A stretch of DNA of 64,000 nt, taken from positions 682,001 to 746,000 of the forward strand of contig NZ_CP083663.1 of NCBI RefSeq assembly GCF_020097815.1, written 5' to 3'. This document shows positions 1 through 64,000 of this stretch, one piece after another. Source of the DNA: Haloprofundus salinisoli. Lineage in GTDB: Archaea; Halobacteriota; Halobacteria; Halobacteriales; Haloferacaceae. Position 1 is the stretch's first letter, and each line of letters begins with the position of its first letter. The position numbers and the translations under genes were made by a program. The notes under the pieces were generated by a model that saw only the letters and a list, made by a program, of their open reading frames with translations, was not told the DNA's origin and ran no database searches.

Positions 1-2
1 CC

Positions 3-1064
3 ACCGTCGAACGGACGCACGCGCCGACGACTCCGGCGAACGCTAGCTATCGACCGCTGACCGCGCGAAACACGAATCTCGTGACGGCACCGTACGGCGA
101 CGTCGCCGACACCGTCGTCGACGGAGCGGTGGGCCGGTCGAAGCGGGTGAGCCTCCGAACCGGGGGACAGGTGCTCGTGGTGGCGAACCGGACCGCCGCC
201 GCGACCGGAAACGAGACGCTCGACGAGCGACGGCACCGGCTCGGAACCGAAGTCGCAGACGGCGTCGACGTGACGAAAGAGGCGGCGCGAACGACGCTCA
301 GAGAGGAGACGTCGCTCACGGCAGCGGAGCGCCGTCTCGTCGTCGACCGGGGGTTCGCCCGGTGGGACGGCCACGGGCAGCGGGCGCTCGCCGCAGTCAA
401 CGCCTCGGCGGCGACGGCTATCGCCGAACGGGTCGGAGCGCGGCGAGACTGGCGCGACCGACGGACCGACCGCGTCGCGGTTCGACTTCGGTCGTCGATG
501 CTCGTCGCCGCTCGCAGCGACGCCGCACGGGTACGGCGACGACCTACGAAGCGTGCCTCGGCGGCGACGCAGTGGCTCGCCCGGCGAAGCAAGAAGAAAC
601 TCGAAGCCGGCCTGAAAAACGGAACCGAACGAGCGGCGGACAGAGTCCGAGAACGGGCCAGAGACCGCCTCGAAGGCGCGAGATGGGAAGACGAGGCGCT
701 CGTCGGCGTCCCCTCCGGACTGCCGGTCGCGCCCGCCCCGGGCTACTGGTACGCGACGGTCAACGTCTGGACCGTCGAGGTCCGCGGCGAGTACGCGCAG
801 TTCGTCGTCACCGCGCGACGCGGTCCGGCCGGGTCGAGCGACCTCCGGTACGTCCGCGACGGTGGCGCGGTGACGTTCGATGTGGACGGCGACGGCGAGG
901 CCGAGCGACTAGGTCGGAGCGAACGCATCTCGTTCGAGGCGCAGACGACCGTCGTCGTGGCCGTCCCTCCGACGCCGCCGGGTGTCGGCGACGTCGACGG
1001 CGACGCCGACGAGCGGTCCGGCGGGTGGCCGAATCCGGGATGCGAACCGGAGCGACGGTGCTGA
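3..1064 (+). CDS. C-terminal part of a DUF7286-like haloarchaeal protein (5' truncated)
   Basis: The frame is open from the left edge of the window, so this is the end of a longer protein; the GTG at 81 is only an internal candidate start. The visible part has an Arg/Lys-rich, probably helical or coiled middle (RSKKKLEAGLKNGTERAADR) and a globular C-terminal part with a characteristic stretch PVAPAPGYWYATVNVWTVEV followed by beta-rich sequence. This resembles the end of the large haloarchaeal DUF7286 proteins, which I recall as encoded among secretion/pilus-type genes. There is no C-terminal membrane segment. Function unknown. The family name is from memory and should be confirmed by an HMM search. 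Confidence 0.7.
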   Translation, partial: TVERTHAPTTPANASYRPLTARNTNLVTAPYGDVADTVVDGAVGRSKRVSLRTGGQVLVVANRTAAATGNETLDERRHRLGTEVADGVDVTKEAARTTLREETSLTAAERRLVVDRGFARWDGHGQRALAAVNASAATAIAERVGARRDWRDRRTDRVAVRLRSSMLVAARSDAARVRRRPTKRASAATQWLARRSKKKLEAGLKNGTERAADRVRERARDRLEGARWEDEALVGVPSGLPVAPAPGYWYATVNVWTVEVRGEYAQFVVTARRGPAGSSDLRYVRDGGAVTFDVDGDGEAERLGRSERISFEAQTTVVVAVPPTPPGVGDVDGDADERSGGWPNPGCEPERRC

Positions 1065-1129
1065 CGGGAGTCGGTTCGGGTCGCATCCGGAGTGACAACC
1101 GTTTTGCCCGACGCCGGGCGACTCCCTGT

Positions 1130-1561
1130 ATGCTCTACGACGCTGCGGAGAACCCCGGGTCGTTGACGCCGAACGAGTTGCGCGCCGCCTACGATTCGCA
1201 GTTGGCTGCCGTCGTCGACGCGGTCGGTGTCGAGACCGTCGCCGCCGAGTCGGGCGTCGACCGGGACCGAGTCGCCGCCCTGACGGACGGCGAGTCGCCG
1301 GAGCTCACGCTCGAAGAGGCCGCCGGTATCCTCGCCGCGAGCGACGACTACCCCGACCGGGAGGCTATCGTCCTCGAACTGCGCGACCACCTCCTGATGG
1401 GGATGACGACGGGCGTCCTCGACGTGGACGTTATCGCCTCGAACATCGACGCCGACCTCACCGGCCAAGAAGTCCAGCAGGCGCTCGAAGGCCGCATCGT
1501 GTTCCCGCTCGACGACCTCGCGGCGGTCCACGCGTTCATCGCCGAGCGGAACGACCGGTGA
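1130..1561 (+). CDS. DUF5791-like haloarchaeal protein
   Basis: A 143-residue acidic soluble protein. The first part (about residues 8-85) reads like a small helical HTH-type domain (QLAAVVDAVGVETVAAESGV then LTLEEAAGILA). The second part has MGMTTGVLDVDVIAS and a conserved-looking ending FPLDDLAAVHAFIAE. The ATG at 1130 is chosen because a TATA-like GTTTTGCC lies at 1101-1108, about 28 nt upstream, fitting a leaderless mRNA; longer in-frame extensions are shadow sequence. Its stop overlaps the GTG of the next gene by 4 nt, so the two are translationally coupled. Family assignment (DUF5791) is from memory of haloarchaeal proteins with this ending; function unknown. Confidence 0.8.
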   Translation: MLYDAAENPGSLTPNELRAAYDSQLAAVVDAVGVETVAAESGVDRDRVAALTDGESPELTLEEAAGILAASDDYPDREAIVLELRDHLLMGMTTGVLDVDVIASNIDADLTGQEVQQALEGRIVFPLDDLAAVHAFIAERNDR

Positions 1562-2487
1562 CGAGCGACGCAACCGGCGACGGAGAGGGAAAGCGCGTCG
1601 TCGTCCTCGGCTGCGGCTACGTCGGCCTCGAACTCGGCCGTCAGTTGACCGCGTCGGGCCACGACGTGGTCGGCGTCCGCCGCTCCGACGACGGCCTCGA
1701 CGCTGTCGAATCGGCGGGGTTCGAGGCCGTCCGCGCGGACGTGACCGACGCGGCGTCGCTCGCGTCGGTACCGGACGCCGACTGGCTCGTCTTCGCGGCG
1801 AGTTCCGGCGGACGCGACGCCGACACCGCTCGGGAGGTGTTCGTCGAAGGGCAGGAGACGGCGCTCTCGGCGTTCTTCGAGCGAGACGACGCGCCCGAGC
1901 GCTACGTCTACACGTCGAGCACCGGCGTCTACGGTGACCACGATGGCGACTGGGTCGACGAGGAGACCGAAATCGAGCCGACGACGGAGAAGACGCGAGT
2001 GCTCACGGAAGCCGAGCGAGTCGCCCGCGAGACGCCGCATGAGTACGGTGACGACGGCACCGTCGCGCGATTCGCCGGGTTGTACGGTCCCGACCGCTAT
2101 CGCTTGGAGCGGTATCTGGAGGGGCCGGTGACGGAGGGCTTTCTGAACATGGTCCACCGCGACGACGCCGCCGGAGCCGTCGCGTACCTCCTCGAGACCG
2201 ACCGCGGGCGCGACGAAGTGGTGTTGATCGTCGACGACGACCCGGTCGACAAGTGGTCGTTCGCCGACTGGTTGGCCGACGAGTGCGGCGTCGACCGGCC
2301 GCCGAAACGGACGAAGGAGGAGCGCCTCGACGCCGGCGAGCTCTCGGAGGCGGCGCGGCGACGGATTCTCACGAGCAAGCGCTGTTCGAACGCTCGACTC
2401 CGCGAGTTCGGCTACGAGCTCCGGTATCCCGACTACCGCGCGGGGTACGCGCCCGCGATCGAGCGGTATCGTGAGCGCACGCGCTGA
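1558..2487 (+). CDS. NAD-dependent epimerase/dehydratase-type SDR protein
   Basis: A 309-residue extended short-chain dehydrogenase/reductase. The N-terminal Rossmann fold shows a glycine-rich dinucleotide loop (VVVLGCGYVGLELG, about residues 14-27) followed by a basic strand end (GVRRSDD) that could select NAD(P). Near residue 120 YTSSTGVYGD matches the Ser/Tyr active-site region of nucleoside-diphosphate-sugar epimerase-like SDRs; the canonical YxxxK is not obvious, so catalytic activity is uncertain. The C-terminal substrate domain includes FLNMVHRDDAAGAVAYL. It starts with GTG inside the stop of the DUF5791-like gene (GTGA overlap). Probably a sugar- or cofactor-modifying oxidoreductase; substrate cannot be read from the sequence. 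Confidence 0.85.
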   Translation: MTSDATGDGEGKRVVVLGCGYVGLELGRQLTASGHDVVGVRRSDDGLDAVESAGFEAVRADVTDAASLASVPDADWLVFAASSGGRDADTAREVFVEGQETALSAFFERDDAPERYVYTSSTGVYGDHDGDWVDEETEIEPTTEKTRVLTEAERVARETPHEYGDDGTVARFAGLYGPDRYRLERYLEGPVTEGFLNMVHRDDAAGAVAYLLETDRGRDEVVLIVDDDPVDKWSFADWLADECGVDRPPKRTKEERLDAGELSEAARRRILTSKRCSNARLREFGYELRYPDYRAGYAPAIERYRERTR

Positions 2488-2575
2488 GGGCAGCGAACCC
2501 GTCTTCCGGTCTTTCGGAATCCGCGCGAATATAATTTGGGGAACCTTCTTACTGGTTGACTTTGACAGACGGAGT

Positions 2576-3748
2576 ATGCCGAGTAGGGTCGCCGCGACGG
2601 AGGCGCTCTCCGATGCGGAGGTGTTCGTCCGCGACAACCCCGAAATAGCGACGGTGTTGGCCGTCGGCCTCGTCGCGCTGTTCGGCGTCAGTTACGCGCT
2701 CCGCTGGTTTCGCCGCCCGATGGGGGTGCAGTTCAAGCGGGCGCTGTCGGATTTAGACGAGATCGCGGTGTTGATGCATCCGAACCCGGACCCCGACGCG
2801 ATGGCGGCGGCTATCGGCGTCGCCTGCCTCGCCGATCAGGTAGATACGCAGGCGCGCATCCAGTTCACCGGACAGATACGCCACCAGGAGAACCGTGCCT
2901 TCCGAACGGTTCTCGATCTGGATCTCGAACAGATCGATCACGTCTCCGAAATCGCCGCCGAGAACGTCGTCCTCGTCGACCACAACACCCCCCGCGGGTT
3001 CGCGGGTGCCGAGAGCGTCCTCCCGTTCGCCGTCGTCGACCACCATCCCGGCGACGGCGCGGGCGAGGAGTTCACCGACGTGCGGACGAACTACGGCGCG
3101 TGCGCCAGCATCGTCGCCGAGTACTTCCGCGACATCGGCGCGAAACCCGTCCCGCCGGACCAACACGCCAGCGAGATAAACGCCCGATACACGATGCCGT
3201 CGACGGTGGCGACCGGGTTGCTGTACGGCATTCTGGCGGACACGAAACGCCTCACGTCCGGGTGCGTCGCCGCCGACTTCACCGCCAGCGGCTATCTCTA
3301 CCCCGGCGTCGACGAGGACCTTCTGGACCGCATCGCCAACCCGCAGGTCGGCGCGGAGGTTCTCGAAGTGAAGGCCCGCGCCATCGCCGGCCGGAAAGTG
3401 CAGGGTTCCTTCGCCGTCAGCGACGTGGGTCCCGTCTCGAACGTCGACTCCATCCCGCAGGCGGCGGACGAGTTGATGCATCTCGAAGGCGTGACGGCGG
3501 TCGTCGTCTGCGGCGAACGCGACGGCACGGTGTACCTGTCGGGGCGCTCCCGCGACGACCGGGTCCACATGGGGCGGGCGTTAGAGGCGGCCGTCGCCGA
3601 CATCCCCAGCGCCTCGGCGGGCGGTCACGCCCGTATGGGCGGCGGCCAGATTCCGCAGGTCGACCCGACCGGCGGCGACGTGCCGACTCCGGTCCCCCGA
3701 AACGGCCTCGTGGACCGCCTGTTCCAGACGCTCACCGGCGACGTGTAA
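2576..3748 (+). CDS. Membrane-anchored DHH-family phosphoesterase
   Basis: A 390-residue protein with one N-terminal membrane helix (about residues 23-43) followed by a DHH domain. Metal-binding motifs are MHPNPDPDAMAAA (about residue 62), VLVDHNTP and the signature VVDHHPGDG. The C-terminal DHHA1-type subdomain carries GGHARMGGGQI, the substrate-phosphate binding motif. DHH proteins of this kind cleave small phosphodiesters such as oligoribonucleotides, pAp or cyclic dinucleotides; the anchor suggests work at the membrane. Start ATG 2576 is preferred over the upstream in-frame GTG at 2471 because TTCTTACT lies about 28 nt before it and because the longer form would overlap the SDR gene. A T-run (3752-3756) follows the stop. 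Confidence 0.88.
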   Translation: MPSRVAATEALSDAEVFVRDNPEIATVLAVGLVALFGVSYALRWFRRPMGVQFKRALSDLDEIAVLMHPNPDPDAMAAAIGVACLADQVDTQARIQFTGQIRHQENRAFRTVLDLDLEQIDHVSEIAAENVVLVDHNTPRGFAGAESVLPFAVVDHHPGDGAGEEFTDVRTNYGACASIVAEYFRDIGAKPVPPDQHASEINARYTMPSTVATGLLYGILADTKRLTSGCVAADFTASGYLYPGVDEDLLDRIANPQVGAEVLEVKARAIAGRKVQGSFAVSDVGPVSNVDSIPQAADELMHLEGVTAVVVCGERDGTVYLSGRSRDDRVHMGRALEAAVADIPSASAGGHARMGGGQIPQVDPTGGDVPTPVPRNGLVDRLFQTLTGDV

Positions 3749-3751
3749 CGC

Positions 3752-3756
3752 TTTTT
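3752..3756 (+). terminator. T-tract downstream of the DHH gene, also at the -28 position of the next gene
   Basis: Five consecutive T (GCTTTTTCCC) lie 4 nt after the DHH stop codon, a sufficient signal for archaeal transcription termination. The same tract is 26-30 nt before the ATG of the aldo/keto reductase, where a TATA-like element would sit, so it may do both jobs. Confidence 0.4.
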
Positions 3757-3781
3757 CCCTCCGACCGACCTACATCCGACC

Positions 3782-4870
3782 ATGGCAACCGCCAGCGGCA
3801 CGTGGGGGTATCGGGACCGCTTCGGCGACAGTTTCGGGCGCACCTACTTCCGCCGGTTCGGTCCCGGGGTGGTGTCGAGCATCGGCGTCGGGACGTACCT
3901 CGGCGACCCGACCGACGCCGTCGACGACGAGTACCGGGGGGCGCTCGTCGAGGCGTTCGAGAGCGGCGTCAACCTCGTCGACACCGCCATAAACTACCGC
4001 TGTCAGCGGAGCGAGCGCGCGGTGGGACGCGCGCTCGGCGAGGCCGACATCGACAGAGAAGAGGTCGTCGTCGCCACGAAGGGGGGGTTCCTCCCGTTCG
4101 ACGGCAAGCCTCCGAGCGACCCGAGCGCCTACGTCCGCGAGCAGTTCGTCGAGACGGGCCTCGTCGACGTCGACGACCTCGCACGCGGCAGTCACTGCAT
4201 CGCCCCCGACTTCCTGGACGCGATGCTTGACCGCTCGCTCTCGAATCTCGATCTCGACAGTATCGACTGCTACTACGTCCACAACCCCGAGACGCAGTTG
4301 ACCGTGCGCGACGCCGACGCGGTTTACGACCGACTGGAGGCCGCATTCACGAGACTCGAAGAACGAAAAACGGCGGACGACATCGGCGGCTACGGCGTCG
4401 CCACGTGGGAAGCGTTCCGCGTGCCCCCGGAGCATCCGAGTCATCTCTCGCTCTCGGAAGTCGTCTCGCGGGCGGAACGCGCCGCCGCCGCCGCCGGCAA
4501 CGAGGAGTCGGGGCTAATCGCGCTCCAGCTGCCGTTCAACGTCGAGATGGCCGACGCGTTCACCGCGAAGGTCCACGAGCGTGACGGCGAGCGGGTGAGC
4601 GCGCTGGAGTTCGCCCACGACGCCGGACTCTCGGTGTTCGCCAGCGCGAGTCTCAAACAGGGCGACCTCGTCGCTGGACTCCCGGACGCCGTCGCCGCCG
4701 AGGTGGAGGGCGACTCGGCGACGCAACGGGCGCTCAACTTCGCGCGGAGCGCGCCGGCGGTGACGGCGGCGCTCGTCGGGACGAAGAGTCGAAACCACGT
4801 TGCCGAGAACGTCGCCGCCGGGACGTTCGACCCGCTGGGCGCGAAGGCGTTCGACGCCGTCTTCGAGTGA
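3782..4870 (+). CDS. Aldo/keto reductase
   Basis: A 362-residue TIM-barrel oxidoreductase. The aldo/keto reductase tetrad is visible: Asp and Tyr in NLVDTAINYRCQRSE (about residue 63), Lys in VVVATKGG (about residue 98) and His in CYYVHNPE (about residue 168). The C-terminal part has the cofactor-binding style FARSAPAVTAALVGTKSRNHV. Residues 115-140 hold a family-specific stretch with GSHCIAPDFLD. NAD(P)-dependent reduction of an aldehyde or ketone is likely; the substrate is not evident. ATG at 3782 is the first in frame and lies about 28 nt after a T-rich promoter-like tract. It converges on the zinc-finger gene 6 nt downstream. Confidence 0.9.
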   Translation: MATASGTWGYRDRFGDSFGRTYFRRFGPGVVSSIGVGTYLGDPTDAVDDEYRGALVEAFESGVNLVDTAINYRCQRSERAVGRALGEADIDREEVVVATKGGFLPFDGKPPSDPSAYVREQFVETGLVDVDDLARGSHCIAPDFLDAMLDRSLSNLDLDSIDCYYVHNPETQLTVRDADAVYDRLEAAFTRLEERKTADDIGGYGVATWEAFRVPPEHPSHLSLSEVVSRAERAAAAAGNEESGLIALQLPFNVEMADAFTAKVHERDGERVSALEFAHDAGLSVFASASLKQGDLVAGLPDAVAAEVEGDSATQRALNFARSAPAVTAALVGTKSRNHVAENVAAGTFDPLGAKAFDAVFE

Positions 4871-4876
4871 GAGCCG

Positions 4877-5044
4877 TTACAGCTCTTTCCACTCGCGGCC
4901 GCAGTCGGGACAGCTACGGACCGAGAACACCTCGTCGGGGTCGTTGCGCTTCTTCAACGTCTCCTCGCACTCCTCGCACGCGAGACGCCCGTACGTGTCT
5001 TTGCCGAGTTCTCCCTCGCGCAGACCCTTCCGGGTTGACTTCAT
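4877..5044 (-). CDS. HVO_0758-type zinc-finger microprotein
   Basis: A 55-residue protein with two CxxC knuckles, CEEC (about residues 25-28) and CPDC (about residues 46-49), beginning MKSTRKGLREGELGKDTYGR. It closely matches my memory of H. volcanii HVO_0758, a small zinc-finger protein reported to affect biofilm formation and swarming. The internal ATG at 5044 is used rather than the upstream ATG at 5071 because the homologue begins with MKS and because GGTATTTTTG on the minus strand (about 5070-5079) sits some 30 nt upstream, consistent with a leaderless start. A nucleic-acid or protein-binding regulatory role is inferred from the family only. Confidence 0.9.
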   Translation of the reverse strand: MKSTRKGLREGELGKDTYGRLACEECEETLKKRNDPDEVFSVRSCPDCGREWKEL

Positions 5045-5224
5045 ACCCCGTCGTTGTATCTCACACCACAAAAATACCTCGGCGGGAATAGTTGCAAATA
5101 GCGAGTGTTATCGCGTCTTCCTTGCGGACCGCGGTTCGAGACGACGAGGTCCGCGCGCCGTCGACACGACATCGTCCCGACGTAACCGGCTTGTTTTTCA
5201 CCCGCCCGTTCTCAGAGACACCCG

Positions 5225-6349
5225 ATGGAGTACGTCCAGGAGCGAATCGCGACGCTCCACGACCTGACCGACCCCGAACCCGACGCCCCGACGGACCGCG
5301 CCGCCGTCGTACTGCCGATGACAGAGCGGGAGTACGCCGGTCTCGCCGCCGAACGGGTGCTCTCGGAACTGGAACGCGTCGATCCCGCGCGCGTCGTCGT
5401 TCCGCTCCACGCGTCGGCCGAGCGGATCGGCCCGTTCGCCGACTGGCTCTCGGAGTACGACCTGCCGCTGGCCGTGCTGTGGTGCGACGGACCCCGACTC
5501 ACCTCGCGGCTGGCCGACGAAGGCCTGAACGGCCGGCGCGGGAAGGGACGCGACGTCTGGCTGGCGTTGGGACAGGCGCTCTCCGAGGAGTTCGTCGTCG
5601 TCCACGACGCCGACACGAAGACGTATTCGCGGTCGTACGTCGCCCGACTGCTGTTCCCGCTGGCGCAGGGGTACGAGTTCTCGAAGGGCTACTACGCTCG
5701 CGTCGAGAACGACCGCCTCTACGGACGGCTGTTTCGGCTGTTCTACGCGCCGCTGGTCGCCGCGCTGGCCGAGGAGACGGACGCGCCGATTCTCGACTAC
5801 CTCTCGGCGTTTCGCTACGCGCTCGCCGGAGAGTTCGCGGCGACCAGCGACGTCGCCCGTCGGCTCCGCGTCCAGCGGACGTGGGGGCTGGAGGTGGGCA
5901 CCCTCGGCGGCGCGTTCTCGCTCACCGGGTTCGACGGCAGCGCACAGGTCGACCTGGGGGCGTACGAACACGACCACCGGGCGGTCGGCGGCCCGACCGG
6001 CCTCTCGGAGATGAGTCGGTCGGTCGGCGCGGCGCTGCTGCGAGCGGTCGAAGACCACGGCGTCGCCCCGACGTACGAGACGCTCCCGGAGCGATACGCC
6101 GAGACCGCTCGTCGGTTCGTCCGCCAGTACGCCGTCGACGCAGCGTTCAACGGCCTCGACTACGACCGCAGCGACGAGTACGAGCAGGTCGAGCGATACA
6201 CCGAAGCAGTCGCCGTACCCGACGACGACGACCGGCTACCAGCGTGGGTAGACGCCCCGATCTCGGCGTCGACCGTCGCGGAGCTCGCGGAGGCGGATCT
6301 TCGGGAGGCGACTGACGGAGCAGCTGCCGAGCGAGGGGTGGGCCGATGA
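5225..6349 (+). CDS. GpgS/MpgS-like family 2-type glycosyltransferase
   Basis: A 374-residue GT-A fold protein. VVHDADTKTYS (about residue 120) supplies the DxD-type metal/nucleotide-sugar motif and GRRGKGRDVWLAL before it resembles the GKG loop of glucosyl-3-phosphoglycerate synthases. Further hallmarks are the strand FSKGYYARVENDR and the late acceptor-site strand RTWGLEVGTLGGAF. The family transfers glucose or mannose from a nucleotide sugar to 3-phosphoglycerate or a related acceptor, giving compatible solutes or glycolipid precursors; the acceptor here is unknown. TATA-like TTGTTTTTC at about 5190 is some 30 nt upstream of the ATG. Its stop overlaps the next gene (ATGA), so the two form an operon with the CoA pyrophosphatase behind. 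Confidence 0.82.
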   Translation: MEYVQERIATLHDLTDPEPDAPTDRAAVVLPMTEREYAGLAAERVLSELERVDPARVVVPLHASAERIGPFADWLSEYDLPLAVLWCDGPRLTSRLADEGLNGRRGKGRDVWLALGQALSEEFVVVHDADTKTYSRSYVARLLFPLAQGYEFSKGYYARVENDRLYGRLFRLFYAPLVAALAEETDAPILDYLSAFRYALAGEFAATSDVARRLRVQRTWGLEVGTLGGAFSLTGFDGSAQVDLGAYEHDHRAVGGPTGLSEMSRSVGAALLRAVEDHGVAPTYETLPERYAETARRFVRQYAVDAAFNGLDYDRSDEYEQVERYTEAVAVPDDDDRLPAWVDAPISASTVAELAEADLREATDGAAAERGVGR

Positions 6350-6861
6350 GCCGCACCTACGACGACCTCGCGGGCGTCGTCGACCTCTTCGGCGCGCTGA
6401 CGCACGCGGAGCTCGAATCCGCGCTCGACGAGCTCGCGTACAAACAGGGCTCGGAGACGGACGGGGAGGCGCTCGCGGCGGCCGTCGACGCGGCCATCGA
6501 GGAGTACTATCTCGTCGAGTACGTCGCCGGCGCGGACGACCGGACCGTCGAGACGAGCGACGGCGATCAGCGCAGCGACGACGAAACGTTCGTCACGGTC
6601 GGTCCCGCGGCGTTTCCGTCGCTGCCGCAGAACGCCGAAGACCTCCCGCACATCCTCGACGTGCCGCGGCGAGAGGTCGACCGTCGAGCGCTCGGCGAGC
6701 AGGTCCGCGATCGGCTCGCCGCCGAAGTCGACGCCGCCATCGACGACGGCGACGAAGAGCGACTCGCTCAGCTGTACGACGTGACGTACGACCTCGACGC
6801 CTGGGCACCCGTCGAGACGGCCGCCATCCGCGAGCGATTCGATGCGGTTCTTCAAGACTAA
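6346..6861 (+). CDS. Uncharacterised acidic haloarchaeal protein (DUF7109-like)
   Basis: A 171-residue very acidic soluble protein. The N-terminal half looks like a helical winged-helix type module (VVDLFGALTHAELESALDEL). A linker rich in Asp/Ser follows (about residues 65-82), then FVTVGPAAFPSLPQNAEDLP and a second helical part ending FDAVLQD. I see no catalytic motif. The ATG overlaps the stop of the glycosyltransferase by 4 nt and the next gene begins 25 nt downstream, so it is probably co-transcribed with both. The DUF7109 label is a recollection, not a search result; function unknown. Confidence 0.78.
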   Translation: MSRTYDDLAGVVDLFGALTHAELESALDELAYKQGSETDGEALAAAVDAAIEEYYLVEYVAGADDRTVETSDGDQRSDDETFVTVGPAAFPSLPQNAEDLPHILDVPRREVDRRALGEQVRDRLAAEVDAAIDDGDEERLAQLYDVTYDLDAWAPVETAAIRERFDAVLQD

Positions 6862-6885
6862 GGCCGTCGAACGAGACCAAGAGAC

Positions 6886-7485
6886 ATGGATTTCAGAGGA
6901 GTGGCGCGCCACGAACCGACCGCCATCGAGGGAGCGACGCGGCAGGCGGCGGTCGTCGCACCCGTGCTACTCCGAGACGGCGACCCACACGTGCTGTTCA
7001 CGAAGCGCGCCGACCACCTCGGCGAACACCCCGGGCAGATGAGCTTTCCCGGCGGGGGCCGCGAACCGAGCGACGCCGACCTGGAGGCGACGGCGCTCCG
7101 CGAGGCGCGAGAGGAGATCGGTCTCCGCCCCGACGAGGTCGACCTCGTCGGCCGACTGGACGACATCGAGACGAGCACCGACTACTCGGTGCGTCCGTTC
7201 GTCGGCCGCGTCCCCGACCGCGAGTACACGCCCGACGAGCGGGAAGTCGCCGAAATCGTCACCCTGTCGGTCGCGGACCTCACGGATCTCGACAACTACG
7301 AGTCCGAACACCGCGAACATCCGACGTACGGCCCGGTGCGAATCCACTTCTTCTACGTCGACGGCTACACTGTCTGGGGGGCGACCGGGCGGATGGTCGT
7401 CCAGCTGCTGGAGCTGACTACCGACTGGCGAGCGCCCGCCGAACCCGACCGAGTGGTCGACCCCGACGCCGACTACCCGGTCTGA
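6886..7485 (+). CDS. Nudix hydrolase, CoA pyrophosphatase (NudL-like)
   Basis: A 199-residue Nudix protein. The Nudix box runs through GGREPSDADLEATALREARE and EEIGL (about residues 57-80), with the Glu residues that bind the metal. Just before it is the UPF0035/CoA-pyrophosphatase signature LFTKRADHLGEHPGQMSFPG, which separates CoA/ADP-ribose-type hydrolases from other Nudix enzymes. The likely reaction is hydrolysis of CoA or its oxidised derivatives to phosphopantetheine and 3',5'-ADP. The C-terminal segment YGPVRIHFFYVDGYTVWGAT also matches the family. It is the third gene of the glycosyltransferase operon; a metabolic link between the three is not evident. Confidence 0.9.
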   Translation: MDFRGVARHEPTAIEGATRQAAVVAPVLLRDGDPHVLFTKRADHLGEHPGQMSFPGGGREPSDADLEATALREAREEIGLRPDEVDLVGRLDDIETSTDYSVRPFVGRVPDREYTPDEREVAEIVTLSVADLTDLDNYESEHREHPTYGPVRIHFFYVDGYTVWGATGRMVVQLLELTTDWRAPAEPDRVVDPDADYPV

Positions 7486-7524
7486 GCCGCGCGGCGGTCG
7501 TCGCGGGGGAGAACGAGCGGACCG

Positions 7525-9345
7525 CTACCGACCGAACAGTCGCTCGAAGATGCTTCGATCGCTCGGCCGTTCGGCGAGCAGCACCGACGAGTCGATGTCG
7601 TTGAGGATGTCGAGGTTGAGCGACCCGGAGACCAGCCGCGAGAGCAGACCTCGTTCCGTCGCGCCGACGATGACGAGCGTGTGGTCTTCGGCCTCGCGGG
7701 CGATGGCGCCCTCGATGTCTCCGGAGTCGTCGACGACGAGTTCGGTGTCGTCGAGGTTGCGCTCGGCGGCCCATTCGTCGAGGAACTGCTGACCTCTCTC
7801 GCGCTCGGACGGGCTGTCGACGACGTGCAACAGACTGATCTCCGAGCCGTCGATCGAGCGGAGTTTGCGAGCGACCTCGGCGCTGAGGTCGGAGTCCGGT
7901 CCGCCCGCGGTCGGCAGGAGAATCCGCGAGGTGTCGAGTCCACGGTCCGAGAGGATGAGGAAGTCGCAGGGGAGTTTGTTCGCCAGCTCGTCGAGCGGGC
8001 GCTCGGCGCGCGCGGCGGTCCAGAGTTCGTTGGCACCCCACCCCATCAGCACCAAGTCCGCGCGAGTGCGGTCGGCGATAGCGAATATCTCCTCGAACGA
8101 ACGGTGGGAGACGACTGTCGACGTCTCGCAGTCGACGTCGTGGTCGGCAACCGTCTCGCGGGCCTCGGCGAGCTGCGCTTCGGACTCGGCGGCGATGCGC
8201 TCGCGTTGGCCGATTCCGTAGCCGCGCGCCGACTGGTTGGGCGTCTGAACGATGTGGACGAGGTGGACCGTCGCCGACTCGTTCTGACTGGCGAGGGCGC
8301 AGGCCAGTTCCACGAGTCCCGACTCGGTGCGCGGGTTCGCGATGGGAACCATCAGCCGGTAGGAGTTGGTCTCCCCGAGCGTCGGGGCTGTGGCGGTGTT
8401 GATGAGCGGGACGTAGGAGCGGCCGACCAGTCCGCCGAGCGCCCACTCCCGAATCGAGAGTTGGCGGTTCGCACCCTCGAATCGGGCGGATTCGAGCCGG
8501 TGCTCGCTCGTCTGGAAGTAGTTGACGACGGTCACCAGCGCGATGCCGCCGATGGTGTTACCGAGGAGCACCGGGAGAACGAACTGGGTGAGGCCGGTGA
8601 GAACGGCGAGTTGGCCGCCGAAGACGAGATACATCATCTCGGTGAAGGAGACGACCACGTGGAACAGGCTCCCGAGCGGGACCGAGAGAAACGCCATGTA
8701 GACGATGATGAGCCGGGAGATGGTGTCGCGGGAGGCGTAGACGACCCAGACGACGCCGGCGACGATGAGACCGGCGAAGATGGCCTTGAAGAACAGGTCC
8801 CACCACGGCGTCTCCAGACCGTGTTCGGCGAGGTGCGTCGCCACCGTCGCGGCTTCCGGAGAGAAGACGCCGCTCCACGCGAGTACCGCCGCGCCGATCG
8901 CGCCGCCGGCGAAGTTGCCGGCGAGGACGATGAGCCAGTGTCTCAACAGCGCCGGGATGCTGGCGAGTCGCTCCAGCGTCAGCGCGACCGGCGGGAGCGT
9001 GTTCTCTGTGTAGAGTTGGTAGCCGCCGATGATTATGTAGATGAACCCCAGCGGGTAGAGCAACGCACCCAGTATCGACCCTTCGCCCGCCTTCGCCGAC
9101 ACGGAGACGTACAGCAGAAACGTGATCGTAATCGCGAACCCGGCCGCGAGCGCGCTGAAGAACAGTTCGCGGCTCCCGGAGGTGATCTCCTCGTCGGCGG
9201 CGGCGACGATGCGCTGGAACACCTCGTCCGAAGAGAACCGGTCCCGGACGACCGCGCCCGCCGCGGGCGCACCGCTTTTGGAACGGTCGACCGCCTCTCG
9301 CATCGAGTCCACCTGGTCAGAATTTTCGGGACCGGGTTCGTTCAT
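7525..9345 (-). CDS. Formate/nitrite-transporter-family channel fused to two universal stress domains
   Basis: A 606-residue fusion. Residues about 60-320 form a six-helix FNT-family membrane domain with the typical repeats GNFAGGAIGAAV and GNTIGGIALVTVVNYFQ. Residues about 325-455 and 458-600 are two USP-type alpha/beta domains; the first ends LVLMGWGANE, the second has LVIVGATERGLLSRLVSGS, like the ATP-binding G-x9-G[ST] motif. By eye the position of the central His of FocA seems to be Gln, so this may be the YfdC-like subgroup and not a proven formate/nitrite channel. The fusion suggests nucleotide or stress control of an anion channel from the cytoplasm. ATG at 9345. It converges on the CoA pyrophosphatase gene. 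Confidence 0.88.
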   Translation of the reverse strand: MNEPGPENSDQVDSMREAVDRSKSGAPAAGAVVRDRFSSDEVFQRIVAAADEEITSGSRELFFSALAAGFAITITFLLYVSVSAKAGEGSILGALLYPLGFIYIIIGGYQLYTENTLPPVALTLERLASIPALLRHWLIVLAGNFAGGAIGAAVLAWSGVFSPEAATVATHLAEHGLETPWWDLFFKAIFAGLIVAGVVWVVYASRDTISRLIIVYMAFLSVPLGSLFHVVVSFTEMMYLVFGGQLAVLTGLTQFVLPVLLGNTIGGIALVTVVNYFQTSEHRLESARFEGANRQLSIREWALGGLVGRSYVPLINTATAPTLGETNSYRLMVPIANPRTESGLVELACALASQNESATVHLVHIVQTPNQSARGYGIGQRERIAAESEAQLAEARETVADHDVDCETSTVVSHRSFEEIFAIADRTRADLVLMGWGANELWTAARAERPLDELANKLPCDFLILSDRGLDTSRILLPTAGGPDSDLSAEVARKLRSIDGSEISLLHVVDSPSERERGQQFLDEWAAERNLDDTELVVDDSGDIEGAIAREAEDHTLVIVGATERGLLSRLVSGSLNLDILNDIDSSVLLAERPSDRSIFERLFGR

Positions 9346-9673
9346 TATCGGTGTTAATTTCTGTAGCTACAAATCGTTTTACTATCGAAACCGCCAGACA
9401 GGCCCGATATCAGTGGGACTAAACGCCACGAATAACCAATTTCAGCTCGAATCCGACCGTCGACCCGCCCGCGTCGACGGTTCGTCGAGGTGACGGTCGA
9501 CGGAGAGAGTCAGTTGCGAGCCGCCCGGCAGCGGAGCGGTGCCAATACTGTCCGGAACGGAATCCTTTTGGGAGCCACGGCGCTACTCCGAGCACATGGT
9601 CGCACAGACGATGGATCGAGTTCCGCGACGATGAATCGACGCTTCTGACTAGCAGCCGCCCCGGAGTGAAACG
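9346..9673. other. 328-bp divergent intergenic region with promoter sequence and a mini-ORF
   Basis: The region separates the FNT-USP gene (leftwards) from the luciferase-like gene (rightwards). Its left part (9346-9450) is A+T rich and should hold the FNT-USP promoter. The right part has a TATA-like CCTTTTGGG at 9563-9571, 25-30 nt before a 12-codon ORF (9596-9634). An SD-like GGAGTGA at about 9663-9669 precedes the ATG of the next gene. I see no RNA gene. Confidence 0.5.
9596..9634 (+). CDS. Possible 12-codon leader ORF
   Basis: ATG at 9596 opens MVAQTMDRVPRR and stops at 9634. The start is 25-30 nt after a TATA-like box, where a leaderless transcript would begin, so ribosomes loading on the 5' end would translate this first. 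A second tiny frame (MNRRF) overlaps its stop as ATGA. The downstream gene at 9674 would then depend on its own SD sequence. Too short to judge by codon use; conservation is the test. Confidence 0.3.
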   Translation: MVAQTMDRVPRR

Positions 9674-10459
9674 ATGAAGGCACTAACCGACGAGTCTGTA
9701 CTCTCGCACGCTGGTATCGACGCCGTCGCACTGAAACCCGCCGAGTGCGACGTGCGCCGAGCCGCCGACCTCCCGGCGGCGACGGTCGCAATCGACTACG
9801 AAGGGGTCGACCACCTCCCCGAGGCCGACGTCCTCGAAACGCTCGCCGAGACGGCCGAGGTCCGACTCACGACGCCGGTTCGCGCCGACGGCTTCGACCC
9901 CCTCGGCGACGACTCGCGCGTCGACGACCTCCCGGAAAGCGTCGGGCGCGTGCTCGTCGCCGGCCACGCCGCCTACCTCACCGAGGACGAGCGACGCAGA
10001 GCCGTCGCCCCCCGACTGAAGGCCGCGCGCGAAACCGCATCCGACGCGTGGGTCGGCACCGAAGGAATCGAACGCGTCGCGCTCGCCGCCGGCGGGACGC
10101 AGTACGAACTGCTCTCGCGGACGACCGACCGCGACGTACGGGCGCTACGTGCGGCGGGCTACGACGGCGAAATCGCGCTGTACGCACCGACCGTCCTGGC
10201 CGACGACGAGGGCGAGATTCTCGACGCCGTCGGCGGCTACGTCGCCCGCCGCCGCCCCGTCGCCCGGGCGCTACCCGACGGGTGTGCGACGGATTCGCGC
10301 GCGAAGGGACGCGCCAGAGACGTACTGTCGAAGGCGAGTCGGGACTACGCGCTCGTCGGCACGCCCGAAACAGTCCGCGAGCGAGTCGCCGCGCTCGAAT
10401 CACTGGGCGTCGACACCGTCGTCGGCTACCCCGCCCGCGGCATCGACGAGTTCCTGTAA
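9674..10459 (+). CDS. Luciferase/F420-monooxygenase-like haloarchaeal protein (DUF7388-like)
   Basis: A 261-residue soluble protein. The C-terminal 50 residues, DYALVGTPETVRERVAALES followed by LGVDTVVGYPARG, look like the end of the bacterial-luciferase-like TIM barrel (F420-dependent reductases such as Mer). The earlier part (VAIDYEGVDHLPEADVLETL, then VRLTTPVRADGFDPLG and GRVLVAGHAAYL) is consistent with barrel strands but shorter than the usual family. It could be a reduced barrel that no longer binds F420 in the standard way. ATG 9674 is supported by GGAGTGA about 7 nt upstream. DUF7388 is a name from memory; activity unknown. Confidence 0.75.
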   Translation: MKALTDESVLSHAGIDAVALKPAECDVRRAADLPAATVAIDYEGVDHLPEADVLETLAETAEVRLTTPVRADGFDPLGDDSRVDDLPESVGRVLVAGHAAYLTEDERRRAVAPRLKAARETASDAWVGTEGIERVALAAGGTQYELLSRTTDRDVRALRAAGYDGEIALYAPTVLADDEGEILDAVGGYVARRRPVARALPDGCATDSRAKGRARDVLSKASRDYALVGTPETVRERVAALESLGVDTVVGYPARGIDEFL

Positions 10460-10528
10460 CGCCCGCCTCTCTACTCGCCTCGTTTCCGGCGGACGAACCG
10501 CTAAGTGCAGTGACCGTGAGTTCCGGAT

Positions 10529-10603
10529 ATGGCCCCTCACACCGCCGAACTCGGCCGACTCGTCGACCGACTCGTCCCCCGCCCGTCGGAGGCGCGCCGC
10601 TGA
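10529..10603 (+). CDS. 24-codon leader ORF coupled to the FAD oxidoreductase
   Basis: ATG at 10529 opens MAPHTAELGRLVDRLVPRPS and four more residues, with its TGA overlapping the ATG of the following gene (TGATG at 10601-10605). A TATA-like CGCTAAGTG (10500-10508) is about 25 nt upstream, so the predicted leaderless start coincides with this ATG and not with that of the oxidoreductase. The product would be a short amphipathic basic helix. It may serve only to deliver ribosomes to the next start by termination-reinitiation. Confidence 0.45.
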   Translation: MAPHTAELGRLVDRLVPRPSEARR

Positions 10604-11730
10604 TGCGCGTCGCCGTCGTCGGCGGGGGCGCGGTCGGTCTCACCGCTGCGTACGACCTCGTAACCCGCAACGCCGACGTGACGGTTTTCGAGCGCGGCGA
10701 GTACGACCGCGACCCGTCGTCGCCCGCAGACGGCAGCTCGGCGCGCGCGGCGGGCGTGCTCTACGACGCCTACGCCGAGGACATCGACGCGGGGATCGGC
10801 GACCGGGCGCTGGAGCGTTTCCGCGAGTTTTCGGGCGAGGACGGCTTCGAGTTCCGGGAGTGCCCGTACGTGATCGCCGTGCGCGAGGGCGACGAGACGG
10901 CGGCCGAGGCGATGGCGGCGAGCGTCGACCGGATGCGCGTCCACGGGCGGGCGGTGTCGACTGTCTCACCCGAAGAACTCGGCGACCGGTTCCCGCTCCT
11001 GACCGACGACCTGCTCGCGGCCGCCGTCGCCGAGAACGCCGGGTGGACCGACCCGGCGAGTTACGTCGCGGCGATGGCGGCGAAAGCCCGACGCGAGGGC
11101 GTCGCGTTCGAGACGGGTCGGCCGGTGGGAGTCAGCGTCGACCCGCCCGGCGTCGCCGTCGACGAGGGGGCGACGAAGCGGTTCGACGCCGTCCTCGTCG
11201 CCGCCGGCGCGCACACGAAGCGGGTGTTCGCGGAAGCGAGCGTCTCGGTACCGCTGAAACCGTACCGGGTGCAGGCGCTGACCGGACGCCGGACGTACGA
11301 CGGACCGATGGTGTACGACGCGACGGCGGGCGTCTACCTCCGACCGCATCCGACCGGGCTACTCGCCGGCGACGGAACCGTGCCTCTCGAAGCGGACCCC
11401 GACCGCTGGAAACGCGACGCCGACGACTGGTTCGTCGACGACATCCGGGCCGCACTCGACGAGCGGGTCGGCTACGACCCCGACGTCGAGCGGGCGTGGG
11501 CGGGACTCTGCACGGCGACGCCCGACGGCGACCCGCTGCTCGGGGAGCTCGGAAGCGGCGTGTTCGTCGCCGCCGGGTGGCAGGGCCACGGCTTCATGCG
11601 CGCGCCGGCGACCGGCGAGGTGATTGCGCGGCAGATTCTCGGAGAAACAGCGGGCATCGCGCCGTTCGACCCGGCGCGGTTTTCCGGCGACGAGGAGTTC
11701 GAGATTCGGGACGGGATGGCGCTGGACTGA
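10603..11730 (+). CDS. FAD-dependent oxidoreductase (D-amino-acid oxidase/DadA fold)
   Basis: A 375-residue flavoprotein. The N-terminus is the FAD-binding Rossmann motif VVGGGAVGLTAAYDL followed by VTVFERGE, whose Glu binds the ribose. The central region has VLVAAGAHTKRV (about residue 200), the second nucleotide-contact motif. The C-terminal region has the DAO-family pattern VAAGWQGHGFMRAPATGEVI that contacts the flavin. Expected to oxidise an amine or amino acid, delivering electrons to O2 or a carrier; the substrate is unknown. No signal peptide, so cytosolic. The ATG shares a base with the stop of the 24-codon leader ORF, implying translational coupling. Confidence 0.88.
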   Translation: MRVAVVGGGAVGLTAAYDLVTRNADVTVFERGEYDRDPSSPADGSSARAAGVLYDAYAEDIDAGIGDRALERFREFSGEDGFEFRECPYVIAVREGDETAAEAMAASVDRMRVHGRAVSTVSPEELGDRFPLLTDDLLAAAVAENAGWTDPASYVAAMAAKARREGVAFETGRPVGVSVDPPGVAVDEGATKRFDAVLVAAGAHTKRVFAEASVSVPLKPYRVQALTGRRTYDGPMVYDATAGVYLRPHPTGLLAGDGTVPLEADPDRWKRDADDWFVDDIRAALDERVGYDPDVERAWAGLCTATPDGDPLLGELGSGVFVAAGWQGHGFMRAPATGEVIARQILGETAGIAPFDPARFSGDEEFEIRDGMALD

Positions 11731-11751
11731 CGGCGTCGAGAGAGCGTCGTT

Positions 11752-12552
11752 TCAGTCGCGCGTCTCGTCTTCCTCGTCGCGCGTCTCGTCTTCCTCGTCG
11801 CGGCTCTCCGCCTGTTCGACGAACTCGTCGTCGAGTTCGTCCATCGACTCGTCTGTCGGTTGGCCCGCCGCCTCGGCGGGTTCGGCTCTGGCGTTCGGGT
11901 CGTCGGTGGTCGCTTCTTCGTCGAGCATCGACTCGGTGGAGGCGGACGCGTCGGTCCCTTCTGCGGCCGCGTCCTCGCCCTCGTCCGCGGTGTCCTCCTC
12001 GCCGCTCGCGCCGTCTTCCTCGGCCGAGTGCGCGGTCGCCGCTTCCTGGGCTTCCTCCTCGGTCGGTTGCTCTTCGACGACGCTCGTCTCGCCGCCGGCC
12101 GCGTCGGCGTCGACGCCCGTGGTCTCCGCCGCTTCGGTCTCGCTTTCCTCCTCGACGGCGACGTTCTTTCCGCCCTCGGTTTTGGGGATATAGACGCGGA
12201 GGGTGCCGTGTTTCGTCACCGTCGCCGTCGCGGCCTCCGCGTCGACGGAGGCGTCGCCGGGGAGTTTCGCCTTCCCGTTGAGCGAGAGGCCACGGCCGGG
12301 AAAGCGCATCTCGAAGCCGTCGTGGAAGTCGCGGAATCGGTCGATTCGCACTTGAATCTCGGTGTCGACGAAGCGGACCTGGATGTCGCTCTTGCTCGCG
12401 CCGGCCGCGTCGAACACGACGAGATAGCTGTCGTCGCTCTCCAAGAGGTCGTACGAGAGCGGTTTCCGCTCCTGGACGTGCCCGAGTCCGCGGCCGACGC
12501 GTTCGACCACCGCGTTAGCCACCGACTCGCCGAGTTCTCGCAGGTCGTTCAT
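11752..12552 (-). CDS. Hsp20/alpha-crystallin family protein with a long acidic tail
   Basis: A 266-residue protein. Residues about 30-125 form an alpha-crystallin domain: YDLLESDDSYLVVFDAAGAS, SDIQVRFVDTEIQV, the core LPGDASVDAEAATATVTKHG and the strand TLRVYIPK. Residues 130-266 form an extremely acidic, low-complexity tail rich in E, D, A, S and T that ends in a twice-repeated DEEDETR. The tail roughly doubles the usual small-heat-shock length and probably keeps the chaperone soluble at high salt or sets oligomer size. Haloarchaeal GvpH is another member of this fold. Its ATG overlaps the stop of the upstream zinc microprotein (ATGA), so the two are one operon. Confidence 0.87.
   Translation of the reverse strand: MNDLRELGESVANAVVERVGRGLGHVQERKPLSYDLLESDDSYLVVFDAAGASKSDIQVRFVDTEIQVRIDRFRDFHDGFEMRFPGRGLSLNGKAKLPGDASVDAEAATATVTKHGTLRVYIPKTEGGKNVAVEEESETEAAETTGVDADAAGGETSVVEEQPTEEEAQEAATAHSAEEDGASGEEDTADEGEDAAAEGTDASASTESMLDEEATTDDPNARAEPAEAAGQPTDESMDELDDEFVEQAESRDEEDETRDEEDETRD
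11758..11799. repeat. 21-bp perfect tandem duplication in the Hsp20 tail
   Basis: Two identical 21-bp units (11758-11778 and 11779-11799; each GCGCGTCTCGTCTT plus CCTCGTC on the plus strand) encode the two DEEDETR heptads at the C-terminus of the Hsp20 protein. Being seven codons long they keep the frame; copy number could vary by slippage. Confidence 0.85.
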
Positions 12553-12707
12553 AGTTCGATGGCTTCGAGACAGTCGGTCTGCTGGCAGTACGGACAGACG
12601 AAGTCGTCGACGCCGACGTCGTCGGACATATCGTACGTGTAGTGAAGTTCGAACATGTCCATCTCACAGTCGGGACTGGTACAGGCTACTTCGAGCGTCG
12701 CGGGCAT
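12549..12707 (-). CDS. Small zinc-binding protein (DUF7559-like)
   Basis: A 52-residue protein starting MPATLEVACTSPDCEMDMFE. Cysteines at about 9 and 14, and the pair CPYC (about 39-42) with a further Cys at 46 form a likely zinc site. Similar haloarchaeal microproteins carry the label DUF7559 in my memory. ATG 12707 is preferred to the in-frame ATG at 12755 because the protein family starts MPAT and because the shorter form starts just after an A/T-richer promoter-like stretch. The stop overlaps the Hsp20 ATG by 4 nt, so the two are translated together, but I know of no functional link. Confidence 0.8.
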   Translation of the reverse strand: MPATLEVACTSPDCEMDMFELHYTYDMSDDVGVDDFVCPYCQQTDCLEAIEL

Positions 12708-12828
12708 GGTGACAGATAGCGGTCCCATCCAAATAAACGCGCTGGGTAACAACAAGCCGACGTCGGCGTGATATGGGCGTCGGTTATAAGAGTACTGAGA
12801 GAGTACAGGTCAGATAGCTATACACTAC

Positions 12829-13662
12829 ATGAACGATGGGTATCGATCTCCCGAGCGCGTGTACAGCGCTATCTTCGACGCACACGCCCAGGAATCGGGG
12901 GACCGAAGTTGGTTCGTCGAAGCCGAGGTGAGCGGACAGTCGTTGCACGTCGTCGACTGCACCCCGATAGCGGAGCGGTTCGGAGTTTCGCCTCATCGGA
13001 CCGACACCGTCGCCGCCCTCGTCTCGTTTTTGGCCGATCTTGGCGGCCGAAACGCCGTCGGATTCGACTTCCCGTTCGGCCTCCCGAAGGCGGTGATTCC
13101 CGAGCGACGGTGGCGTCGGTTCGTCGACCAACTCCCCGACTGGTTCTCCAGTCCCGAAGACATGGCCAAGCGGTGTCGGATGCACGCCCGCCTCGTCACC
13201 GACGGCGCGGAGACGAACGTCCTCCGCGCGACGGAGGAGCCGTTGAGCGCCGTCACCGCCTACGACGAACGGCTCTGCACGGAGACGTTCTACGGCATTC
13301 GAGACGTCCTCCGTCCGCTCGTGCTGACGGACACCGCGCGAGTCGTCCCGATGCAACTCCCGAGCGAGGACCTGCCGCTGGTGCTGGAGACGTATCCGGC
13401 GGGGACGCTCGACGCACTTCGGTGTCAGACGCCCGAAGGGGACCGCCCCGGCGACGGCCCGCCGCCGGCGCTCGTCCTCGATAGTCTCTCCGACCGCTCG
13501 GTCGAGTTCCCCTCATCGGTCCGCGAACGCGTCCTCGACGGCGACGACAACGCGCTCGAAGCGGTCGTCGCCGCCTTCGCGACGTTCCGAAACGCGGTCG
13601 ACCCCACGAACCTCCGGATGACCGACGAACTCCCGTCGGTCGAGGGCTACATCTACGTCTGA
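12829..13662 (+). CDS. DUF429 family protein
   Basis: A 277-residue protein with an RNase H-like layout. Residues 53-90 hold the strand-loop AVGFDFPFGLPKAV with a conserved Asp. Residues about 180-190 hold LVLETYPAGTLDAL, in which ETYP is the second conserved acidic motif. Residues about 233-250 (DGDDNALEAVVAAFATF) give the last conserved Asp followed by a helix. This D/E/D pattern is typical of DUF429, a predicted nuclease-like family of unknown activity. The region before the ATG has a duplicated AGAGTAC (12786-12803), which may be regulatory. The gene is monocistronic between divergent and co-directional neighbours. Confidence 0.85.
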   Translation: MNDGYRSPERVYSAIFDAHAQESGDRSWFVEAEVSGQSLHVVDCTPIAERFGVSPHRTDTVAALVSFLADLGGRNAVGFDFPFGLPKAVIPERRWRRFVDQLPDWFSSPEDMAKRCRMHARLVTDGAETNVLRATEEPLSAVTAYDERLCTETFYGIRDVLRPLVLTDTARVVPMQLPSEDLPLVLETYPAGTLDALRCQTPEGDRPGDGPPPALVLDSLSDRSVEFPSSVRERVLDGDDNALEAVVAAFATFRNAVDPTNLRMTDELPSVEGYIYV

Positions 13663-13710
13663 ACGGTCCGGAACCGCACCGTTTTACCCGTCGACCGACA
13701 ACCCCGGCCT

Positions 13711-15465
13711 ATGACCGACCCCGCCGACCTCGAAGTGACGCTCGTCGACGGGTACGTCGACGAACCGGCGCACTTCGGCGTGCCGCCGTACATCTCGACG
13801 TACCCGCGCTTTACCGCCGGTGCGATGGTCGACGCCGGGGTGCCCGAAGAGCAGATAACCTACCACACTATCGACGAGCTCCGCGAGGACAGACAGAAGT
13901 GGGCCGACGTCGCCGACGCGGACCTGTTCGTCTACATCGGCGGGATGACCGTCCCCGGCAGCTACGTCGGCGGGACGCCCGCCGAACCCGACGAGGTGAA
14001 GGAACTGGCGTGGACCGCCGACGGGGCGACGCTGATGGGCGGGCCCATCCGCTTCGGCGTCGGCGAGGAGAACGCCGGCGGGCAGGAGATGGAGCGCAAG
14101 GACCTCGACTACGACTTCGTCGCCAAGGGCGACGTCGAGGCGGCCGCCTACGACCTCGTCGACAGCGGCCTCGAAGGGTTCGGCAACCGGATGCGCGACA
14201 ACGAGGAGCTCGACCGCTGGGCGGCCAAGGGCGCGTTCGTCGTCGAACAGCACCCCAACCACCCCGAGTACCTCATCTGCGAAATGGAGACCTCCCGGGG
14301 CTGCGCCTACCGGTGTTCGTTCTGCACGGAGCCGCTGTACGGCAACCCGGCGTTCCGGACCGCCGACTCGGTCGTCAGGGAGGTCGAGAATCTCTACGAC
14401 CGCGGCGCGCGGCACTTCCGTCTCGGTCGACAGGCCGACATCCTCGCGTTCGGCGGCGACGGCGAAGCGCCGAATCCCGACGCTCTCCGCCGCCTCTACG
14501 GTGGTATTCGCGAGGTAGCACCCGACCTGGGGACGCTCCACCTCGACAATATGAACCCCATCACCATCGCCCGGTGGCCCGAGGAGTCCAGAGAGTGCAT
14601 CCGCATCATCGCCGAGCACAATACACCGGGCGATACGGCCGCGTTCGGCCTCGAATCGGCCGACCCGGTGGTACAGGAGGAGAACAACCTCAACGTGAGC
14701 GCCGACGAATGTTTCGAGGCGGTGAAAATCGTCAACGAGGAGGCCGGCTGGCGACCGGGCGAGGACCCCGCCGACGCGCCGACGTTCGGGGACAACGGGA
14801 CGTCGCGCGTCTCGAACGACGGCGGGAGTCGCCTGCCCAAGCTCCTCCCGGGTATCAACCTCCTCCACGGATTGATGGGCGAGCGCGAGGAGACGTTCGC
14901 GCACAACAAGCGCTTTCTCCAGCGGGTGTACGACGAGGGGCTGATGGTCCGCCGCATCAACATCCGGCAGGTGATGGCGTTCGACGGCACCGAGATGTCG
15001 TCGACCGGCTCGCAGATTGCGAAGGACCACAAGAAGCTGTTCAAGAAGTACAAACAGGAGGTCAGAGAGGAGATAGACCGGCCGATGCTCAAGCGGGTCG
15101 CGCCGCCCGGGACGGTCCTCGAAAACGTCCACCTCGAATACCACCAGGACGGCACGACGTTCGGCCGCCAGCTCGGTACGTATCCCCTCTTGGTCGGCGT
15201 CCCCGGCGAACGCGAACTCGGCCGGACCATCGACGCGGCCGTCGTCGACTACGGCTACCGCTCGGTGACGGGCGTGCCGCACCCGCTCGACGTCAACGGC
15301 GCGTCGATGGACGAGCTGACGGCGATTCCGGGTCTCGGCAAGTCGAAGGCGGGCGACATAATCGTCAACCGACCGTACGACTCCGCCGACGAGGTGGACG
15401 ACGTTCTCGCCAAGTTCGCCTGCGTCGGCGGCGACGGCAGCGGGGACGTGAGCAGCGCCGACTGA
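13711..15465 (+). CDS. Archaeal radical SAM protein with C-terminal helix-hairpin-helix domain
   Basis: A 584-residue protein. Residues 1-150 form a B12-binding-like Rossmann domain (LFVYIGGMTVPGSYVGGTP) without the cobalamin DxHxxG motif. The radical SAM cluster motif is CAYRCSFC (about residues 198-205), preceded by ICEMETSRG. The TIM-barrel part includes LHLDNMNPITIARWP and AFGLESADP. Residues about 520-575 hold a helix-hairpin-helix module (LDVNGASMDELTAIPGLGKS), suggesting nucleic-acid contact. The substrate is unknown. TATA-like GTTTTACC (13680-13687) is about 28 nt before the ATG. The MBL gene starts inside its stop (TGATG), so the two are co-translated. Confidence 0.9.
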   Translation: MTDPADLEVTLVDGYVDEPAHFGVPPYISTYPRFTAGAMVDAGVPEEQITYHTIDELREDRQKWADVADADLFVYIGGMTVPGSYVGGTPAEPDEVKELAWTADGATLMGGPIRFGVGEENAGGQEMERKDLDYDFVAKGDVEAAAYDLVDSGLEGFGNRMRDNEELDRWAAKGAFVVEQHPNHPEYLICEMETSRGCAYRCSFCTEPLYGNPAFRTADSVVREVENLYDRGARHFRLGRQADILAFGGDGEAPNPDALRRLYGGIREVAPDLGTLHLDNMNPITIARWPEESRECIRIIAEHNTPGDTAAFGLESADPVVQEENNLNVSADECFEAVKIVNEEAGWRPGEDPADAPTFGDNGTSRVSNDGGSRLPKLLPGINLLHGLMGEREETFAHNKRFLQRVYDEGLMVRRINIRQVMAFDGTEMSSTGSQIAKDHKKLFKKYKQEVREEIDRPMLKRVAPPGTVLENVHLEYHQDGTTFGRQLGTYPLLVGVPGERELGRTIDAAVVDYGYRSVTGVPHPLDVNGASMDELTAIPGLGKSKAGDIIVNRPYDSADEVDDVLAKFACVGGDGSGDVSSAD

Positions 15466-16247
15466 TGCGGGAGAGAGTTCGCCGGGTCTCCGCTCCCGTC
15501 GCCACCCGCGCGCCGACCGGCGCGACGAACGCGTACCTCGTCGGCGACAGAGCGGCCCTCTTGGTCGACCCCGCCGCGCGGACCGACGAACTCGACGCGC
15601 TCGTCGCCGGGGCGACCGTCGAACACGTCGCCGTCACGCACACCCACCTCGACCACGTCGGCGCGGTCGCCGACTACGCCGCCGAGACGGGCGCGACGGT
15701 CTGGGCGCGACGCTGGCGAGAAGAGCGATTCGAGCGAGCGACCGGCGTCGAGCCGGACCGCACGTTCGTCGAAGGGACGGAAATCGACACCGACGCGGGA
15801 GCGGTCACGATTTTCGACACGCCCGGCCACGCCGTCGACCACGTCGCGTTCGGCGTCGGCGACGGAGTTCTGTGTGGGGATTTGGCCGTGGCGGAGGGGA
15901 GCGTCGTCGTCGGCGCGCCCGAGGGCGACATGCGAGCGTATCTGACCGCTCTCCGTCGATTACGCGCGAAGCGTCCGAGTCGGTTGCTGCCCGGACACGG
16001 TCCGGAAATCACCGACCCGAGCGCGACACTCGAACGACTGATTCGACACCGGCTCGACCGGGAGGCGAAGGTTCGAGAGGCGGTTCGAGACGGGGCGACG
16101 ACCATCGACGACGTGCTCGCTGCCGCCTACGAGAAGGATTTGACCGGAGTCGAGGACCTGGCGCGGGCGACGGTCGTCGCGCACGTCGAGAAGTTGACGC
16201 ACGAGGGACGGGTCGCGTGGAACGACGAGCGAGTTCGGTCGCTGTGA
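15465..16247 (+). CDS. MBL-fold metallo-hydrolase (LACTB2-like)
   Basis: A 260-residue metallo-beta-lactamase fold hydrolase. THTHLDHVG (about residues 47-55) is the HxHxDH zinc motif. DTPGHAVDHV supplies the next His, LCGDLAV the bridging Asp, and LLPGHGPEI the last His. The C-terminal 70 residues form a winged-helix-like extension (ATTIDDVLAAAYEKDL, then VVAHVEKLTHEGRV), as in the LACTB2 group, some of which are endoribonucleases. Translationally coupled to the radical SAM gene by a TGATG overlap; the HhH on one and LACTB2-like architecture on the other make an RNA-related role worth considering, but it is only inference. Confidence 0.9.
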   Translation: MRERVRRVSAPVATRAPTGATNAYLVGDRAALLVDPAARTDELDALVAGATVEHVAVTHTHLDHVGAVADYAAETGATVWARRWREERFERATGVEPDRTFVEGTEIDTDAGAVTIFDTPGHAVDHVAFGVGDGVLCGDLAVAEGSVVVGAPEGDMRAYLTALRRLRAKRPSRLLPGHGPEITDPSATLERLIRHRLDREAKVREAVRDGATTIDDVLAAAYEKDLTGVEDLARATVVAHVEKLTHEGRVAWNDERVRSL

Positions 16248-16274
16248 ACCACTGTCTCCCTTCGACGTCGTAAA

Positions 16275-17036
16275 CTACTGATCCGCCACGTAGCTCTCCA
16301 ACGCTCTAACCGTCGGGTCGAACATCTCCACCAATCCACGTTTCGGCTCTGTCTCCGGTACCCACTCGTCGGGCGTGAGATAATCGCCGATGGCGTGGAC
16401 CGTCGCGGTATCGACGCCGCGGTACCGACAGACGGCCCACATCGCCGCCGACTCCATACAGAGCGAGACGACGCCGTCATCGCGGTACCGTTCGACTTCT
16501 GGAATCGTTTCGCGGTACATCGCGCTCGTCGTCCACGTCGTTCCCCGTGCGGTCTCGAAACCAGCGTCTTCGAACGATTCGTCGAGTTCGTCCACGAGTG
16601 TTGCCGTCGCCGTCACCGCCTCGTCCGCAGGGAGGTAGTGATAGGAAACGCCTTCGTCACGAATCGACTCGGTGGGAAGGATGGCCGTATCGGGAGCGAT
16701 ATCCATCTGGAGTCCCGCACACCCGCCGAGCATCACGACGGTCGAAGCACCGGCGGCGACGACGTTCTCCGTGACAGTCGCAGTTATCGGTGCGCCGATG
16801 CCCCACTCGTGGACGGGAACGTAGCCGACGGCGTCGGAGAGCCGATACAGATACTGCGACCGCACGATGTCGACTTTCGAGTCGGTGCGTTCGCGCACTA
16901 TTTCGGTGAGTTCGGTCTGGTAACCGAGGATAATCGCCGAAGGGACGTCGGGTAATCCGTTATCCTGCGCGGTAACAGCCTCTTTCGGCGAGAACAGCGC
17001 TTCGGCGTCGTACTTGTCGCCGTAGTGAGGAATCAT
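16275..17036 (-). CDS. Nucleoside phosphorylase family protein (uridine phosphorylase-like)
   Basis: A 253-residue member of the PNP/UDP phosphorylase superfamily. The phosphate-binding region is near IPHYGDKYDAEA and VPVHEWGIGAP; the glycine-rich core is TVVMLGGCAGLQMDI; the ribose-binding signature is VSLCMESAAMWAVCRYRG, with the Met-Glu-Ser of this superfamily. It should split a nucleoside with phosphate into base and ribose-1-phosphate; base specificity is not determinable. ATG 17036 is chosen over the upstream GTG at 17060 because GTATTTGTG on the minus strand (about 17058-17066) lies at roughly -28 of the ATG. It is convergent with the MBL gene and divergent from surE. Confidence 0.87.
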   Translation of the reverse strand: MIPHYGDKYDAEALFSPKEAVTAQDNGLPDVPSAIILGYQTELTEIVRERTDSKVDIVRSQYLYRLSDAVGYVPVHEWGIGAPITATVTENVVAAGASTVVMLGGCAGLQMDIAPDTAILPTESIRDEGVSYHYLPADEAVTATATLVDELDESFEDAGFETARGTTWTTSAMYRETIPEVERYRDDGVVSLCMESAAMWAVCRYRGVDTATVHAIGDYLTPDEWVPETEPKRGLVEMFDPTVRALESYVADQ

Positions 17037-17163
17037 ACAAAGACGCTCTACTGTGGTCACAAATACCCTGCCATCGTCTGAAGGCGGCTCCCGAGAGCTA
17101 TCGAGACGTACCCACCGCTCCCACCGATAGACATTCGTATCGGAACGTCATCGACGCGAACGA

Positions 17164-18027
17164 ATGCAGACGCCGCGAGTGCTTCTGACGAACGACGACG
17201 GAATCGACGCGCCCGGCATCGAGGCGCTGTACCGCGAACTCGACGCCGTCGCCGACGTGACGGTCATCGCCCCCGACGAGAACCAAAGCGGGATGGGTCG
17301 CACGCGAAACGGAGCGGTCACGCTCCGCGTCCACGAGTGGGGGTATCGCCTCGCGGGGACGCCCGCCGACTGCGTCGCGTTCGGCCTCGGCGGCGGGTTG
17401 GACGCCGAGTTCGACGTCGTCGTCTCCGGCATCAACGACAGTCCGAACCTCGGCAACTACGTCGTCGGGCGCTCCGGTACCGTCGGCGCGGGCATCGAAG
17501 CGTCGTTTCTCGGCGTCCCGGCTATCGCCGTCTCGGCGTACCACTCCGAAGATTTCCACTGCCACCCCAGTGAAGAGTACGACTTCACCCGACCGGCGGT
17601 CGTCGCCCGCGACCTGCTCGAACGCGTCTGGCAAAGTGAGGTGTTCGAGGACGTGGACCTGTTGAACGTCAACGCGCCCGTCGACGTCGACGCGCCGCCG
17701 CTTCGACTCACGCACGTTCTCGCCGACTACGCGCAGTCGGTCGAAGACGGGGCAGCGGCCGACGGCGGTGGGAGTACGGAGGCCGACGCGGCGACGACCG
17801 ACCGGGAAGTCCGGCTGGTCGACCAGACGTGGCCCCACGTCGTCGGTTTCGGCAACCCGATGCCGGGAATCGACGCCCACCGCGAGCGCTACCCAGAGGG
17901 AAGCGACCGCCGAGCGGTCATCGACGGGTCGGTGAGCGTCTCGCCGCTGTCGATGACTCACGACTACGTCGAGACGCCGGAACTCGACGCGGTTGTCGAC
18001 TCGGTCGAGTCGTCGCTCGCAGAGTGA
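17164..18027 (+). CDS. surE: 5'/3'-nucleotidase SurE
   Basis: A 287-residue SurE phosphatase. The metal site is formed by LLTNDDGIDAPGI (residues about 7-19), by DENQSGMGRTRNGAVTL with the conserved Ser/Asn region, and by VVSGINDSPNLGNYVVGRSG, where the Asn and following Gly-rich loop are diagnostic. A family-specific acidic insertion (about residues 193-215, GGGSTEADAATTD) is probably a surface loop. SurE removes phosphate from nucleoside 5'- and 3'-monophosphates in the cytosol. It sits next to the divergently transcribed nucleoside phosphorylase, so the pair may act in nucleotide salvage (nucleotide to nucleoside to base). Confidence 0.93.
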   Translation: MQTPRVLLTNDDGIDAPGIEALYRELDAVADVTVIAPDENQSGMGRTRNGAVTLRVHEWGYRLAGTPADCVAFGLGGGLDAEFDVVVSGINDSPNLGNYVVGRSGTVGAGIEASFLGVPAIAVSAYHSEDFHCHPSEEYDFTRPAVVARDLLERVWQSEVFEDVDLLNVNAPVDVDAPPLRLTHVLADYAQSVEDGAAADGGGSTEADAATTDREVRLVDQTWPHVVGFGNPMPGIDAHRERYPEGSDRRAVIDGSVSVSPLSMTHDYVETPELDAVVDSVESSLAE

Positions 18028-18095
18028 ACGCCGGCGAGGTGGACCGAACGGACGACGGCGTTTTCCCCGTCGGTCTCGGAGACGGAACCGAGTAG

Positions 18096-18773
18096 ATGGA
18101 GTCGCTCGAAACCGAACTGAAACGCGCCCGAGCGCTCGACACCGACGAGTTAGCCGACGCTATCGAGTCCATCGGCTTCGAGTGCACGCGCTGCGGGGCC
18201 TGCTGTAAGGGGTACACCGCGGCGGACGGCGACGAGGAACCGCACACGGCGACCGTATTCCCCAACGAGATCCGAGAACTGGGGGGTGCAACCCCCGAAC
18301 AGTACGAGTGGCGCGACGTCGCCCGGCCGATGCCGTACGGACTGACCGAGACCGACGACGGAGAGACGGAGGGCGAGACGTTCGAGTGGGCGCTACAGAC
18401 CGACGCCTGCGGTGACTGCACGTTCTACGAGGAGGACGAGAACGGCGTGGGGGCGTGCTCGGTCCACGAGAACCGGCCGCTCATCTGCCGGACCTACCCG
18501 TTCAGCGTCGCCCTCGGGGGAACCACGCAACCGATGGGCGAGGCCGTCGACGGCGAGGGGATGGTCCGCGCCCACGAGTGCGAGGGACTGGGACGCGACA
18601 TCTCCCGGGAGCACGCCGAAGAGCTCGCGGCGGCGCTCAAAGCGCGGGCCGTCCGGGAACTCGAAGAGGCGATCGGCGTCCGCGACAACTACGCGCCGGT
18701 GGAGCGAGCGCCAGGCGAAGCGGTCGTCTACGACTCGGAGGGCGCGAAGCGACCGGATGGTGCGCCGCGCTAA
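18096..18773 (+). CDS. YkgJ-type Zn/Fe-chelating cysteine-cluster protein
   Basis: A 225-residue soluble protein of the YkgJ (PF03692) type. Metal ligands are visible as CTRCGACCKGY (about residues 29-39), ACGDCTFYEEDENGVGACSV (about residues 104-123) and RPLICRTYPF (about residues 128-137), a pattern proposed to chelate zinc or iron. A helical C-terminal part with LGRDISREHAEELAAALKAR follows. Function is unknown; some relatives are linked to protein methylation or ribosome-related processes. It begins 68 nt after surE and is probably expressed separately or by read-through. Confidence 0.85.
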   Translation: MESLETELKRARALDTDELADAIESIGFECTRCGACCKGYTAADGDEEPHTATVFPNEIRELGGATPEQYEWRDVARPMPYGLTETDDGETEGETFEWALQTDACGDCTFYEEDENGVGACSVHENRPLICRTYPFSVALGGTTQPMGEAVDGEGMVRAHECEGLGRDISREHAEELAAALKARAVRELEEAIGVRDNYAPVERAPGEAVVYDSEGAKRPDGAPR

Positions 18774-18878
18774 CTCGTCCCTTGCGCTGAACCGGCCGCT
18801 CAAAGGCGCTTCGCGTATCAGCGACCGGAACAGTGTTGACGGCGGTACATCTTTAACGACGGCCGCCGACCCAACACA

Positions 18879-19313
18879 GTGGAGGTCTCTCCCTTGGAAA
18901 TCTCAGATAAACTCCTGTGTCTGTTCAGTGCGGAAGTCCGCAGCGACGGCGACTCCTACACCGTCGAAATCCCACGTCGGGAGGTCGAAACCGGTTCTAT
19001 CGAGGCGGGCGAAACGTACCGCGTCGCGCTCATCTCCCGCGAAGCCAAAGCCGACACCGCGGCCGAAACGGCGACGACGTCGACGTCGACGACGACGACC
19101 GAGGCCGACGAACCCCAACCGCCGGTCGAAGTCGGCGAACTGCGCTACGTCGAAATCGAGGACATCGGCAAGCAGGGCGACGGTATCGCTCGCGTCGAGC
19201 GCGGTTACGTCATCATCGTCCCCGACGCGGAGGTCGGCGAGCGGGTGAAGATAGAGATCACAGAAGTGAAGTCGAACTTCGCCGTCGGCGAAGTCATCGA
19301 AGACGAGTTCTGA
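18879..19313 (+). CDS. TRAM-domain protein
   Basis: A 144-residue protein. The C-terminal 60 residues are a TRAM domain (RYVEIEDIGKQGDGIARVER, then GYVIIVPDAEVGERVKIEIT), an OB-like RNA-binding fold. The N-terminal 50 residues (LEISDKLLCLFSAEV) form a separate small beta domain, and a Thr/Ser-rich linker joins them. Archaeal small TRAM proteins bind RNA or DNA and some act as RNA chaperones. The start is set at GTG 18879 because CTTTAA (18851-18856) lies about 26 nt upstream; a TTG at 18894 is the alternative and would match relatives that begin close to LEIS. Confidence 0.85.
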   Translation: MEVSPLEISDKLLCLFSAEVRSDGDSYTVEIPRREVETGSIEAGETYRVALISREAKADTAAETATTSTSTTTTEADEPQPPVEVGELRYVEIEDIGKQGDGIARVERGYVIIVPDAEVGERVKIEITEVKSNFAVGEVIEDEF

Positions 19314-19328
19314 CGCCTCCTCGGCGGT

Positions 19329-20036
19329 TCACACGACTTCCGCGTTCCAGTACGACACCGACGAGAGTTTCTCTCCGAACTCGTTGTCGCGTATCGTCTC
19401 GTCTAACTCGCGGAGCTCTCCGGCGATGCCGTTGGGTATCTTCCGGTAGAGACCGTACGGGAGGATGAAGTCGTGCGACTCGGAGGCCAGTTCGAGTCCG
19501 GCACCCGAGAGCAGCCGTTCGACGTCCTCGCGCGAGTAGAGGTGCGACCCCATCGGCAAGAGCCAGTTGTAGACGACGCGCGTACTGAAGCTGTTGAACG
19601 TGTCGAAGAACACCTGCTCCTTCGAGACCCGACACATCTCCGCGAGGAACTTCGCGGGGGTGTCCGCGAGATGGAAGAATCGCATCGCCATCACGGCGTC
19701 GAAATGGTCGTCGGGAAACGGGAGTCGCGCGGCGTCGCCGCGGATGAACTCGATTCGGTCCGCGACGCCGGCGCTCCGCGCTTTCTGTCGACCCTGCGCC
19801 ATCATCGCCGCCGAGATGTCGAGTCCGACGACGTTCGCGCCGCGTTCGGCGAGCATCACCGTGAACCGGCCGGTCCCGCACGCGATCTCGAGCACGTTCT
19901 TCCCTTCGACCGGTCCGAGCGCCGAGAGCACCGCCTGCTTCTCGCGGCGGTCGATGAGTCTCCCGCCCTTCGAGAATCGCTTCGAGTCGTACTCGCGGGC
20001 TACGTCGTCGGCCTGGTACCACTCCTGTCCTTTCAC
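19329..20036 (-). CDS. Class I SAM-dependent methyltransferase
   Basis: A 235-residue methyltransferase. Motif I is NVLEIACGTGRFTVMLAERG (about residues 47-66), motif II VVGLDIS, and the adenine-binding part IEFIRGDAARLPFPDDHFDA. The C-terminal region RVVYNWLLPMGSHLYSREDV is typical of UbiE/type-11 enzymes that methylate small molecules or lipids. The substrate is unknown. The GTG at 20036 is used in place of the TTG at 20066, because the protein family starts shortly before WYQADDVAREYD and TTG starts are rare. It converges on the TRAM gene with 15 nt between them. Confidence 0.85.
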   Translation of the reverse strand: MKGQEWYQADDVAREYDSKRFSKGGRLIDRREKQAVLSALGPVEGKNVLEIACGTGRFTVMLAERGANVVGLDISAAMMAQGRQKARSAGVADRIEFIRGDAARLPFPDDHFDAVMAMRFFHLADTPAKFLAEMCRVSKEQVFFDTFNSFSTRVVYNWLLPMGSHLYSREDVERLLSGAGLELASESHDFILPYGLYRKIPNGIAGELRELDETIRDNEFGEKLSSVSYWNAEVV

Positions 20037-20137
20037 ACTACCTCGGACTGCACGCCGAAACAACAAAACCGTACTGGATAGCTACCCGTCGGACGCCGCG
20101 ACCAGCGGTTTATGGTAACACACAGCATAACGACGGT

Positions 20138-20293
20138 ATGGCCACCTGTCGACATTGCCACGCCGAACACCCGCCGGAGGAATTGATTCGCCACGAACTC
20201 CCGGGGTTGACGCTGGTCCACTGCCCGGACTGCCAGTGCTTCATGGGTCGCTACCGACGGCACGGCGACGACCCCGCCACGGCCCGTTGGTAG
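20138..20293 (+). CDS. 51-residue putative zinc-finger microprotein
   Basis: ATG 20138 opens a 51-residue ORF starting MATCRHCHAEHPPEELIRHE and ending DPATARW. Two cysteine pairs, CRHC (4-7) and CPDC (29-32) plus Cys34, form a probable zinc ribbon, as in many haloarchaeal microproteins. GGTTTATGG (20107-20115) is about 27 nt upstream and fits a leaderless promoter. Its stop is 15 nt from the convergent flavin-oxidoreductase gene. Too short for automatic ORF cut-offs, but the promoter position and CxxC pairs support it as real. Confidence 0.72.
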   Translation: MATCRHCHAEHPPEELIRHELPGLTLVHCPDCQCFMGRYRRHGDDPATARW

Positions 20294-20308
20294 CTCTCGG
20301 CCGGGTTC

Positions 20309-20701
20309 TCACCCGCTGGTGACGACGTGGTCGGCCGGAATGCGGACGATGACGCGCGGCCCCGACTCGTCGCCGTGGTGGGGGTACTCGTCGACGTCCA
20401 TGTACTTCTTGGCGAGTTTGTCGATGTGGTCGACGGCTCCCTCCTCGGTGAGTGTCGCCTCGCCGCGGACCGAGATGTAGCGGTAGGGGTCGTCGGGGTC
20501 GAGAACGGAGACACCGACGTCCGCGTTCTTTCTGATGTTCTTCTCCTTCCGCCGGTCTCGGGCGGTGTTTATCAGGACGGCCTCTCGGTCGTCGTGGTCG
20601 ACCCACACCGGGGTGACCTGCGGGGTGCCGTCCGGGAGGACGGTGGCGATGTGAGCGAACGACTCCTTCTCCAAGATGTCGACGTGCGACTTTGGAATCA
20701 C
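20309..20701 (-). CDS. Pyridoxamine 5'-phosphate oxidase-like, PPOX-class F420-dependent protein
   Basis: A 130-residue split-barrel flavin/F420-binding protein. SFAHIATVLPDGTPQVTPVW (about residues 13-32) and the following VDHDDREAVLINTARDRRKE are the hallmark N-terminal strands of PPOX-class F420-dependent enzymes; LDPDDPYRYISVRGEATL is the middle part. It probably reduces or oxidises a small molecule with F420 or FMN. GTG 20701 is selected because the family starts just before the HIATV strand and because GTTTTGAC (minus strand, about 20725-20732) lies near -28. Upstream is an A+T-rich stretch shared with the divergent HTH gene. Confidence 0.83.
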   Translation of the reverse strand: MIPKSHVDILEKESFAHIATVLPDGTPQVTPVWVDHDDREAVLINTARDRRKEKNIRKNADVGVSVLDPDDPYRYISVRGEATLTEEGAVDHIDKLAKKYMDVDEYPHHGDESGPRVIVRIPADHVVTSG

Positions 20702-20839
20702 GCAGAAACCATCGGTGTGCGCCGTCAAAACCCTTCTCAAAGGGGTGTCATTAATATTGATATTAGGAAATAATACTATCTGGATTCGTATGCCGCATAT
20801 GTAGCCAAACTTTACCACTGACGGGGCGCAGAAGAGGGT

Positions 20840-21112
20840 ATGAGCACCACCACCGCAGAGACCAGTCAACAGGACCGCCTCTCGGAGTCCGAGTTCCGCA
20901 ATCGCCTCCGTGAACTCCCCCCGAGCGCGAAACTCGTCGCGAAAGTCCTCGAAGGCGACGCACCGCTCTCGCAGGGCCAACTCGCCGAGGAGTCGTTGCT
21001 TCCGGACCGGACCGTCCGCTACGCGCTGAACCGTCTCGAAAAGTCTGACCTCGTGGGTTCGCGTTACAGCTTCAAGGACGCCCGCAAGCAGGTGTACTTC
21101 CTCAACACGTAG
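20840..21112 (+). CDS. Small winged-helix (MarR-like) DNA-binding protein
   Basis: A 90-residue protein. After a disordered Thr/Ser-rich start, residues 20-90 form a winged helix: RELPPSAKLVAKVLEGDAPL, helix-turn-helix LSQGQLAEESLLPDRTVRYA, recognition part RTVRYALNRLEKSDLV, and wing GSRYSFKDARKQVYFL. This is a very common haloarchaeal regulator type annotated as MarR or ArsR-like; its target is unknown. ACTTTACC (20810-20817) is near -28 of the ATG, so it is probably leaderless. It may control the divergent F420-type oxidoreductase across the 138-bp A+T-rich spacer, but no clear operator is visible. Confidence 0.87.
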   Translation: MSTTTAETSQQDRLSESEFRNRLRELPPSAKLVAKVLEGDAPLSQGQLAEESLLPDRTVRYALNRLEKSDLVGSRYSFKDARKQVYFLNT

Positions 21113-21310
21113 CGACACGACGGCGCACCGAAGACAGTTCTCGACCGATGTGATACCGGAGAGCAACGCCCAGCGACCGCACTCGGCTCCGAGGGGTCCG
21201 TTCGCGGCGGCGTTCGCTCGTTCTCTCAGACGCTCGGCGTGGCAGTAGCTGACCTCTCTCGTGACCGGATGGTGGCGAAATTTAAGTAGTTCGTCGCACA
21301 CTGGAGGGAT

Positions 21311-22219
21311 ATGGAGCTCTCGGTCGTCGTCCCGACGCTCAACAGCCGGGACCAACTCGCCGCCAGCCTCGACGCGTTGGCAGCGGCCGCACCGGACGCG
21401 GAGGTGGTCGTCGTCAACGGACCCTCCGCCGACGGGACGACCGGGATGGTTCGCGACCGCGACGACGTGGACGTTCTCGTCGAGGTGTCGGCGCGGACGC
21501 TGAACGTCGCCCGCAACGCGGGCATCGAAGTCGCCTCAGGCGACGCTATCGCCTTCGTCGGCCACGACCTGCTCGTCGAGGAGACGTGGCGCGACGCCGT
21601 CCTCGACGGGTTAGCCGACGCGGAGGCGGTCACCGGTCCCACCCACCGGACGCTCCGCGCCGGGATGACGACCGAGACGCCGGAACAGCGCCGAATCCAC
21701 GACCGCGAGGTGACCTACTTCAGCGGCGGCAACGTCGCCTTCCGCGCCGAGACGCTGTCGAAACTGGACGGGTTCGACGAGTATCTCGAAACCGGGGGCG
21801 CACGGGACGCCGCCCACCGTCTGGCCGGGTTCGGAGGTTCCGTCTCCTGGCACCCGAAGGCGTGCGTCCGCCGCGAGTACGAAACCGAAGCCGACGGCGG
21901 CACCGACCGACGGGACTACTACTGGAAGTACCGCGCGCTGGCGTACCGACTGGTGAAGAACTACGGTCTCCGCCCGACCACCGTCCGACGGACCCTGTCG
22001 CACGCGAGCAGCGACGCCTACGCCGCCGCCCGCGACGTGGGCAGCGGCGAGGCCACCCCGACCAGATGGGTCGGCAACGGCCGAGACGTCGTCGTCGGTA
22101 TCTCGATGGGCACCTCCGACGGACTCGTCGCCCGCGCCCGTGACCGGTCGGCCACCCGGAACCCCCACGGCGTCTCGAAGCGCGCCGACCGCGCCGTCGC
22201 GCGGTACGACTGGCGCTGA
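21311..22219 (+). CDS. Family 2 glycosyltransferase
   Basis: A 302-residue GT-A glycosyltransferase. It starts with the canonical MELSVVVPTLNSRDQLAASL, followed by VVVVNGPSADGTTGMV, the donor-binding NVARNAGIEVASGDAIAFVG where a His/Asp pair (GHD) stands for the DxD motif, and the acceptor-side FSGGNVAFRAETLSKLDGFD. No membrane segments are seen, so it is probably a soluble or peripheral enzyme acting on a lipid- or protein-linked glycan. AATTTAAGTAG (21278-21288) lies about 28 nt before the ATG. No other glycan genes are adjacent. Confidence 0.88.
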   Translation: MELSVVVPTLNSRDQLAASLDALAAAAPDAEVVVVNGPSADGTTGMVRDRDDVDVLVEVSARTLNVARNAGIEVASGDAIAFVGHDLLVEETWRDAVLDGLADAEAVTGPTHRTLRAGMTTETPEQRRIHDREVTYFSGGNVAFRAETLSKLDGFDEYLETGGARDAAHRLAGFGGSVSWHPKACVRREYETEADGGTDRRDYYWKYRALAYRLVKNYGLRPTTVRRTLSHASSDAYAAARDVGSGEATPTRWVGNGRDVVVGISMGTSDGLVARARDRSATRNPHGVSKRADRAVARYDWR

Positions 22220-22291
22220 GCGCGCGTGAAGATTCCTCGCACTGCGCTCGGTCGTTCGCTACGGCGAGTCGTCACCCCAGTATTCTACACG

Positions 22292-22301
22292 ATTGTACAA
22301 T
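22292..22301. promoter_or_regulatory. ATTGTACAAT palindrome in the promoter region of the sugar transporter
   Basis: A perfect 10-bp palindrome with a GTAC core directly abuts a TATA-like TTTATATAATTATTTTA (22301-22317). If that TATA is used, the mRNA has a leader of about 50 nt with a repeated TTGTAATG. A regulator binding site is plausible because sugar transporters are usually controlled. Confidence 0.35.
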
Positions 22302-22380
22302 TTATATAATTATTTTACCTAAACCTTGAGCCAACACGCTTGTAATGCTGTGTTTGTAATGAGTAACACTGACAGATAGT

Positions 22381-23832
22381 ATGAGCACTCAAACCAGCGA
22401 CGGGTCGGGATTCGGTGAATACGATCGATTCGTCTACGTGACCGCAGCGCTGGCGGCGTTGAACGGACTCCTGTTCGGATTCGATACGGGCGTCATCTCC
22501 GGGGCGTTCCTCTACATCGAGCGCTCGTTCCAGATGACATCGCTGTTCGGCGTCCAACTCGGGACGGCGTGGGTCGAAGGACTGGTCGTGAGCGGCGCAC
22601 TGGTCGGTGCCGTCGTCGGTGCCGCCGTCGGCGGTCGACTCGCCGACCGCATCGGCCGTCGCCGACTCATCCTCATCGGGGCCGTCGTCTTCTTCGTCGG
22701 GTCGCTGCTGATGGCCGTCGCGCCGACGGTGGAGATACTCGTCATCGGACGCATCATCGACGGCCTCGCCATCGGGTTCGCCTCGATGGTCGGCCCGCTG
22801 TACATCTCCGAGATCTCCCCGCCGAAGATTCGCGGGTCGCTCGTCTCGCTGAACCAGTTGGCGGTGACGAGCGGTATCCTCGTTTCGTACTTCGTCAACT
22901 ACGCGTTCGCCGGTTCGGGCGCGTGGCGACTCATGCTCGGCGCGGGGATGATACCGGCCGTGGTGCTCGGCGTCGGCATGCTGTTCATGCCCGAGAGTCC
23001 CCGGTGGCTCATCGAACAAGGCAGAGAAGACGACGCCCGAGAGGTGTTGTCGAGGACGCGCGACCAAGCGACGGTCCGCGAGGAGATATCGGACATCAAA
23101 GAGACGGTGGCCGTCGAGTCCAACGACCTCCGCGAACTGTTCGAACCGTGGGTCCGCCCGATGCTCATCGTCGGCATCGGACTCGCGGCCTTCCAGCAAG
23201 TGACTGGCATCAACACGGTCATCTACTACGCGCCGACCATCCTCTCGTCGACCGGGTTCGGCGACTCGGCGTCCATCCTCGCGACCGTCGGCATCGGCGT
23301 CGTCAACGTCGTGATGACCGTCGTCGCGATTTCGATCATCGACAAAGTGGGCCGTCGACCGCTCCTCCTGGTCGGTCTCGGCGGCATGACGGTGACGCTC
23401 GTCGTGCTGGGCGCGGTGTTCTACCTTCCGGGACTCTCCGGCGTCCTCGGGTGGGTGGCCACCGCCAGTCTGATGCTGTACGTGGCGTTCTTCGCCATCG
23501 GCCTCGGGCCGGTGTTCTGGCTGCTCATCTCGGAGATCTACCCGCTGTCGGTTCGCGGCTCCGCGGCGGGCGTGGCGACGGTCGTCAACTGGGCGGCGAA
23601 CCTCGCGGTCGCGCTCACGTTCCTGCGGATCGTCGAACTGATGGGACAGAGCGGGACGTTCTGGCTCTACGCGGCGCTGAGTCTCGTCGGGCTCGCGTTC
23701 TGTTACTTCCTCGTGCCGGAGACGAAAGGCCGCTCGCTGGAGGAGATAGAGGCCGACTTCCGCGAGAGCGCCGTCGGCGGCGACGCGGTGAACATGACCG
23801 GTGACGAGGCGCAGCCGCGCGACGACGACTGA
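22381..23832 (+). CDS. Sugar porter family MFS transporter
   Basis: A 483-residue membrane protein with about 12 helices. Sugar-porter signatures are complete: GFDTGVISGAFLYI in the first helix, GGRLADRIGRRRLILIG after helix 2, PESPRWLIEQGREDDAREVL in the central loop, FQQVTGINTVIYYAPTI in helix 7 and VPETKGRSLEEIE at the C-terminus. A proton- or sodium-coupled importer of a monosaccharide or polyol at the cytoplasmic membrane is expected. The acidic tail after the last helix is typical of haloarchaea. The 161-bp upstream region is A+T rich with a palindrome (22292-22301). It converges on the amidohydrolase gene. Confidence 0.94.
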   Translation: MSTQTSDGSGFGEYDRFVYVTAALAALNGLLFGFDTGVISGAFLYIERSFQMTSLFGVQLGTAWVEGLVVSGALVGAVVGAAVGGRLADRIGRRRLILIGAVVFFVGSLLMAVAPTVEILVIGRIIDGLAIGFASMVGPLYISEISPPKIRGSLVSLNQLAVTSGILVSYFVNYAFAGSGAWRLMLGAGMIPAVVLGVGMLFMPESPRWLIEQGREDDAREVLSRTRDQATVREEISDIKETVAVESNDLRELFEPWVRPMLIVGIGLAAFQQVTGINTVIYYAPTILSSTGFGDSASILATVGIGVVNVVMTVVAISIIDKVGRRPLLLVGLGGMTVTLVVLGAVFYLPGLSGVLGWVATASLMLYVAFFAIGLGPVFWLLISEIYPLSVRGSAAGVATVVNWAANLAVALTFLRIVELMGQSGTFWLYAALSLVGLAFCYFLVPETKGRSLEEIEADFRESAVGGDAVNMTGDEAQPRDDD

Positions 23833-23857
23833 GAGCGTCCGTTTTCCCGGTTCCTTT

Positions 23858-24685
23858 TTATCGCCCGCCGGGCGCGAGCGACGGCACCACGCGTGCGGGG
23901 TTCTTCGAGAACGCCCGGACCATCGCGTCTTCGGAGACGTCGAGCGTCAGCAGCTCCATGACGGCGACGTTCGGGTGGACCGTCGGCGCGCCGCTGCCGA
24001 ACAGAATCCGGTCGGGGTGTTCGAGCAGGCCGCGTTCGAGCAACGAGCGGTATCTGACGGCGCTGGTGTCGAGGTAGAGCTGATCGCACTCGCCGAGGAG
24101 TTCGAGCGCCGTCTCCATCCGGTCGAAGTCGAGCGGGAAGCCGCCGAAACTCGTCAGCACGACGGGGAACGACCGCCGGAGGACCGTCTCGGCGACCGTC
24201 GACGGCGGGAACCCGGCGGACCCGTGGACGACGACGGGGAGGCCGACGTCGTCGAGCACGTCGAGGACGTTCTCGTCGGGGAGACCGTCCGCCGACGGGT
24301 CGAGGACGAACCCGTGAAACCGGTCGTCGTACGCGTACTGTTCGACGTCACCCGGCGAGGTGTGGTGGTCTCCGCGAGAGGCCGCGAGGTTTCGGAGTTT
24401 CGCGCCGGTCGTCGGCGACGGGTCGCGCGGGCCGTTGAGGCGAGCGAACGCCGAGAACGAACGGTCGACGCTGAGTCGGGCGACGGCGTTGTTCGCCCGG
24501 AGGTAGCTCTCGTCTCGCTCGCGGCGGCCGGGGGCGACGACGGCGTGGACGACGCCCGCCTGGTGCATCTCGCGTTCGAGTCGCTCCGGCGAGAGGTCCC
24601 GTCCGCGGGTCGCGACGTCGCTTTCGTCGGGGTCGAGACGCGCGTGGACGTCGACGACGCGAAACCCGTGTTCCAGTTCCAGCAT
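23858..24685 (-). CDS. Amidohydrolase-family (amidohydrolase_2) protein
   Basis: A 275-residue TIM-barrel metal hydrolase-like protein. VVDVHARLDPDES (about residues 10-22) is at the position of the HxH metal motif, but only one His remains (VHA), so the classical first pair is altered. VVVHGSAGFPPSTVAETVL carries the next metal-type His, and LDTSAVRY and ILFGSGAPTVHPN match the late family motifs, where the usual Asp of GSDxP is replaced by Gly. The altered ligands suggest a changed metal site or a non-hydrolytic (decarboxylase-like or regulatory) role. The gene is monocistronic and convergent with the transporter. Confidence 0.78.
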   Translation of the reverse strand: MLELEHGFRVVDVHARLDPDESDVATRGRDLSPERLEREMHQAGVVHAVVAPGRRERDESYLRANNAVARLSVDRSFSAFARLNGPRDPSPTTGAKLRNLAASRGDHHTSPGDVEQYAYDDRFHGFVLDPSADGLPDENVLDVLDDVGLPVVVHGSAGFPPSTVAETVLRRSFPVVLTSFGGFPLDFDRMETALELLGECDQLYLDTSAVRYRSLLERGLLEHPDRILFGSGAPTVHPNVAVMELLTLDVSEDAMVRAFSKNPARVVPSLAPGGR

Positions 24686-24768
24686 CGTGCGTCCGGTTTT
24701 TCCACGGCGTTATGAGCGTTGCGAGCGACCGGCGGCGAAGTACTATGGTTGCCCGTGTGTTACACTGC

Positions 24769-24858
24769 ATGACGACACGTGAGAACTCGCGGCGTGTGCG
24801 GTGTACAGCAGAGGCAGTCCGAGCCGAGTACGAACGATTCAGTAAGAATCGACTGTGA
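24769..24858 (+). CDS. 29-residue ORF ahead of the HalOD1 gene
   Basis: ATG 24769 opens a 29-residue basic peptide beginning MTTRENSRRVRCTAEAVRAE, with its stop 11 nt before the HalOD1-protein ATG. TACTATGG (24741-24748) lies at about -28 to -21, so the predicted leaderless start falls on this ATG. It may be a genuine microprotein or a leader ORF that feeds ribosomes to the next gene. I recognise no family. Confidence 0.42.
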   Translation: MTTRENSRRVRCTAEAVRAEYERFSKNRL

Positions 24859-24869
24859 GAAACGACATT

Positions 24870-25178
24870 ATGTCTCACGAAACGACTAACACTAAACCGA
24901 CGAGCAAGCCCGTCTTACAGGACGGGGCCCGAGTACAGTACTTCTCCTACGATCCGACGAGCGACATGTGGGTGACCGTCGCCGTCGTGGAAGCGGTCGC
25001 GGCGGCGAAAGGTGTCGACATGAACGAACTTCCGCCGCTGTACGAAACCGGCATCGACCCGGACGCACTGGAGGAACTGTTCGACGGCGAGACCCCCTGG
25101 TCGTTCTCGTTCTCGTACGCCGGCAGGTCCATCCTCGTCGAGGGCGACGGCACCGTCCGCGTCGAGAGCTCGAACTGA
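24870..25178 (+). CDS. HalOD1 output-domain protein
   Basis: A 102-residue protein that is essentially one HalOD1 domain: VQYFSYDPTSDMWVTVAVVE, AVAAAKGVDMNELPPLYETG, IDPDALEELFD and the end strand SFSYAGRSILVEGDGTVRVE. HalOD1 is a haloarchaea-specific domain found alone or after sensor modules and thought to be a signalling output; its partners are unknown. ATG 24870 is used; GTG 24855 in frame is possible. A 29-codon ORF precedes it and probably shares its transcript. Confidence 0.85.
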   Translation: MSHETTNTKPTSKPVLQDGARVQYFSYDPTSDMWVTVAVVEAVAAAKGVDMNELPPLYETGIDPDALEELFDGETPWSFSFSYAGRSILVEGDGTVRVESSN

Positions 25179-25255
25179 CGCGAGACCCGGTGACTTTCTG
25201 CGAGATACTCTCTGTCAGAGCGGCGTCTCTGCACCCGATTTCCGACCGAATCTAC

Positions 25256-25296
25256 GAAAATTATATATAGAACTGCAAACCATGGACCGCTGAGGT
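25256..25296 (+). promoter_or_regulatory. Thermosome gene promoter and SD sequence
   Basis: A strong TATA region GAAAATTATATATAG (25256-25270) with an upstream CGAAA-type BRE is followed by a short leader and an SD-like GAGGT (25292-25296), 9 nt before the ATG at 25306. The element fits the BRE/TATA layout of haloarchaeal chaperonin promoters; a leadered mRNA of roughly 15-20 nt is expected. Confidence 0.6.
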
Positions 25297-25305
25297 TCAT
25301 TCACC

Positions 25306-26910
25306 ATGGCATCACGCATGCAGCAACCGATGTTTATCCTTGCAGAGGGCAGCGAGCGGACCCGCGGACAGGCCGCCCAGGACTCGAACATTCGAGCGGG
25401 CAAGGCCGTCGCCAACGCCGTCCGAACGACGCTCGGTCCTCGCGGGATGGACAAGATGCTCGTCGACTCCTCGGGTGAAGTCGTCATCACAAACGACGGC
25501 GCGACCATTCTCAACGAGATGGACATCGAACACCCCGCCGCGCAGATGATCGTCGAGGTATCGCAGACGCAGGAGGACGAAGTCGGTGACGGCACCACGA
25601 CGGCCGCCGTGCTGACCGGTGAACTGCTCGCACAGGCCGAGGACCTCCTCGAAGCCGACCTCCACCCGACGGTCATCGTCGAGGGGTACCACGAGGCCGC
25701 CAGCCTCGCCCAGGAGGCCATCGACGCGCAGGTGCTCGACATCGACCTCGAAGACGACATCCTCGAACAGGTCGCCGAGTCCTCGATGACCGGGAAGGGC
25801 ACCGGCGACGTCACCGCCGACGTGCTGGCGAAACAGGTCGTCAAAGCGGTCCGGCAGGTCGCCGACGGCGGGCGCATCGACCGCGACGGCAGTTCAGTGC
25901 CGTCACGTACTGTCGACCGCGACGACATCCACATCCACACGCAGACCGGCGCGAGCTCCAGCGCGACCGAACTCGTCGAGGGCGTCGTCATCGACAAAGA
26001 GCCCGTCAGCGAGAATATGCCCCGCAAGGTCGAGGACGCCACCGCCGTCGTCCTCGACATGAAGCTCGACGTCCGCAAGGCCGAGGCCGACACCGAGTAC
26101 AACATCACGAACGTCGACCAACTCAACGCGGCCATCGAGGCCGAGGACACCGAACTCCGCGGGTACGCGAAGACGCTCGCCGACGCCGGCGTCGACGTGG
26201 TGTTCTGCACGAAATCCATCGACGACCGGGTCGCCGGCTACCTCGCCGACGCCGGAATCCTCGCGTTCAAGAGCGTCAAGAAGTCCGACGCCCGCGCACT
26301 CGCCCGCGCGACCGGCGCGAAGCGCCTCGGTTCGCTCTCGGACCTCGACGAGTCCGACTTCGGTCGCGTCGACAGCGTCAGCGTGAAGAAGTTCAGCGAC
26401 GACGAACTCACCTTCATCGAGGGCGGCGAGGCGGCGAAGGCCGTCACGCTGTTTCTCCGCGGCGGCACCGAGCACGTCGTCGACGAGCTCGAACGCGCGA
26501 TGAACGACGCCGTCGACGTGGTCATCGCCGCGCTCGACAACGGCGGCGTCGTCCCCGGCGCTGGCGCGACCGAAATCGCCATCGCCGACCACATCCGCTC
26601 GGAGTCCGCGGGCATCGAGGGCCGCAAACAGCTCGCGGTCACCGCCTTCGCCGACGCCGTCGACAGCCTCCCGCGCACGCTCGCGGAGAACACCGGCATG
26701 GACTCCATCGACGCGCTGGTCGACCTCCGCGCCGCCCACGAGAGAGACGGCCGCGCCGGCATCATCTCGACGGGCCGCAGTGGCGAAATCGGCGACCCCG
26801 TCGAAGCGGGCATCCTCGACCCCGCGGCGGTCAAGCGTGAAGCCATCGAGTCCGCCACCGAGGCCGCGACGATGATCGTCCGCATCGACGACGTCATCGC
26901 CGCCGAGTAA
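25306..26910 (+). CDS. thsC: Thermosome (group II chaperonin) subunit, Cct3-like
   Basis: A 534-residue group II chaperonin subunit. The ATPase motifs are VRTTLGPRGMDKMLVDSSGE (about residues 37-56), NDGATILNEMDIEHPAAQM, and the catalytic VGDGTTTAAVLTGELL (about residues 92-107). The late nucleotide motif is NGGVVPGAGATEI. The protein folds substrates inside a double-ring ATP-driven cage. It ends IDDVIAAE without the Gly-Met-rich tail of the major subunits, which together with its position near lonB and nadM suggests the H. volcanii Cct3 (thsC) orthologue. The symbol rests on that synteny from memory. The ATG at 25306 is supported by GAGGT 9 nt upstream; relatives may start four codons later (MQQPMF). 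Confidence 0.9.
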   Translation: MASRMQQPMFILAEGSERTRGQAAQDSNIRAGKAVANAVRTTLGPRGMDKMLVDSSGEVVITNDGATILNEMDIEHPAAQMIVEVSQTQEDEVGDGTTTAAVLTGELLAQAEDLLEADLHPTVIVEGYHEAASLAQEAIDAQVLDIDLEDDILEQVAESSMTGKGTGDVTADVLAKQVVKAVRQVADGGRIDRDGSSVPSRTVDRDDIHIHTQTGASSSATELVEGVVIDKEPVSENMPRKVEDATAVVLDMKLDVRKAEADTEYNITNVDQLNAAIEAEDTELRGYAKTLADAGVDVVFCTKSIDDRVAGYLADAGILAFKSVKKSDARALARATGAKRLGSLSDLDESDFGRVDSVSVKKFSDDELTFIEGGEAAKAVTLFLRGGTEHVVDELERAMNDAVDVVIAALDNGGVVPGAGATEIAIADHIRSESAGIEGRKQLAVTAFADAVDSLPRTLAENTGMDSIDALVDLRAAHERDGRAGIISTGRSGEIGDPVEAGILDPAAVKREAIESATEAATMIVRIDDVIAAE

Positions 26911-26926
26911 GGCGACCGACCGCGAC

Positions 26927-26931
26927 TTTTT
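26927..26931 (+). terminator. T-tract after the thermosome gene
   Basis: CGACTTTTTCGG starts 14 nt after the thermosome stop; a run of five T is enough for archaeal RNA polymerase to release. The next gene begins 57 nt further on. Confidence 0.45.
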
Positions 26932-26987
26932 CGGGTCCGACGCGCACGCCCGCAAACGTATTTCTCGGAGACGGGCGTCTCTCACTC

Positions 26988-27479
26988 ATGTCCGAAGAAC
27001 CGGGCGAATCGCGCGAGCCGTGTATCGTGCGCGCCGCCGACGGCTGGACCGGAGAGAGCGACGACGGGAGTCGATGGAAGCGCCTCGGCCGACTGGCGGG
27101 CGGCGACCGTCTCGGCTGCACACTCGAAGAACTGCTCCCGGGTCACGACCCGCTCCCGTACCACTACCACACCGCTAACGAAGAGGCGCTGTACGTGCTC
27201 GACGGTCGTGGAGCGCTCAGAACGCCGGCGGGCGAGTTCGACGTCGGCGCGGGCGACTACGTCTCGTTTCCCGTCGGCGAGGCGGGCGCACACACCGTCG
27301 AAAACGCCTCCGACGTGCCGCTTCGGTATCTCGCCGTCTCCACGATGACCGAGCCGGACGTGGTCGTCTACCCCGACGAGGGGACGCTGTGCGTGAACGC
27401 GGGCGCAGCGCCCGGTCGCCCTCGCGGGGAGTTCACGTTGCGGCGGTCGTTCTCGTTGAGCGACGGCACGGACGTGTGA
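26988..27479 (+). CDS. Cupin-domain protein
   Basis: A 163-residue single-domain cupin. The two conserved motifs are visible: PYHYHTANEEALYVLDGRGA (about residues 60-79; His, His and Glu as metal ligands) and DYVSFPVGEAGAHTVENASD (about residues 92-111; third His). The C-terminus TEPDVVVYPDEGTL recurs in a haloarchaeal cupin group annotated as possible sugar- or metabolite-binding proteins. Enzyme or sensor role unknown. The gene is separated from the thermosome gene by a T-tract and is probably expressed alone. Confidence 0.88.
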   Translation: MSEEPGESREPCIVRAADGWTGESDDGSRWKRLGRLAGGDRLGCTLEELLPGHDPLPYHYHTANEEALYVLDGRGALRTPAGEFDVGAGDYVSFPVGEAGAHTVENASDVPLRYLAVSTMTEPDVVVYPDEGTLCVNAGAAPGRPRGEFTLRRSFSLSDGTDV

Positions 27480-27548
27480 CGGAATGGGTCGTCTCCGTCG
27501 AGCGATTGAGCCCTCCAGCGTCGTTGACACCGACGTCCGCTCTCTGGT

Positions 27549-28157
27549 TCACACTCGCGGCAGCGACCAGTCGCGCCTGAGCGCGACGAGCCGAACGACG
27601 AGGACGAACCCCGCACACGCGACGGCGGCGAAGTCAGCGGACGCACCGCCCGTCACGAGCGCCCAGAACGAGACGCCACCGAGAAGCGCGGGCGTGGCGT
27701 AGAAATCCTCGCGGAGCACCACCGGAACTCTGGTCAGCAGCAGGTCCGCGAGACTCCCGCCGCCGACGGCGGTCAGCGTTGCGAGGACGATCACACCGTA
27801 CGGCGACAGTCCGGCCTCCGCGCCGACCAGTGCGCCGGTCGCGGCGAATGCGGCCAATCCGATGGCGTCGGGCACCTGTATCGCGGGGTGGTCGCGCAGT
27901 CGCCCCGAGACGAGAGCCGAGAGGAGGACCGCGAGACCGACGCCGACGAACGCGACGCTCATCTCGGCGACCGACTGGAGCGAGGCGGGCGTCCGGCCGA
28001 CGAGCACGTCGCGCATCGTGCCGCCGCCGAGCGCCGTGAGGACGCCGAGAACGGCCACGCCGAAGAGGTCGAGGTCGGCGTCGGCGGCCTTCAGCGAGCC
28101 GACGACCGCGAAGGCGACGAGACCGACGAGGTTCATCACCGAGAACGCGTCAACCAT
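27549..28157 (-). CDS. TRIC-type (UPF0126/YicG) cation channel protein
   Basis: A 202-residue membrane protein with seven helices arranged as two internally repeated UPF0126 units. Each unit has the glycine-rich signature: GVAVLGVLTALGGGTMRDVL in the first, GVIVLATLTAVGGGSLADLL in the second. Prokaryotic TRIC homologues form trimeric K+-permeable channels. The ATG at 28157 is chosen over the one at 28181 because it overlaps the upstream SAM-hydrolase stop by 8 nt and gives the family's usual MVDAF... start. It is the last gene of the nadM operon (nadM, SAM hydrolase, TRIC). Confidence 0.87.
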   Translation of the reverse strand: MVDAFSVMNLVGLVAFAVVGSLKAADADLDLFGVAVLGVLTALGGGTMRDVLVGRTPASLQSVAEMSVAFVGVGLAVLLSALVSGRLRDHPAIQVPDAIGLAAFAATGALVGAEAGLSPYGVIVLATLTAVGGGSLADLLLTRVPVVLREDFYATPALLGGVSFWALVTGGASADFAAVACAGFVLVVRLVALRRDWSLPRV

Positions 28158-28923
28158 CGAGTTCGACGCGAACGGAGTCACCGACGCCGACGCCGAACGC
28201 GTCGTCGCCGCGGCCGCGATTGACCGCCAGTTCGACGTTGCCGTGGCTGCCGACCGTCAGGAGGCGCTCGCCCGGGTCGACGGCGGCGAACGACGCTCCG
28301 ACCGGGACGGATTCGCCGTTTACCGTCACGGCGTCGCGGCCGTCGAGGTGGTCGCCGGGGAGATTGGTGACGGCGTTGCCGAAGTCGTCGACGACGAGCA
28401 CTTCACCCGTTGCGGCGTCCTCGTCGACCCCGGGGTCGGGAAATCGGAGGTCGGCGAACTCGTCGGTCGGGGAGACGGCGTCGAGCGATTCGACCGCGTC
28501 GACGCCGACCTCGTGGACCGCGGCGGCGGCGGGCGCGAACACGTCCCGGCCGTGAAACGTCGCGGAGTCGGGGTTCTCGTACGAATAGTCGAACACGTCG
28601 ATTTCGGACGCACCCGTCTGTTCCTCGGCGAGTCGGCGCGCGGCGGGGAACAGTAGACCGTTGTCGGGACCGACGAGTGCGTGGTCGCCCGCGCGGACGA
28701 CGAGGGCGGCGCGGTCGGTGCCGACGCCGGGGTCGACGACCGCGAGGTGAACCGCGGGCGGAAAGTACGGCAGTACCTCGCGGAGCCAGAACGCGGCGGT
28801 TCGCACGTCCTGTCGGGGGAAGTCGTGGCCGACGTCGACGAGTCGGGCGTCGGTTCGGTCGAGGATGACGCCCTTCATCGCGGCGGGGTAGGGGGTGCCG
28901 AAGTCGGAGGCGAGCGTAATCAT
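28150..28923 (-). CDS. S-adenosyl-L-methionine hydrolase (adenosine-forming), DUF62 type
   Basis: A 257-residue protein of the SAM hydroxide adenosyltransferase/fluorinase fold. MITLASDFGTPYPAAMKGVI is the family N-terminus with the Asp-Phe-Gly and Lys/Met region that binds SAM. HLAVVDPGVGTDRAALVV and VGPDNGLLFPA are the other family signatures, and ATFHGRDVFAPAAAAV carries the His/Arg/Asp triad that activates water. The enzyme converts SAM and water to adenosine and methionine. It starts 1 nt after the nadM stop; linked to nadM perhaps through adenosine nucleotide metabolism. Confidence 0.92.
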   Translation of the reverse strand: MITLASDFGTPYPAAMKGVILDRTDARLVDVGHDFPRQDVRTAAFWLREVLPYFPPAVHLAVVDPGVGTDRAALVVRAGDHALVGPDNGLLFPAARRLAEEQTGASEIDVFDYSYENPDSATFHGRDVFAPAAAAVHEVGVDAVESLDAVSPTDEFADLRFPDPGVDEDAATGEVLVVDDFGNAVTNLPGDHLDGRDAVTVNGESVPVGASFAAVDPGERLLTVGSHGNVELAVNRGRGDDAFGVGVGDSVRVELDG

Positions 28924-28924
28924 C

Positions 28925-29458
28925 TCACGCGGGGTCGGTGTTGCCGTCGCCGTTGGCGTCGGAGTCGCTGACGCGCTGGATGCGCTCGATACCGTCGATC
29001 TCCTCGACGACTTCGACGACGGCCGGAGGGACGAGATGCTGCCAGTCCTCGTCTCGAATCATCCGCTCGCGGAGTTCCGTCCCCTCGAGCACCTCGCGTC
29101 TGAACATCGGCGACTGGCGCACTTCCACGCCTGCCTCGTCGAACAGTTGTACGACGAGCGGGTTGTTCGAGTACGCGACGTCGAAACTCGGCGACATGCT
29201 CTGGACGTGACTCACCCAGACGGAGTTTCGGTCGAGGTCCTCGATGGGGACGACGTAGGTCGTGAGGTCGAAGTCGGCCAGCGACTTCGTCAACATCATC
29301 ACGCGCTCGCCCGCGGTGAACGGGTTGCGCGGACTGTGCGAGTCGCCCGCGCTCCCGATGCCGAGGACGAGTTCGTCGACTTCGGTCTCGATCTCTTCGA
29401 CCATGTGGTGGTGGCCGTTGTGGTACGGCTGGAACCGTCCGATGTAGAACCCCCGCAT
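28925..29458 (-). CDS. nadM: Nicotinamide-nucleotide adenylyltransferase (archaeal type)
   Basis: A 177-residue nucleotidyltransferase. MRGFYIGRFQPYHNGHHHMV contains the nucleotidyltransferase motif GRFQPxHxGH. LVLGIGSAGDSHSPRNPFTA and GERVMML give the family's Ser/Arg-rich NMN- and ATP-binding loops, and RDEDWQHLVPPAVVEVVEEI the C-terminal region. It makes NAD+ from NMN and ATP. The C-terminus has a short Asp/Asn-rich tail (DSDANGDGNTD) not needed for catalysis. TTTATAAATA on the minus strand (about 29482-29491) is near -28, so the operon nadM-SAM hydrolase-TRIC starts with a leaderless mRNA. Confidence 0.94.
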   Translation of the reverse strand: MRGFYIGRFQPYHNGHHHMVEEIETEVDELVLGIGSAGDSHSPRNPFTAGERVMMLTKSLADFDLTTYVVPIEDLDRNSVWVSHVQSMSPSFDVAYSNNPLVVQLFDEAGVEVRQSPMFRREVLEGTELRERMIRDEDWQHLVPPAVVEVVEEIDGIERIQRVSDSDANGDGNTDPA

Positions 29459-29625
29459 GACCGAACAGTACCGTCGCAGTATTTATAAACACGGCGAGTC
29501 GCCCCAAACGCCAAAATCGGGCGCGAGAGGCCTATAAGCGAGTGGACTGGTTGGAACAGCGACGGATGCTCGGGGAGAAAGTATATCAGTCGAGCGACCC
29601 TCCGGACAGGTAGCGATATAGTTCT

Positions 29626-31686
29626 ATGAGCAACGACATGGACAAAGACGACAGCCTCCCGGAACAGGGGGCAGACGAGTCCGCGCCGACGTCCGAGAAG
29701 GACGTCACCGACCCCGTCGACGACGGGACTGACGAGCGGACCATCGACGACCTCGGAAGCGACGTCGAGATATCGGCCGACATCGCCGACGACGTCGACG
29801 AGGACGACCTCCTCGGCGGCCTCCAAATCGACACCACCGAAGATATCGAGGTCCCCGACCGACTCGTCGATCAGGTCATCGGACAGGAGCACGCTCGCGA
29901 CGTTATCCTGAAAGCGGCCAAGCAGCGTCGCCACGTCATGATGATCGGCTCTCCGGGCACTGGGAAGTCGATGTTGGCGAAGGCGATGAGCGAACTCCTC
30001 CCGAAGGAGGAACTTCAAGACGTTCTCGTCTACCACAACCCCGACGACGGCAACGAACCGAAGGTTCGGACCGTCCCCGCGGGGAAGGGCGAACAGATCG
30101 TCGAGGCCCACAAAGAGGAAGCCAGAAAGCGCAACCAGATGCGCTCGTTCCTCATGTGGATCATCATCGCGGTGGTCGTGGGCTACTCGCTCATCATCGC
30201 CCAGCAGGTACTTCTGGGCATTCTCGCGGCCGGTATCATCTTCCTCGCGTTCCGCTACGGTTCCCGCGGCAGCGACGCGATGATTCCGAACCTCCTCGTC
30301 AACAACGCTGACACGTCGACGGCCCCGTTCGAGGACTCCACCGGCGCTCACGCCGGCGCGCTGCTCGGCGACGTCCGCCACGACCCGTTCCAGTCCGGCG
30401 GGATGGAGACGCCGAGCCACGACCGCGTCGAAGCCGGTGCGATTCACAAGGCGAACAAAGGCGTGCTGTTCATCGACGAGATCAACACGCTCGACATCCG
30501 CAGCCAGCAGCACCTGATGACGGCGATTCAGGAGCGCGAGTTCTCCATCACCGGCCAGTCCGAGCGCTCCTCGGGCGCGATGGTCCAGACGGAGCCGGTT
30601 CCGACGGACTTCGTGATGGTCGCGGCGGGGAACCTCGACGCGATGGAGAACATGCACCCGGCGCTTCGCTCCCGTATCAAGGGGTACGGTTACGAGGTGT
30701 ACATGGACGACACCATCGAGGACACGCCGGAGATGCGCCGCAAGTACGCGCGCTTCGTCGCCCAGGAGGTCGCCAAAGACGGCCGCCTTCCCAAGTTCAA
30801 CGAGGAGGCCATCGAGGAGATTATCCTCGAAGCCCGCCGCCGCGCGGGCCGGAAGGGTCACCTCACCCTCGAACTGCGTAACCTCGGCGGCCTCGTCCGC
30901 GTCGCGGGCGACATGGGCCGCGCCGAGGACGCTCCGATGACCACCCGCGAACACGTGCTGCAGGCGAAGGGCCGCTCCCGCAGCATCGAGCAACAGCTCG
31001 CGGACGACTACATCAAGCGCCGCAAGGATTACGAGCTCTCGGTCAACGAAGGGTTCGTCCCCGGCCGCGTCAACGGCCTCGCCGTCATGGGAGAGGACTC
31101 CGGTATCGTCATGCCCGTGATGGCCGAGGTGACGCCCTCGCAGGGTCCCGGACAGGTCATCGCCACCGGGAAGCTCCAGGACATCGCCGAGGAGTCCGTC
31201 CAGAACGTCTCCGCCATCATCAAGAAGTACTCCGGCGAGAACATCGCCGAGAAGGACGTCCACATCCAGTTCGTCCAGTCGTACGAGGGCGTCAACGGCG
31301 ACTCCGCGTCCATCACGGTCGCCACCGCCGTTATCAGCGCGCTCGAAGACGTCGGCATCGACCAGTCGCTGGCGATGACCGGGTCGCTCTCGGTCCGCGG
31401 CGACGTGCTGCCGGTCGGCGGCGTCACTCACAAGATCGAGGCCGCCGCGAAGGCGGGCATGAAGCGCGTCATCATCCCAAGAGCGAACATGCAGGACGTG
31501 ATGATCGAAGAGGAGTACCAGGAGATGGTCGATATCATCCCCGTCAGCCACATCAGCGAAGTGCTCGACGTGGCGCTCGAGGGCGAACCCGAGAAGGACT
31601 CGCTCGTCGACCGCCTCAAGAGCATCACCGGCTCCGCGTTCGAGAAGCAGGGTACCCCGAGCCCCTCGAACCCCAGTCCGCAGTAG
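29626..31686 (+). CDS. lonB: Membrane-bound archaeal Lon protease (LonB)
   Basis: A 686-residue archaeal LonB. An acidic N-terminus (1-75) is followed by the AAA+ domain with Walker A GSPGTGKS (108-115) and Walker B LFIDE (281-285). Two membrane helices (about 174-190 and 193-210) are inserted between them and anchor the enzyme. The C-terminal protease domain has the Ser/Lys dyad at about Ser560 (NGDSASIT) and Lys603 (GVTHKIEAA). It degrades unfolded and regulatory proteins with ATP; in H. volcanii LonB is essential and controls carotenoid and lipid levels. The CPBP protease gene starts 5 nt after its stop, so the two are co-transcribed. Confidence 0.96.
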   Translation: MSNDMDKDDSLPEQGADESAPTSEKDVTDPVDDGTDERTIDDLGSDVEISADIADDVDEDDLLGGLQIDTTEDIEVPDRLVDQVIGQEHARDVILKAAKQRRHVMMIGSPGTGKSMLAKAMSELLPKEELQDVLVYHNPDDGNEPKVRTVPAGKGEQIVEAHKEEARKRNQMRSFLMWIIIAVVVGYSLIIAQQVLLGILAAGIIFLAFRYGSRGSDAMIPNLLVNNADTSTAPFEDSTGAHAGALLGDVRHDPFQSGGMETPSHDRVEAGAIHKANKGVLFIDEINTLDIRSQQHLMTAIQEREFSITGQSERSSGAMVQTEPVPTDFVMVAAGNLDAMENMHPALRSRIKGYGYEVYMDDTIEDTPEMRRKYARFVAQEVAKDGRLPKFNEEAIEEIILEARRRAGRKGHLTLELRNLGGLVRVAGDMGRAEDAPMTTREHVLQAKGRSRSIEQQLADDYIKRRKDYELSVNEGFVPGRVNGLAVMGEDSGIVMPVMAEVTPSQGPGQVIATGKLQDIAEESVQNVSAIIKKYSGENIAEKDVHIQFVQSYEGVNGDSASITVATAVISALEDVGIDQSLAMTGSLSVRGDVLPVGGVTHKIEAAAKAGMKRVIIPRANMQDVMIEEEYQEMVDIIPVSHISEVLDVALEGEPEKDSLVDRLKSITGSAFEKQGTPSPSNPSPQ

Positions 31687-31691
31687 CGTAG

Positions 31692-32807
31692 ATGGCCGAC
31701 TGGTCGACGTTCGCGGGGTTCGCGGGCGTCGTCCTCGTTCTGTTACTTTTGTTGGCTCGCGCGTCGCAAGGAGTCGTGAGCGGCGGCGCTACGACGACAC
31801 CCGCCGAGACGACCGATACAGTCGAATCGATCGACGCTCCCGAGACGGCAACCACCGTCGATGCGGGCGAGACGACCGTCGGCGAGACAGTCGTCGACGA
31901 GACGACCGTCGGCGAGAGCGCCGAGATCTCTGGCCTCGCCGGCACCGACTCGAACGGCACGACAGCGCCTTCAGCTCCCGAGCGACCGAACCGTCTCGAA
32001 GACGTGGAGTTTCCGGGACGGGTCAAGTACGGTCCCGCCCCCGAGCGTCGACCCGCCGGGGAGACTGCCCCGGTGAACGAGTCCGAAGGCGACGCCGGTA
32101 CAGACCCGGTCGCGTCGTCGGCGGACCGCCTCGCCTCGGGAGATCTCTCGACGGGAGCGCTGCTGGCGAACGTCGCTCTCTCGCAGGGGTTGTTCGCCGG
32201 ACTGCTACTCGCGGGAGCGTGGGTCGCGGAGATTCCGGCGTCGGCGTTCGGTGTCACCGCGGCGACGACGGACCTCACCGCGCTCGCTCTCGGCGTCGCG
32301 TTCGGGGTTGTCCTGTACGTCGTAAACGAGATCGCGGCGATAGTCGGCGAACGATTCGACCTGGGCGGCGTTCGAAAATCGCAAAGCGATTCTCGGGCCG
32401 ACCGGAACGCGTCGCGTTCCGGTGACGCCGAGGCGCTTCGAGAGGCGCTGGCCCCCGACTCCGCCGGCGGGTGGGCGGTTCTGCTCCTGATCGTGCTTCC
32501 CATCATCGCCGGCTTCGAGGAGCTGCTGTTCCGCGGTGCGCTCGTCGGCGTTCTCTCCGCGGGCTTCGGAATCTCCCCGTGGCTTCTCGCCGCGCTCTCG
32601 TCGGTCGCGTTCGGACTCGGCCACGGCGCGCAGGGGCCGGTCGGCATCCTCGTCACTGGGGCTGTCGGATTCGTACTCGCGGCGGCGTTCGTCCTCACCG
32701 AGAGCCTGCTCGTCGTCGTGGTCGCGCACTACCTCGTGAACGCGCTGGAGTTCGTCGTCCACGAGGGGTTCGGCTGGGAGTGGACGGGTCGGGAACGAAC
32801 GAGTTAG
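31692..32807 (+). CDS. CPBP-family intramembrane metalloprotease with an in-frame palindromic insert
   Basis: A 371-residue protein: one N-terminal helix (about 5-22), a long Ser/Thr/Glu-rich linker (30-150) with a repeated ETTVGE unit, then a bundle of about seven helices carrying the CPBP (Rce1/abortive-infection) motifs EELLFRGALVGVL and GLGHGAQGP. These supply the catalytic Glu pair, Arg and His for intramembrane cleavage. Codons 227-246 (VRKSQSDSRADR... to SGD) lie between helices and are encoded by a double palindrome (32370-32427) related to inserts in trpC and trpA. The gene follows lonB by 5 nt, so both membrane proteases belong to one transcript. Confidence 0.88.
   Translation: MADWSTFAGFAGVVLVLLLLLARASQGVVSGGATTTPAETTDTVESIDAPETATTVDAGETTVGETVVDETTVGESAEISGLAGTDSNGTTAPSAPERPNRLEDVEFPGRVKYGPAPERRPAGETAPVNESEGDAGTDPVASSADRLASGDLSTGALLANVALSQGLFAGLLLAGAWVAEIPASAFGVTAATTDLTALALGVAFGVVLYVVNEIAAIVGERFDLGGVRKSQSDSRADRNASRSGDAEALREALAPDSAGGWAVLLLIVLPIIAGFEELLFRGALVGVLSAGFGISPWLLAALSSVAFGLGHGAQGPVGILVTGAVGFVLAAAFVLTESLLVVVVAHYLVNALEFVVHEGFGWEWTGRERTS
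32370..32427 (+). repeat. In-frame double-palindrome element, copy 1 (CPBP gene)
   Basis: GTTCG (32370-32374) opens the element. First palindrome: GAAAATCGC (32374-32382), loop AAA, GCGATTCTC (32386-32394), 8 of 9 pairs. Spacer CGGGCC. Second palindrome: ACCGGAACGC (32401-32410), loop GTC, GCGTTCCGGT (32414-32423), 10 of 10 pairs. It closes with GGTGACG (32421-32427). GTT and GGT GAC are codons of the host gene. Compare copy 3 in trpA, which has the same GTTCG, AAA, CGRGCCRACC and GGTGACG blocks around different stems. Confidence 0.75.
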
Positions 32808-32834
32808 GGTGTCGGAGCCGAAAGCGCGGAGCGA

Positions 32835-33206
32835 ATGGCTCCCTTGCAGTCGCTCCCGAGAAGCGTCCGCGTGCTCCTCGCGGTCGGCGTCGTCGCCGTC
32901 GCCGTCGCGGCGATGTACGGCACCGCGACCCGCAACCCGACGCTGTCGTCGTTGTGGACGCTCGTCTACGCGACGCTGTTTTTCGTCTGGGGAGTGCGAC
33001 TGTGGGAGGGCCGCGGCGACGGGTCGACGCTGCGCGTCGTCGGCGCGGGGGCGCTGTTCGTCGCGGCGGTCGTCTGGACGCTGGAGTTCGTGGGGCTGTT
33101 CCGGAGTGGAGCCGTCGGCGGCGTCGTCGACGTGGTCACGCTCTTGGCCGTCGTTCTCGGTGTCGGGGCGTACCTCAAACTGGAGTCGCTCGGCCGGACG
33201 GAGTGA
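32835..33206 (+). CDS. Small four-helix membrane protein
   Basis: A 123-residue hydrophobic protein with four predicted membrane helices (about residues 11-28, 39-56, 66-84 and 93-114). Short loops contain RLWEGRGDGSTLRVV; no catalytic motif is visible. It begins 27 nt after the CPBP gene, so it is probably the last gene of the lonB transcript. Family not recognised; conserved small membrane proteins of this kind are common in haloarchaea. A T-poor spacer of 9 nt separates it from the convergent MGMT-like gene. Confidence 0.75.
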   Translation: MAPLQSLPRSVRVLLAVGVVAVAVAAMYGTATRNPTLSSLWTLVYATLFFVWGVRLWEGRGDGSTLRVVGAGALFVAAVVWTLEFVGLFRSGAVGGVVDVVTLLAVVLGVGAYLKLESLGRTE

Positions 33207-33215
33207 GAGACGACG

Positions 33216-33668
33216 CTACCCCTGTTCGACCCGCCGAAGCGCGGCGGCCACGTCCTCGGGCGTCGCCCCTCGTGCCTCGATCCGGTGGTCGGGAATCAGC
33301 AGCGGAACCGGGTTCGACCGCAACGCGTTCTCGACCAGTCGGATATCCTCTTCCTCGTCGGCGTCGAGTCCGGCCAACCGCGCCAACCGTTCGACGGAAA
33401 TCGTCTCGCCGTAGGGGACGTTCCGGACCGCCTCCAGCACCCCCCGCCGGTCGGTCGGCACCGTCAGCGCGACGGGCGCGTCGTCGAAGTGGTCCTCTGC
33501 GCCGTCGAGATAGTCGAAGATGCGGTCTAGGAGGGGGTGGTCGGGCTCCGCGTCGTCGGGCACCGAGTCGAGAAACGAGACGTCGATGACGCGGCCACCG
33601 GCGACGCCGAGTTGGACGACGCCGTCGAGCGTCGGCGACTCGCGCGCGTAGATTCCTGCGTCTTCCAT
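33216..33668 (-). CDS. MGMT-family protein lacking the active-site cysteine (alkyltransferase-like)
   Basis: A 150-residue protein with the DNA-binding C-terminal domain of O6-alkylguanine-DNA alkyltransferases: LEAVRNVPYGETISVERLAR (HTH and Tyr/Arg region) and RLVENALRSNPVPLLIPDHR (Asn hinge and active-site loop). The invariant PCHR is PDHR here, so the alkyl-accepting Cys is Asp and suicide transfer is impossible. Alkyltransferase-like proteins with a substituted Cys bind O6-alkylguanine and hand it to nucleotide excision repair, which would be the best guess. The N-terminal part (ARESPTLDGVVQLG) is a reduced domain. ATG 33668 is preferred to the ATG at 33689. Confidence 0.85.
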   Translation of the reverse strand: MEDAGIYARESPTLDGVVQLGVAGGRVIDVSFLDSVPDDAEPDHPLLDRIFDYLDGAEDHFDDAPVALTVPTDRRGVLEAVRNVPYGETISVERLARLAGLDADEEEDIRLVENALRSNPVPLLIPDHRIEARGATPEDVAAALRRVEQG

Positions 33669-33746
33669 GCTCGACTCCTGTGCGGGCACGGTATTGAAAG
33701 GGGCGCTCGCCGTCCCACAGACGCAACTCTTATGAACAGATTAGTG

Positions 33747-33764
33747 CATTAGTGTACATCAATG
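33747..33764. promoter_or_regulatory. Imperfect palindrome centred on TGTACA over the trp operon start
   Basis: CATTAGTGTACATCAATG has 14 of 18 bases in dyad symmetry around TGTACA and covers the predicted transcription start and the trpC ATG (33762). A TATA-like CTCTTATGA lies about 30 nt upstream, and ATTAGTG is repeated twice just before the site. TGTACA is the core of the TRP box bound by TrpY in Methanothermobacter; whether a related factor exists here is not known. Confidence 0.45.
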
Positions 33765-34586
33765 AACGACACAGCAGAGGTCGCCCCGGCGGTACGCTCG
33801 ATTCTCGCCGCCGCGCGCGACCGAGACGGCGGGGACGAACGACTGTCGGTCGACGCCCGGTCGTTGCCCCAGGCGTTCGACGCCGCCGAAGAGGGGGGGA
33901 AACTCCCCGTAATCGCCGAAGTAAAGCCGACCAGTCCCACCACCGAGGGAACGCGCGACGACGACCCGGTCGAACTCGCACGGCAGATGGTCGACGGCGG
34001 CGCGGCGGCGCTATCGGTGCTGACCGAACCCGAGCACTTCGGCGGGTCGACCGAGAACCTGCGGCGGATTCGTGAGGCCGTCGACGTGCCCGTGCTCCGG
34101 AAGGATTTCGTCGTCCGCGAGGACCAGTTGGACGTGGTGGAAGCCGACGCGGTGCTGCTCATCGCGCGGTTCGTCGACGACCTCTCGGGACTGCTCGACG
34201 CGGCCGAATCACGCGGCTTTCAGGCGCTCGTCGAAGTTCACGACGGCGAGGAACTGGCCGAAGCTATCGACGCAGGAGCCTCCATCGTCGGCGTCAACAA
34301 CCGCGACCTGGCGAAACTGGAGGTCGACCTCTCGACGTTCGAGTCCGTCGCGCCCGCGGTGCCAGAGGGCGTGACGCTCGTCGCCGAGAGCGGGGTGACG
34401 ACGCCCGACGACGCCCGGCGGATGCGCGCGGCGGGCGCGGACGCCCTGCTCGTCGGCTCCGCGATTATGGACGCCGGTAAGTCCAGGGACTCACCGAACG
34501 CGCAGAACGCTGACGGTTCTGCGCACGGAGACGTGCGAACGAACACCGAGACATTCGTCACTGCGGAGACCAACGAGCACCCATGA
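33762..34586 (+). CDS. trpC: Indole-3-glycerol phosphate synthase
   Basis: A 274-residue TIM-barrel enzyme that closes the indole ring in tryptophan synthesis. Catalytic residues are visible in [20 protein letters not shown] (Lys), [12 protein letters not shown] (Glu), [15 protein letters not shown] (Lys) and [15 protein letters not shown] (Asn). The C-terminal barrel is [18 protein letters not shown] and [14 protein letters not shown]. After it comes a non-native-looking insert [18 protein letters not shown] encoded by a palindromic element (34480-34533), then [11 protein letters not shown], which looks like the original tail. First gene of trpC-trpB-trpA with ATGA overlaps; a TGTACA-centred palindrome overlaps its start. 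Confidence 0.95.
34480..34533 (+). repeat. In-frame double-palindrome element, copy 2 (trpC)
   Basis: First palindrome AGTCC/GGACT (34480-34491, 2-nt loop); second GCGCAGAAC (34500-34508), loop of 7, GTTCTGCGC (34516-34524), 9 of 9 pairs; end block GGAGACG (34527-34533). Codons AAG (34479) and GGA GAC are in frame with trpC, giving a Lys-Ser start and Gly-Asp end as in the other copies. It is more divergent than copies 1 and 3, and the first stem is short. Confidence 0.55.
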
Positions 34587-35827
34587 GCACGAGCGACGGG
34601 AAGTTCGGCCCCTACGGCGGACAGTACGTCCCCGAGGCGCTGATGCCTGCCATCGAGGAACTGGAGGACGCCTACGAGCGGTACGTCCTGAACAACGAGA
34701 ACGGCTTCATGGACGAGTTCCGCCGGCGACTGCGGGACTTCGGCGGCCGGCCGACGCCGACGCAGTACGCCGAGCGCCTCTCCGAGCGCTACGGCCGCGA
34801 CGTGTACATGAAGCGCGAGGACCTCGTTCACGGCGGCGCGCACAAACTGAACAACGCGCTCGGGCAGGTTCTCCTCGCGCAGTACATGGGCAAAGATCGC
34901 ATCATCGCCGAGACCGGCGCGGGTCAACACGGCACCGCGACGGCGATGGCCTGCGCGCATCTCGACTTCGACTGCGAGGTGTACATGGGCGAGCGCGACA
35001 TCAACCGCCAGCGCCCGAACGTCTTCCGGATGAAGATAAACGGCGCGGACGTCAACCCGGTCACCGTCGGCCGCGGCACGCTCAAAGAGGCCATCTCGGA
35101 GACGATGCGCGACTGGGCGACGAACGTCGAGGACACCCACTACGTCATCGGCTCCGTCGTCGGGCCGCACCCGTTCCCGGCGATGGTCCGCGACTTTCAA
35201 GCAGTGATCTCCGAGGAGGCCCGCGAACAGATGCGAGAGCGGGCCGGAACGCTCCCCGACTCGGTGCTCGCCTGCGCGGGCGGCGGGTCGAACACGATGG
35301 GCGCGTTCGCGAACTTCGTCGGCGACGAGGGGGTCGACTTGTACGCCGTCGAGGCCGGCGGGTCGTCGCTGTCGGTCGACGAGGAGAAAGGCGTCGCGCC
35401 GAACTCCGCCTCGCTGTCGACCGGCGGCGAGGGCGTGCTCCACGGCGCGCGCACCAAACTGCTGCAGGACCGCGACGGCCAGATTATGGAGTCGCACAGC
35501 GTCTCCTCGGGACTCGATTACGCGGGTGTCGGTCCCGAACTCGCCCATCTGGTCGACGAAGAACGCGTGGCGCCGGTGAACGTCGACGACGACGCGGCGC
35601 TGGAGGCGTTCCACCGTCTCTCGCGGATGGAGGGGGTCATCCCGGCGCTGGAGACGGCGCACGCGTTCGCCTACCTCGAAAAGGATTACAGGAACCTCGG
35701 CGAAACAGTCCTCGTGAACGTCTCCGGTCGGGGCGACAAGGATCTGGAGTCCGTCATCGAGGAGACCGAGAAGCGCGGCATCGAGAACGCGCCGGACATG
35801 TCGATGTTCTCAGGGGGGCTCCGATGA
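34583..35827 (+). CDS. trpB: Tryptophan synthase beta subunit
   Basis: A 414-residue PLP enzyme. [20 protein letters not shown] is the typical N-terminus; [20 protein letters not shown] holds the PLP-binding Lys (about residue 91); [17 protein letters not shown] includes the catalytic Glu/Gln region; [15 protein letters not shown] binds the PLP phosphate. It condenses indole channelled from TrpA with serine to make tryptophan. Length and motifs match the TrpB1 (complex-forming) type. The ATG overlaps the trpC stop and its own stop overlaps trpA (ATGA both times), giving equimolar production of the alpha and beta subunits. Confidence 0.97.
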
Positions 35828-36720
35828 GCCGAATCCCCGAAGCGTTCGCCGACGTTCGCGGCGGTAAAGCCGCCGCGAGCCAACCCGAAGCAGACGCTTC
35901 TGGTGACGGCCCCGCGTTCATCCCGTATCTCGCGGTCGGCGACCCCGACTACGACTCTTCCATCGAGTACGTCGAGGCGCTCGAACGCGGCGGCGCGGAC
36001 ATCATCGAACTCGGCCTCCCCTTCTCGGAACCGGTCGCGGAGGGACCGACGATTCAGAACGCGGTGGTGCGGGCGCTCGAAGGCGGCATGACGCCGACGC
36101 GCTTCTTCGAGTTCGTCGAAGAGCTCGACGTCGACGTGCCGCTCGTCTGCATGACGTACTACAATCTCATCTACCGGTACGGGGGCAGCGACGCCGACCG
36201 GCCGCGAGCGTTCGTCGAGAAAGCCGCCGAAGTCGGCCTCGACGGCTTCGTCGTCCCCGACCTCCCCGCCGAGGAGGCCGACCCGCTCCGCGAGGCGTGC
36301 GACGAGTTCGACCTCGATCTCGTCTTCATCGTCGCGCCGACGACGGAGGGCGAACGCTTGGAGCGAATCATGGAACAGGTCTCGGGCTACGTCTACGTCC
36401 AGGCGCGTCTCGGCGTCACCGGGGCGCGAAGCGACGTATCGACGCAGACCGACGAGAGCCTCGGCCGACTCAGCGAGTGGAACGTCCCGAAGGCCGTCGG
36501 GTTCGGTATCAAGACCGGCGAGCACGCCGAGCAGATCGTCGCCGGCGGTGCAGACGGCATCATCGTTGGCAGCGCGCTCGTCGAGATAGTCGCTGAGGGC
36601 CACGAGAACGGCGATTCGGCCGAAACGGTCGCCGACCGACTCGAACGGAAGGCTCGAGAACTGAGCGAAGGGGCCGAGCGCGGATTCGCGCAACGCACAC
36701 CGCATCCGGAACGCACATAA
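35824..36720 (+). CDS. trpA: Tryptophan synthase alpha subunit
   Basis: A 298-residue TIM barrel that splits indole-glycerol phosphate into indole and glyceraldehyde-3-phosphate. The catalytic Glu lies in [11 protein letters not shown]. The usual catalytic Asp of the ADGP motif is Glu here ([15 protein letters not shown]). Later motifs are [55 protein letters not shown] and [13 protein letters not shown]. Codons 11-28 ([18 protein letters not shown]) form an N-terminal insert encoded by a double palindrome (35854-35908), absent from typical TrpA, which pass directly into the [13 protein letters not shown] region. The gene overlaps trpB by 4 nt. Confidence 0.96.
35854..35908 (+). repeat. In-frame double-palindrome element, copy 3 (trpA)
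   Basis: GTTCG (35854-35858) opens the element. First palindrome: TCGCGGCGG (35856-35864), loop TAAAG, CCGCCGCGA (35870-35878), 9 of 9 pairs. Spacer shared with copy 1: CGAGCCAACC (35876-35885). Second palindrome: ACCCGAAGC (35883-35891), loop AGAC, GCTTCTGGT (35896-35904), 8 of 9 pairs. End block GGTGACG (35902-35908). It is read as GTT CGC ... GGT GAC in trpA, the same phase as copy 1. Confidence 0.75.
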
Positions 36721-36748
36721 CCGTACACTGGCACAGTCTCACATACCC

Positions 36749-37543
36749 ATGAACACAGGAATTCACGCACGACTCGACCGCATCTCCACGGAGGGGCGAT
36801 ACCTCGTCGTCCCGATGGACCACGGAATCACACTCGGGGCCGTAAAAGGCCTCAAGAACATCGAATCGACTATCTCGGCGGTGACGCGCGGCGGGGCCGA
36901 CGCGGTTCTCACGCAGAAGGGAATCGCCCCGCGCGTCCACCCGCACAAGAACGGCCGCGGCTACATCGTCCATCTGAACGCCTCCACCGTCATCGGCCCC
37001 GACAGCAACGACAAACGGATGACCGGAACCGTCGAGGAGGCGGTTCGCGCCGGTGCCGACGCCGTCTCGCTGCATCTCAACGTCGGCAGCAGCTACGAAC
37101 CCAAGCAGTTGGAGGACCTCGCGCGCGTCACCGACGACGCCGAACGCCTCGGCATTCCCGTTCTCGCGATGGCGTACGCCCGCGGCCTCGACATCGACGG
37201 CAGCGACCCCCAAGCGCTCGGCCACGCGGTCCGTCTCGCCGAGGAGGCGGGCGCGCACGTGGTGAAGACGGGGTACAGCGGCAACGCCGAGACGTTCGAG
37301 CACGTCGTCGAATCGACGCGGCTCCCCGTCGTCATCGCCGGCGGGAGCAGAGGCACCGACCGCGAGACGGTCGAGATGGTCCGCGGCGCGATGGACGCGG
37401 GCGCGGCGGGCGTCTCGATGGGCCGCTCCATCTTCCAGCACGACGACCCCGAGGCCATCACCCGCGCCGTCTCCGCCGTCCTCCACGACGACCAGTCGAC
37501 CGAGGAGGCCATCGAACGCGCCGGCCTCGGTATCGAAGCATAA
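36749..37543 (+). CDS. 2-amino-3,7-dideoxy-D-threo-hept-6-ulosonate synthase (ADH synthase, AroA')
   Basis: A 264-residue class I aldolase of the DeoC/FbaB superfamily. VVPMDHGITLGAVKGL holds the catalytic Asp; HLNASTVIGPDSNDKRM, the Tyr-containing VLAMAYARGLDIDG and the Schiff-base Lys in HVVKTGYSGNAETF are all present, with the phosphate loop VIAGGSRGTDRETVEMV. It makes the seven-carbon precursor that, with dehydroquinate synthase II (39256), replaces DAHP synthase in the archaeal route to shikimate. It lies 28 nt after trpA and may be read from the trp promoter or its own. It is often annotated as fructose-bisphosphate aldolase, but the position in an aromatic cluster favours AroA'. Confidence 0.9.
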   Translation: MNTGIHARLDRISTEGRYLVVPMDHGITLGAVKGLKNIESTISAVTRGGADAVLTQKGIAPRVHPHKNGRGYIVHLNASTVIGPDSNDKRMTGTVEEAVRAGADAVSLHLNVGSSYEPKQLEDLARVTDDAERLGIPVLAMAYARGLDIDGSDPQALGHAVRLAEEAGAHVVKTGYSGNAETFEHVVESTRLPVVIAGGSRGTDRETVEMVRGAMDAGAAGVSMGRSIFQHDDPEAITRAVSAVLHDDQSTEEAIERAGLGIEA

Positions 37544-37562
37544 GCAACGACCCGAACCGGGC

Positions 37563-37567
37563 TTTTT
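37563..37567 (+). terminator. T-tract after the ADH synthase gene, also near -28 of the SDR gene
   Basis: GGGCTTTTTGTC lies 20 nt after the ADH-synthase stop and 25-29 nt before the SDR ATG at 37592. It is a candidate termination site for the trp/aro transcript and a candidate TATA-position element for the next gene. Confidence 0.4.
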
Positions 37568-37591
37568 GTCGCCGTCGCGCGAACGGGGGGT

Positions 37592-38380
37592 ATGGCAACG
37601 ACGAGTTTCGACTTCGAGGGCGAGACGGTCATCGTGACGGGCGGTTCTTCGGGTATCGGTCGGGCCATGGCGACGCGCTTCGGCGAATCCGGCGCGACGG
37701 TCGTCGTCGCCGACGTACGCGAGGACCCGAAAGACGTGGACGAGGAGACGCCGACGCACGAACTCGTCCGCGAGATGGGCAGCGACGCCGAGTACGTCGA
37801 GACGGACGTCACCGACCGGGGCCAGGTGGAGTCGGTCGTCGAGGCGGCCCGCGAGTACGGCGGCGTCGACGTGATGGTGAACAACGCGGGGTTGTTCGTC
37901 GAGGGCGACATGCTCGACCTGTCGCCCGAGGAGTTCCGTCGGGTCCACCGCGTCAACGTCGACGGCGTGTTCTTCGGCGTCCAAGCCGCGGCCGAGGACA
38001 TGCTCGACCGAGGGGAACCGGGGTGCATCGTCAACACCGCCTCCATCTCCTCGAACCTCGCCCAACACGGGCAGGTGCAGTACGACTCCACGAAAGGCGC
38101 GGTGCGGATGATCACTCGGGGTACGGCGCTCGAACTCGCCGAGCACGGCATCCGCGTCAACGCCGTCGCGCCGGGACAGATAGCGACGGAGTTCGTCGAG
38201 GGACTCACCGAGGAGATGTACGAGGACGCCGAGACCGGCGGCTTCCTGAAGCCGATTCCACTCGGTCGTCCAGGCGAACCCGAGGATATCGCCGACGCGG
38301 CGGTGTTCCTGGCGACCGAGAGCGCGGGCTACATCACCGGCGAACTGCTGCACGTCGACGGCGGCTGGCAGATCTGCTGA
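37592..38380 (+). CDS. Classical SDR oxidoreductase (glucose-1-dehydrogenase-like)
   Basis: A 262-residue classical short-chain dehydrogenase. The cofactor loop is VIVTGGSSGIGRAMATRFGE with VVVADVRED after it; the core NNAGLFVEGDM, the catalytic Ser in VNTASISSNLA, and the catalytic YDSTK pentad (Tyr and Lys). The C-terminus ITGELLHVDGGWQI is standard. The Asp after the second strand favours NAD(H). It probably oxidises a polyol, sugar or 3-oxoacyl compound. An internal Glu/Asp-rich loop (EDPKDVDEETPTHE) is haloarchaeal. Monocistronic behind the aromatic cluster; no functional link is evident. Confidence 0.9.
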   Translation: MATTSFDFEGETVIVTGGSSGIGRAMATRFGESGATVVVADVREDPKDVDEETPTHELVREMGSDAEYVETDVTDRGQVESVVEAAREYGGVDVMVNNAGLFVEGDMLDLSPEEFRRVHRVNVDGVFFGVQAAAEDMLDRGEPGCIVNTASISSNLAQHGQVQYDSTKGAVRMITRGTALELAEHGIRVNAVAPGQIATEFVEGLTEEMYEDAETGGFLKPIPLGRPGEPEDIADAAVFLATESAGYITGELLHVDGGWQIC

Positions 38381-38468
38381 GAGCGCCTTATTCGACGCTG
38401 AGGAGAGGTCAGCAAGAAATTATGTAATTCTAGCAAACTTTATTATATATTGACTATAATCGTCGTCG

Positions 38469-39164
38469 ATGCTCGAAGACTCACTCTCGTACCCGACGAA
38501 AGGTGACGGTGCAATCGCGCGACTACTCATCGGCGGCGTGCTGATGTTCTTCAGTTGGCTCCTCGTCCCGGTGTTTCTCGTCTCCGGCTACCTCGTCCGC
38601 GCCGCCGCGGCGGTGTCGTACGGCGACGAGGACCCGCCGGCGTTCGAAGACTGGGGCGGCCTGCTCGTCGACGGGCTGAAAGCGACAGCCGTCGCCGTCG
38701 CGTACAGTTTCGTCCCTGTCGCTATCGTCGCCGTGATGTTGCTCGTCGTCCTCGGCGGCGGTTCCGCCGGCGGCAACGCCGGAGGCCTCCTCGCCGGCGT
38801 GGGGATGCTGGGAATGCTCTTGGTGCTGCCGGCGGCGCTCGTCGTCACCTACCTGCTGCCCGCGGCGCTCATCAACTTCGCGCGGGAGGGCTCGCTCAGT
38901 GCCGCGTTCGACTTCTCGACGCTGAAGCCAGTGTTGCTCAGCCAGCAGTACATCGTCGCGACGGTGCTGGTGTTCGTCGTCTCCGTCGTCGGCGGGGCGG
39001 TTCTGAGCTTCCTCAGCATGTTCCTCGTCGGCATCCTGCTCGCGCCGTTCTACTACTTCTGGCTCGGTCTCGCCGGCCAGTTCATGTTCGGACGCGCCTT
39101 CGCCGAGGTCGCGAACACTCGCGACGGGGCGACCCCGACGGCAGCGCCAGTCGCAGACGACTGA
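38469..39164 (+). CDS. DUF4013-domain membrane protein
   Basis: A 231-residue membrane protein with about five to six helices. It starts with the family pattern MLEDSLSYPTKGDGAIARLL and has DPPAFEDWGGLLVDGLKA between helices, both typical of DUF4013 proteins of haloarchaea and methanogens. Glycine-rich helices (LGGGSAGGNAGGLLAGVGML) form the core. Function unknown; possibly a membrane-organising or transport accessory protein. AACTTTATTA (38436-38445) in an A+T-rich spacer is about 28 nt before the ATG. Confidence 0.87.
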   Translation: MLEDSLSYPTKGDGAIARLLIGGVLMFFSWLLVPVFLVSGYLVRAAAAVSYGDEDPPAFEDWGGLLVDGLKATAVAVAYSFVPVAIVAVMLLVVLGGGSAGGNAGGLLAGVGMLGMLLVLPAALVVTYLLPAALINFAREGSLSAAFDFSTLKPVLLSQQYIVATVLVFVVSVVGGAVLSFLSMFLVGILLAPFYYFWLGLAGQFMFGRAFAEVANTRDGATPTAAPVADD

Positions 39165-39255
39165 GCGGCGACCGATCGACCGAGCGACGCGACGTTTTCC
39201 GACGCTACCTGACGCATCCGCCACGTTCAAGCCACACCCCCGAGAGAATCGGACA

Positions 39256-40431
39256 ATGACACGGAGCGTCTGGTTGAAGGCCGACGACACGGTCGGCGAC
39301 TGGGAGGTTCGAAAGCAGCGAATCACGACGGGACTCGAAGCGGGCGTCGACTGGGTGCTCGTCGACGAGACGGACGTGGCGCGCGTCCGCCAACTCGGCG
39401 ACGTGAAGGTCGCGGCGTTCCGCGACGACGCCGACGTGCACGTCGCCGACGCCGAAGACGAGGAGCGCGAGACCGCCGAGGCCGACGCCTACATCGTCGG
39501 GAAGGACGGCGAGGGCGACGGCACCGTCGACCTCCCCTCGGACTTCTCGGGGTCGGCGGACCTCACGACGCTCCGACACAGCGACAACCGAGCGCAGGGC
39601 GCGTACGTCCGCATCCGGGGCAAGGAGTACGAGACGTTCGCCGAACAGGCCGCCCGCGACGCCGACCACACGCTCGTCGTCGGCGAAGACTGGCAGATAA
39701 TCCCGCTCGAAAATCTCATCGCGCGCATCGGCGACCAGACCGAACTCGTCGCGGGCGTCACCTCCGCCGAGGAGGCGCGCGCCGCCTTCGAGACGCTCGA
39801 ACACGGTGCCGACGGCGTCCTTCTCGACTCGGACAACCCCGACGAGATTCGAGAGACCGTCGAAGTGCGCGACGCCACCGAGCGCGAGCAGCTCGACCTC
39901 CGGTGGGCCGAAGTCGTCTCCGTCGAACGCGTCGGGATGGCCGACCGCGTCTGCGTCGACACCGGGAGCCTCCTCGAACACGACGAGGGGATGCTCGTCG
40001 GGTCGATGTCCCGCGGCCTCTTTTTCGTCCACGCCGAGACCGCCGAGTCGCCGTACGTCGCCTCCCGGCCGTTCCGCGTCAACGCCGGGGCGGTCCACGC
40101 CTACGTCCGCACGCCCGACGGCGGGACGAAGTACCTCTCGGAGCTGAAGAGCGGCGACGAGGTGCAGGTCGTCGACACCGAGGGTCGAACGCGCGAAGTC
40201 ATCGTCGGACGCGTCAAAATCGAGAAGCGGCCGATGTTCCGCGTGGAAATCGACGTCGAGGGAGACCACGTGGAGACGCTGCTGCAGAACGCCGAAACCA
40301 TCAAAGTCCCCACGAGCGACGGTCGAAAGGCCGTCACCGACCTCGAAGCGGGCGACGAACTGCTGCTCTACTACGAGCAGGTGGCCCGACACTTCGGCGA
40401 GGCCGTCGAAGAAAGCATCATCGAGAAGTAG
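39256..40431 (+). CDS. aroB': 3-dehydroquinate synthase II (AroB')
   Basis: A 391-residue archaeal dehydroquinate synthase II. It begins MTRSVWLKADDTVGDWEVRK, contains the strand EDWQIIPLENLIARI, the central REQLDLRWAEVVSVERVGMA, and the highly conserved GMLVGSMSRGLFFVHAETAE followed by PFRVNAGAVHAYVRTPDGGT. It oxidatively deaminates and cyclises the ADH product (from 36749) to 3-dehydroquinate using NAD+. With ADH synthase and the AroD at 61737, three early shikimate steps lie in this window. It is separated from AroA' by the SDR and DUF4013 genes. Confidence 0.95.
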   Translation: MTRSVWLKADDTVGDWEVRKQRITTGLEAGVDWVLVDETDVARVRQLGDVKVAAFRDDADVHVADAEDEERETAEADAYIVGKDGEGDGTVDLPSDFSGSADLTTLRHSDNRAQGAYVRIRGKEYETFAEQAARDADHTLVVGEDWQIIPLENLIARIGDQTELVAGVTSAEEARAAFETLEHGADGVLLDSDNPDEIRETVEVRDATEREQLDLRWAEVVSVERVGMADRVCVDTGSLLEHDEGMLVGSMSRGLFFVHAETAESPYVASRPFRVNAGAVHAYVRTPDGGTKYLSELKSGDEVQVVDTEGRTREVIVGRVKIEKRPMFRVEIDVEGDHVETLLQNAETIKVPTSDGRKAVTDLEAGDELLLYYEQVARHFGEAVEESIIEK

Positions 40432-40454
40432 GCTCGACTCGCCCTCTCTGCGTC

Positions 40455-41042
40455 TCAGCGATCTATCTTCGATTCTCCGGCGGCGAGCGCCTCCTCGAAA
40501 GGAGACGTATCGCGCACGTCGGCCAGCGACGCGGGCGGGTCGGGGTCCTCGGGGTGCGGACAAAGCGCGCGGGCGAACCACTGCACGTCGTGCCACTCGC
40601 CGCGTTTGAAGCCGGCGTTCTCGTAGATGCCGACGGGGTCGAAGCCCATCGCGCGGTGAAAGCCGACGCTCGCGGGGTTCGGCAGCGTCGTCCCGGCGTA
40701 GACGTTCACGTACCCCTGCGCTTCGAGAATTCCGAAGAGAGCGGTGTAGAGGCCGCGCGCGACGCCGTGACGGTGTACCTCGTCAGCGACGTACACTGAC
40801 GAATCCACCGACCACTGGTAGGCATCGCGCTTTCGGTGCGACCCGGCGTAGGCGTAGCCGAAGACGCGTCCCCCACGCTCGTACACCAACCACGGGCGCG
40901 ATTCGAGCGTCGACGCGATTCGCTCTCGCATCTCCGCCCCCGTCGGCGGCGTCGTCTCGAAGGAGACGGCGGTGTCGCGGACGAACGGTTCGTATATCCG
41001 CCGAACGTCGTCGGCGTCGTCGGGTGTGGCCGGGCGTAGCAT
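40455..41042 (-). CDS. GNAT N-acetyltransferase (phosphinothricin acetyltransferase-like)
   Basis: A 195-residue GNAT enzyme. MLRPATPDDADDVRRIYEPF and VSFETTPPTGAEMRERI are typical of the Pat/Bar subgroup. The acetyl-CoA binding motif A is SSVYVADEVHRHGVARGLYT (HRHGVA in the RxxGxG/A position), and NPASVGFHRAMGFDPVGIYE gives motif B. It would acetylate a small amine. ATG 41042 is used; the same frame continues open for nearly 1000 codons antisense to ppsA, which is a composition artefact. Convergent with aroB' and divergent from ppsA. Confidence 0.88.
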   Translation of the reverse strand: MLRPATPDDADDVRRIYEPFVRDTAVSFETTPPTGAEMRERIASTLESRPWLVYERGGRVFGYAYAGSHRKRDAYQWSVDSSVYVADEVHRHGVARGLYTALFGILEAQGYVNVYAGTTLPNPASVGFHRAMGFDPVGIYENAGFKRGEWHDVQWFARALCPHPEDPDPPASLADVRDTSPFEEALAAGESKIDR

Positions 41043-41087
41043 ACGCGATGGGAACGACTTCCGCGCCAAAGACGTTGTATGAATCTC

Positions 41088-41220
41088 CACTCCAGCTGAA
41101 AGAGTACGATTCAGCCCTCGAAGACGCCCAAGAGGCCGAAATCGGCGAATCGGCTCCGAAACCTCACTCGTATCCGAGTCAGTAATTTTCAGCCTTGTTC
41201 CATACGTAACCTTCTTTAGG
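41088..41220 (+). promoter_or_regulatory. ppsA promoter region
   Basis: TTCTTTAGG (41213-41221) lies about 30 nt before the ppsA ATG and is the likely TATA element. About 140 bp upstream, CACTC and GAGTA (41088-41092 and 41102-41106) form an inverted repeat with a 9-nt spacer that loosely resembles the haloarchaeal TrmB motif TACT-N7/8-GAGTA. The spacing is off, so this is only a candidate. Confidence 0.35.
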
Positions 41221-41246
41221 AATCCTGTGGACGAATCGAATACGCA

Positions 41247-43568
41247 ATGGCTGTACTTTGGCTGGATGACGTACGCGCCGCCGACATCGATACGGTCGGC
41301 GGCAAAGGGGCCTCGCTCGGCGAACTCACGTCCGCGGGGCTTCCTGTCCCGCCGGGCTTCGTCGTGACCGCAGAGACCTACCGCACCTTCATCGAGGAGG
41401 CGGAAATCGACGAGGAACTGTTCGAGGCGATGGATATCGACCCCGAAGATTCGAAGGCGCTCGCCGCCGCCCACGAGCGGGCCCACGAACTCATCACGGG
41501 GACGGAGCTCCCCGAAGACGTGCGCGAGGAGATTCTGGAGGCGTACCGCTCCGTCGGCGACGGCGAAGCGTTCGTCGCGGTCCGGTCGTCGGCCACCGCC
41601 GAGGACCTGCCGGACGCCTCCTTCGCCGGCCAGCAGGAGACGTTCCTCAACGTCCGCGAGGAGCAACTCGTCGAGCGCGTCAAGGAGTGCTGGGCGTCGT
41701 TGTTCTCCCAGCGCGCCATCTACTACCGGACGCGGCAGGGCTTCTCGCACGACAAGGTCGACATCGCCGTCGTCGTTCAGCGGATGGTCGACGCAGAGAA
41801 GAGCGGCGTGATGTTCACGTCGCACCCGTCGACGGGCGAACCGCGCATCATCATCGAGGCGGCGTGGGGTCTCGGCGAGGCCGTCGTCTCGGGGTCGGTG
41901 TCGCCCGACAACTACGTCGTCGACCGCGAGACCGCGAACGTCGAGGAGGAGACGCTCGCGGACAAGAAGCTGATGATGGTCAAGGACTCGGAGACGGGCG
42001 AGACGTCGACGGTGGACGTCCCCGACGAGAAGCGCACCGCCCGCGTGCTCTCCGACGACGAGATCGAGCGACTCGTCGAACTCGGCTGTGAGGTCGAAGA
42101 GCACTACGAGACCCCGCAGGACGTGGAGTGGGCCATCTACGAGGGAGAGGTGTACATGCTCCAGTCGCGGCCCATCACGACGATATCGGAAGCCGACAAC
42201 GGCGTCGAGGTGGCCGCCGACGGCGACGGTGTCGACGCGACGACGCTCTCTTCGAACGGCAACAGCGGCAAGAGCAAGTCGGCGTCGTCGGATGGAGACA
42301 CGCTCCTTCAGGGTCTGGGCGCGAGTCCCGGTATCGTCTCGGGCGAAGCACGCATCGTCACCAAACTCGACCAGCTCGACAAAGTGTCGGACGGCGACAT
42401 CATCGTCACCGAGATGACGATGCCCGACATGGTGCCGGCGATGAAGCGCGCCGCCGGCATCGTCACCGACGAGGGCGGGATGACGAGCCACGCCGCCATC
42501 ATCTCCCGGGAACTCGGCGTTCCGGCCGTCGTCGGCACCGGCAGCGCGACTCGGGAGCTCTCGGACGGCCAACTCGTCACCATCGACGGCGACAAGGGGA
42601 CGATTCAGGAGGGCCAACGGACGAAAAAGGAGGAGGAACACGAACCCGTCGAGGAGGTGCGGCCGAAGACGCCGGTCAAGCCGATGACCGCGACGGAGGT
42701 GAAGGTGAACGTCTCCATCCCCGAGGCCGCAGAGCGCGCCGCGGCGACAGGCGCTGACGGCGTCGGCCTGCTCCGCATCGAGCACATGGTGTTGTCGCTC
42801 GGCAAGACGCCCCAGAAGTACATCGAAGACAACAGCGAGAAGGCGTACGTCGACGAGCTCGTCGAGGGTATCCGAACGGTCGCCGACGAGTTCTATCCGC
42901 GTGCGGTCCGCGTCCGCACGCTCGACGCGCCGACCGACGAGTTCCGCCAACTGGAGGGCGGCGACGGCGAACCGAAGGAGCACAACCCGATGCTCGGCTA
43001 CCGGGGCATCCGCCGCAGTCTCGATTCGCCCGACGTGTTCGGCCACGAACTGGAGGCGTTCCGCCGCCTCTGGGAGATGGGCTACGACAACGTCGAACTG
43101 ATGCTCCCGCTGGTCAACGACGCCGAGGACGTCTACCACGCGACGAAACTCATGCGCGAGGCGGGCATCGACACCGAGAAGCGGACGTGGGGCGTGATGA
43201 TAGAGACGCCCGCCAGCGCCCTCTCGATTCGGGAACTCGCGGAGGCGGGCATCGACTTCGCCTCCTTCGGGACGAACGACCTCACCCAGTACACCCTCGC
43301 GGTCGACCGCAACAACGAGAACGTCGCCGACCGGTTCGACGAACTCCACCCGGCTGTACTGGAACTTCTCGGGTCGACCATCGAGACGTGCCGCGAACTC
43401 GGCGTGAAGACGAGCATCTGCGGACAGGCCGGGTCGAAACCGCAGATGGTCCAGTTCCTCGTGAACAAGGGAATCACGTCCATCAGCGCGAACATCGACG
43501 CGGTGCGCGACGTCCAACACGAGGTCAAGCGCGTCGAGCAGAAACTGATGCTCGACTCGGTTCGCTGA
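41247..43568 (+). CDS. ppsA: Phosphoenolpyruvate synthase
   Basis: A 773-residue PEP synthase that makes PEP from pyruvate, ATP and water at the start of gluconeogenesis. Domains in order: ATP-binding N-domain (1-320) with VGGKGASLGELTSAGLPVPP, VRSSATAEDLPDASFAGQQE and EAAWGLGEAVVSGSVSPDNY; a Ser/Gly-rich linker (330-355); the phosphohistidine domain with EGGMTSHAAIISRELGVPAV (His about 420); and the PEP-binding barrel with DGVGLLRIEHM, MIETPASAL, SFGTNDLTQYTLAVDR and the late CGQAGSK with the catalytic Cys. PEP also feeds other pathways. Divergent from the GNAT gene, monocistronic. Confidence 0.96.
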   Translation: MAVLWLDDVRAADIDTVGGKGASLGELTSAGLPVPPGFVVTAETYRTFIEEAEIDEELFEAMDIDPEDSKALAAAHERAHELITGTELPEDVREEILEAYRSVGDGEAFVAVRSSATAEDLPDASFAGQQETFLNVREEQLVERVKECWASLFSQRAIYYRTRQGFSHDKVDIAVVVQRMVDAEKSGVMFTSHPSTGEPRIIIEAAWGLGEAVVSGSVSPDNYVVDRETANVEEETLADKKLMMVKDSETGETSTVDVPDEKRTARVLSDDEIERLVELGCEVEEHYETPQDVEWAIYEGEVYMLQSRPITTISEADNGVEVAADGDGVDATTLSSNGNSGKSKSASSDGDTLLQGLGASPGIVSGEARIVTKLDQLDKVSDGDIIVTEMTMPDMVPAMKRAAGIVTDEGGMTSHAAIISRELGVPAVVGTGSATRELSDGQLVTIDGDKGTIQEGQRTKKEEEHEPVEEVRPKTPVKPMTATEVKVNVSIPEAAERAAATGADGVGLLRIEHMVLSLGKTPQKYIEDNSEKAYVDELVEGIRTVADEFYPRAVRVRTLDAPTDEFRQLEGGDGEPKEHNPMLGYRGIRRSLDSPDVFGHELEAFRRLWEMGYDNVELMLPLVNDAEDVYHATKLMREAGIDTEKRTWGVMIETPASALSIRELAEAGIDFASFGTNDLTQYTLAVDRNNENVADRFDELHPAVLELLGSTIETCRELGVKTSICGQAGSKPQMVQFLVNKGITSISANIDAVRDVQHEVKRVEQKLMLDSVR

Positions 43569-43650
43569 ACGGTTCACGCTCTGCGACCGAACGGCCCGCC
43601 GCCTCCTACTGTTTTATATAACAGAGAGCTAACGTAACGACGAGATACAG

Positions 43651-44424
43651 ATGTCCTCCACGTCCCCGACAACGTCCTCCACCACTGTTTCCGACGAACC
43701 GGGCGGCGGACGCTCGTCCACCCGCGGACGCGTCGTCGCGTTACTCGTCGCCGTCGGCCTCCTCGTCGCCAGTTTCGTCGTCGGAACTATCGCCAGCGCC
43801 GCGGTCATCGTCCCGCTGCTGTTCCTCGGGCTCGGCGTCACCTCGGCCGCCGTCCTCGTTCTCGGGACGATTCCGCAGCAGTTGGCGTTCGCGGGTATCG
43901 GCGCGTTGTACGCGCGCCGCCGGCTCGCCTCGCTGCCGATTCGGAGACCCGACAGCGAGGAACTTCGGTTCGTCGTCGGCGCGACCATCGCCGCCGTCGC
44001 GTTGGCGTCGGGACTCTCGTACGCGCTGACGCTCACGGACCTCGAACCCGTCGAGAGCGTCATCGGCGAAGTCGCCCAGCTGGAACCGCTAGTGCTGCTC
44101 GCGCTCGCCGCGCTCTCCATCGTCCTCGTCGCGCCCGCCGAGGAACTGCTGTTTCGGGGGGCGATTCAGGGACGCCTCCGAACCGCCTACGGTCCGGTCG
44201 CGGGCGTCGGACTCGCCAGCGCCATCTTCGCGTCGATACACGTGTTCAACTACGTCGGAAGCCCCGTCGCCGTCGTCGCCGCGACGGGCGTCATCTTCGT
44301 CACCGGGTCGATACTCGGCATCGCCTACGAGCGAACCGGCAACCTCGCGGTGCCGATACTGATTCACGCCGCCTACAACACGACGCTTTTCGCCATCGCG
44401 TACGTCCAACTCGTCGCGCTCTGA
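43651..44424 (+). CDS. CPBP-family intramembrane metalloprotease
   Basis: A 257-residue protein with about eight membrane helices. The CPBP motifs are complete: APAEELLFRGAIQGRLRTAY (Glu-Glu and Arg), ASAIFASIHVFNY (His) and VPILIHAAYNTTLF (second His/Asn). The N-terminal 25 residues are a Ser/Thr-rich cytosolic tail. Members cleave prenylated or membrane peptides or act in signal relay; the substrate here is unknown. It is a second CPBP protein besides 31692-32807, and lacks that one's linker and palindromic insert. Transcribed alone, or weakly with mfnA 102 nt downstream. Confidence 0.9.
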   Translation: MSSTSPTTSSTTVSDEPGGGRSSTRGRVVALLVAVGLLVASFVVGTIASAAVIVPLLFLGLGVTSAAVLVLGTIPQQLAFAGIGALYARRRLASLPIRRPDSEELRFVVGATIAAVALASGLSYALTLTDLEPVESVIGEVAQLEPLVLLALAALSIVLVAPAEELLFRGAIQGRLRTAYGPVAGVGLASAIFASIHVFNYVGSPVAVVAATGVIFVTGSILGIAYERTGNLAVPILIHAAYNTTLFAIAYVQLVAL

Positions 44425-44526
44425 AGAGGCGGAGCCGGTTTCCGACGCGGTTCTCCCCGGTTCGCGTCGGCGCGCGCCGACCGCGGAACGGAATCGATAA
44501 ACGGAGTCAAAGATTACGACTGACGT

Positions 44527-45612
44527 ATGCAGCGCGCCGTCCCGCAGGAGTTCGACCGAGTACTCTCCTCGATGTGTACGGATCCCCATCCTGCCGCGCG
44601 CGAGGCGGCGGTGCGCTTTCTCGCGACCAACCCCGGTGACCCGGCGACCTACCAGTCGATCTCCGAGTTAGAGGCGGAGGTGGTCGCCGCACTCGGCGAG
44701 TTAGCCGGCCTCCCCGACGCCCGCGGCTACGTCGCAAGCGGCGGCACTGAGGCCAACATCCAGGCGGTTCGGGCGGCGCGAAACCGCGCCCGCGACGAGT
44801 GGGTAACCGCTCCGGAGACGCCGAACGTCGTCGCCCCCGAGAGCGTCCACTTCAGTTTCCAGAAGGCCGCCGACGTGCTCGGCGTCGAGCTCCGGACCGT
44901 CCCCGTCGACGGCGACTACCGCGCGGACCTCTCGGCGGTCCGCGCGAGCGTCGACTCGGAGACGGTTCTCGTCGTCGGCGTCGCCGGAACGACCGAGTAC
45001 GGCCGCGTCGACCCGATTCCCGAACTCGCGGCTGTCGCCCACGACGCCGGCGGCGACCGGCCGTTCCTCCACGTCGACGCCGCGTGGGGCGGCTTTGCGC
45101 TCCCCTTCACCGACCACCGTTGGAGTTTCGCGCACGCCGATGTAGACACGATGACCGTCGACCCGCACAAGATGGGACAGGCGGTCGTTCCGGCGGGCGG
45201 GTTTCTCGCCAGAGACTCAGCGACGCTCGACGCGCTGGCGGTCGACACGCCGTATCTCGAATCGACGTCGCAGGCGACGCTCACCGGGACGCGTAGCGGC
45301 GCGGGCGTCGCCGGGGCCGCCGCGGCGCTCGACTCACTGTGGCCCGACGGCTACCGCGAGCAGTTCGAGGAGTCGATGGCCGACGCGGAGTGGCTGGCGG
45401 ACGCACTCGCCGACCGCGGGTTTACCGTCGTCGACCCGGAACTCCCGCTCCTCGCCTGCGAGATTCCGGACTCGCTGTTCGAGGCGCTCCGCGACGCCGG
45501 GTGGCGCATCTCCCGGACGGCGGCGGGCGAACTTCGGGTCGTCTGTATGCCCCACGTGACCCGCGAGATGCTCCGTCGGTTCGTCGACGACGTCGATTCG
45601 CTCTCGAAGTAG
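44527..45612 (+). CDS. mfnA: L-tyrosine/L-aspartate decarboxylase
   Basis: A 361-residue PLP-dependent group II decarboxylase. [20 protein letters not shown] binds the PLP phosphate, [16 protein letters not shown] and [19 protein letters not shown] lie around the cofactor, [15 protein letters not shown] gives the Asp that binds the pyridine nitrogen, and [20 protein letters not shown] contains the Schiff-base Lys. Haloarchaea lack methanofuran, so aspartate decarboxylation to beta-alanine for coenzyme A is the probable role. The start at ATG 44527 begins [17 protein letters not shown], as in haloarchaeal MfnA. Confidence 0.93.
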
Positions 45613-45685
45613 TGAGTTTTCCGACGAAGAACCGTTCTACGGGCGAACCTGAAAGTTTACAACGGCGCACTTTCGAGATTCAGGT

Positions 45686-46246
45686 GTGACCGCGTTGCTC
45701 CCCGCGTTCGACTTCGCACTCGCCGCTTGGCTGAATTTTTCGTGGATGGAGCGCGCAGTCGAACACGCCACCGGGTGGTTCGGCCTCGTCATCATCTTCG
45801 TCTACTCGTTTCTCATCGCGTTCGCGCTGCCGGGCGTGAGCGAAGTCGTCCTCGCCGCGCCGCTGAACCTCGGTCTCGACTACGCCGGACGGATGACGGT
45901 CATCATCCTCGTCAGCGCCACGGGGAAAGCCGCCGGGAGCGTCTTCGCGTTCCACATTGGCCAGGAGGCGAAAGAGTCGGGTCTCATCATGCGGTGGCTC
46001 TCGCGTCTCCCGGTCGACGTCGTCGCCTGGTCCGAGAAACAGACGATGAACATCGCCCGCAAGTGGGGGTACGGCGGTCTCGCGCTCGCGCTCTGCGTCC
46101 CCTTCTTCCCGGACACGCTCTCGATATACGCCTTCTCGATACTGGAGGAGGATTACGTGAAGTTCGCGGCGGCGACGTTCGTCGGCAGCGCCGGGCGACT
46201 GCTCATCACGCTGGCGCTCATCCACGGTGCCGTCACGTTGCTGTGA
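45686..46246 (+). CDS. YqaA/DedA-like VTT-domain membrane protein
   Basis: A 186-residue membrane protein with about five helices. GVSEVVLAAPLNLGL and VSATGKAAGSVFAFHIGQEA carry the half-helix/loop features of VTT (SNARE-associated, DedA/YqaA) proteins, and ALCVPFFPDTLSIYAFSILE is the second re-entrant loop with its Pro. Relatives are lipid scramblases or flippases. Start GTG 45686 fits a leaderless mRNA because AAGTTTACA (45652-45660) is near -28. No link with mfnA is evident. Confidence 0.85.
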   Translation: MTALLPAFDFALAAWLNFSWMERAVEHATGWFGLVIIFVYSFLIAFALPGVSEVVLAAPLNLGLDYAGRMTVIILVSATGKAAGSVFAFHIGQEAKESGLIMRWLSRLPVDVVAWSEKQTMNIARKWGYGGLALALCVPFFPDTLSIYAFSILEEDYVKFAAATFVGSAGRLLITLALIHGAVTLL

Positions 46247-46546
46247 ACGAGAGAACTAACCCGTCTGACCGCCTCCTGTACGCTGTGACCCGACAGACCC
46301 ACCCGTCGGGCGCTCGCCTCGGCGGTGCCTCCGAGATGCGCATGCGGCTCTTCTAGCGCCGGGTGGAGCAGTCGGTACGTCCGTCGGTCGGTAACGCGAC
46401 TCGGCGGGCGTTCGCCGCGAAGCTCGGACGCGCTGTCCGTTTCGACGGCGACGAGCAACGCGACGACGCGTCGAGACGAAGCGACGTACCGGAGTCGATT
46501 ACCACGAACCAGCGGGCTTTAGGCCCGCATTCACGATAGCACACAT
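46247..46546. other. 300-bp non-coding stretch before metG
   Basis: No convincing gene. Reading frames here have no recognisable motifs, although a minus-strand frame (about 46247-46458) is open and could be a decayed remnant. The right end has a GCGGGC-TTTAG-GCCCGC hairpin (46512-46528) just upstream of the metG start. Confidence 0.5.
46512..46528. promoter_or_regulatory. GCGGGC-TTTAG-GCCCGC hairpin at the metG promoter
   Basis: A perfect 6-bp inverted repeat with a TTTAG loop ends 18 nt before the metG ATG. The CTTTA of the loop is at -31 to -27, where a TATA box is expected, so the promoter lies inside the hairpin. The sequence also resembles subterminal palindromes of IS200/IS605-type elements, of which no gene is present here. 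Confidence 0.45.
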
Positions 46547-48652
46547 ATGAGTCACGAGCAGTTCCCCACGGACCGGCCAGCGGTGGTGACCTGCGGGTTG
46601 CCGTACGCCAACGGCGACCTGCACGTCGGCCACCTCCGAACGTACGTCGGCGGCGACGTCTACTCGCGCGCCCTGCGCAAACTCGGGCAAAAGACCGCTC
46701 TCGTCTCGGGGTCGGACATGCACGGCACGCCCGTCGCCGTCAACGCCGAGAAGGAAGGCGTCACCCCCGAGGAGTTCGCTCTCGACTGGCACGAGACGTA
46801 CGAGGAGACGTTCCCGAAGTTCAACGTCGAGTTCGACAACTACGGCCACACTCACGACGAGACGAACACCGAACTGACCAAGGAGTTCGTCCGCACCCTC
46901 GACGAGAACGACCACATCTACGAGAAGGACATCATGGTCGCCTACGACCCCGAGGAGGACCAGTACCTCCCGGACCGTTACGTCGAGGGCGAGTGCCCGT
47001 ACTGCGGGGCGAAAGCCCGCGGCGACGAGTGCGACGAGGGCTGTCAGCGCCACCTCGAACCCGGCGAGATCGTCGACCCGGTCAGCACGATCACCGGCAA
47101 CTCCGCCGAGTACCGCGAGCGGACGCACAAGTTCTTCCGCGTCTCGGAGTTCCAGGAGTACCTCCAGGAGTTCATCGACCGCCTCGAAGGCACCTCGAAC
47201 GCACAGAACCAGCCCCGCGAGTGGATAGAGGGCGAACTACAGGACTGGTGTATCACCCGCGACATGGACTGGGGTATCGACTACCCCGGCGAAGCGGGCG
47301 ACGGCACCGAAGACCTCGTGCTCTACGTCTGGGTCGACGCCCCCATCGAGTACGTCGCCTCGACGAAGCAGTACACAGAGCGCGTCGGCGAAGCGGAGTA
47401 CGACTGGGCGGAAGCGTGGCGGGAAGACGGTGACATCGTCCACATCATCGGCCGCGACATCATCCAGCACCACACCGTCTTCTGGCCGGCGATGCTCCGC
47501 GGCGTCGACTACGAGGAACCCCGCGCCGTGATGGCGAGCGGGTTCGTCACCCTCGGCGGCAAGGGGTTCTCCACGTCCCGCAATCGGGCGGTGTGGGCCG
47601 ACGAGTATCTCGACGAGGGGTTCGACCCGGACCTGCTGCGCTACTACCTCGCCACTAACGGCGGCTTCCAGCAGGACGTCGACTTCTCGTGGTCGAAGTT
47701 CCAAGAGCGCGTCAACGGCGAACTCGTCGGCACCGTCGGCAACTTCCTCTACCGGTCGCTGCTCTTTGCCTACCGGAACTACGAGGGGACGCCCGAGGGA
47801 GACGTCTCAGAGGAGGTACAGAGCCGCATCGAAGGTGCCATCCGCGACTTCGGTGAGGCCGTCAACGACTACTCGGTCCGAAAAGTCGGACTGGCGACGG
47901 TTGAGCTCGCCCGCTTCGGGAACGAGTACATCCAGCGCAACGAGCCCTGGAAGCTCACCGACGAGAAGCCCGAAGAGGCCGCGCAGGTCATTCGTGACTG
48001 CGTCCAGATAGCCAAAGCGGTCGCCGTGCTCTTCGAGCCGGTCGCGCCCGGCAAGTCCGAGCGGCTCTGGGACGCCCTCGGCGAGGACGGGTCCGTCCAT
48101 GACGTCGACGTGCACGCCGCGCTCGACGCGCCGCCCGCGTCGTTCGACGAACCGACCGAGTTGTTCGAGAAGATCGAGGACGAGCGCGTCGCCGAACTGA
48201 ACGAGAAACTCGACGCACGAGTCGCGGAAGCGACCGAGAGCGAGGCGGACGAGGGTGACGAGACCGAAACCGAAAGCGAGGAGTCGAAGGCGGACGCCGA
48301 CTCGGACGTGAGCGACCTCGAACCCATCTCCGAAGACCGAATCAGTTTCGACGAGTTCCAGGCGCTCGACCTCCGAGTCGGCGAGATCGTCTCGGCCGAG
48401 GGCGTCGACGGCGCGGACAAACTGGCGAAGCTCGAAGTAGATATCGGCCACGAGGTCCGTCAGATCGTCGCCGGCATCAAACAGCTACACGACTTGGACT
48501 CGCTCGTCGGCGAGCGCGTCGTCGTCGTCGCCAACCTCGAACAAGCCGAGCTGTTCGGCGTCGAGTCCAACGGGATGTTGCTCGCCGCGGGCGAGGACGC
48601 CGATATCCTGACGACTCACGGCGACTCGGTGCCGGGGACGAAAGTCCGATAA
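46547..48652 (+). CDS. metG: Methionyl-tRNA synthetase
   Basis: A 701-residue class I synthetase. LPYANGDLHVGHLRTYVGGD holds the HIGH motif (HVGH), ECPYCGAKARGDECDEGCQR is the zinc-binding connective peptide, and GKGFSTSRNRAVW carries the degenerate KMSKS (FSTSR). An acidic linker (about residues 560-590, rich in E/D/S) joins the C-terminal OB-fold tRNA-binding domain (FDEFQALDLRVGEIVSAEGV onward, 598-701), so both modules are fused as in dimeric MetRS. It charges initiator and elongator tRNA-Met. A hairpin overlaps its promoter. Confidence 0.97.
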   Translation: MSHEQFPTDRPAVVTCGLPYANGDLHVGHLRTYVGGDVYSRALRKLGQKTALVSGSDMHGTPVAVNAEKEGVTPEEFALDWHETYEETFPKFNVEFDNYGHTHDETNTELTKEFVRTLDENDHIYEKDIMVAYDPEEDQYLPDRYVEGECPYCGAKARGDECDEGCQRHLEPGEIVDPVSTITGNSAEYRERTHKFFRVSEFQEYLQEFIDRLEGTSNAQNQPREWIEGELQDWCITRDMDWGIDYPGEAGDGTEDLVLYVWVDAPIEYVASTKQYTERVGEAEYDWAEAWREDGDIVHIIGRDIIQHHTVFWPAMLRGVDYEEPRAVMASGFVTLGGKGFSTSRNRAVWADEYLDEGFDPDLLRYYLATNGGFQQDVDFSWSKFQERVNGELVGTVGNFLYRSLLFAYRNYEGTPEGDVSEEVQSRIEGAIRDFGEAVNDYSVRKVGLATVELARFGNEYIQRNEPWKLTDEKPEEAAQVIRDCVQIAKAVAVLFEPVAPGKSERLWDALGEDGSVHDVDVHAALDAPPASFDEPTELFEKIEDERVAELNEKLDARVAEATESEADEGDETETESEESKADADSDVSDLEPISEDRISFDEFQALDLRVGEIVSAEGVDGADKLAKLEVDIGHEVRQIVAGIKQLHDLDSLVGERVVVVANLEQAELFGVESNGMLLAAGEDADILTTHGDSVPGTKVR

Positions 48653-48676
48653 CCGCGGCGTCGAACGCTTTTCTCT

Positions 48677-48919
48677 TCAGCCCTCTCGGCGGAACTCGTC
48701 GACCAGTTGCACGTAGTCGTCGGTCACCAACTCGATCTGGTTCGCGTCGAGCGTCAGCGACTCCTCCTCGGGGGCGGCGGAGTCGGCCATATCCGCTTCG
48801 ACGCCGGTGTAGGGCTTGACGACGGCGCGGTCGTTCTCGACGGCGTTCACGCGTCCGATTTCGTCGCCGCCCGGAGTGACGACGGGCTTGCCAACCGCTT
48901 CCTCGGTGACGTGTTCCAT
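48677..48919 (-). CDS. Small PRC-barrel-like protein
   Basis: An 80-residue acidic protein with a PRC-barrel-like beta pattern: VGKPVVTPGGDEIGRVNAVE and AVVKPYTGVEADMADSA, then LTLDANQIELVTDDYVQLVD. PRC-barrel domains are found in RimM and in small archaeal proteins with proposed RNA, ribosome or division roles; the function here is unknown. ATG 48919 ends with a 24-nt gap to the convergent metG stop. It is divergent from pyk, 161 bp away. Confidence 0.78.
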   Translation of the reverse strand: MEHVTEEAVGKPVVTPGGDEIGRVNAVENDRAVVKPYTGVEADMADSAAPEEESLTLDANQIELVTDDYVQLVDEFRREG

Positions 48920-49023
48920 AGCGGGTATCCGTACGACTACGAGGCGTTTATAGCTCGGGTCGAGACGAAAAAGTTGGGGCCCAGTCGCCGGGCGTTCGGC
49001 CCCGCGCGTCCCCCATAATCGTT

Positions 49024-49058
49024 CACTCGGGGGTGAGTTTCATCGCCGGTATTTTTAG
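49024..49058 (+). promoter_or_regulatory. pyk promoter with a TrmB-like inverted repeat
   Basis: TATTTTTAG (49050-49058) lies about 27 nt before the pyk ATG. Directly upstream, CACT-N7-GAGTT (49024-49039; part of the dyad ACTC-GGGGGT-GAGT) differs in two positions from the haloarchaeal TrmB motif TACT-N7/8-GAGTA, which in Halobacterium controls glycolytic and gluconeogenic genes including pyk and ppsA. Confidence 0.45.
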
Positions 49059-49080
49059 CCACACGGGCGTATCGCCCAGT

Positions 49081-50835
49081 ATGAGAAACGCCAAAATCGT
49101 CTGTACGCTGGGTCCGGCGTCGGACGACCGAGGAACGATTCGGGGACTCGCCGACGCGGGTATGTCCGTCGCTCGACTGAACGCGAGTCACGGGACGACG
49201 GACCACCGGGCGACGGTCGTCGACCGCATCCAGGCCGTCGACGAAGCGACGGAGGACCCTCTGGCGGCGATGGTCGACCTCCAGGGTCCGGAGGTCCGCA
49301 CCGCCCCGCTCGACGAACCGATCACGCTCGAAACCGGCTCCGAGGTCCACTTCTTCGAGGGCGACACCGCGACACCCGAGAAAGTCGGTCTCTCTCTGCC
49401 TATCGACGCCGCCGAGCCCGGTGACACCATCCTCTTGGACGACGGGCGCATCGAGGCGACGGTCGAACGCGTCGTCGACGACGGCGTCGTCGCCCGCATC
49501 GACTCGGGCGGCGAACTCGGCGGCCGGAAAGGGGTAAACGTGCCGGGCGCCGACCTCGACATCGACCTCATCACCGACCGCGACTACGAGGACATCCAGC
49601 TCGCCGCCGACAAGGACGCCGACTTCGTCGCCGCGAGCTTCGTCCGCGACGCCTCCGACGTGTACGCCATCAGCGACGCCATCGAGGAGGCCGGCGGCGA
49701 CATCCCCGTCATCGCCAAAATCGAACGCGCGGGCGCGGTCGAGAACCTTGACGGCATCATCGACGCCGCCTACGGCGTGATGGTCGCCCGCGGCGACCTC
49801 GGCGTCGAATGTCCGCTCGAACACGTGCCGATGATACAGAAGCGCATCATCAGCAAGTGTCACGCCGACGGCGTCCCCGTCATCACCGCGACGGAGATGC
49901 TCGACTCGATGGTCCACGCGCGGCGACCGACCCGCGCGGAGGCATCGGACGTCGCCAACGCCGTCCTCGACGGCACCGACGCCGTGATGCTCTCCGGCGA
50001 GACGGCCATCGGCGACCACCCGGTTCGCGTCGTCGAGACGATGGACCGCATCGTTCGCCAGATAGAGGCCAGCGACGAGTACGAGGAGAACCAAGAGCAG
50101 CGCGTACCCACGGCGACCGACGAGTCGCGTACCGAGGCGCTCGCCCGGTCGGCGCGCTACCTCGCCCGCGACATCGGCGCGACGGCCATCGTCGCCGCCT
50201 CCGAGTCCGGCTACACCGCCCGCAAGACGGCGAAGTTCCGCCCCGGCGTGCCCGTCATCGCGACGACGCCGAACGACCGGGTCCGCCGCCAGCTATCGCT
50301 GTCGTGGGGCGTCAACGCGCAGTACGCCGACTACCGCGAGAGCGCCGAAGAGGTGATGGAAGGCGGCGTCAACGCCGCCCTCGAAGCGGGCGTCGCCGAG
50401 AGCGGTGACACGCTCGTCGTCCTCTCGGGGATGATGACAGAACTGGAGGAGACGAACACGACGAACATGCTGAAGGTCCACATCGCCGCCGAGGCTATCA
50501 CGACCGGCCGCAGCGTCGTCGGCGGACGCGTCGCCGGACCGGTCGTCCGGTTGACCGACGGCGACCTCTCGGAGATTCCCGACGGCGCGTTGGTGGCGCT
50601 CGACAGGACGTTCGACGACGAACTCACCGGCGACGTCGACCGCCTCGGCGGCATCGTCGACGCCCGCGAGGGGATGACCGGCTACCCGGCGCTCGTCGCC
50701 CGCGAGGTGGACATTCCGATGATAAGCGGCGCGTCGCTGCCCGAGGACGTCGACGACGGCACGCTCGTCACGCTCGACGCCGAGCGCGGCATCGTCTACG
50801 ACGGCAACGTCATCCGCCACGAGGCGAAACGGTAG
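49081..50835 (+). CDS. pyk: Pyruvate kinase with a C-terminal phosphohistidine-like domain
   Basis: A 584-residue pyruvate kinase (PEP + ADP to pyruvate + ATP). Motifs: KIVCTLGPASDD, MSVARLNASHGTTDHRATVV, VDLQGPEVRTA, the active-site region IPVIAKIERAGAVENLDGII and MVARGDLGVECPLEHVPMIQ, with Lys/Glu/Asp for catalysis. Residues about 480-584 add a domain like the swivelling domain of PEP-utilising enzymes (VVGGRVAGPVVRLTDGD), but its GGxTSHxA is EGMTGYPA, so the phospho-His is absent and the domain must be structural. The ATG 49081 is preferred to GTG 49033 on promoter position. Confidence 0.95.
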   Translation: MRNAKIVCTLGPASDDRGTIRGLADAGMSVARLNASHGTTDHRATVVDRIQAVDEATEDPLAAMVDLQGPEVRTAPLDEPITLETGSEVHFFEGDTATPEKVGLSLPIDAAEPGDTILLDDGRIEATVERVVDDGVVARIDSGGELGGRKGVNVPGADLDIDLITDRDYEDIQLAADKDADFVAASFVRDASDVYAISDAIEEAGGDIPVIAKIERAGAVENLDGIIDAAYGVMVARGDLGVECPLEHVPMIQKRIISKCHADGVPVITATEMLDSMVHARRPTRAEASDVANAVLDGTDAVMLSGETAIGDHPVRVVETMDRIVRQIEASDEYEENQEQRVPTATDESRTEALARSARYLARDIGATAIVAASESGYTARKTAKFRPGVPVIATTPNDRVRRQLSLSWGVNAQYADYRESAEEVMEGGVNAALEAGVAESGDTLVVLSGMMTELEETNTTNMLKVHIAAEAITTGRSVVGGRVAGPVVRLTDGDLSEIPDGALVALDRTFDDELTGDVDRLGGIVDAREGMTGYPALVAREVDIPMISGASLPEDVDDGTLVTLDAERGIVYDGNVIRHEAKR

Positions 50836-50906
50836 CCCGACAGCCACAGAGAACCGTCACCCCCCACCGGCGGCAGACATTTTAGCGACGCTTTCCTACG
50901 TCCTGT

Positions 50907-51170
50907 ATGCGCGATTCTCACACCGGGGGAGGAGACGAGGGGGAGACGGACGACGGCGAATCCGAGTGGCGATTCGGTATCGACGACGTCGGCGAGGACG
51001 CCGATACGAGCGACGGAGAGGACGCCGATGCGAGCGACGGAGAGAGCGAGACGCGAGACGAGACGCGCGAACTGCCGCCGCTCGAACCGGAGTCGCCGTC
51101 GCTGGAGAACAGCTTCTTCGTGCTCGTCGGCGTCCTCGGGACGCTCGTGTTCATCTTCAGCGTACTGTAA
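50907..51170 (+). CDS. DUF7312-like tail-anchored acidic protein
   Basis: An 87-residue protein: a strongly acidic hydrophilic part (1-65) with the conserved-looking EWRFGIDDVGEDAD, a tandemly repeated GEDADxSD unit, and the motif PPLEPESPSLENSFFVLVGV leading into one C-terminal membrane helix (about 68-87). It is therefore anchored by its C-terminus with the bulk in the cytoplasm. I recall this ending from haloarchaeal DUF7312 proteins. Function unknown. It begins 71 nt after pyk and is followed by the nfeD/stomatin pair. Confidence 0.78.
   Translation: MRDSHTGGGDEGETDDGESEWRFGIDDVGEDADTSDGEDADASDGESETRDETRELPPLEPESPSLENSFFVLVGVLGTLVFIFSVL
50994..51041 (+). repeat. 24-bp tandem duplication in the DUF7312-like gene
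   Basis: Two adjacent 24-bp units (50994-51017 and 51018-51041, each GAGGACGCCGAT plus NNGAGCGACGGA-type sequence) differ by two bases and encode EDADTSDG and EDADASDG. Eight codons long, so the frame is kept. Confidence 0.8.
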
Positions 51171-51213
51171 CGGGGAGCCGAAGCGTTAATCATCCGACGT
51201 ACTTAGGTCAGCT

Positions 51214-51825
51214 ATGGCACGCCCGCGTCTCGCGCACGTACTGTTACAACTCGACATCGGTCCCGACGCCCTCCCGCTGTTGCTCGTGATGGCCGGTCTC
51301 GGTCTCTCTATCGCCGAGGCGCTGGCTCCGGGCGCGAACTTCATCATCGTCGGTATCGCACTGCTGGCGGCCGGACTGGTCGGACTGTTCCTCCCCGCAC
51401 TGGCGAGTCCGCTCCTCCTCGGGGTTCTCGTTCTCCTCTTCGGCGCGCTCTCGTTCTACGTCTACCGGGAGTTCGACTTCTACGGCGGCAAGGGAACCGC
51501 ACAGACGTCGGACTCGGACGCGCTGAAGGGAAAGACCGGACGCGTCACCGAGCGGGTGACGCCGTCGGCGGGCCAGATAAAGATCGCCGGCGGCGGCTTC
51601 AACCCCTACTACGCCGCCCGCTCGTACCACGGCGAGATTCCCGAGGGGGCCGAGGTGATGGTCGTCGACCCCGGCGGCGGCAACGTCGTGATGGTCGAGT
51701 CGTTCGAGGCCGTCGAGGACGAGATCGACCGCGAGCTGGCGAAGGGCCGACGCGAACGCGAACGGGCCGCCGACGAGGTCATCGAGCGCGAGCGCGAACA
51801 CGAGGAGGAGACCGAACGGGCCTGA
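51214..51825 (+). CDS. NfeD-family membrane protein
   Basis: A 203-residue protein with about three membrane helices in the first 90 residues (AEALAPGANFIIVGIALLAA, GLFLPALASPLLLGVLVLLF) and a C-terminal OB-fold of the NfeD type: DALKGKTGRVTERVTPSAGQ, EVMVVDPGGGNVVMVES, then a charged helical tail. NfeD proteins act together with SPFH proteins encoded next to them. The stomatin-like gene starts about 105 nt downstream in the same direction, giving the usual nfeD-stomatin pair, probably involved in membrane microdomain organisation or quality control. Confidence 0.9.
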   Translation: MARPRLAHVLLQLDIGPDALPLLLVMAGLGLSIAEALAPGANFIIVGIALLAAGLVGLFLPALASPLLLGVLVLLFGALSFYVYREFDFYGGKGTAQTSDSDALKGKTGRVTERVTPSAGQIKIAGGGFNPYYAARSYHGEIPEGAEVMVVDPGGGNVVMVESFEAVEDEIDRELAKGRRERERAADEVIEREREHEEETERA

Positions 51826-51930
51826 ACGGCTCCCGGACTCTGTACGAACCGAGAAATCGGGAGACGGTTCGGCGGATACACCGGAGAAGTTGAGGAAAAC
51901 CTTATCAATCAAACATACAAAGGTCAAGTT

Positions 51931-53193
51931 ATGGACCCCGTCCTGTTACAGACTGGCCTGGGAATACCCATCCTCTTCGTGGGTGTGCTATTCCTCCTGC
52001 TGGCAGTCCTCGTAGTGTTTCAGTCCGTCGAAATCGTGCAGGCGTACGAGAAACGCGCGCTGTCGGTGTTCGGCGAGTACCGCAAACTGCTCGAACCGGG
52101 TATCAACTTCATCCCGCCGTTCGTCTCGCGGACGTACCGCTTCGACATGCGGACCCAGACGCTCGACGTCCCGCGACAGGAAGCCATCACGCGCGACAAC
52201 TCGCCCGTCACCGCCGACGCCGTCGTCTACATCAAGGTGATGGACGCGAAGAAGGCGTTCCTCGAAGTCGAGGATTACAAGACCGCCGTCTCGAACCTCG
52301 CGCAGACGACGCTGCGCGCCGTGCTCGGCGACATGGAGCTCGACGACACGCTCAACAAGCGCCAGGAGATCAACGCGCGCATCCGCAAGGAACTCGACGA
52401 ACCCACCGACGAGTGGGGCATCCGCGTCGAATCCGTCGAGGTTCGTGAGGTGAACCCGAGCGCCGATGTCCAGCAGGCGATGGAGCAGCAGACCTCCGCC
52501 GAGCGCCGTCGCCGCGCGATGATTCTCGAAGCCCAGGGTGAGCGGCGCAGCGCCGTCGAGAGCGCCGAGGGTGAGAAGCAGTCGAACATCATCCGCGCGC
52601 AGGGTGAAAAGCAGAGTCAGATTCTCGAAGCGCAGGGTGACGCCATCTCCACCGTCCTCCGCGCGAAATCCGCCGAGTCGATGGGTGAGCGCGCCGTCAT
52701 CGACAAGGGGATGGAGACGCTCGCCGACATCGGTTCCAGCGAGTCGACGACGTTCATCCTCCCGCAGGAGCTCACCTCGCTCGTCGGCCGCTACGGCAAA
52801 CAGTTGACCGGCAGCGACATCCAAGAGCAAGCGGGCCTCGACAGTCTCGATTTCGACGAGGAGACCCGCGAGATGCTCGGCCTCGACGACATCGAGGAGA
52901 TACTCGGCCAGATAGACCAGGCCGCAGAGATGGACGTCCAACAGCTCGAACAAGAGGCGCAGGCCGTCAAATCCGGCGATACAGACATCAAGAGCGCCGA
53001 CGAAGTGATTCAGAAGGCCAACGCCGAGGACGAAGCGGACATCAAAGACGCCGACGAGGTCATCGACGAGAACGAACCCCCCTCGACCGACGACGGCGTC
53101 GCCGCCGACGGCGACACCGACTCGGAATCTGCCGACGCCGAGTCCGCCGATGCGACCGACGAGGAGATGGAGTTCGACCGAGAACTCCGGTAA
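51931..53193 (+). CDS. Stomatin/prohibitin (SPFH) family protein
   Basis: A 420-residue SPFH protein. One N-terminal membrane helix (about 10-31), then the band-7 domain: VQAYEKRALSVFGEYRKLLE, GINFIPPFVSRTYRFDMRTQ, LDVPRQEAITRDNSPVTADA and VVYIKVMDAKKAFLEVEDYK. From about 190 a coiled coil follows, rich in repeated EGEKQS/AQGEKQS units (ALILEAQGERRSAVESAEGE-type spacing), then the acidic C-terminus with DIKSADEVI and DIKDADEVI. It forms membrane scaffolds with NfeD (51214). TATA-like AAACCTTATC (51897-51906) is near -28. The repeated DIK-ADEVI in the tail is unusual. Confidence 0.93.
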   Translation: MDPVLLQTGLGIPILFVGVLFLLLAVLVVFQSVEIVQAYEKRALSVFGEYRKLLEPGINFIPPFVSRTYRFDMRTQTLDVPRQEAITRDNSPVTADAVVYIKVMDAKKAFLEVEDYKTAVSNLAQTTLRAVLGDMELDDTLNKRQEINARIRKELDEPTDEWGIRVESVEVREVNPSADVQQAMEQQTSAERRRRAMILEAQGERRSAVESAEGEKQSNIIRAQGEKQSQILEAQGDAISTVLRAKSAESMGERAVIDKGMETLADIGSSESTTFILPQELTSLVGRYGKQLTGSDIQEQAGLDSLDFDEETREMLGLDDIEEILGQIDQAAEMDVQQLEQEAQAVKSGDTDIKSADEVIQKANAEDEADIKDADEVIDENEPPSTDDGVAADGDTDSESADAESADATDEEMEFDRELR

Positions 53194-53233
53194 ACGAAGC
53201 GTTTTTGTCCTCCACTCCCCGTAATCGAGATAG

Positions 53234-53839
53234 ATGTCCGACCGGGTAGACGAAGAGAAACGAGCGATGCTCCGCCGGTTCGCCGCACTCGGCGCGGCGG
53301 TTCCGTTCGCTCGTCTCGACGGTTCCGACGACGAGTCGCGCAGCGACGTCCGCGACGCCCTCGTCGGCTATCTGTCGACGACCCCCGGCGCTCACTTCTC
53401 GAAAGTGCGCGACGACCTCCGTCTCGGAACCGGCGAGACGCAGCACCACCTCGACAAACTGCTCTCGGAAGGTGTCGTCCTCTCGCGGCGCGACGGCGAC
53501 TACCGCCGATTCTTCCCGGCGCGGCGATTCTCCGCGTTCGAACAGGTCGCACTCGGCTATCTCCGCCGTGACACGCCGCGGAAGATGCTTCTCGAACTGC
53601 TCCGAGATCCCGGGGCGACCGGCGTCCAACTCGCCGAAGCCGCCGACGTATCGACGGCGACGGTGAGTTCGTACAGAAAACAGTTGGAAGACGCCGGCCT
53701 CCTCGCAACGGAGGGTGGCCTCGCCGTCGAACGGCCGGAGACACTCATCATGTTGCTCGTGCGGTACGCCGACTCCTTCGGGACCGAAACCATCGCGTTC
53801 GCAAGCGAAGCAGACGATCTCGTGGTCTACAACGCCTAG
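53234..53839 (+). CDS. Two-winged-helix transcriptional regulator
   Basis: A 201-residue protein. Residues about 38-95 form one winged helix (VRDALVGYLSTTPGAHFSKV, DLRLGTGETQHHLDKLLSEG, VVLSRRDGDYRRFFPARRF) and residues about 105-165 a second (RDTPRKMLLELLRDPGATGV, LAEAADVSTATVSSYRKQLE). The C-terminal 35 residues may bind a ligand or oligomerise. A common haloarchaeal membrane-gene regulator layout; no membrane helix here. It lies 40 nt after the SPFH gene, so it may be in the same transcript. Target unknown. Confidence 0.87.
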   Translation: MSDRVDEEKRAMLRRFAALGAAVPFARLDGSDDESRSDVRDALVGYLSTTPGAHFSKVRDDLRLGTGETQHHLDKLLSEGVVLSRRDGDYRRFFPARRFSAFEQVALGYLRRDTPRKMLLELLRDPGATGVQLAEAADVSTATVSSYRKQLEDAGLLATEGGLAVERPETLIMLLVRYADSFGTETIAFASEADDLVVYNA

Positions 53840-53962
53840 CTAACGCTCAGATTTCGAGACGAGATTCCGGCTCTTACGCCGTAGTACGTCCGAAAAACAC
53901 TGCCCGAAGCGCGTGTGAGTGCTTGGAGGGAGGAGGGCCGCCGTCAGCGGAGAATTGTGGCG

Positions 53963-54196
53963 TTACGTGCTAACTTTCCACGTCGTCCCCGACGAGTAAC
54001 CCCACTTTTCGACCGTCACGTCGAAATCCCCGTCGAGGATGGCAGTCATGTTCGCGCCGACTTCCTTGGCGCTCAGTCCCAGCTCCTCGGCGATGAGACG
54101 CGACTTGAAGTACGTCTTCGTCGCGGCGTGCGTCCGAAGGTACCTGAGGATTCGTTGCTGTTTATCACTGAGCTCGGTGGCCGTGGTAACGCTCAT
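53963..54196 (-). CDS. DUF7123-like winged-helix protein
   Basis: A 77-residue protein: LSDKQQRILRYLRTHAATKT, YFKSRLIAEELGLSAKEVGA (HTH with recognition helix) and a C-terminal strand pair VTVEKWGYSSGTTWKV. It is a single winged helix without other domains, matching my memory of DUF7123 in haloarchaea. Function: probably DNA or RNA binding. CATATTAGTG on the minus strand (about 54217-54226) is near -28 of the ATG. It transcribes leftwards into the end of the regulator gene. Confidence 0.85.
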   Translation of the reverse strand: MSVTTATELSDKQQRILRYLRTHAATKTYFKSRLIAEELGLSAKEVGANMTAILDGDFDVTVEKWGYSSGTTWKVST

Positions 54197-54539
54197 ATCT
54201 CTGCCGAAGTGACTGGCACTAATATGGCATTTGGTACGTGTGGTTAACGTGCTCTCGTCTTGCGTTTTACAATCGTAAAGTGAGCATAACCGGCGGGTTC
54301 GGACGCGGCCTGGTACGAAGGTCTAATACTAAATATTTCGTGACTATAACGTCCAAAATAGGTTCTCGTAAGGCTGTATTTACGAGCGCGTACTCACGGT
54401 AATCTCGCATTACGCTCGGGAAATCGGCTGATTTCGGTCCGATGCAGTGGTTGTGAGTTCTGAAAGGACTGTCAGCCTACAATTTCACGAATCCAGAGAG
54501 TCAGAAGCTTCTTAGCCATTGTCGATGCATAGAGTGACA
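54197..54539. other. 343-bp A+T-rich intergenic region with two inverted repeats
   Basis: This stretch between the DUF7123-like gene and aglD is clearly A+T richer than the coding DNA. TTTAC-AATC-GTAAA (54266-54279) and CTCGTAA-N8-TTACGAG (54365-54386) are perfect inverted repeats. CTTCTTAG (54508-54515) about 28 nt before 54540 is the likely aglD TATA box. No ORF or RNA gene is visible; it could carry regulatory sites or a small RNA. Confidence 0.45.
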
Positions 54540-56378
54540 ATGGACCGTCCGGTCGAGGTCAGCGTCGTCCTTCCTGCGTATAACGAAGAACATACGATAG
54601 AGGAGACGGTGCGGACCACGCTTGAGACACTTGCAGCGTTCCTCCCGCGCGAGGCCGTCGAGGTCATCGTCGCAGAGGACGGGTGCGACGACCGCACCCC
54701 GGAGATTGCCGACCAGTTGGCCGCCGAGGACAGCCGAGTTCGTCACTTTCACTCCGACGAACGGCTCGGTCGAGGCGGGGCGTTAGAACGGGCCTTCGAG
54801 GCCGCCAACGGTGAGACGCTGGTCTACTTCGACACCGACCTCGCCACGGATATGCGCCACCTCGAGGAGCTGGTCGAACGCGTCCGTACCGAGGGGTACG
54901 ACGTCGCTACCGGTTCGCGGTGGATGCCCGACCGCGTCGCGGACCGACCCGCCAAGCGGGGTGTCCCGAGTAGGGCGTACAACGGGTTGGTTCGACTGTT
55001 CCTGCGGTCGGAGCTTCGAGACCACCAGTGCGGTTTCAAGGCGATGAGCCGCGAGGCGTTCTACCTGCTGAAAGACGACATCCAGGACAACCACTGGTTC
55101 TGGGACACCGAACTGCTGGTCCGCGCACAGCGGGAGGGTCTCCGAGTCGCGGAGTTCTCCGTCGACTGGGAGCCGAAAGGCGACACGAAAGTCGACCTCG
55201 TCCGCGACATCTTCGGGATGGGCAGTCAGATCGGTCGCACTTGGTGGGAGCTTTCGGTCCGGCCGCGAATCGACCGCCGGGTGACGATGGCGGCGGGTAT
55301 CGCGCTCACCCTCGTCGCCCTGGCGCTCATGACCGTCTACCTCGACCCGCAGGCGGTGCTCGACGTGATGGGCGCGGCGGACCCGGCGCTCGTGCTCCTG
55401 GCCGCCGTGGTCTACCTCGTCTCGTGGCCGATTCGAGGGCTCCGCTACCGCGACATCCTCGCGGAGCTCGGCTTCCACGAGAAGACGAGCTTCCTGACGG
55501 GCGCGATCTTCATCAGCCAGACGGGTAACCTCGTGTTCCCCGCTCGCGCCGGCGATGCGGTCCGCGCCTACGTCGTGAAGGCGCGCCGAGGTATCCCGTA
55601 TCCGTCGGGGTTCGCCTCGCTAGCCGCAGAGCGCGTCTTCGACCTGCTCACCATCACGGTGTTGGCGGGGACGGTGCTTCTGGGAATCGTTGCGACGGGC
55701 AACACCTCGGCGCTCATCGAAGGGTTGCTCGGAAGCGGCGGAGAAGTCGGAGCCGAGAACAGACGTGCGGGCCGGACGGCGGCCGTCGTCGCCGCCGGCG
55801 TCGGCCTCGCGGCGATACTTGCCGTCGTCGGTATCGTCGCCAGCGCCCGCTCCGACCGCAATCTCGTCCGGAAGGCGCTCGGCCGGTTCTCTTCGGACTC
55901 CTACGCCGACTACGTGGCGGGCATCGTCGAGCAGTTCGTCGTCGACCTCCAACGGGCCGCCGGTCGCCGCGACGCGTTCGCCCGCGTCGGCGTCAGCAGT
56001 CTCGCCATCTGGTCGCTGGACGTCGTGACGGCGATTCTCGTGCTCGTCGCGCTGGGGGCGAACGCCGAGATGTCCGTCGTCACGCTCGTGGCCGTGAGTT
56101 TCTTCGCGGTCAGCGTCGGCAACCTGGCGAAGGTGCTCCCGCTCTCGCCGGGCGGCATCGGCCTCTACGAGGGTGCGTTCACCATCCTCGTCGTCGCGCT
56201 CAGCCCCGTGTCGGTCACCGTCGCGGTGGGCGCGGCGATTCTCGACCACGCGGTGAAGAACGTCGTCACCGTCCTCGGCGGCGTCGCGTCGATGCTGTCG
56301 CTCAACGTCTCGCTCACCAAAGCGGTCGAAGAGAGCGCCAACGCGCGCGATCAGGCCGAACCGGTCGACTCCGACTGA
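54540..56378 (+). CDS. aglD: Dolichyl-phosphate hexosyltransferase AglD-like (GT2 + flippase-like membrane domain)
   Basis: A 612-residue two-part protein. Residues 1-250 are a dolichyl-phosphate-sugar synthase-type GT2: VEVSVVLPAYNEEHTIEETV, the donor-binding VIVAEDGCDDRTPEIADQL, the DxD in LVYFDTDLATDMRHL, GSRWMPDRVADRPAKRG and the late LRDHQCGFKAMSRE. Residues about 260-600 form about eight helices of the lysylphosphatidylglycerol synthase/flippase-like type. In H. volcanii AglD (HVO_0798) adds the last mannose to the dolichyl-phosphate used in S-layer N-glycosylation. ATG 54540 fits the TATA box at -28 and the AglD length; TTG 54519 and ATG 54525 are alternatives. Confidence 0.9.
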   Translation: MDRPVEVSVVLPAYNEEHTIEETVRTTLETLAAFLPREAVEVIVAEDGCDDRTPEIADQLAAEDSRVRHFHSDERLGRGGALERAFEAANGETLVYFDTDLATDMRHLEELVERVRTEGYDVATGSRWMPDRVADRPAKRGVPSRAYNGLVRLFLRSELRDHQCGFKAMSREAFYLLKDDIQDNHWFWDTELLVRAQREGLRVAEFSVDWEPKGDTKVDLVRDIFGMGSQIGRTWWELSVRPRIDRRVTMAAGIALTLVALALMTVYLDPQAVLDVMGAADPALVLLAAVVYLVSWPIRGLRYRDILAELGFHEKTSFLTGAIFISQTGNLVFPARAGDAVRAYVVKARRGIPYPSGFASLAAERVFDLLTITVLAGTVLLGIVATGNTSALIEGLLGSGGEVGAENRRAGRTAAVVAAGVGLAAILAVVGIVASARSDRNLVRKALGRFSSDSYADYVAGIVEQFVVDLQRAAGRRDAFARVGVSSLAIWSLDVVTAILVLVALGANAEMSVVTLVAVSFFAVSVGNLAKVLPLSPGGIGLYEGAFTILVVALSPVSVTVAVGAAILDHAVKNVVTVLGGVASMLSLNVSLTKAVEESANARDQAEPVDSD

Positions 56379-56380
56379 GC

Positions 56381-56887
56381 TCAGTACAGTCCTGAGACGA
56401 ACGGGCCGAGCGCTCCCGCGACGGCCGTCGAAAGCGCCGTCTCGCGGTCGATTCGGCCGCCGGTCAACACGCCCGCAGCGCCTTCTCCTTTCGCGATTCC
56501 CGTCGTGTCGAGCGTATCGTCCATCACCGGGCCGAGTTCCTCGCCGCCGCGGATGCGCGCGGCGATTCTCGGCGGGAGGCGGACGCTCGGCCCCGCGCCC
56601 CGGCCGACTCGGATACCGTCCGTGACCGCGGCCCACATCACCAGATACAGGTCGCCGAACTCACCGAACGTCGCGACACCACCCTCTAATCCGACGCCGT
56701 AGTCGTACTCGCCCGCGTCGACCGCCTGCCACGCCCGCGCCTCAGCGCCGGCGATGGTCTCCGCGTGGCCCCGCGGCTGTTCCGGGACGCCCGAGGAGAC
56801 GGCGACCGCTTCGACCGTCGCGTCCTCGACGACGGCTTCGACCGCGGCTCTCTTGACCGGATTCTCGCTCCCGACGGCGATTCGCAT
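56381..56887 (-). CDS. Inosine/xanthosine triphosphatase (YjjX/DUF84)
   Basis: A 168-residue Maf/Ham1-related pyrophosphatase. MRIAVGSENPVKRAAVEAVV is the nucleotide-binding N-terminus; EQPRGHAETIAGAEARAWQA and DYGVGLEGGVATFGEFGDLY the metal- and base-binding region; GEELGPVMDDTLDTTGIAKG the DUF84 signature; the end is TAVAGALGPFVSGLY. The enzyme removes deaminated ITP/XTP from the pool. Its stop is 3 nt after the convergent aglD stop. Confidence 0.9.
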   Translation of the reverse strand: MRIAVGSENPVKRAAVEAVVEDATVEAVAVSSGVPEQPRGHAETIAGAEARAWQAVDAGEYDYGVGLEGGVATFGEFGDLYLVMWAAVTDGIRVGRGAGPSVRLPPRIAARIRGGEELGPVMDDTLDTTGIAKGEGAAGVLTGGRIDRETALSTAVAGALGPFVSGLY

Positions 56888-56963
56888 ATCACCGACTCCT
56901 CACGGGAGGTTATCGATATTTCGGAATCGGTGAACGATGGAGAGCCCTACTCGGGAGTCGCGT

Positions 56964-57701
56964 TCAGTGGAGTATCTCCGAGAGCGCCTCGATACCGTCG
57001 ACGAGTCGCGGACTCGGCTGGTTCAGAAGCGAGTCGTCGACGACGTGGACCTCGGGGTCGCCCGCCCAGTCGCGCTCGGCGACGACGCTCGGGTCGACGC
57101 GCTCGCCGCGGCCGCAGATGTGGAGAATCGCGTAGTCGGGCCTCGCATCGACGATGCGCTCGGCGTCGATCTCGCGGGAGCGTTCGCCGGGGGCGACGAA
57201 CGGGTACCGACCCCCGGCGGCGGCGACGGCGTCCGGAACCCAGTTGCCGGCGGCCATCGGCGGGTCGGACCACTCCTCGCAGTAGACGACGGGCCGAGGT
57301 TCGTCGGCGACTCGCTCGGCGACGGCGTCGAGCCGCGCTTCGGCGTCGGCGCGGAGCGCTTCGCCCGCATCCGAATGGCCGACCGCTTCGCCGACGGCGA
57401 CGAACGTGTCGAGTACGTCCGCGAGCGTAGCCGGTTCGACGTGGTGGACGCGGTAGCCTCGACTCCCGAGTTCGTCTCGAACCTCCCGCTGGAGGGCGTC
57501 GCACGTACAGACCAACTCGGGGTCGAGCTCCGCGAGACGGTCGTAATCCGGGTTGAGCCACCCGCCCACCGCGGGAACGCCGGCGTCGCAGTGGGTCGTC
57601 GCCCCGAGCAGACTGTCGGCCGCACCCATCGCGTCGAGCGTCGCCGTCGTGCTCGGTGCGAGCGACACTACGTCGGGTCGCTCCGTGTCGGCATCGGTCA
57701 T
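56964..57701 (-). CDS. BtuF-like cobalamin-binding protein without signal peptide
   Basis: A 245-residue class III periplasmic-binding-protein fold. RPDVVSLAPSTTATLDAMGA, SLLGATTHCDAGVPAVGGWL and YDRLAELDPELVCTCDALQR, then PVVYCEEWSDPPMAAGNWVP and the end LNQPSPRLVDGIEALSEI match the BtuF/vitamin B12-binding family. No Tat or Sec signal, lipobox or membrane segment precedes it, so it stays in the cytosol, unlike ABC importer receptors. ATG 57701 is chosen; ATG-less longer forms (57728) are possible but would still not form a signal peptide. A cytosolic corrinoid carrier or sensor is possible. Confidence 0.85.
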   Translation of the reverse strand: MTDADTERPDVVSLAPSTTATLDAMGAADSLLGATTHCDAGVPAVGGWLNPDYDRLAELDPELVCTCDALQREVRDELGSRGYRVHHVEPATLADVLDTFVAVGEAVGHSDAGEALRADAEARLDAVAERVADEPRPVVYCEEWSDPPMAAGNWVPDAVAAAGGRYPFVAPGERSREIDAERIVDARPDYAILHICGRGERVDPSVVAERDWAGDPEVHVVDDSLLNQPSPRLVDGIEALSEILH

Positions 57702-57927
57702 CACTTCCAGTGAGCACCGCGAGTTCAAACCACTGGCGCAATTTTAAGTATTTTAATGTTGTGATATTCACTCACAAATGGCTGTTTGAGCGGCGAATCG
57801 GCGCGAATCGCACCCAACACCAAACCACTTATATGAGTCACTATCCTGCAACGGATAAGGACCGCTCTGGACGCTCGGCCCACGTTCTTTGGCCCGTCTC
57901 GACCCGGAGCAGTAGCCGTTTCACACA

Positions 57928-58893
57928 ATGAGCGAACGGATGTACACCCGACGAACGGACGAACAGGAAAAAGAGAAAACCGAGAGCGACGAGTCTGTAC
58001 AGTGTCCAGAGTGCGGCGGGCACGTCGTCACCGACACCGAACACGGCGAGACGCTCTGTGAGGACTGCGGCCTCGTCGTCAGCGAGGACTCCGTCGACCG
58101 CGGCCCCGAGTGGCGCGCCTTCGACGCCCGCGAGAAAGACCAGAAGTCCCGCGTCGGCGCGCCGACGACGAACACGATGCACGACAAGGGGCTGTCGACG
58201 AACATCGACTGGCGGAACAAGGACGCCTACGGCAACTCGCTGGGGTCGCGGCAGCGCCAGAAGATGCAGCGCCTCCGCAAGTGGAACGAGCGCTTCCGCA
58301 CCCGTGACTCGAAAGAGCGCAACCTGAAGCAGGCGCTCGGCGAGATCGACCGCATGGCCTCGGCGCTCGGTCTGCCGAAGAACGTCCGCGAGACGGCGTC
58401 GGTCATCTACCGCCGCGCGCTCGGCGAGGACCTGCTCCCCGGTCGCTCCATCGAGGGCGTCGCCACCGCCTGCGTCTACGCCGCCGCGCGGATGGCGGGC
58501 GTCCCCCGGAGCCTCGACGAGATCGCCGACGTCTCCCGCATCGAGAAGAGCGAGGTCGCCCGGACGTACCGCTACGTCGTCCGCGAACTCAAACTCGAAG
58601 TGAAACCCGCCGACCCCGAACAGTACGTCCCCCGATTTGCCTCGTCGCTCGGGCTCTCCGAGGAGGCCGAACACCGCGCTCGCCAGTTGCTCAAAAACGC
58701 CAAGGAGAAAGGCGTCCACTCGGGCAAGTCGCCGGTCGGACTCGCCGCCGCGGCCGTCTACGCCGCCGCGCTGCTGACGAACGAGAAGACGACGCAAGCC
58801 GCCGTCTCGGACGTCGCCGACATCAGCGAAGTCACCATCCGCAACCGCTACCACGAGCTGCTCGAAGCCGAAGAAGGCGTCGGCGTCGCGTAA
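57928..58893 (+). CDS. tfb: Transcription initiation factor IIB (TFB)
   Basis: A 321-residue TFB. The zinc ribbon is VQCPECGGHVVTDTEHGETL followed by CEDCGLVVSEDS (about residues 28-55), then the B-finger region SRVGAPTTNTMHDKGLSTNI, and two cyclin repeats, LGLPKNVRETASVIYRRALG to KSEVARTYRYVVRELKLEV and LGLSEEAEHRARQLLKNAKE to VTIRNRYHELLE. It recruits RNA polymerase to TATA/BRE promoters. Haloarchaea have many TFB paralogues; which one this is cannot be told. TATA-like CACTTATATG (57825-57834) implies a long leader of about 70 nt, unusual in this leaderless genome. Confidence 0.95.
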   Translation: MSERMYTRRTDEQEKEKTESDESVQCPECGGHVVTDTEHGETLCEDCGLVVSEDSVDRGPEWRAFDAREKDQKSRVGAPTTNTMHDKGLSTNIDWRNKDAYGNSLGSRQRQKMQRLRKWNERFRTRDSKERNLKQALGEIDRMASALGLPKNVRETASVIYRRALGEDLLPGRSIEGVATACVYAAARMAGVPRSLDEIADVSRIEKSEVARTYRYVVRELKLEVKPADPEQYVPRFASSLGLSEEAEHRARQLLKNAKEKGVHSGKSPVGLAAAAVYAAALLTNEKTTQAAVSDVADISEVTIRNRYHELLEAEEGVGVA

Positions 58894-58933
58894 CGCGGAT
58901 TCACCAACTCCGAGTTCTTCGGTCGTTCCCCGC

Positions 58934-60490
58934 TCAGTCCCGCCAGTACGTCCGCGTCAGGAGGACGAGCACGGGGATGACTTCGATACGGCCGACCCAC
59001 ATGAGCACGACCATCACGAGTTTCGTCGTCGCCGGGAACTCCACGTAGCTTCCGAACGGCCCCGCGAGGCCGAAGCCGGGGCCGATGTTGAGAAACGTCG
59101 CGGCGCTCGCGCCGAGCGCCTCCAGTTCGGTGAGCGAGAGACCGACGCGGGCGGCGTCGGCGATGACGAACACCGTCGCGCAGGCGAAGATGACGATGTT
59201 CAGCATCGTGTAGGCGTACATCTGCCGGATGCTGTCCTCGTCGACGACGTCGCCGTCGAGTCGCACCGGACGGACCGCACTCGGGTGGACGGCCGTGAAG
59301 AGATCCCGACGGAGTGATTTCACGATGACGAGCCAGCGGAGTAACTTGATAGAACAGGTCGTGCTGCCGACCATCCCCCCGAAGAACATGCAGAGAAAGA
59401 GCACGTTCTTCGCCGACGGCGACCAGAGGTCGAAGTTCGCGCTCGCGTAGCCCGTCGTCGTCAGGATGGAGACGACCTGAAACGTCGCGTGGCGGAGCGT
59501 CTCCTCTATCGAGTACTGCTGGTGGGGTTCGACGACGAGCAGTCCCGCGACGAAAAGCGAGAGAAACGCGACGATACCGACGTAGACGCGGAACTCCTCG
59601 CTCCGCAGCGGGGCGTCGTACTTGCCTCGCGTGAAGCGGTAGATGATGACGAAGTTCGTCGCGCCGACGAACATCACGGGGATAACGGCCCACTGGACGG
59701 CCGGCGAAAACGCCGCGATGCTGTCGGCGCGCGGCGAGAACCCGCTCGTGGAGATGCTCGTGAACGCGTGGTTGACCGCGTCGAACAGCGTCATCTCGGG
59801 GGCGAACCCGACGAGGTGGAGACCGTACAACCCGACGACGGTCACCGTGGTCAGCCCGAGATAGAGCGTCCCCAAGAGACGGGCCGTCCCCTCGATGCGC
59901 GGCGTCAGTTTCCGGACGCTCGTCGTCGCCGTCTCCGTCTCCATCAGTTGCGCGCCGCCGACCGACAGCTCCGAGAGGACGGCGACGGCGAGGACGAGGA
60001 TGGAGAGGCCGCCGAGCCACTGGATGAGCGACCGCCACAGCATGATCGGACGGGAGTGAGCGTCGAAGTCGACGATGACCGTCGCACCCGTCGTCGTCGT
60101 CCCGCTCATGCTCTCGAACAGCGCGTTCACGGGGTCGGCGATGACGCCGTTGCCCGCGAGCACGAACGGAATCGCGCCGACGACCGGCAGGATGAGCCAC
60201 GTCAGCGCGACGATGAGATACCCCTCCCGCGGGCCCGGTTCGGTGTCGGAACTGACTCGTTCGAGCGGCGCACCGACGGCGAGGACGAGTACGAGCGTCA
60301 CGGCGAACGGCATCACGTCGACGCCCTCGTACAGCGCGAACAGCAGCGGAATCGCAAGCAGTACCGAGAGATACTTCGTTATCTTGCCGATGAGCGCGAG
60401 ACACCCCCTGACGTCGACGCGGAGTGACGAGAGGCCGAGACGGGACAGCGTCGGGCGGGACACGAGTGCGAGAGAGTCCCGAATTCCCAT
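58934..60490 (-). CDS. TrkH-family potassium uptake membrane protein
   Basis: A 518-residue Trk/Ktr potassium transporter subunit with about ten helices arranged as four pore repeats. Selectivity-filter loops are visible as SMSGTTTTGATVIVDFD, HAFTSISTSGFSPRADS, SILTTTGYASANFDLWS and MFFGGMVGSTTCSIKLLRWL. A TrkA-type regulatory partner is not adjacent. ATG 60490 has an SD-like GGTGA just upstream; an in-frame GTG at 60556 (with TTATGTA about -28) would add 22 residues and fit a leaderless start. Imports K+ for the high-salt cytoplasm. Confidence 0.92.
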   Translation of the reverse strand: MGIRDSLALVSRPTLSRLGLSSLRVDVRGCLALIGKITKYLSVLLAIPLLFALYEGVDVMPFAVTLVLVLAVGAPLERVSSDTEPGPREGYLIVALTWLILPVVGAIPFVLAGNGVIADPVNALFESMSGTTTTGATVIVDFDAHSRPIMLWRSLIQWLGGLSILVLAVAVLSELSVGGAQLMETETATTSVRKLTPRIEGTARLLGTLYLGLTTVTVVGLYGLHLVGFAPEMTLFDAVNHAFTSISTSGFSPRADSIAAFSPAVQWAVIPVMFVGATNFVIIYRFTRGKYDAPLRSEEFRVYVGIVAFLSLFVAGLLVVEPHQQYSIEETLRHATFQVVSILTTTGYASANFDLWSPSAKNVLFLCMFFGGMVGSTTCSIKLLRWLVIVKSLRRDLFTAVHPSAVRPVRLDGDVVDEDSIRQMYAYTMLNIVIFACATVFVIADAARVGLSLTELEALGASAATFLNIGPGFGLAGPFGSYVEFPATTKLVMVVLMWVGRIEVIPVLVLLTRTYWRD

Positions 60491-60607
60491 GAGTTCACCG
60501 GTCGGTTCCGAACCGAGCGGACTGTCGTCCCATACCGCAGTTTCGGTGCGGTTCACGGCCTGCGACCGACCCAAAACACTACATAACAACCAACTCACAA
60601 GTAAGTC

Positions 60608-61654
60608 GTGCAGACCGAACACGTCCATCGACTCGGTGACGCCGCAGCGCTGGACGGTGTGGAGACGGGGTCCGTCGAACTGGTGGTCACGTCGCCGCCG
60701 TATCCGATGATTTCACTGTGGGACGACCTCTTTTCGGCGCGCGACCCGGCGGTCGCCGAGGCGTTGGACGAAGACGACGCCGACACCGCCTTCGACCGGA
60801 TGCACGCCCAGCTCGACGCGGTGTGGGACGAAGTCGTTCGCGTGCTCGCGCCGGGCGGCATCCTCTGTGTCAACGTCGGCGACGCGACGCGGTCGGTCGG
60901 GGAAGTGTTCCGGCAGTTTCCGAACCACGCGCGGGTGCTGTCTGCGCTCCGGGAGCGAGGGCTTCGCCCTCTTCCGGACGTGCTCTGGCGGAAACCGACG
61001 AACCGCCTGACGAAGTTCATGGGGTCAGGGACGCTGCCGCCGAACGCCTACGTCACGCTCGAGCACGAGTATATCCTCGTGTTCAGGAAGGGCGGCCCCC
61101 GCCAGTTCGAGGCGGGCGACGACCGCCGCTACGAGAGCGCCTTCTTCTGGGAGGAGCGAAACGAGTGGTTCTCGGACCTCTGGACGCTCACCGGTACGGA
61201 CCAGACGCTGGCGGCACCCGGCGACAGCCGCGAGCGCTCGGCGGCGTTCCCGCTGGAGCTGCCGCTTCGACTGATTCGGATGTACTCGGTGTACGGCGAC
61301 ACCGTGTTGGACCCCTTCCTCGGGACCGGAACGACGACGCTGGCCGCGATGCTCTCGGGGCGCAACTCGGTCGGCTACGAACTCGATGCGACGGTGCTCG
61401 ACGCGTTCGACCGCCGCTTGGACGGACTCGCCGAACGGTCCCGCGAGCGGGCCCGAGAGCGGGTCGCCCGGCACGAATCGTTCGTCGCCGAGACGGACGC
61501 CGAGGTAGCCCACCGCGCCACCAACTACGACTTCTCGGTCGTGACGAAACAGGAACGGCGCGTTCGACTGTACACCGTCTCGGACGTCGACGTGGTCGAC
61601 CGGACCGAAGACGAACGTCGATACGTCGTCTCGCACGCCCCTTACGAGGGCTGA
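60608..61654 (+). CDS. zim: CTAG modification methylase (N4-cytosine type DNA methyltransferase)
   Basis: A 348-residue DNA methyltransferase. Motif IV is TSPPYPMISLWDD (about residues 29-41; SPPY is the N4-methylcytosine catalytic type), the AdoMet motif I is DPFLGTGTTTLAAMLSGRNS (about residues 236-255), so the order is beta-type. The target-recognition part includes ALRERGLRPLPDVLWRKPTN and GSGTLPPNAYVTLEHEYILV. In H. volcanii HVO_0794 (zim) methylates CTAG, and this looks like its orthologue; CTAG is strongly depleted in the window. There is no restriction partner. GTG start; divergent from the TrkH gene. Confidence 0.9.
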   Translation: MQTEHVHRLGDAAALDGVETGSVELVVTSPPYPMISLWDDLFSARDPAVAEALDEDDADTAFDRMHAQLDAVWDEVVRVLAPGGILCVNVGDATRSVGEVFRQFPNHARVLSALRERGLRPLPDVLWRKPTNRLTKFMGSGTLPPNAYVTLEHEYILVFRKGGPRQFEAGDDRRYESAFFWEERNEWFSDLWTLTGTDQTLAAPGDSRERSAAFPLELPLRLIRMYSVYGDTVLDPFLGTGTTTLAAMLSGRNSVGYELDATVLDAFDRRLDGLAERSRERARERVARHESFVAETDAEVAHRATNYDFSVVTKQERRVRLYTVSDVDVVDRTEDERRYVVSHAPYEG

Positions 61655-61736
61655 CCTCGAACGCACGCCCCCTGCAGGCCTCTCGGCATCTCGAACAACG
61701 GGTCCATTTTTGCCCCTCGGCGACCCGTATGCGCGC

Positions 61737-62426
61737 ATGGAGTTCCACTCGTTCGCACTGGCGGCCAGTACGGCCGACCTGAGGCCGGTACAGGAGATGC
61801 CCGCGGTACGAGAACACGCCGACATCGTCGAGTTCCGGTTGGACCTCGCGACGGATCCGCTGGAAGCGCTCGACGACTACGACGGCGACCTGCCGGTACT
61901 CGTGACGAACCGCGCCGACTGGGAGGGCGGAGAGGCGGCGGACGAGGGCCGACTGGCGACGCTCGAATCGGCGTTCGACCACGACGCCGTCGTCGCCGTC
62001 GACCTCGAACTCGCCGCGCTCGGCCCCCACGGCCCGAACGTTCCAAGCGCCGTCGACCTCCGATCGGCGGCCAGAGAACGCGGTCTCACCGTCGTCACGT
62101 CCGTTCACGACTTCCAGAAGACGCCGCCGATGGCGAACCTGCAGAGTCTGCTGTCGGCGGCGTGTGAGGCCGGCGACGTCGGGAAACTGGCGGTGACGGC
62201 CACCGACCACTCGGACAGCCTCGCACTCCTCTCGGTGACCCACGAGGCGACGACGGCCGGCCACCGGGTGGCGACGATGGCGATGGGCGAACCGGGCCGC
62301 CACACCCGCGCCGTCGCGCCGGTGTACGGGTCGAAAATCGGCTACGCGCCGCCGCGCGCCGAGAGCGCGACCGCCCCCGGGCAGTACGACCTCCAGACGC
62401 TCGCGAAACTGGTGCGACAGCTCTGA
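61737..62426 (+). CDS. aroD: Type I 3-dehydroquinate dehydratase
   Basis: A 229-residue class I dehydroquinase. ADIVEFRLDLATDPLEALDD (substrate Glu/Arg), VLVTNRADWEGG, VVTSVHDFQKTPPMANLQSL (catalytic His) and GDVGKLAVTATDHSD with the Schiff-base Lys are present. The late loop KIGYAPPRAESATAPGQYDL binds the carboxylate. It makes 3-dehydroshikimate from the product of AroB' (39256), completing the early shikimate steps present in this window. ATG 61737 is taken; ATG 61710 adds nine residues and is less likely. Confidence 0.94.
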   Translation: MEFHSFALAASTADLRPVQEMPAVREHADIVEFRLDLATDPLEALDDYDGDLPVLVTNRADWEGGEAADEGRLATLESAFDHDAVVAVDLELAALGPHGPNVPSAVDLRSAARERGLTVVTSVHDFQKTPPMANLQSLLSAACEAGDVGKLAVTATDHSDSLALLSVTHEATTAGHRVATMAMGEPGRHTRAVAPVYGSKIGYAPPRAESATAPGQYDLQTLAKLVRQL

Positions 62427-62552
62427 CCGCGTCGGCAGGGAGAGACGGGCCGCCGAACTGTCGAAACTGTCAGTATATAATTATCTGTTCCTAACCAGAA
62501 TTTCGTCGTAGAACCCACTAACTTATGCTTCGTGGCTTTGGACGTTGGGGCC

Positions 62553-62996
62553 ATGGCCGACACACCCCGACGTGCACTCGTCGCCGCCGTTCTCGGGACG
62601 GTGTTCGCCACCGTCGGGGTCGCAGGTGTCGCCCACCTGTATCTCCGGCGGTGGCGCCGCGGCGTGAGTTGGTTTCTGTTCGTCTTCGGCAGCGCCGTGG
62701 GGCTCGTGTTCGCGCTGAACCCGTCGACGCTGTCGATATCGGCGGTGCTCGCGGAACCGATCTCGACGCTCACGTCGGCGACCGTCGAACCTTCGGCCGT
62801 CTACCCGCCGCTTCTGTTCCTCCTGGGACTCAGCGTCTACGACGCCTGCCGCATCGCCATCAAACCGGCGGCGTCGAGCGACGGGGGCGTCTCCTGTCCG
62901 GTCTGCGGCTATCCGCTGGACGCCGAACTGGAGTTCTGTCACTGGTGTAGCTCGGCCATCGCGTGGTCCGAGCCCGGTGCCGAGTCGGACCGCTGA
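62553..62996 (+). CDS. Membrane protein with C-terminal zinc ribbon (DUF7575-like)
   Basis: A 147-residue protein. Three membrane helices (about residues 9-29, 36-56 and 81-100) are followed by a zinc ribbon, VSCPVCGYPLDAELEFCHWC (two CxxC knuckles, about 116-135). ACTTATGC (62521-62528) is about 28 nt before ATG 62553, so the upstream in-frame GTG at 62532 is unlikely. Similar proteins carry the label DUF7575 in my memory. Function unknown; a membrane-anchored zinc ribbon could bind protein or nucleic acid. Confidence 0.8.
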   Translation: MADTPRRALVAAVLGTVFATVGVAGVAHLYLRRWRRGVSWFLFVFGSAVGLVFALNPSTLSISAVLAEPISTLTSATVEPSAVYPPLLFLLGLSVYDACRIAIKPAASSDGGVSCPVCGYPLDAELEFCHWCSSAIAWSEPGAESDR

Positions 62997-63005
62997 CTCC
63001 GCTTC

Positions 63006-63905
63006 TCAGGCTTCGAGTATCTCGTCGGCGTCGATCTCGGGAACGACGAGCGTGCCGTCGAACGTCGTCACCGCTCGCCCGCCGACGCGAACCTCGTCGC
63101 CGACGCGCACCCGAACGCGGCCGGATCTCTCCACGAACTCGCCTTGCTCGAACTGCATCTCGTCGGGGAGCGTGTCGAACGCGCCGACGTGTTCGAGGTA
63201 CGCGCCGCAGGCGCCGCTGGCGGTGCCGGTGACGGGGTCTTCGGGGACGCCCGTGCCGGGTGCGAACATTCTCGCGTGCAGCGTCGACTCGGCGTTCAGC
63301 GTGTCGAAGGTGAACAGATAGACGCCGGTGGCGTCGTACTCCTCGGTCAGCGCGGCGACGGCGCTCATGTCGGGCGTCGCACCGCCGACAGCGTCGAGGA
63401 AGTCGACGCCGAGAACGAGAAACGGGAGGCCGGTCGAGGCGACGGCCGCCGGGAGCTCGTCGGCGACCGCCCGAAACGAGTCGACCGGAACGCCGAGCGC
63501 CTCGCTCACGCGCTCGTAGTCGACGTCGACCGGCCGAACGGTCGGAGGCGACTGCGTCATCCAGACGACGCCGTCGTCGGTGAGTTCGATTTCGAGGTCG
63601 CCGACGTTCGTTTCGAGCGTGTGAACGCCCGCGTCGAGGACGTCTTCCTCGGAGAGATGCGCGTGCGCCGCGACGGTCGCGTGCCCGCAGAGGTCGACTT
63701 CCTGTGCCGGCGTGAAGTAGCGGATGCGTCGGTCGGCGCTCTCGGAGGGGCGGAGAAACGCCGTCTCACTCACAGACAGTTCGCGGGCGACCGCCTGCAT
63801 CTGTTCGACCGAGAGGCCGTCGGCGTCGGGGACGACGCCGGCGGCGTTACCCGCGAGCGGTTCGGTGGTGAACGCGTCGACCAACAACGCGCGACGAGTG
63901 TCCAT
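63006..63905 (-). CDS. PhzF-family isomerase
   Basis: A 299-residue PhzF-type protein with the diaminopimelate-epimerase-like double fold. RRALLVDAFTTEPLAGNAAG, the catalytic Glu in LSVSETAFLRPSESADRRIR, CGHATVAAHAHLS and the late PVTGTASGACGAYLEHVG are all present. Family members isomerise small cyclic acids (as in phenazine synthesis) or act on unknown metabolites. Haloarchaea do not make phenazines, so the substrate is unknown. It converges with the zinc-ribbon membrane gene with 9 nt between the stops. Confidence 0.92.
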   Translation of the reverse strand: MDTRRALLVDAFTTEPLAGNAAGVVPDADGLSVEQMQAVARELSVSETAFLRPSESADRRIRYFTPAQEVDLCGHATVAAHAHLSEEDVLDAGVHTLETNVGDLEIELTDDGVVWMTQSPPTVRPVDVDYERVSEALGVPVDSFRAVADELPAAVASTGLPFLVLGVDFLDAVGGATPDMSAVAALTEEYDATGVYLFTFDTLNAESTLHARMFAPGTGVPEDPVTGTASGACGAYLEHVGAFDTLPDEMQFEQGEFVERSGRVRVRVGDEVRVGGRAVTTFDGTLVVPEIDADEILEA

Positions 63906-63952
63906 GCGCTCACCACCGGCCGGGGGACAAAGAAAGTATCACTCGGCGCGAC

Positions 63953-64000
63953 TCAGCGACGACGACGGACCGCCAGTCCCGCAATCGCCAGCAGGCAACT
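63953..64000 (-). CDS. C-terminal tail of a membrane-anchored, sortase-type surface protein (cut by window edge)
   Basis: On the minus strand the last 15 codons before the stop at 63953 read SCLLAIAGLAVRRRR, a hydrophobic stretch followed by four Arg. This is the C-terminal pattern of haloarchaeal surface proteins processed by archaeosortase (PGF-CTERM type) or of single-pass anchored proteins. The PGF motif, if present, lies outside the window, so the call is tentative. The PhzF gene begins 47 nt downstream in the same direction. Confidence 0.5.
   Translation of the reverse strand, partial: SCLLAIAGLAVRRRR

Follow-up and report, generated by a model that had tools for sequence, protein, structure and literature searches.

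The gene considered here, from the haloarchaeon Haloprofundus salinisoli, has two groups of described proteins as its closest counterparts. One consists of the Ogt alkyltransferases, as seen in S. solfataricus (4zyd, 4zye) and M. tuberculosis (4bhb, 4wxd), and the other of the alkyltransferase-like proteins (ATLs), as seen in S. pombe Atl1 (3gva, 3gx4) and V. parahaemolyticus (2kif). Some ATLs carry alanine at the nucleophile site. Passages of a 2023 review describe ATLs as resembling the C-terminal domain of alkyltransferases, with the base-flipping tyrosine and the arginine finger kept, the asparagine hinge absent and mostly tryptophan at the nucleophile site (PMC10779285).

The haloarchaeal family to which the gene belongs, mostly with aspartate at this site, shares with the Ogts a two-domain fold over its whole length, the P-x-H-R motif, the asparagine hinge and the glutamate. 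Unlike them, it has the cysteine exchanged for aspartate, the flipping tyrosine for valine, leucine and other residues, a deleted active-site loop, an unconserved arginine finger, an acidic recognition helix and an N-terminal domain that is equally constrained. With the ATLs it has in common an MGMT-type C-terminal domain devoid of the alkyl-accepting cysteine. In contrast to ATLs, however, it carries Asp, Ser or Thr rather than Trp, has lost the tyrosine, does not conserve the arginine finger (the protein studied here has Arg), retains the asparagine hinge in 130/130 relatives and keeps an N-terminal domain matching that of Ogts. This pattern appears to be nearly the reverse of that of known ATL proteins, and membership of that group was rejected on four features, namely the replacing residue, the tyrosine and arginine finger, the asparagine hinge and the additional N-terminal domain.

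Read from the sequences, the family is a clade-wide conversion of an Ogt which lies outside the definition of ATLs and is much wider than one gene. It presents an ordered series, from Cys to Ser, Thr or Asp, in which a suicide enzyme would be losing its chemistry while its fold is still under selection. Because the essential MGMT cysteine is mostly Asp in haloarchaea, the usual DNA repair would be impossible for these proteins and another job is probable. A literature search returned no paper joining alkyltransferase-like proteins with haloarchaea, or an MGMT family protein with an archaeon, though print may hold some; C145D occurred in none of the matches listed, which does not prove its absence from print.

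The locus and its product

The window analysed is a stretch of 64,000 nucleotides of contig NZ_CP083663.1 (positions 682,001 to 746,000). The gene lies on its minus strand, with an ATG start at 33668-33666 and a stop codon at 33218-33216, and encodes 150 amino acids. This ATG is preferred over an upstream in-frame GTG since many relatives start at the equivalent methionine (MEDAGIY...). The features of the gene are as follows, all on the minus strand and with human MGMT numbering in brackets:

33216..33668, minus strand: the whole gene (150 aa plus stop), whose MGMT/Ogt-fold product has Asp where the nucleophile Cys would stand (PF01035, AlphaFold and PDB matches)
33288..33290, minus strand: Asp127, codon GAC, at the position of the nucleophile (C145; sequence, alignments and family counts)
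33285..33287, minus strand: His128 (H146), in 130/130 relatives (alignment and family counts)
33312..33314, minus strand: Asn119, the asparagine hinge (N137), in 130/130 relatives (alignment and family counts)
33225..33227, minus strand: Glu148 (E172), in 130/130 relatives (alignment and family counts)
33393..33395, minus strand: Val92 where the base-flipping Tyr (Y114) is expected (alignment and family counts)
33339..33341, minus strand: Arg110 at the arginine-finger position (R128), Arg in just 25/126 crown relatives (alignment)

Pfam PF01035 matches residues 75-133 (E 2.4e-11; 43.7 bits against a curated cut-off of 27), and the NCBIfam ogt model TIGR00589 scores under its cut-off (34.3 against 46.4). 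In the alignment with human MGMT, IPDHRI stands opposite IPCHRV, such that the PCHR motif reads PDHR. The original prediction, an MGMT-family protein with Asp in place of the alkyl-accepting cysteine, is thus borne out by the open reading frame, PF01035 and the human MGMT alignment; its corollary that suicide alkyl transfer is ruled out would also hold, given Asp and no Cys at the site. Although it carries an MGMT Pfam match, this protein of nearly every haloarchaeal genome searched almost certainly does not act as a Cys-based alkyltransferase.

A displaced active-site cysteine was ruled out, as none of the 150 residues is Cys and the alignment leaves no ambiguity; the family alignment, suggested as a check with the prediction, has Asp in 121/130 relatives. 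Four relatives from the same genus, 87-91% identical, all have Asp at the nucleophile site. Since turning GAC into a Cys codon takes two or more base changes and these four relatives agree, a sequencing error is very unlikely, and with Asp conserved across genera neither such an error nor a pseudogene was retained as an explanation.

The AlphaFold model has a mean pLDDT of 96.2, and its top PDB matches are complete two-domain Ogts: S. solfataricus 4zyd (Z 17.3, 138 residues aligned, rmsd 2.1, 23% identity) and M. tuberculosis 4wxd (Z 17.3, 136 aligned, 24% identity). The three ATL chains listed align with residues 70-150 only (3gva: Z 8.9, 72 aligned). According to the secondary-structure string of the model, a short helical turn begins at Asp127. 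The replacements found at site 127, Asp, Ser and Thr, are all residues that commonly cap the N-terminus of a helix, which suggests a structural role for the site.

The nucleophile site across the family and its history

The family was read in 130 distinct relatives, a count that excludes the window's own protein (copies L002 and L020), the truncated or split sequences L014, L103, L104, L105 and L109, and identical sequences; the bacterial L016 and L018 served as outgroup rows outside the count, and the bacterial L019 was removed. At the nucleophile position, 121 relatives have Asp, five Ser, two Thr and two Cys, and Trp, Ala, Glu and Asn occur in 0/130. A main group of 126, here called the crown, comprises the 121 Asp rows and five with Ser or Thr. 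In conservation, the Asp column ranks 26th of 151, with 25 columns more conserved. Conversely, all 20 relatives read from outside the haloarchaea in the same phylum have the cysteine, the tyrosine and the arginine finger (20/20 each); these rows were chosen from the listed best matches to the Cys-bearing L079, a choice by which a non-Cys relative outside the haloarchaea could be missed. Single sequences also vary beside the site: L064 and L139 read IGDHR for IPDHR, with the proline before Asp changed, and L092 reads PDHC.

A tree of 95 rows (56 family, 20 archaeal and 19 canonical Ogt sequences) was built with the nucleophile column removed and without L183 and L185, which read poorly. In it the haloarchaeal family forms one clade (100/100, the bootstrap being not fully settled), within which a basal group with Cys, Cys, Ser and Ser (99/83) stands apart from a crown clade of 52 rows (99/96), 47 with Asp and five Ser/Thr rows nested among them. 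The nucleophile state requires at least five changes on this tree. As Cys was read only in the basal haloarchaea within the family and in 20/20 non-haloarchaeal relatives, the simplest history would be one in which Asp was acquired once, on the stem of the crown (the main haloarchaeal clade), Ser or Thr then arose three times inside the crown, and Ser independently replaced Cys within the basal group.

The best explanation of the gene's origin is that it is the haloarchaeal ortholog of an ordinary archaeal two-domain Ogt/MGMT. The basal genes L106 and L107 adjoin nmnat, with L107 also near lonB, and both nmnat and lonB neighbour crown genes on the same side, in a different order and orientation. 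This synteny gives modest support for orthology, since order and orientation differ and the other two basal loci have neither nmnat nor lonB.

Active-site and DNA-facing residues

Within the former active site, the equivalents of N137, H146 and E172 occur in all 130 relatives, R147 in 129/130 and P144 in 128/130; five columns are invariant across the 126 crown rows, the histidine and the glutamate among them. Other elements have gone. The equivalent of the base-flipping Tyr114 is found in 0/126 crown rows (Val in 93) and in 4/4 basal rows, and the active-site loop around G156-Y158 is absent in 126/130 family rows. Arg occupies the arginine-finger position in 25/126 crown and 0/4 basal rows, and at this position canonical haloarchaeal Ogts (the own-genome L001 and L171-L190) have Arg in 1/19 and Val or Ile in 18/19. 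Since these Ogts keep their cysteine without the arginine finger and the window protein itself has Arg110, loss of the finger need not abolish repair and says little.

Furthermore, acidic residues in the recognition-helix segment at positions 106-118 average 3.9 over the 52 crown rows and 5.0 over the four basal ones. The corresponding means are 0.9 for the 19 canonical haloarchaeal Ogts and 0.1 for the 20 rows from other archaea. Salt adaptation alone fails to explain this acidity, as the Ogts live in the same salty cytoplasm. Two Cys-bearing basal members already have an acidic helix, which indicates that the acidity preceded the loss of the cysteine and that it is no proof by itself of lost DNA repair. 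At the position of human G131, Arg is present in 108/126 crown and 4/4 basal rows, with Glu in the window protein. The order of loss suggested by these counts would be the arginine finger and the charge of the DNA face first, followed by the tyrosine, the cysteine and the loop.

These features run against the statement that the rest of the DNA-binding domain is intact: the tyrosine is Val92, the arginine finger is unconserved in the family, the active-site loop is missing and the recognition helix has turned acidic. The idea of an ATL whose base recognition has changed, also proposed from the sequence, fits no better, with the tyrosine lost, the arginine finger unconserved, the asparagine hinge and the N-terminal domain kept and the helix acidic. 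The further claim that Asp differs from the residues of known ATLs draws, for alanine, on general background. For tryptophan it stands, in line with the passages of the review cited above (PMC10779285).

Constraint was compared between the two domains using pairs with a C-domain identity of 0.4-0.6. In the crown, mean identity is 0.515 in the N-terminal and 0.516 in the C-terminal domain (987 pairs). Ordinary Ogts are far more variable in the N-terminal domain: the canonical haloarchaeal ones give 0.401 and 0.553 (50 pairs) and those of other archaea 0.270 and 0.508 (172 pairs). The four basal rows, with all six pairs taken, give 0.481 and 0.652 and are closer to the ordinary Ogt pattern; over all 52 crown rows, the means are 0.533 and 0.548. 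The equal constraint in the crown is read as a new function involving the N-terminal domain, and the spread of constraint to this domain suggests a new role.

Distribution and the separate canonical Ogt

Among 391 haloarchaeal genomes, one per species and sampled evenly across the class, the family is present in 390 (E ≤ 1e-3), including 377/377 of good quality; the sole genome with no family match is 88% complete. No internal stop was found in family genes among the matches listed. In two genomes the family member is split in two pieces (L103 of G316; L104 and L109 of G369), by a frame change in one genome, and in the other by a gap with the reading frame unchanged; either decay or an assembly error may lie behind this.

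A separate intact ogt, which the original prediction had suggested looking for, was found in the same genome (L001, 1501-1740, with PCHR). This canonical haloarchaeal Ogt belongs to the same Pfam family as the Asp protein and has PCHR and the tyrosine intact in 19/19 sequences read; it forms its own clade (100/99) and, unlike the Asp family, is patchily distributed, with L001 homologs (E ≤ 1e-12) in 141/391 genomes and no match in 250/391. A survey with PF01035 gave a match in 389/391 genomes (E ≤ 1e-3) and, in per-genome rows read by eye, at most one match in each genome outside the 141, so most of the searched genomes appear to have the family protein as their only MGMT-fold protein. In the four basal genomes, this sole MGMT-fold protein carries Cys or Ser.

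The trp neighbourhood

Gene order was read in 90 loci of at least 3.2 kb, with recognised copies and fragments removed and L029 and L091 counted as Asp upon reading. The gene is often divergent from trpCBA, and the lonB side is also often kept. It is divergent from trpC at less than 500 bases in 67/81 Asp loci, 1/5 crown Ser/Thr loci and 0/4 basal members, and the adjacency is commoner in Asp than in crown Ser/Thr loci (Fisher p 0.006, uncorrected for kinship). Loss of trp genes behind the Ser/Thr members was rejected, as trpC is present in 22/22 genomes examined, including all Ser/Thr ones read.

In the window, positions 33733-33758 between the gene and trpC hold a trp operator-like element, TGAACA-N5-GTGC-N5-TGTACA, directly before trpC. 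Its consensus runs from CGCAAG and a TATA-like CTTATG to TGTACA, GTnC and TGTACA at steps of about 10 bases, and almost all of the 89 distinct intergenic sequences of 40-260 bases, taken from 108 stretches, have conserved it; at least one of the 89 does not fit in this register (minimum training score -38.6). A second, weaker copy precedes trpD (L191) in the same genome. Where the gene is not close to trpC, the element still stands at trpC in 17/17 crown genomes examined, scoring 10.6-39.2 compared with at most 6.0 in 20 shuffles each (L193 was omitted, the gene being adjacent there), and it is absent at trpC in 4/4 basal genomes. These copies in 17/17 crown and 0/4 basal genomes indicate that the element arose on the same branch as Asp. 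Upstream of the family gene it was not found in 19/19 genomes examined in which gene and trpC are apart, and thus there is no sign of autoregulation. An autoregulated trp repressor was accordingly rejected, the element staying with trpC in the separated genomes. The element is taken here as a putative tryptophan operator that follows trpC rather than the MGMT-like gene. A published passage mentions TrpY homologs of unexamined function in haloarchaea (PMC6737238), and another puts LrpA2 of H. salinarum forward as the regulator for aromatic amino acids (PMC4162585); both are ready alternatives for binding the operator.

Possible functions

The reading preferred here, to which an even chance is given, is that the Asp protein is a non-catalytic binding protein. 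As far as the history can be read from sequence, the basal haloarchaeal members already lack the arginine finger and have an acidic recognition helix, and on the crown stem the gene would then have lost the suicide cysteine (to Asp), the base-flipping tyrosine and the active-site loop. The protein appears to have been kept nearly everywhere since, with an invariant Asn-His-Glu core and constraint on the N-terminal as much as on the C-terminal domain. Asp127 may cap the short helical turn that formerly bore the nucleophile and, together with His128, Glu148 and Asn119, would keep the core of the former active site rigid. The working surface would have shifted from the minor-groove interface of MGMT to one including the N-terminal domain, and on account of this shift a protein or small ligand is a more likely partner than O6-alkylguanine DNA. 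The changes argue against recognition of O6-alkylguanine in DNA in the known mode; with the helix-turn-helix remaining and Arg conserved at the human G131 position, the protein may still bind nucleic acid in some other way. Counted against a binding protein are Arg110 of the window protein and the 25 columns that outrank the Asp column.

Two other readings keep DNA as the partner. The protein could be a non-canonical alkyltransferase-like lesion sensor which binds O6-alkylguanine unrepaired and passes it to nucleotide excision repair. Such a sensor would account for an MGMT fold without a nucleophile and for the invariant Asn, His and Glu. In addition, 250/391 genomes have no canonical Ogt match (E ≤ 1e-12), yet H. 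salinarum NRC-1, stated in a passage of a 2010 study to have no homolog of yeast MGT1, was put through survival assays with MNNG doses of up to 600 mg/L (PMC2816208). This sensor is nevertheless rather unlikely: the tyrosine is missing in 126/126 and the arginine finger in 101/126 crown rows, the loop is deleted in 126/130 and the recognition helix is acidic, whereas ATLs keep both tyrosine and arginine finger and do without the asparagine hinge, as the review passages have it (PMC10779285), and PDB matches to ATLs span residues 70-150 only. A trans-acting regulator of tryptophan synthesis, whose helix-turn-helix would have been recruited to the TGTACA-type operator of trpC and trpD, is suggested by the divergent arrangement within 500 bases of trpC (67/81 Asp loci, compared with 1/5 crown Ser/Thr loci) and by an element that is conserved before trpC, weaker at trpD and arises on the Asp branch. 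We consider it distinctly unlikely, however, as none of the 19 separated genomes examined showed the element upstream of the gene, the recognition helix is acidic, TrpY homologs (PMC6737238) and LrpA2 (PMC4162585) compete as regulators according to the passages cited, and adjacency to trpC may be inherited gene order, the lonB side often being kept too.

Haloalkane dehalogenases use an Asp nucleophile and an ester intermediate that is hydrolysed by activated water. By the same chemistry, Asp127 could attack the alkyl carbon and the resulting ester be hydrolysed by water that His128-Glu148 activates, making this protein a turnover enzyme. The 121/126 crown rows with Asp and none with Glu, Asn or Ala, along with His and Glu invariant in all 126, would be in keeping with such an enzyme, but the Ser or Thr in 5/126 crown rows would not be expected to perform it, the pocket loop is deleted, the flipping tyrosine is lost and the substrate is hypothetical, which makes it very improbable. 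It is just as hard to credit in the wider form of an ancestral suicide alkyltransferase turned turnover dealkylase or hydrolase, with Asp127 as nucleophile, His128-Glu148 activating water and an alkylated substrate that either is not DNA or is bound in a different way. The poorest candidate by far, scarcely credible at all, is a decaying remnant without function. Catalytic and lesion-recognition residues have indeed been lost, and the gene is in two pieces in two genomes; yet it is kept in 390/391 genomes with no internal stop among the matches listed, its two domains retain identities of 0.533 and 0.548 over 52 crown rows, and five columns are invariant in 126.
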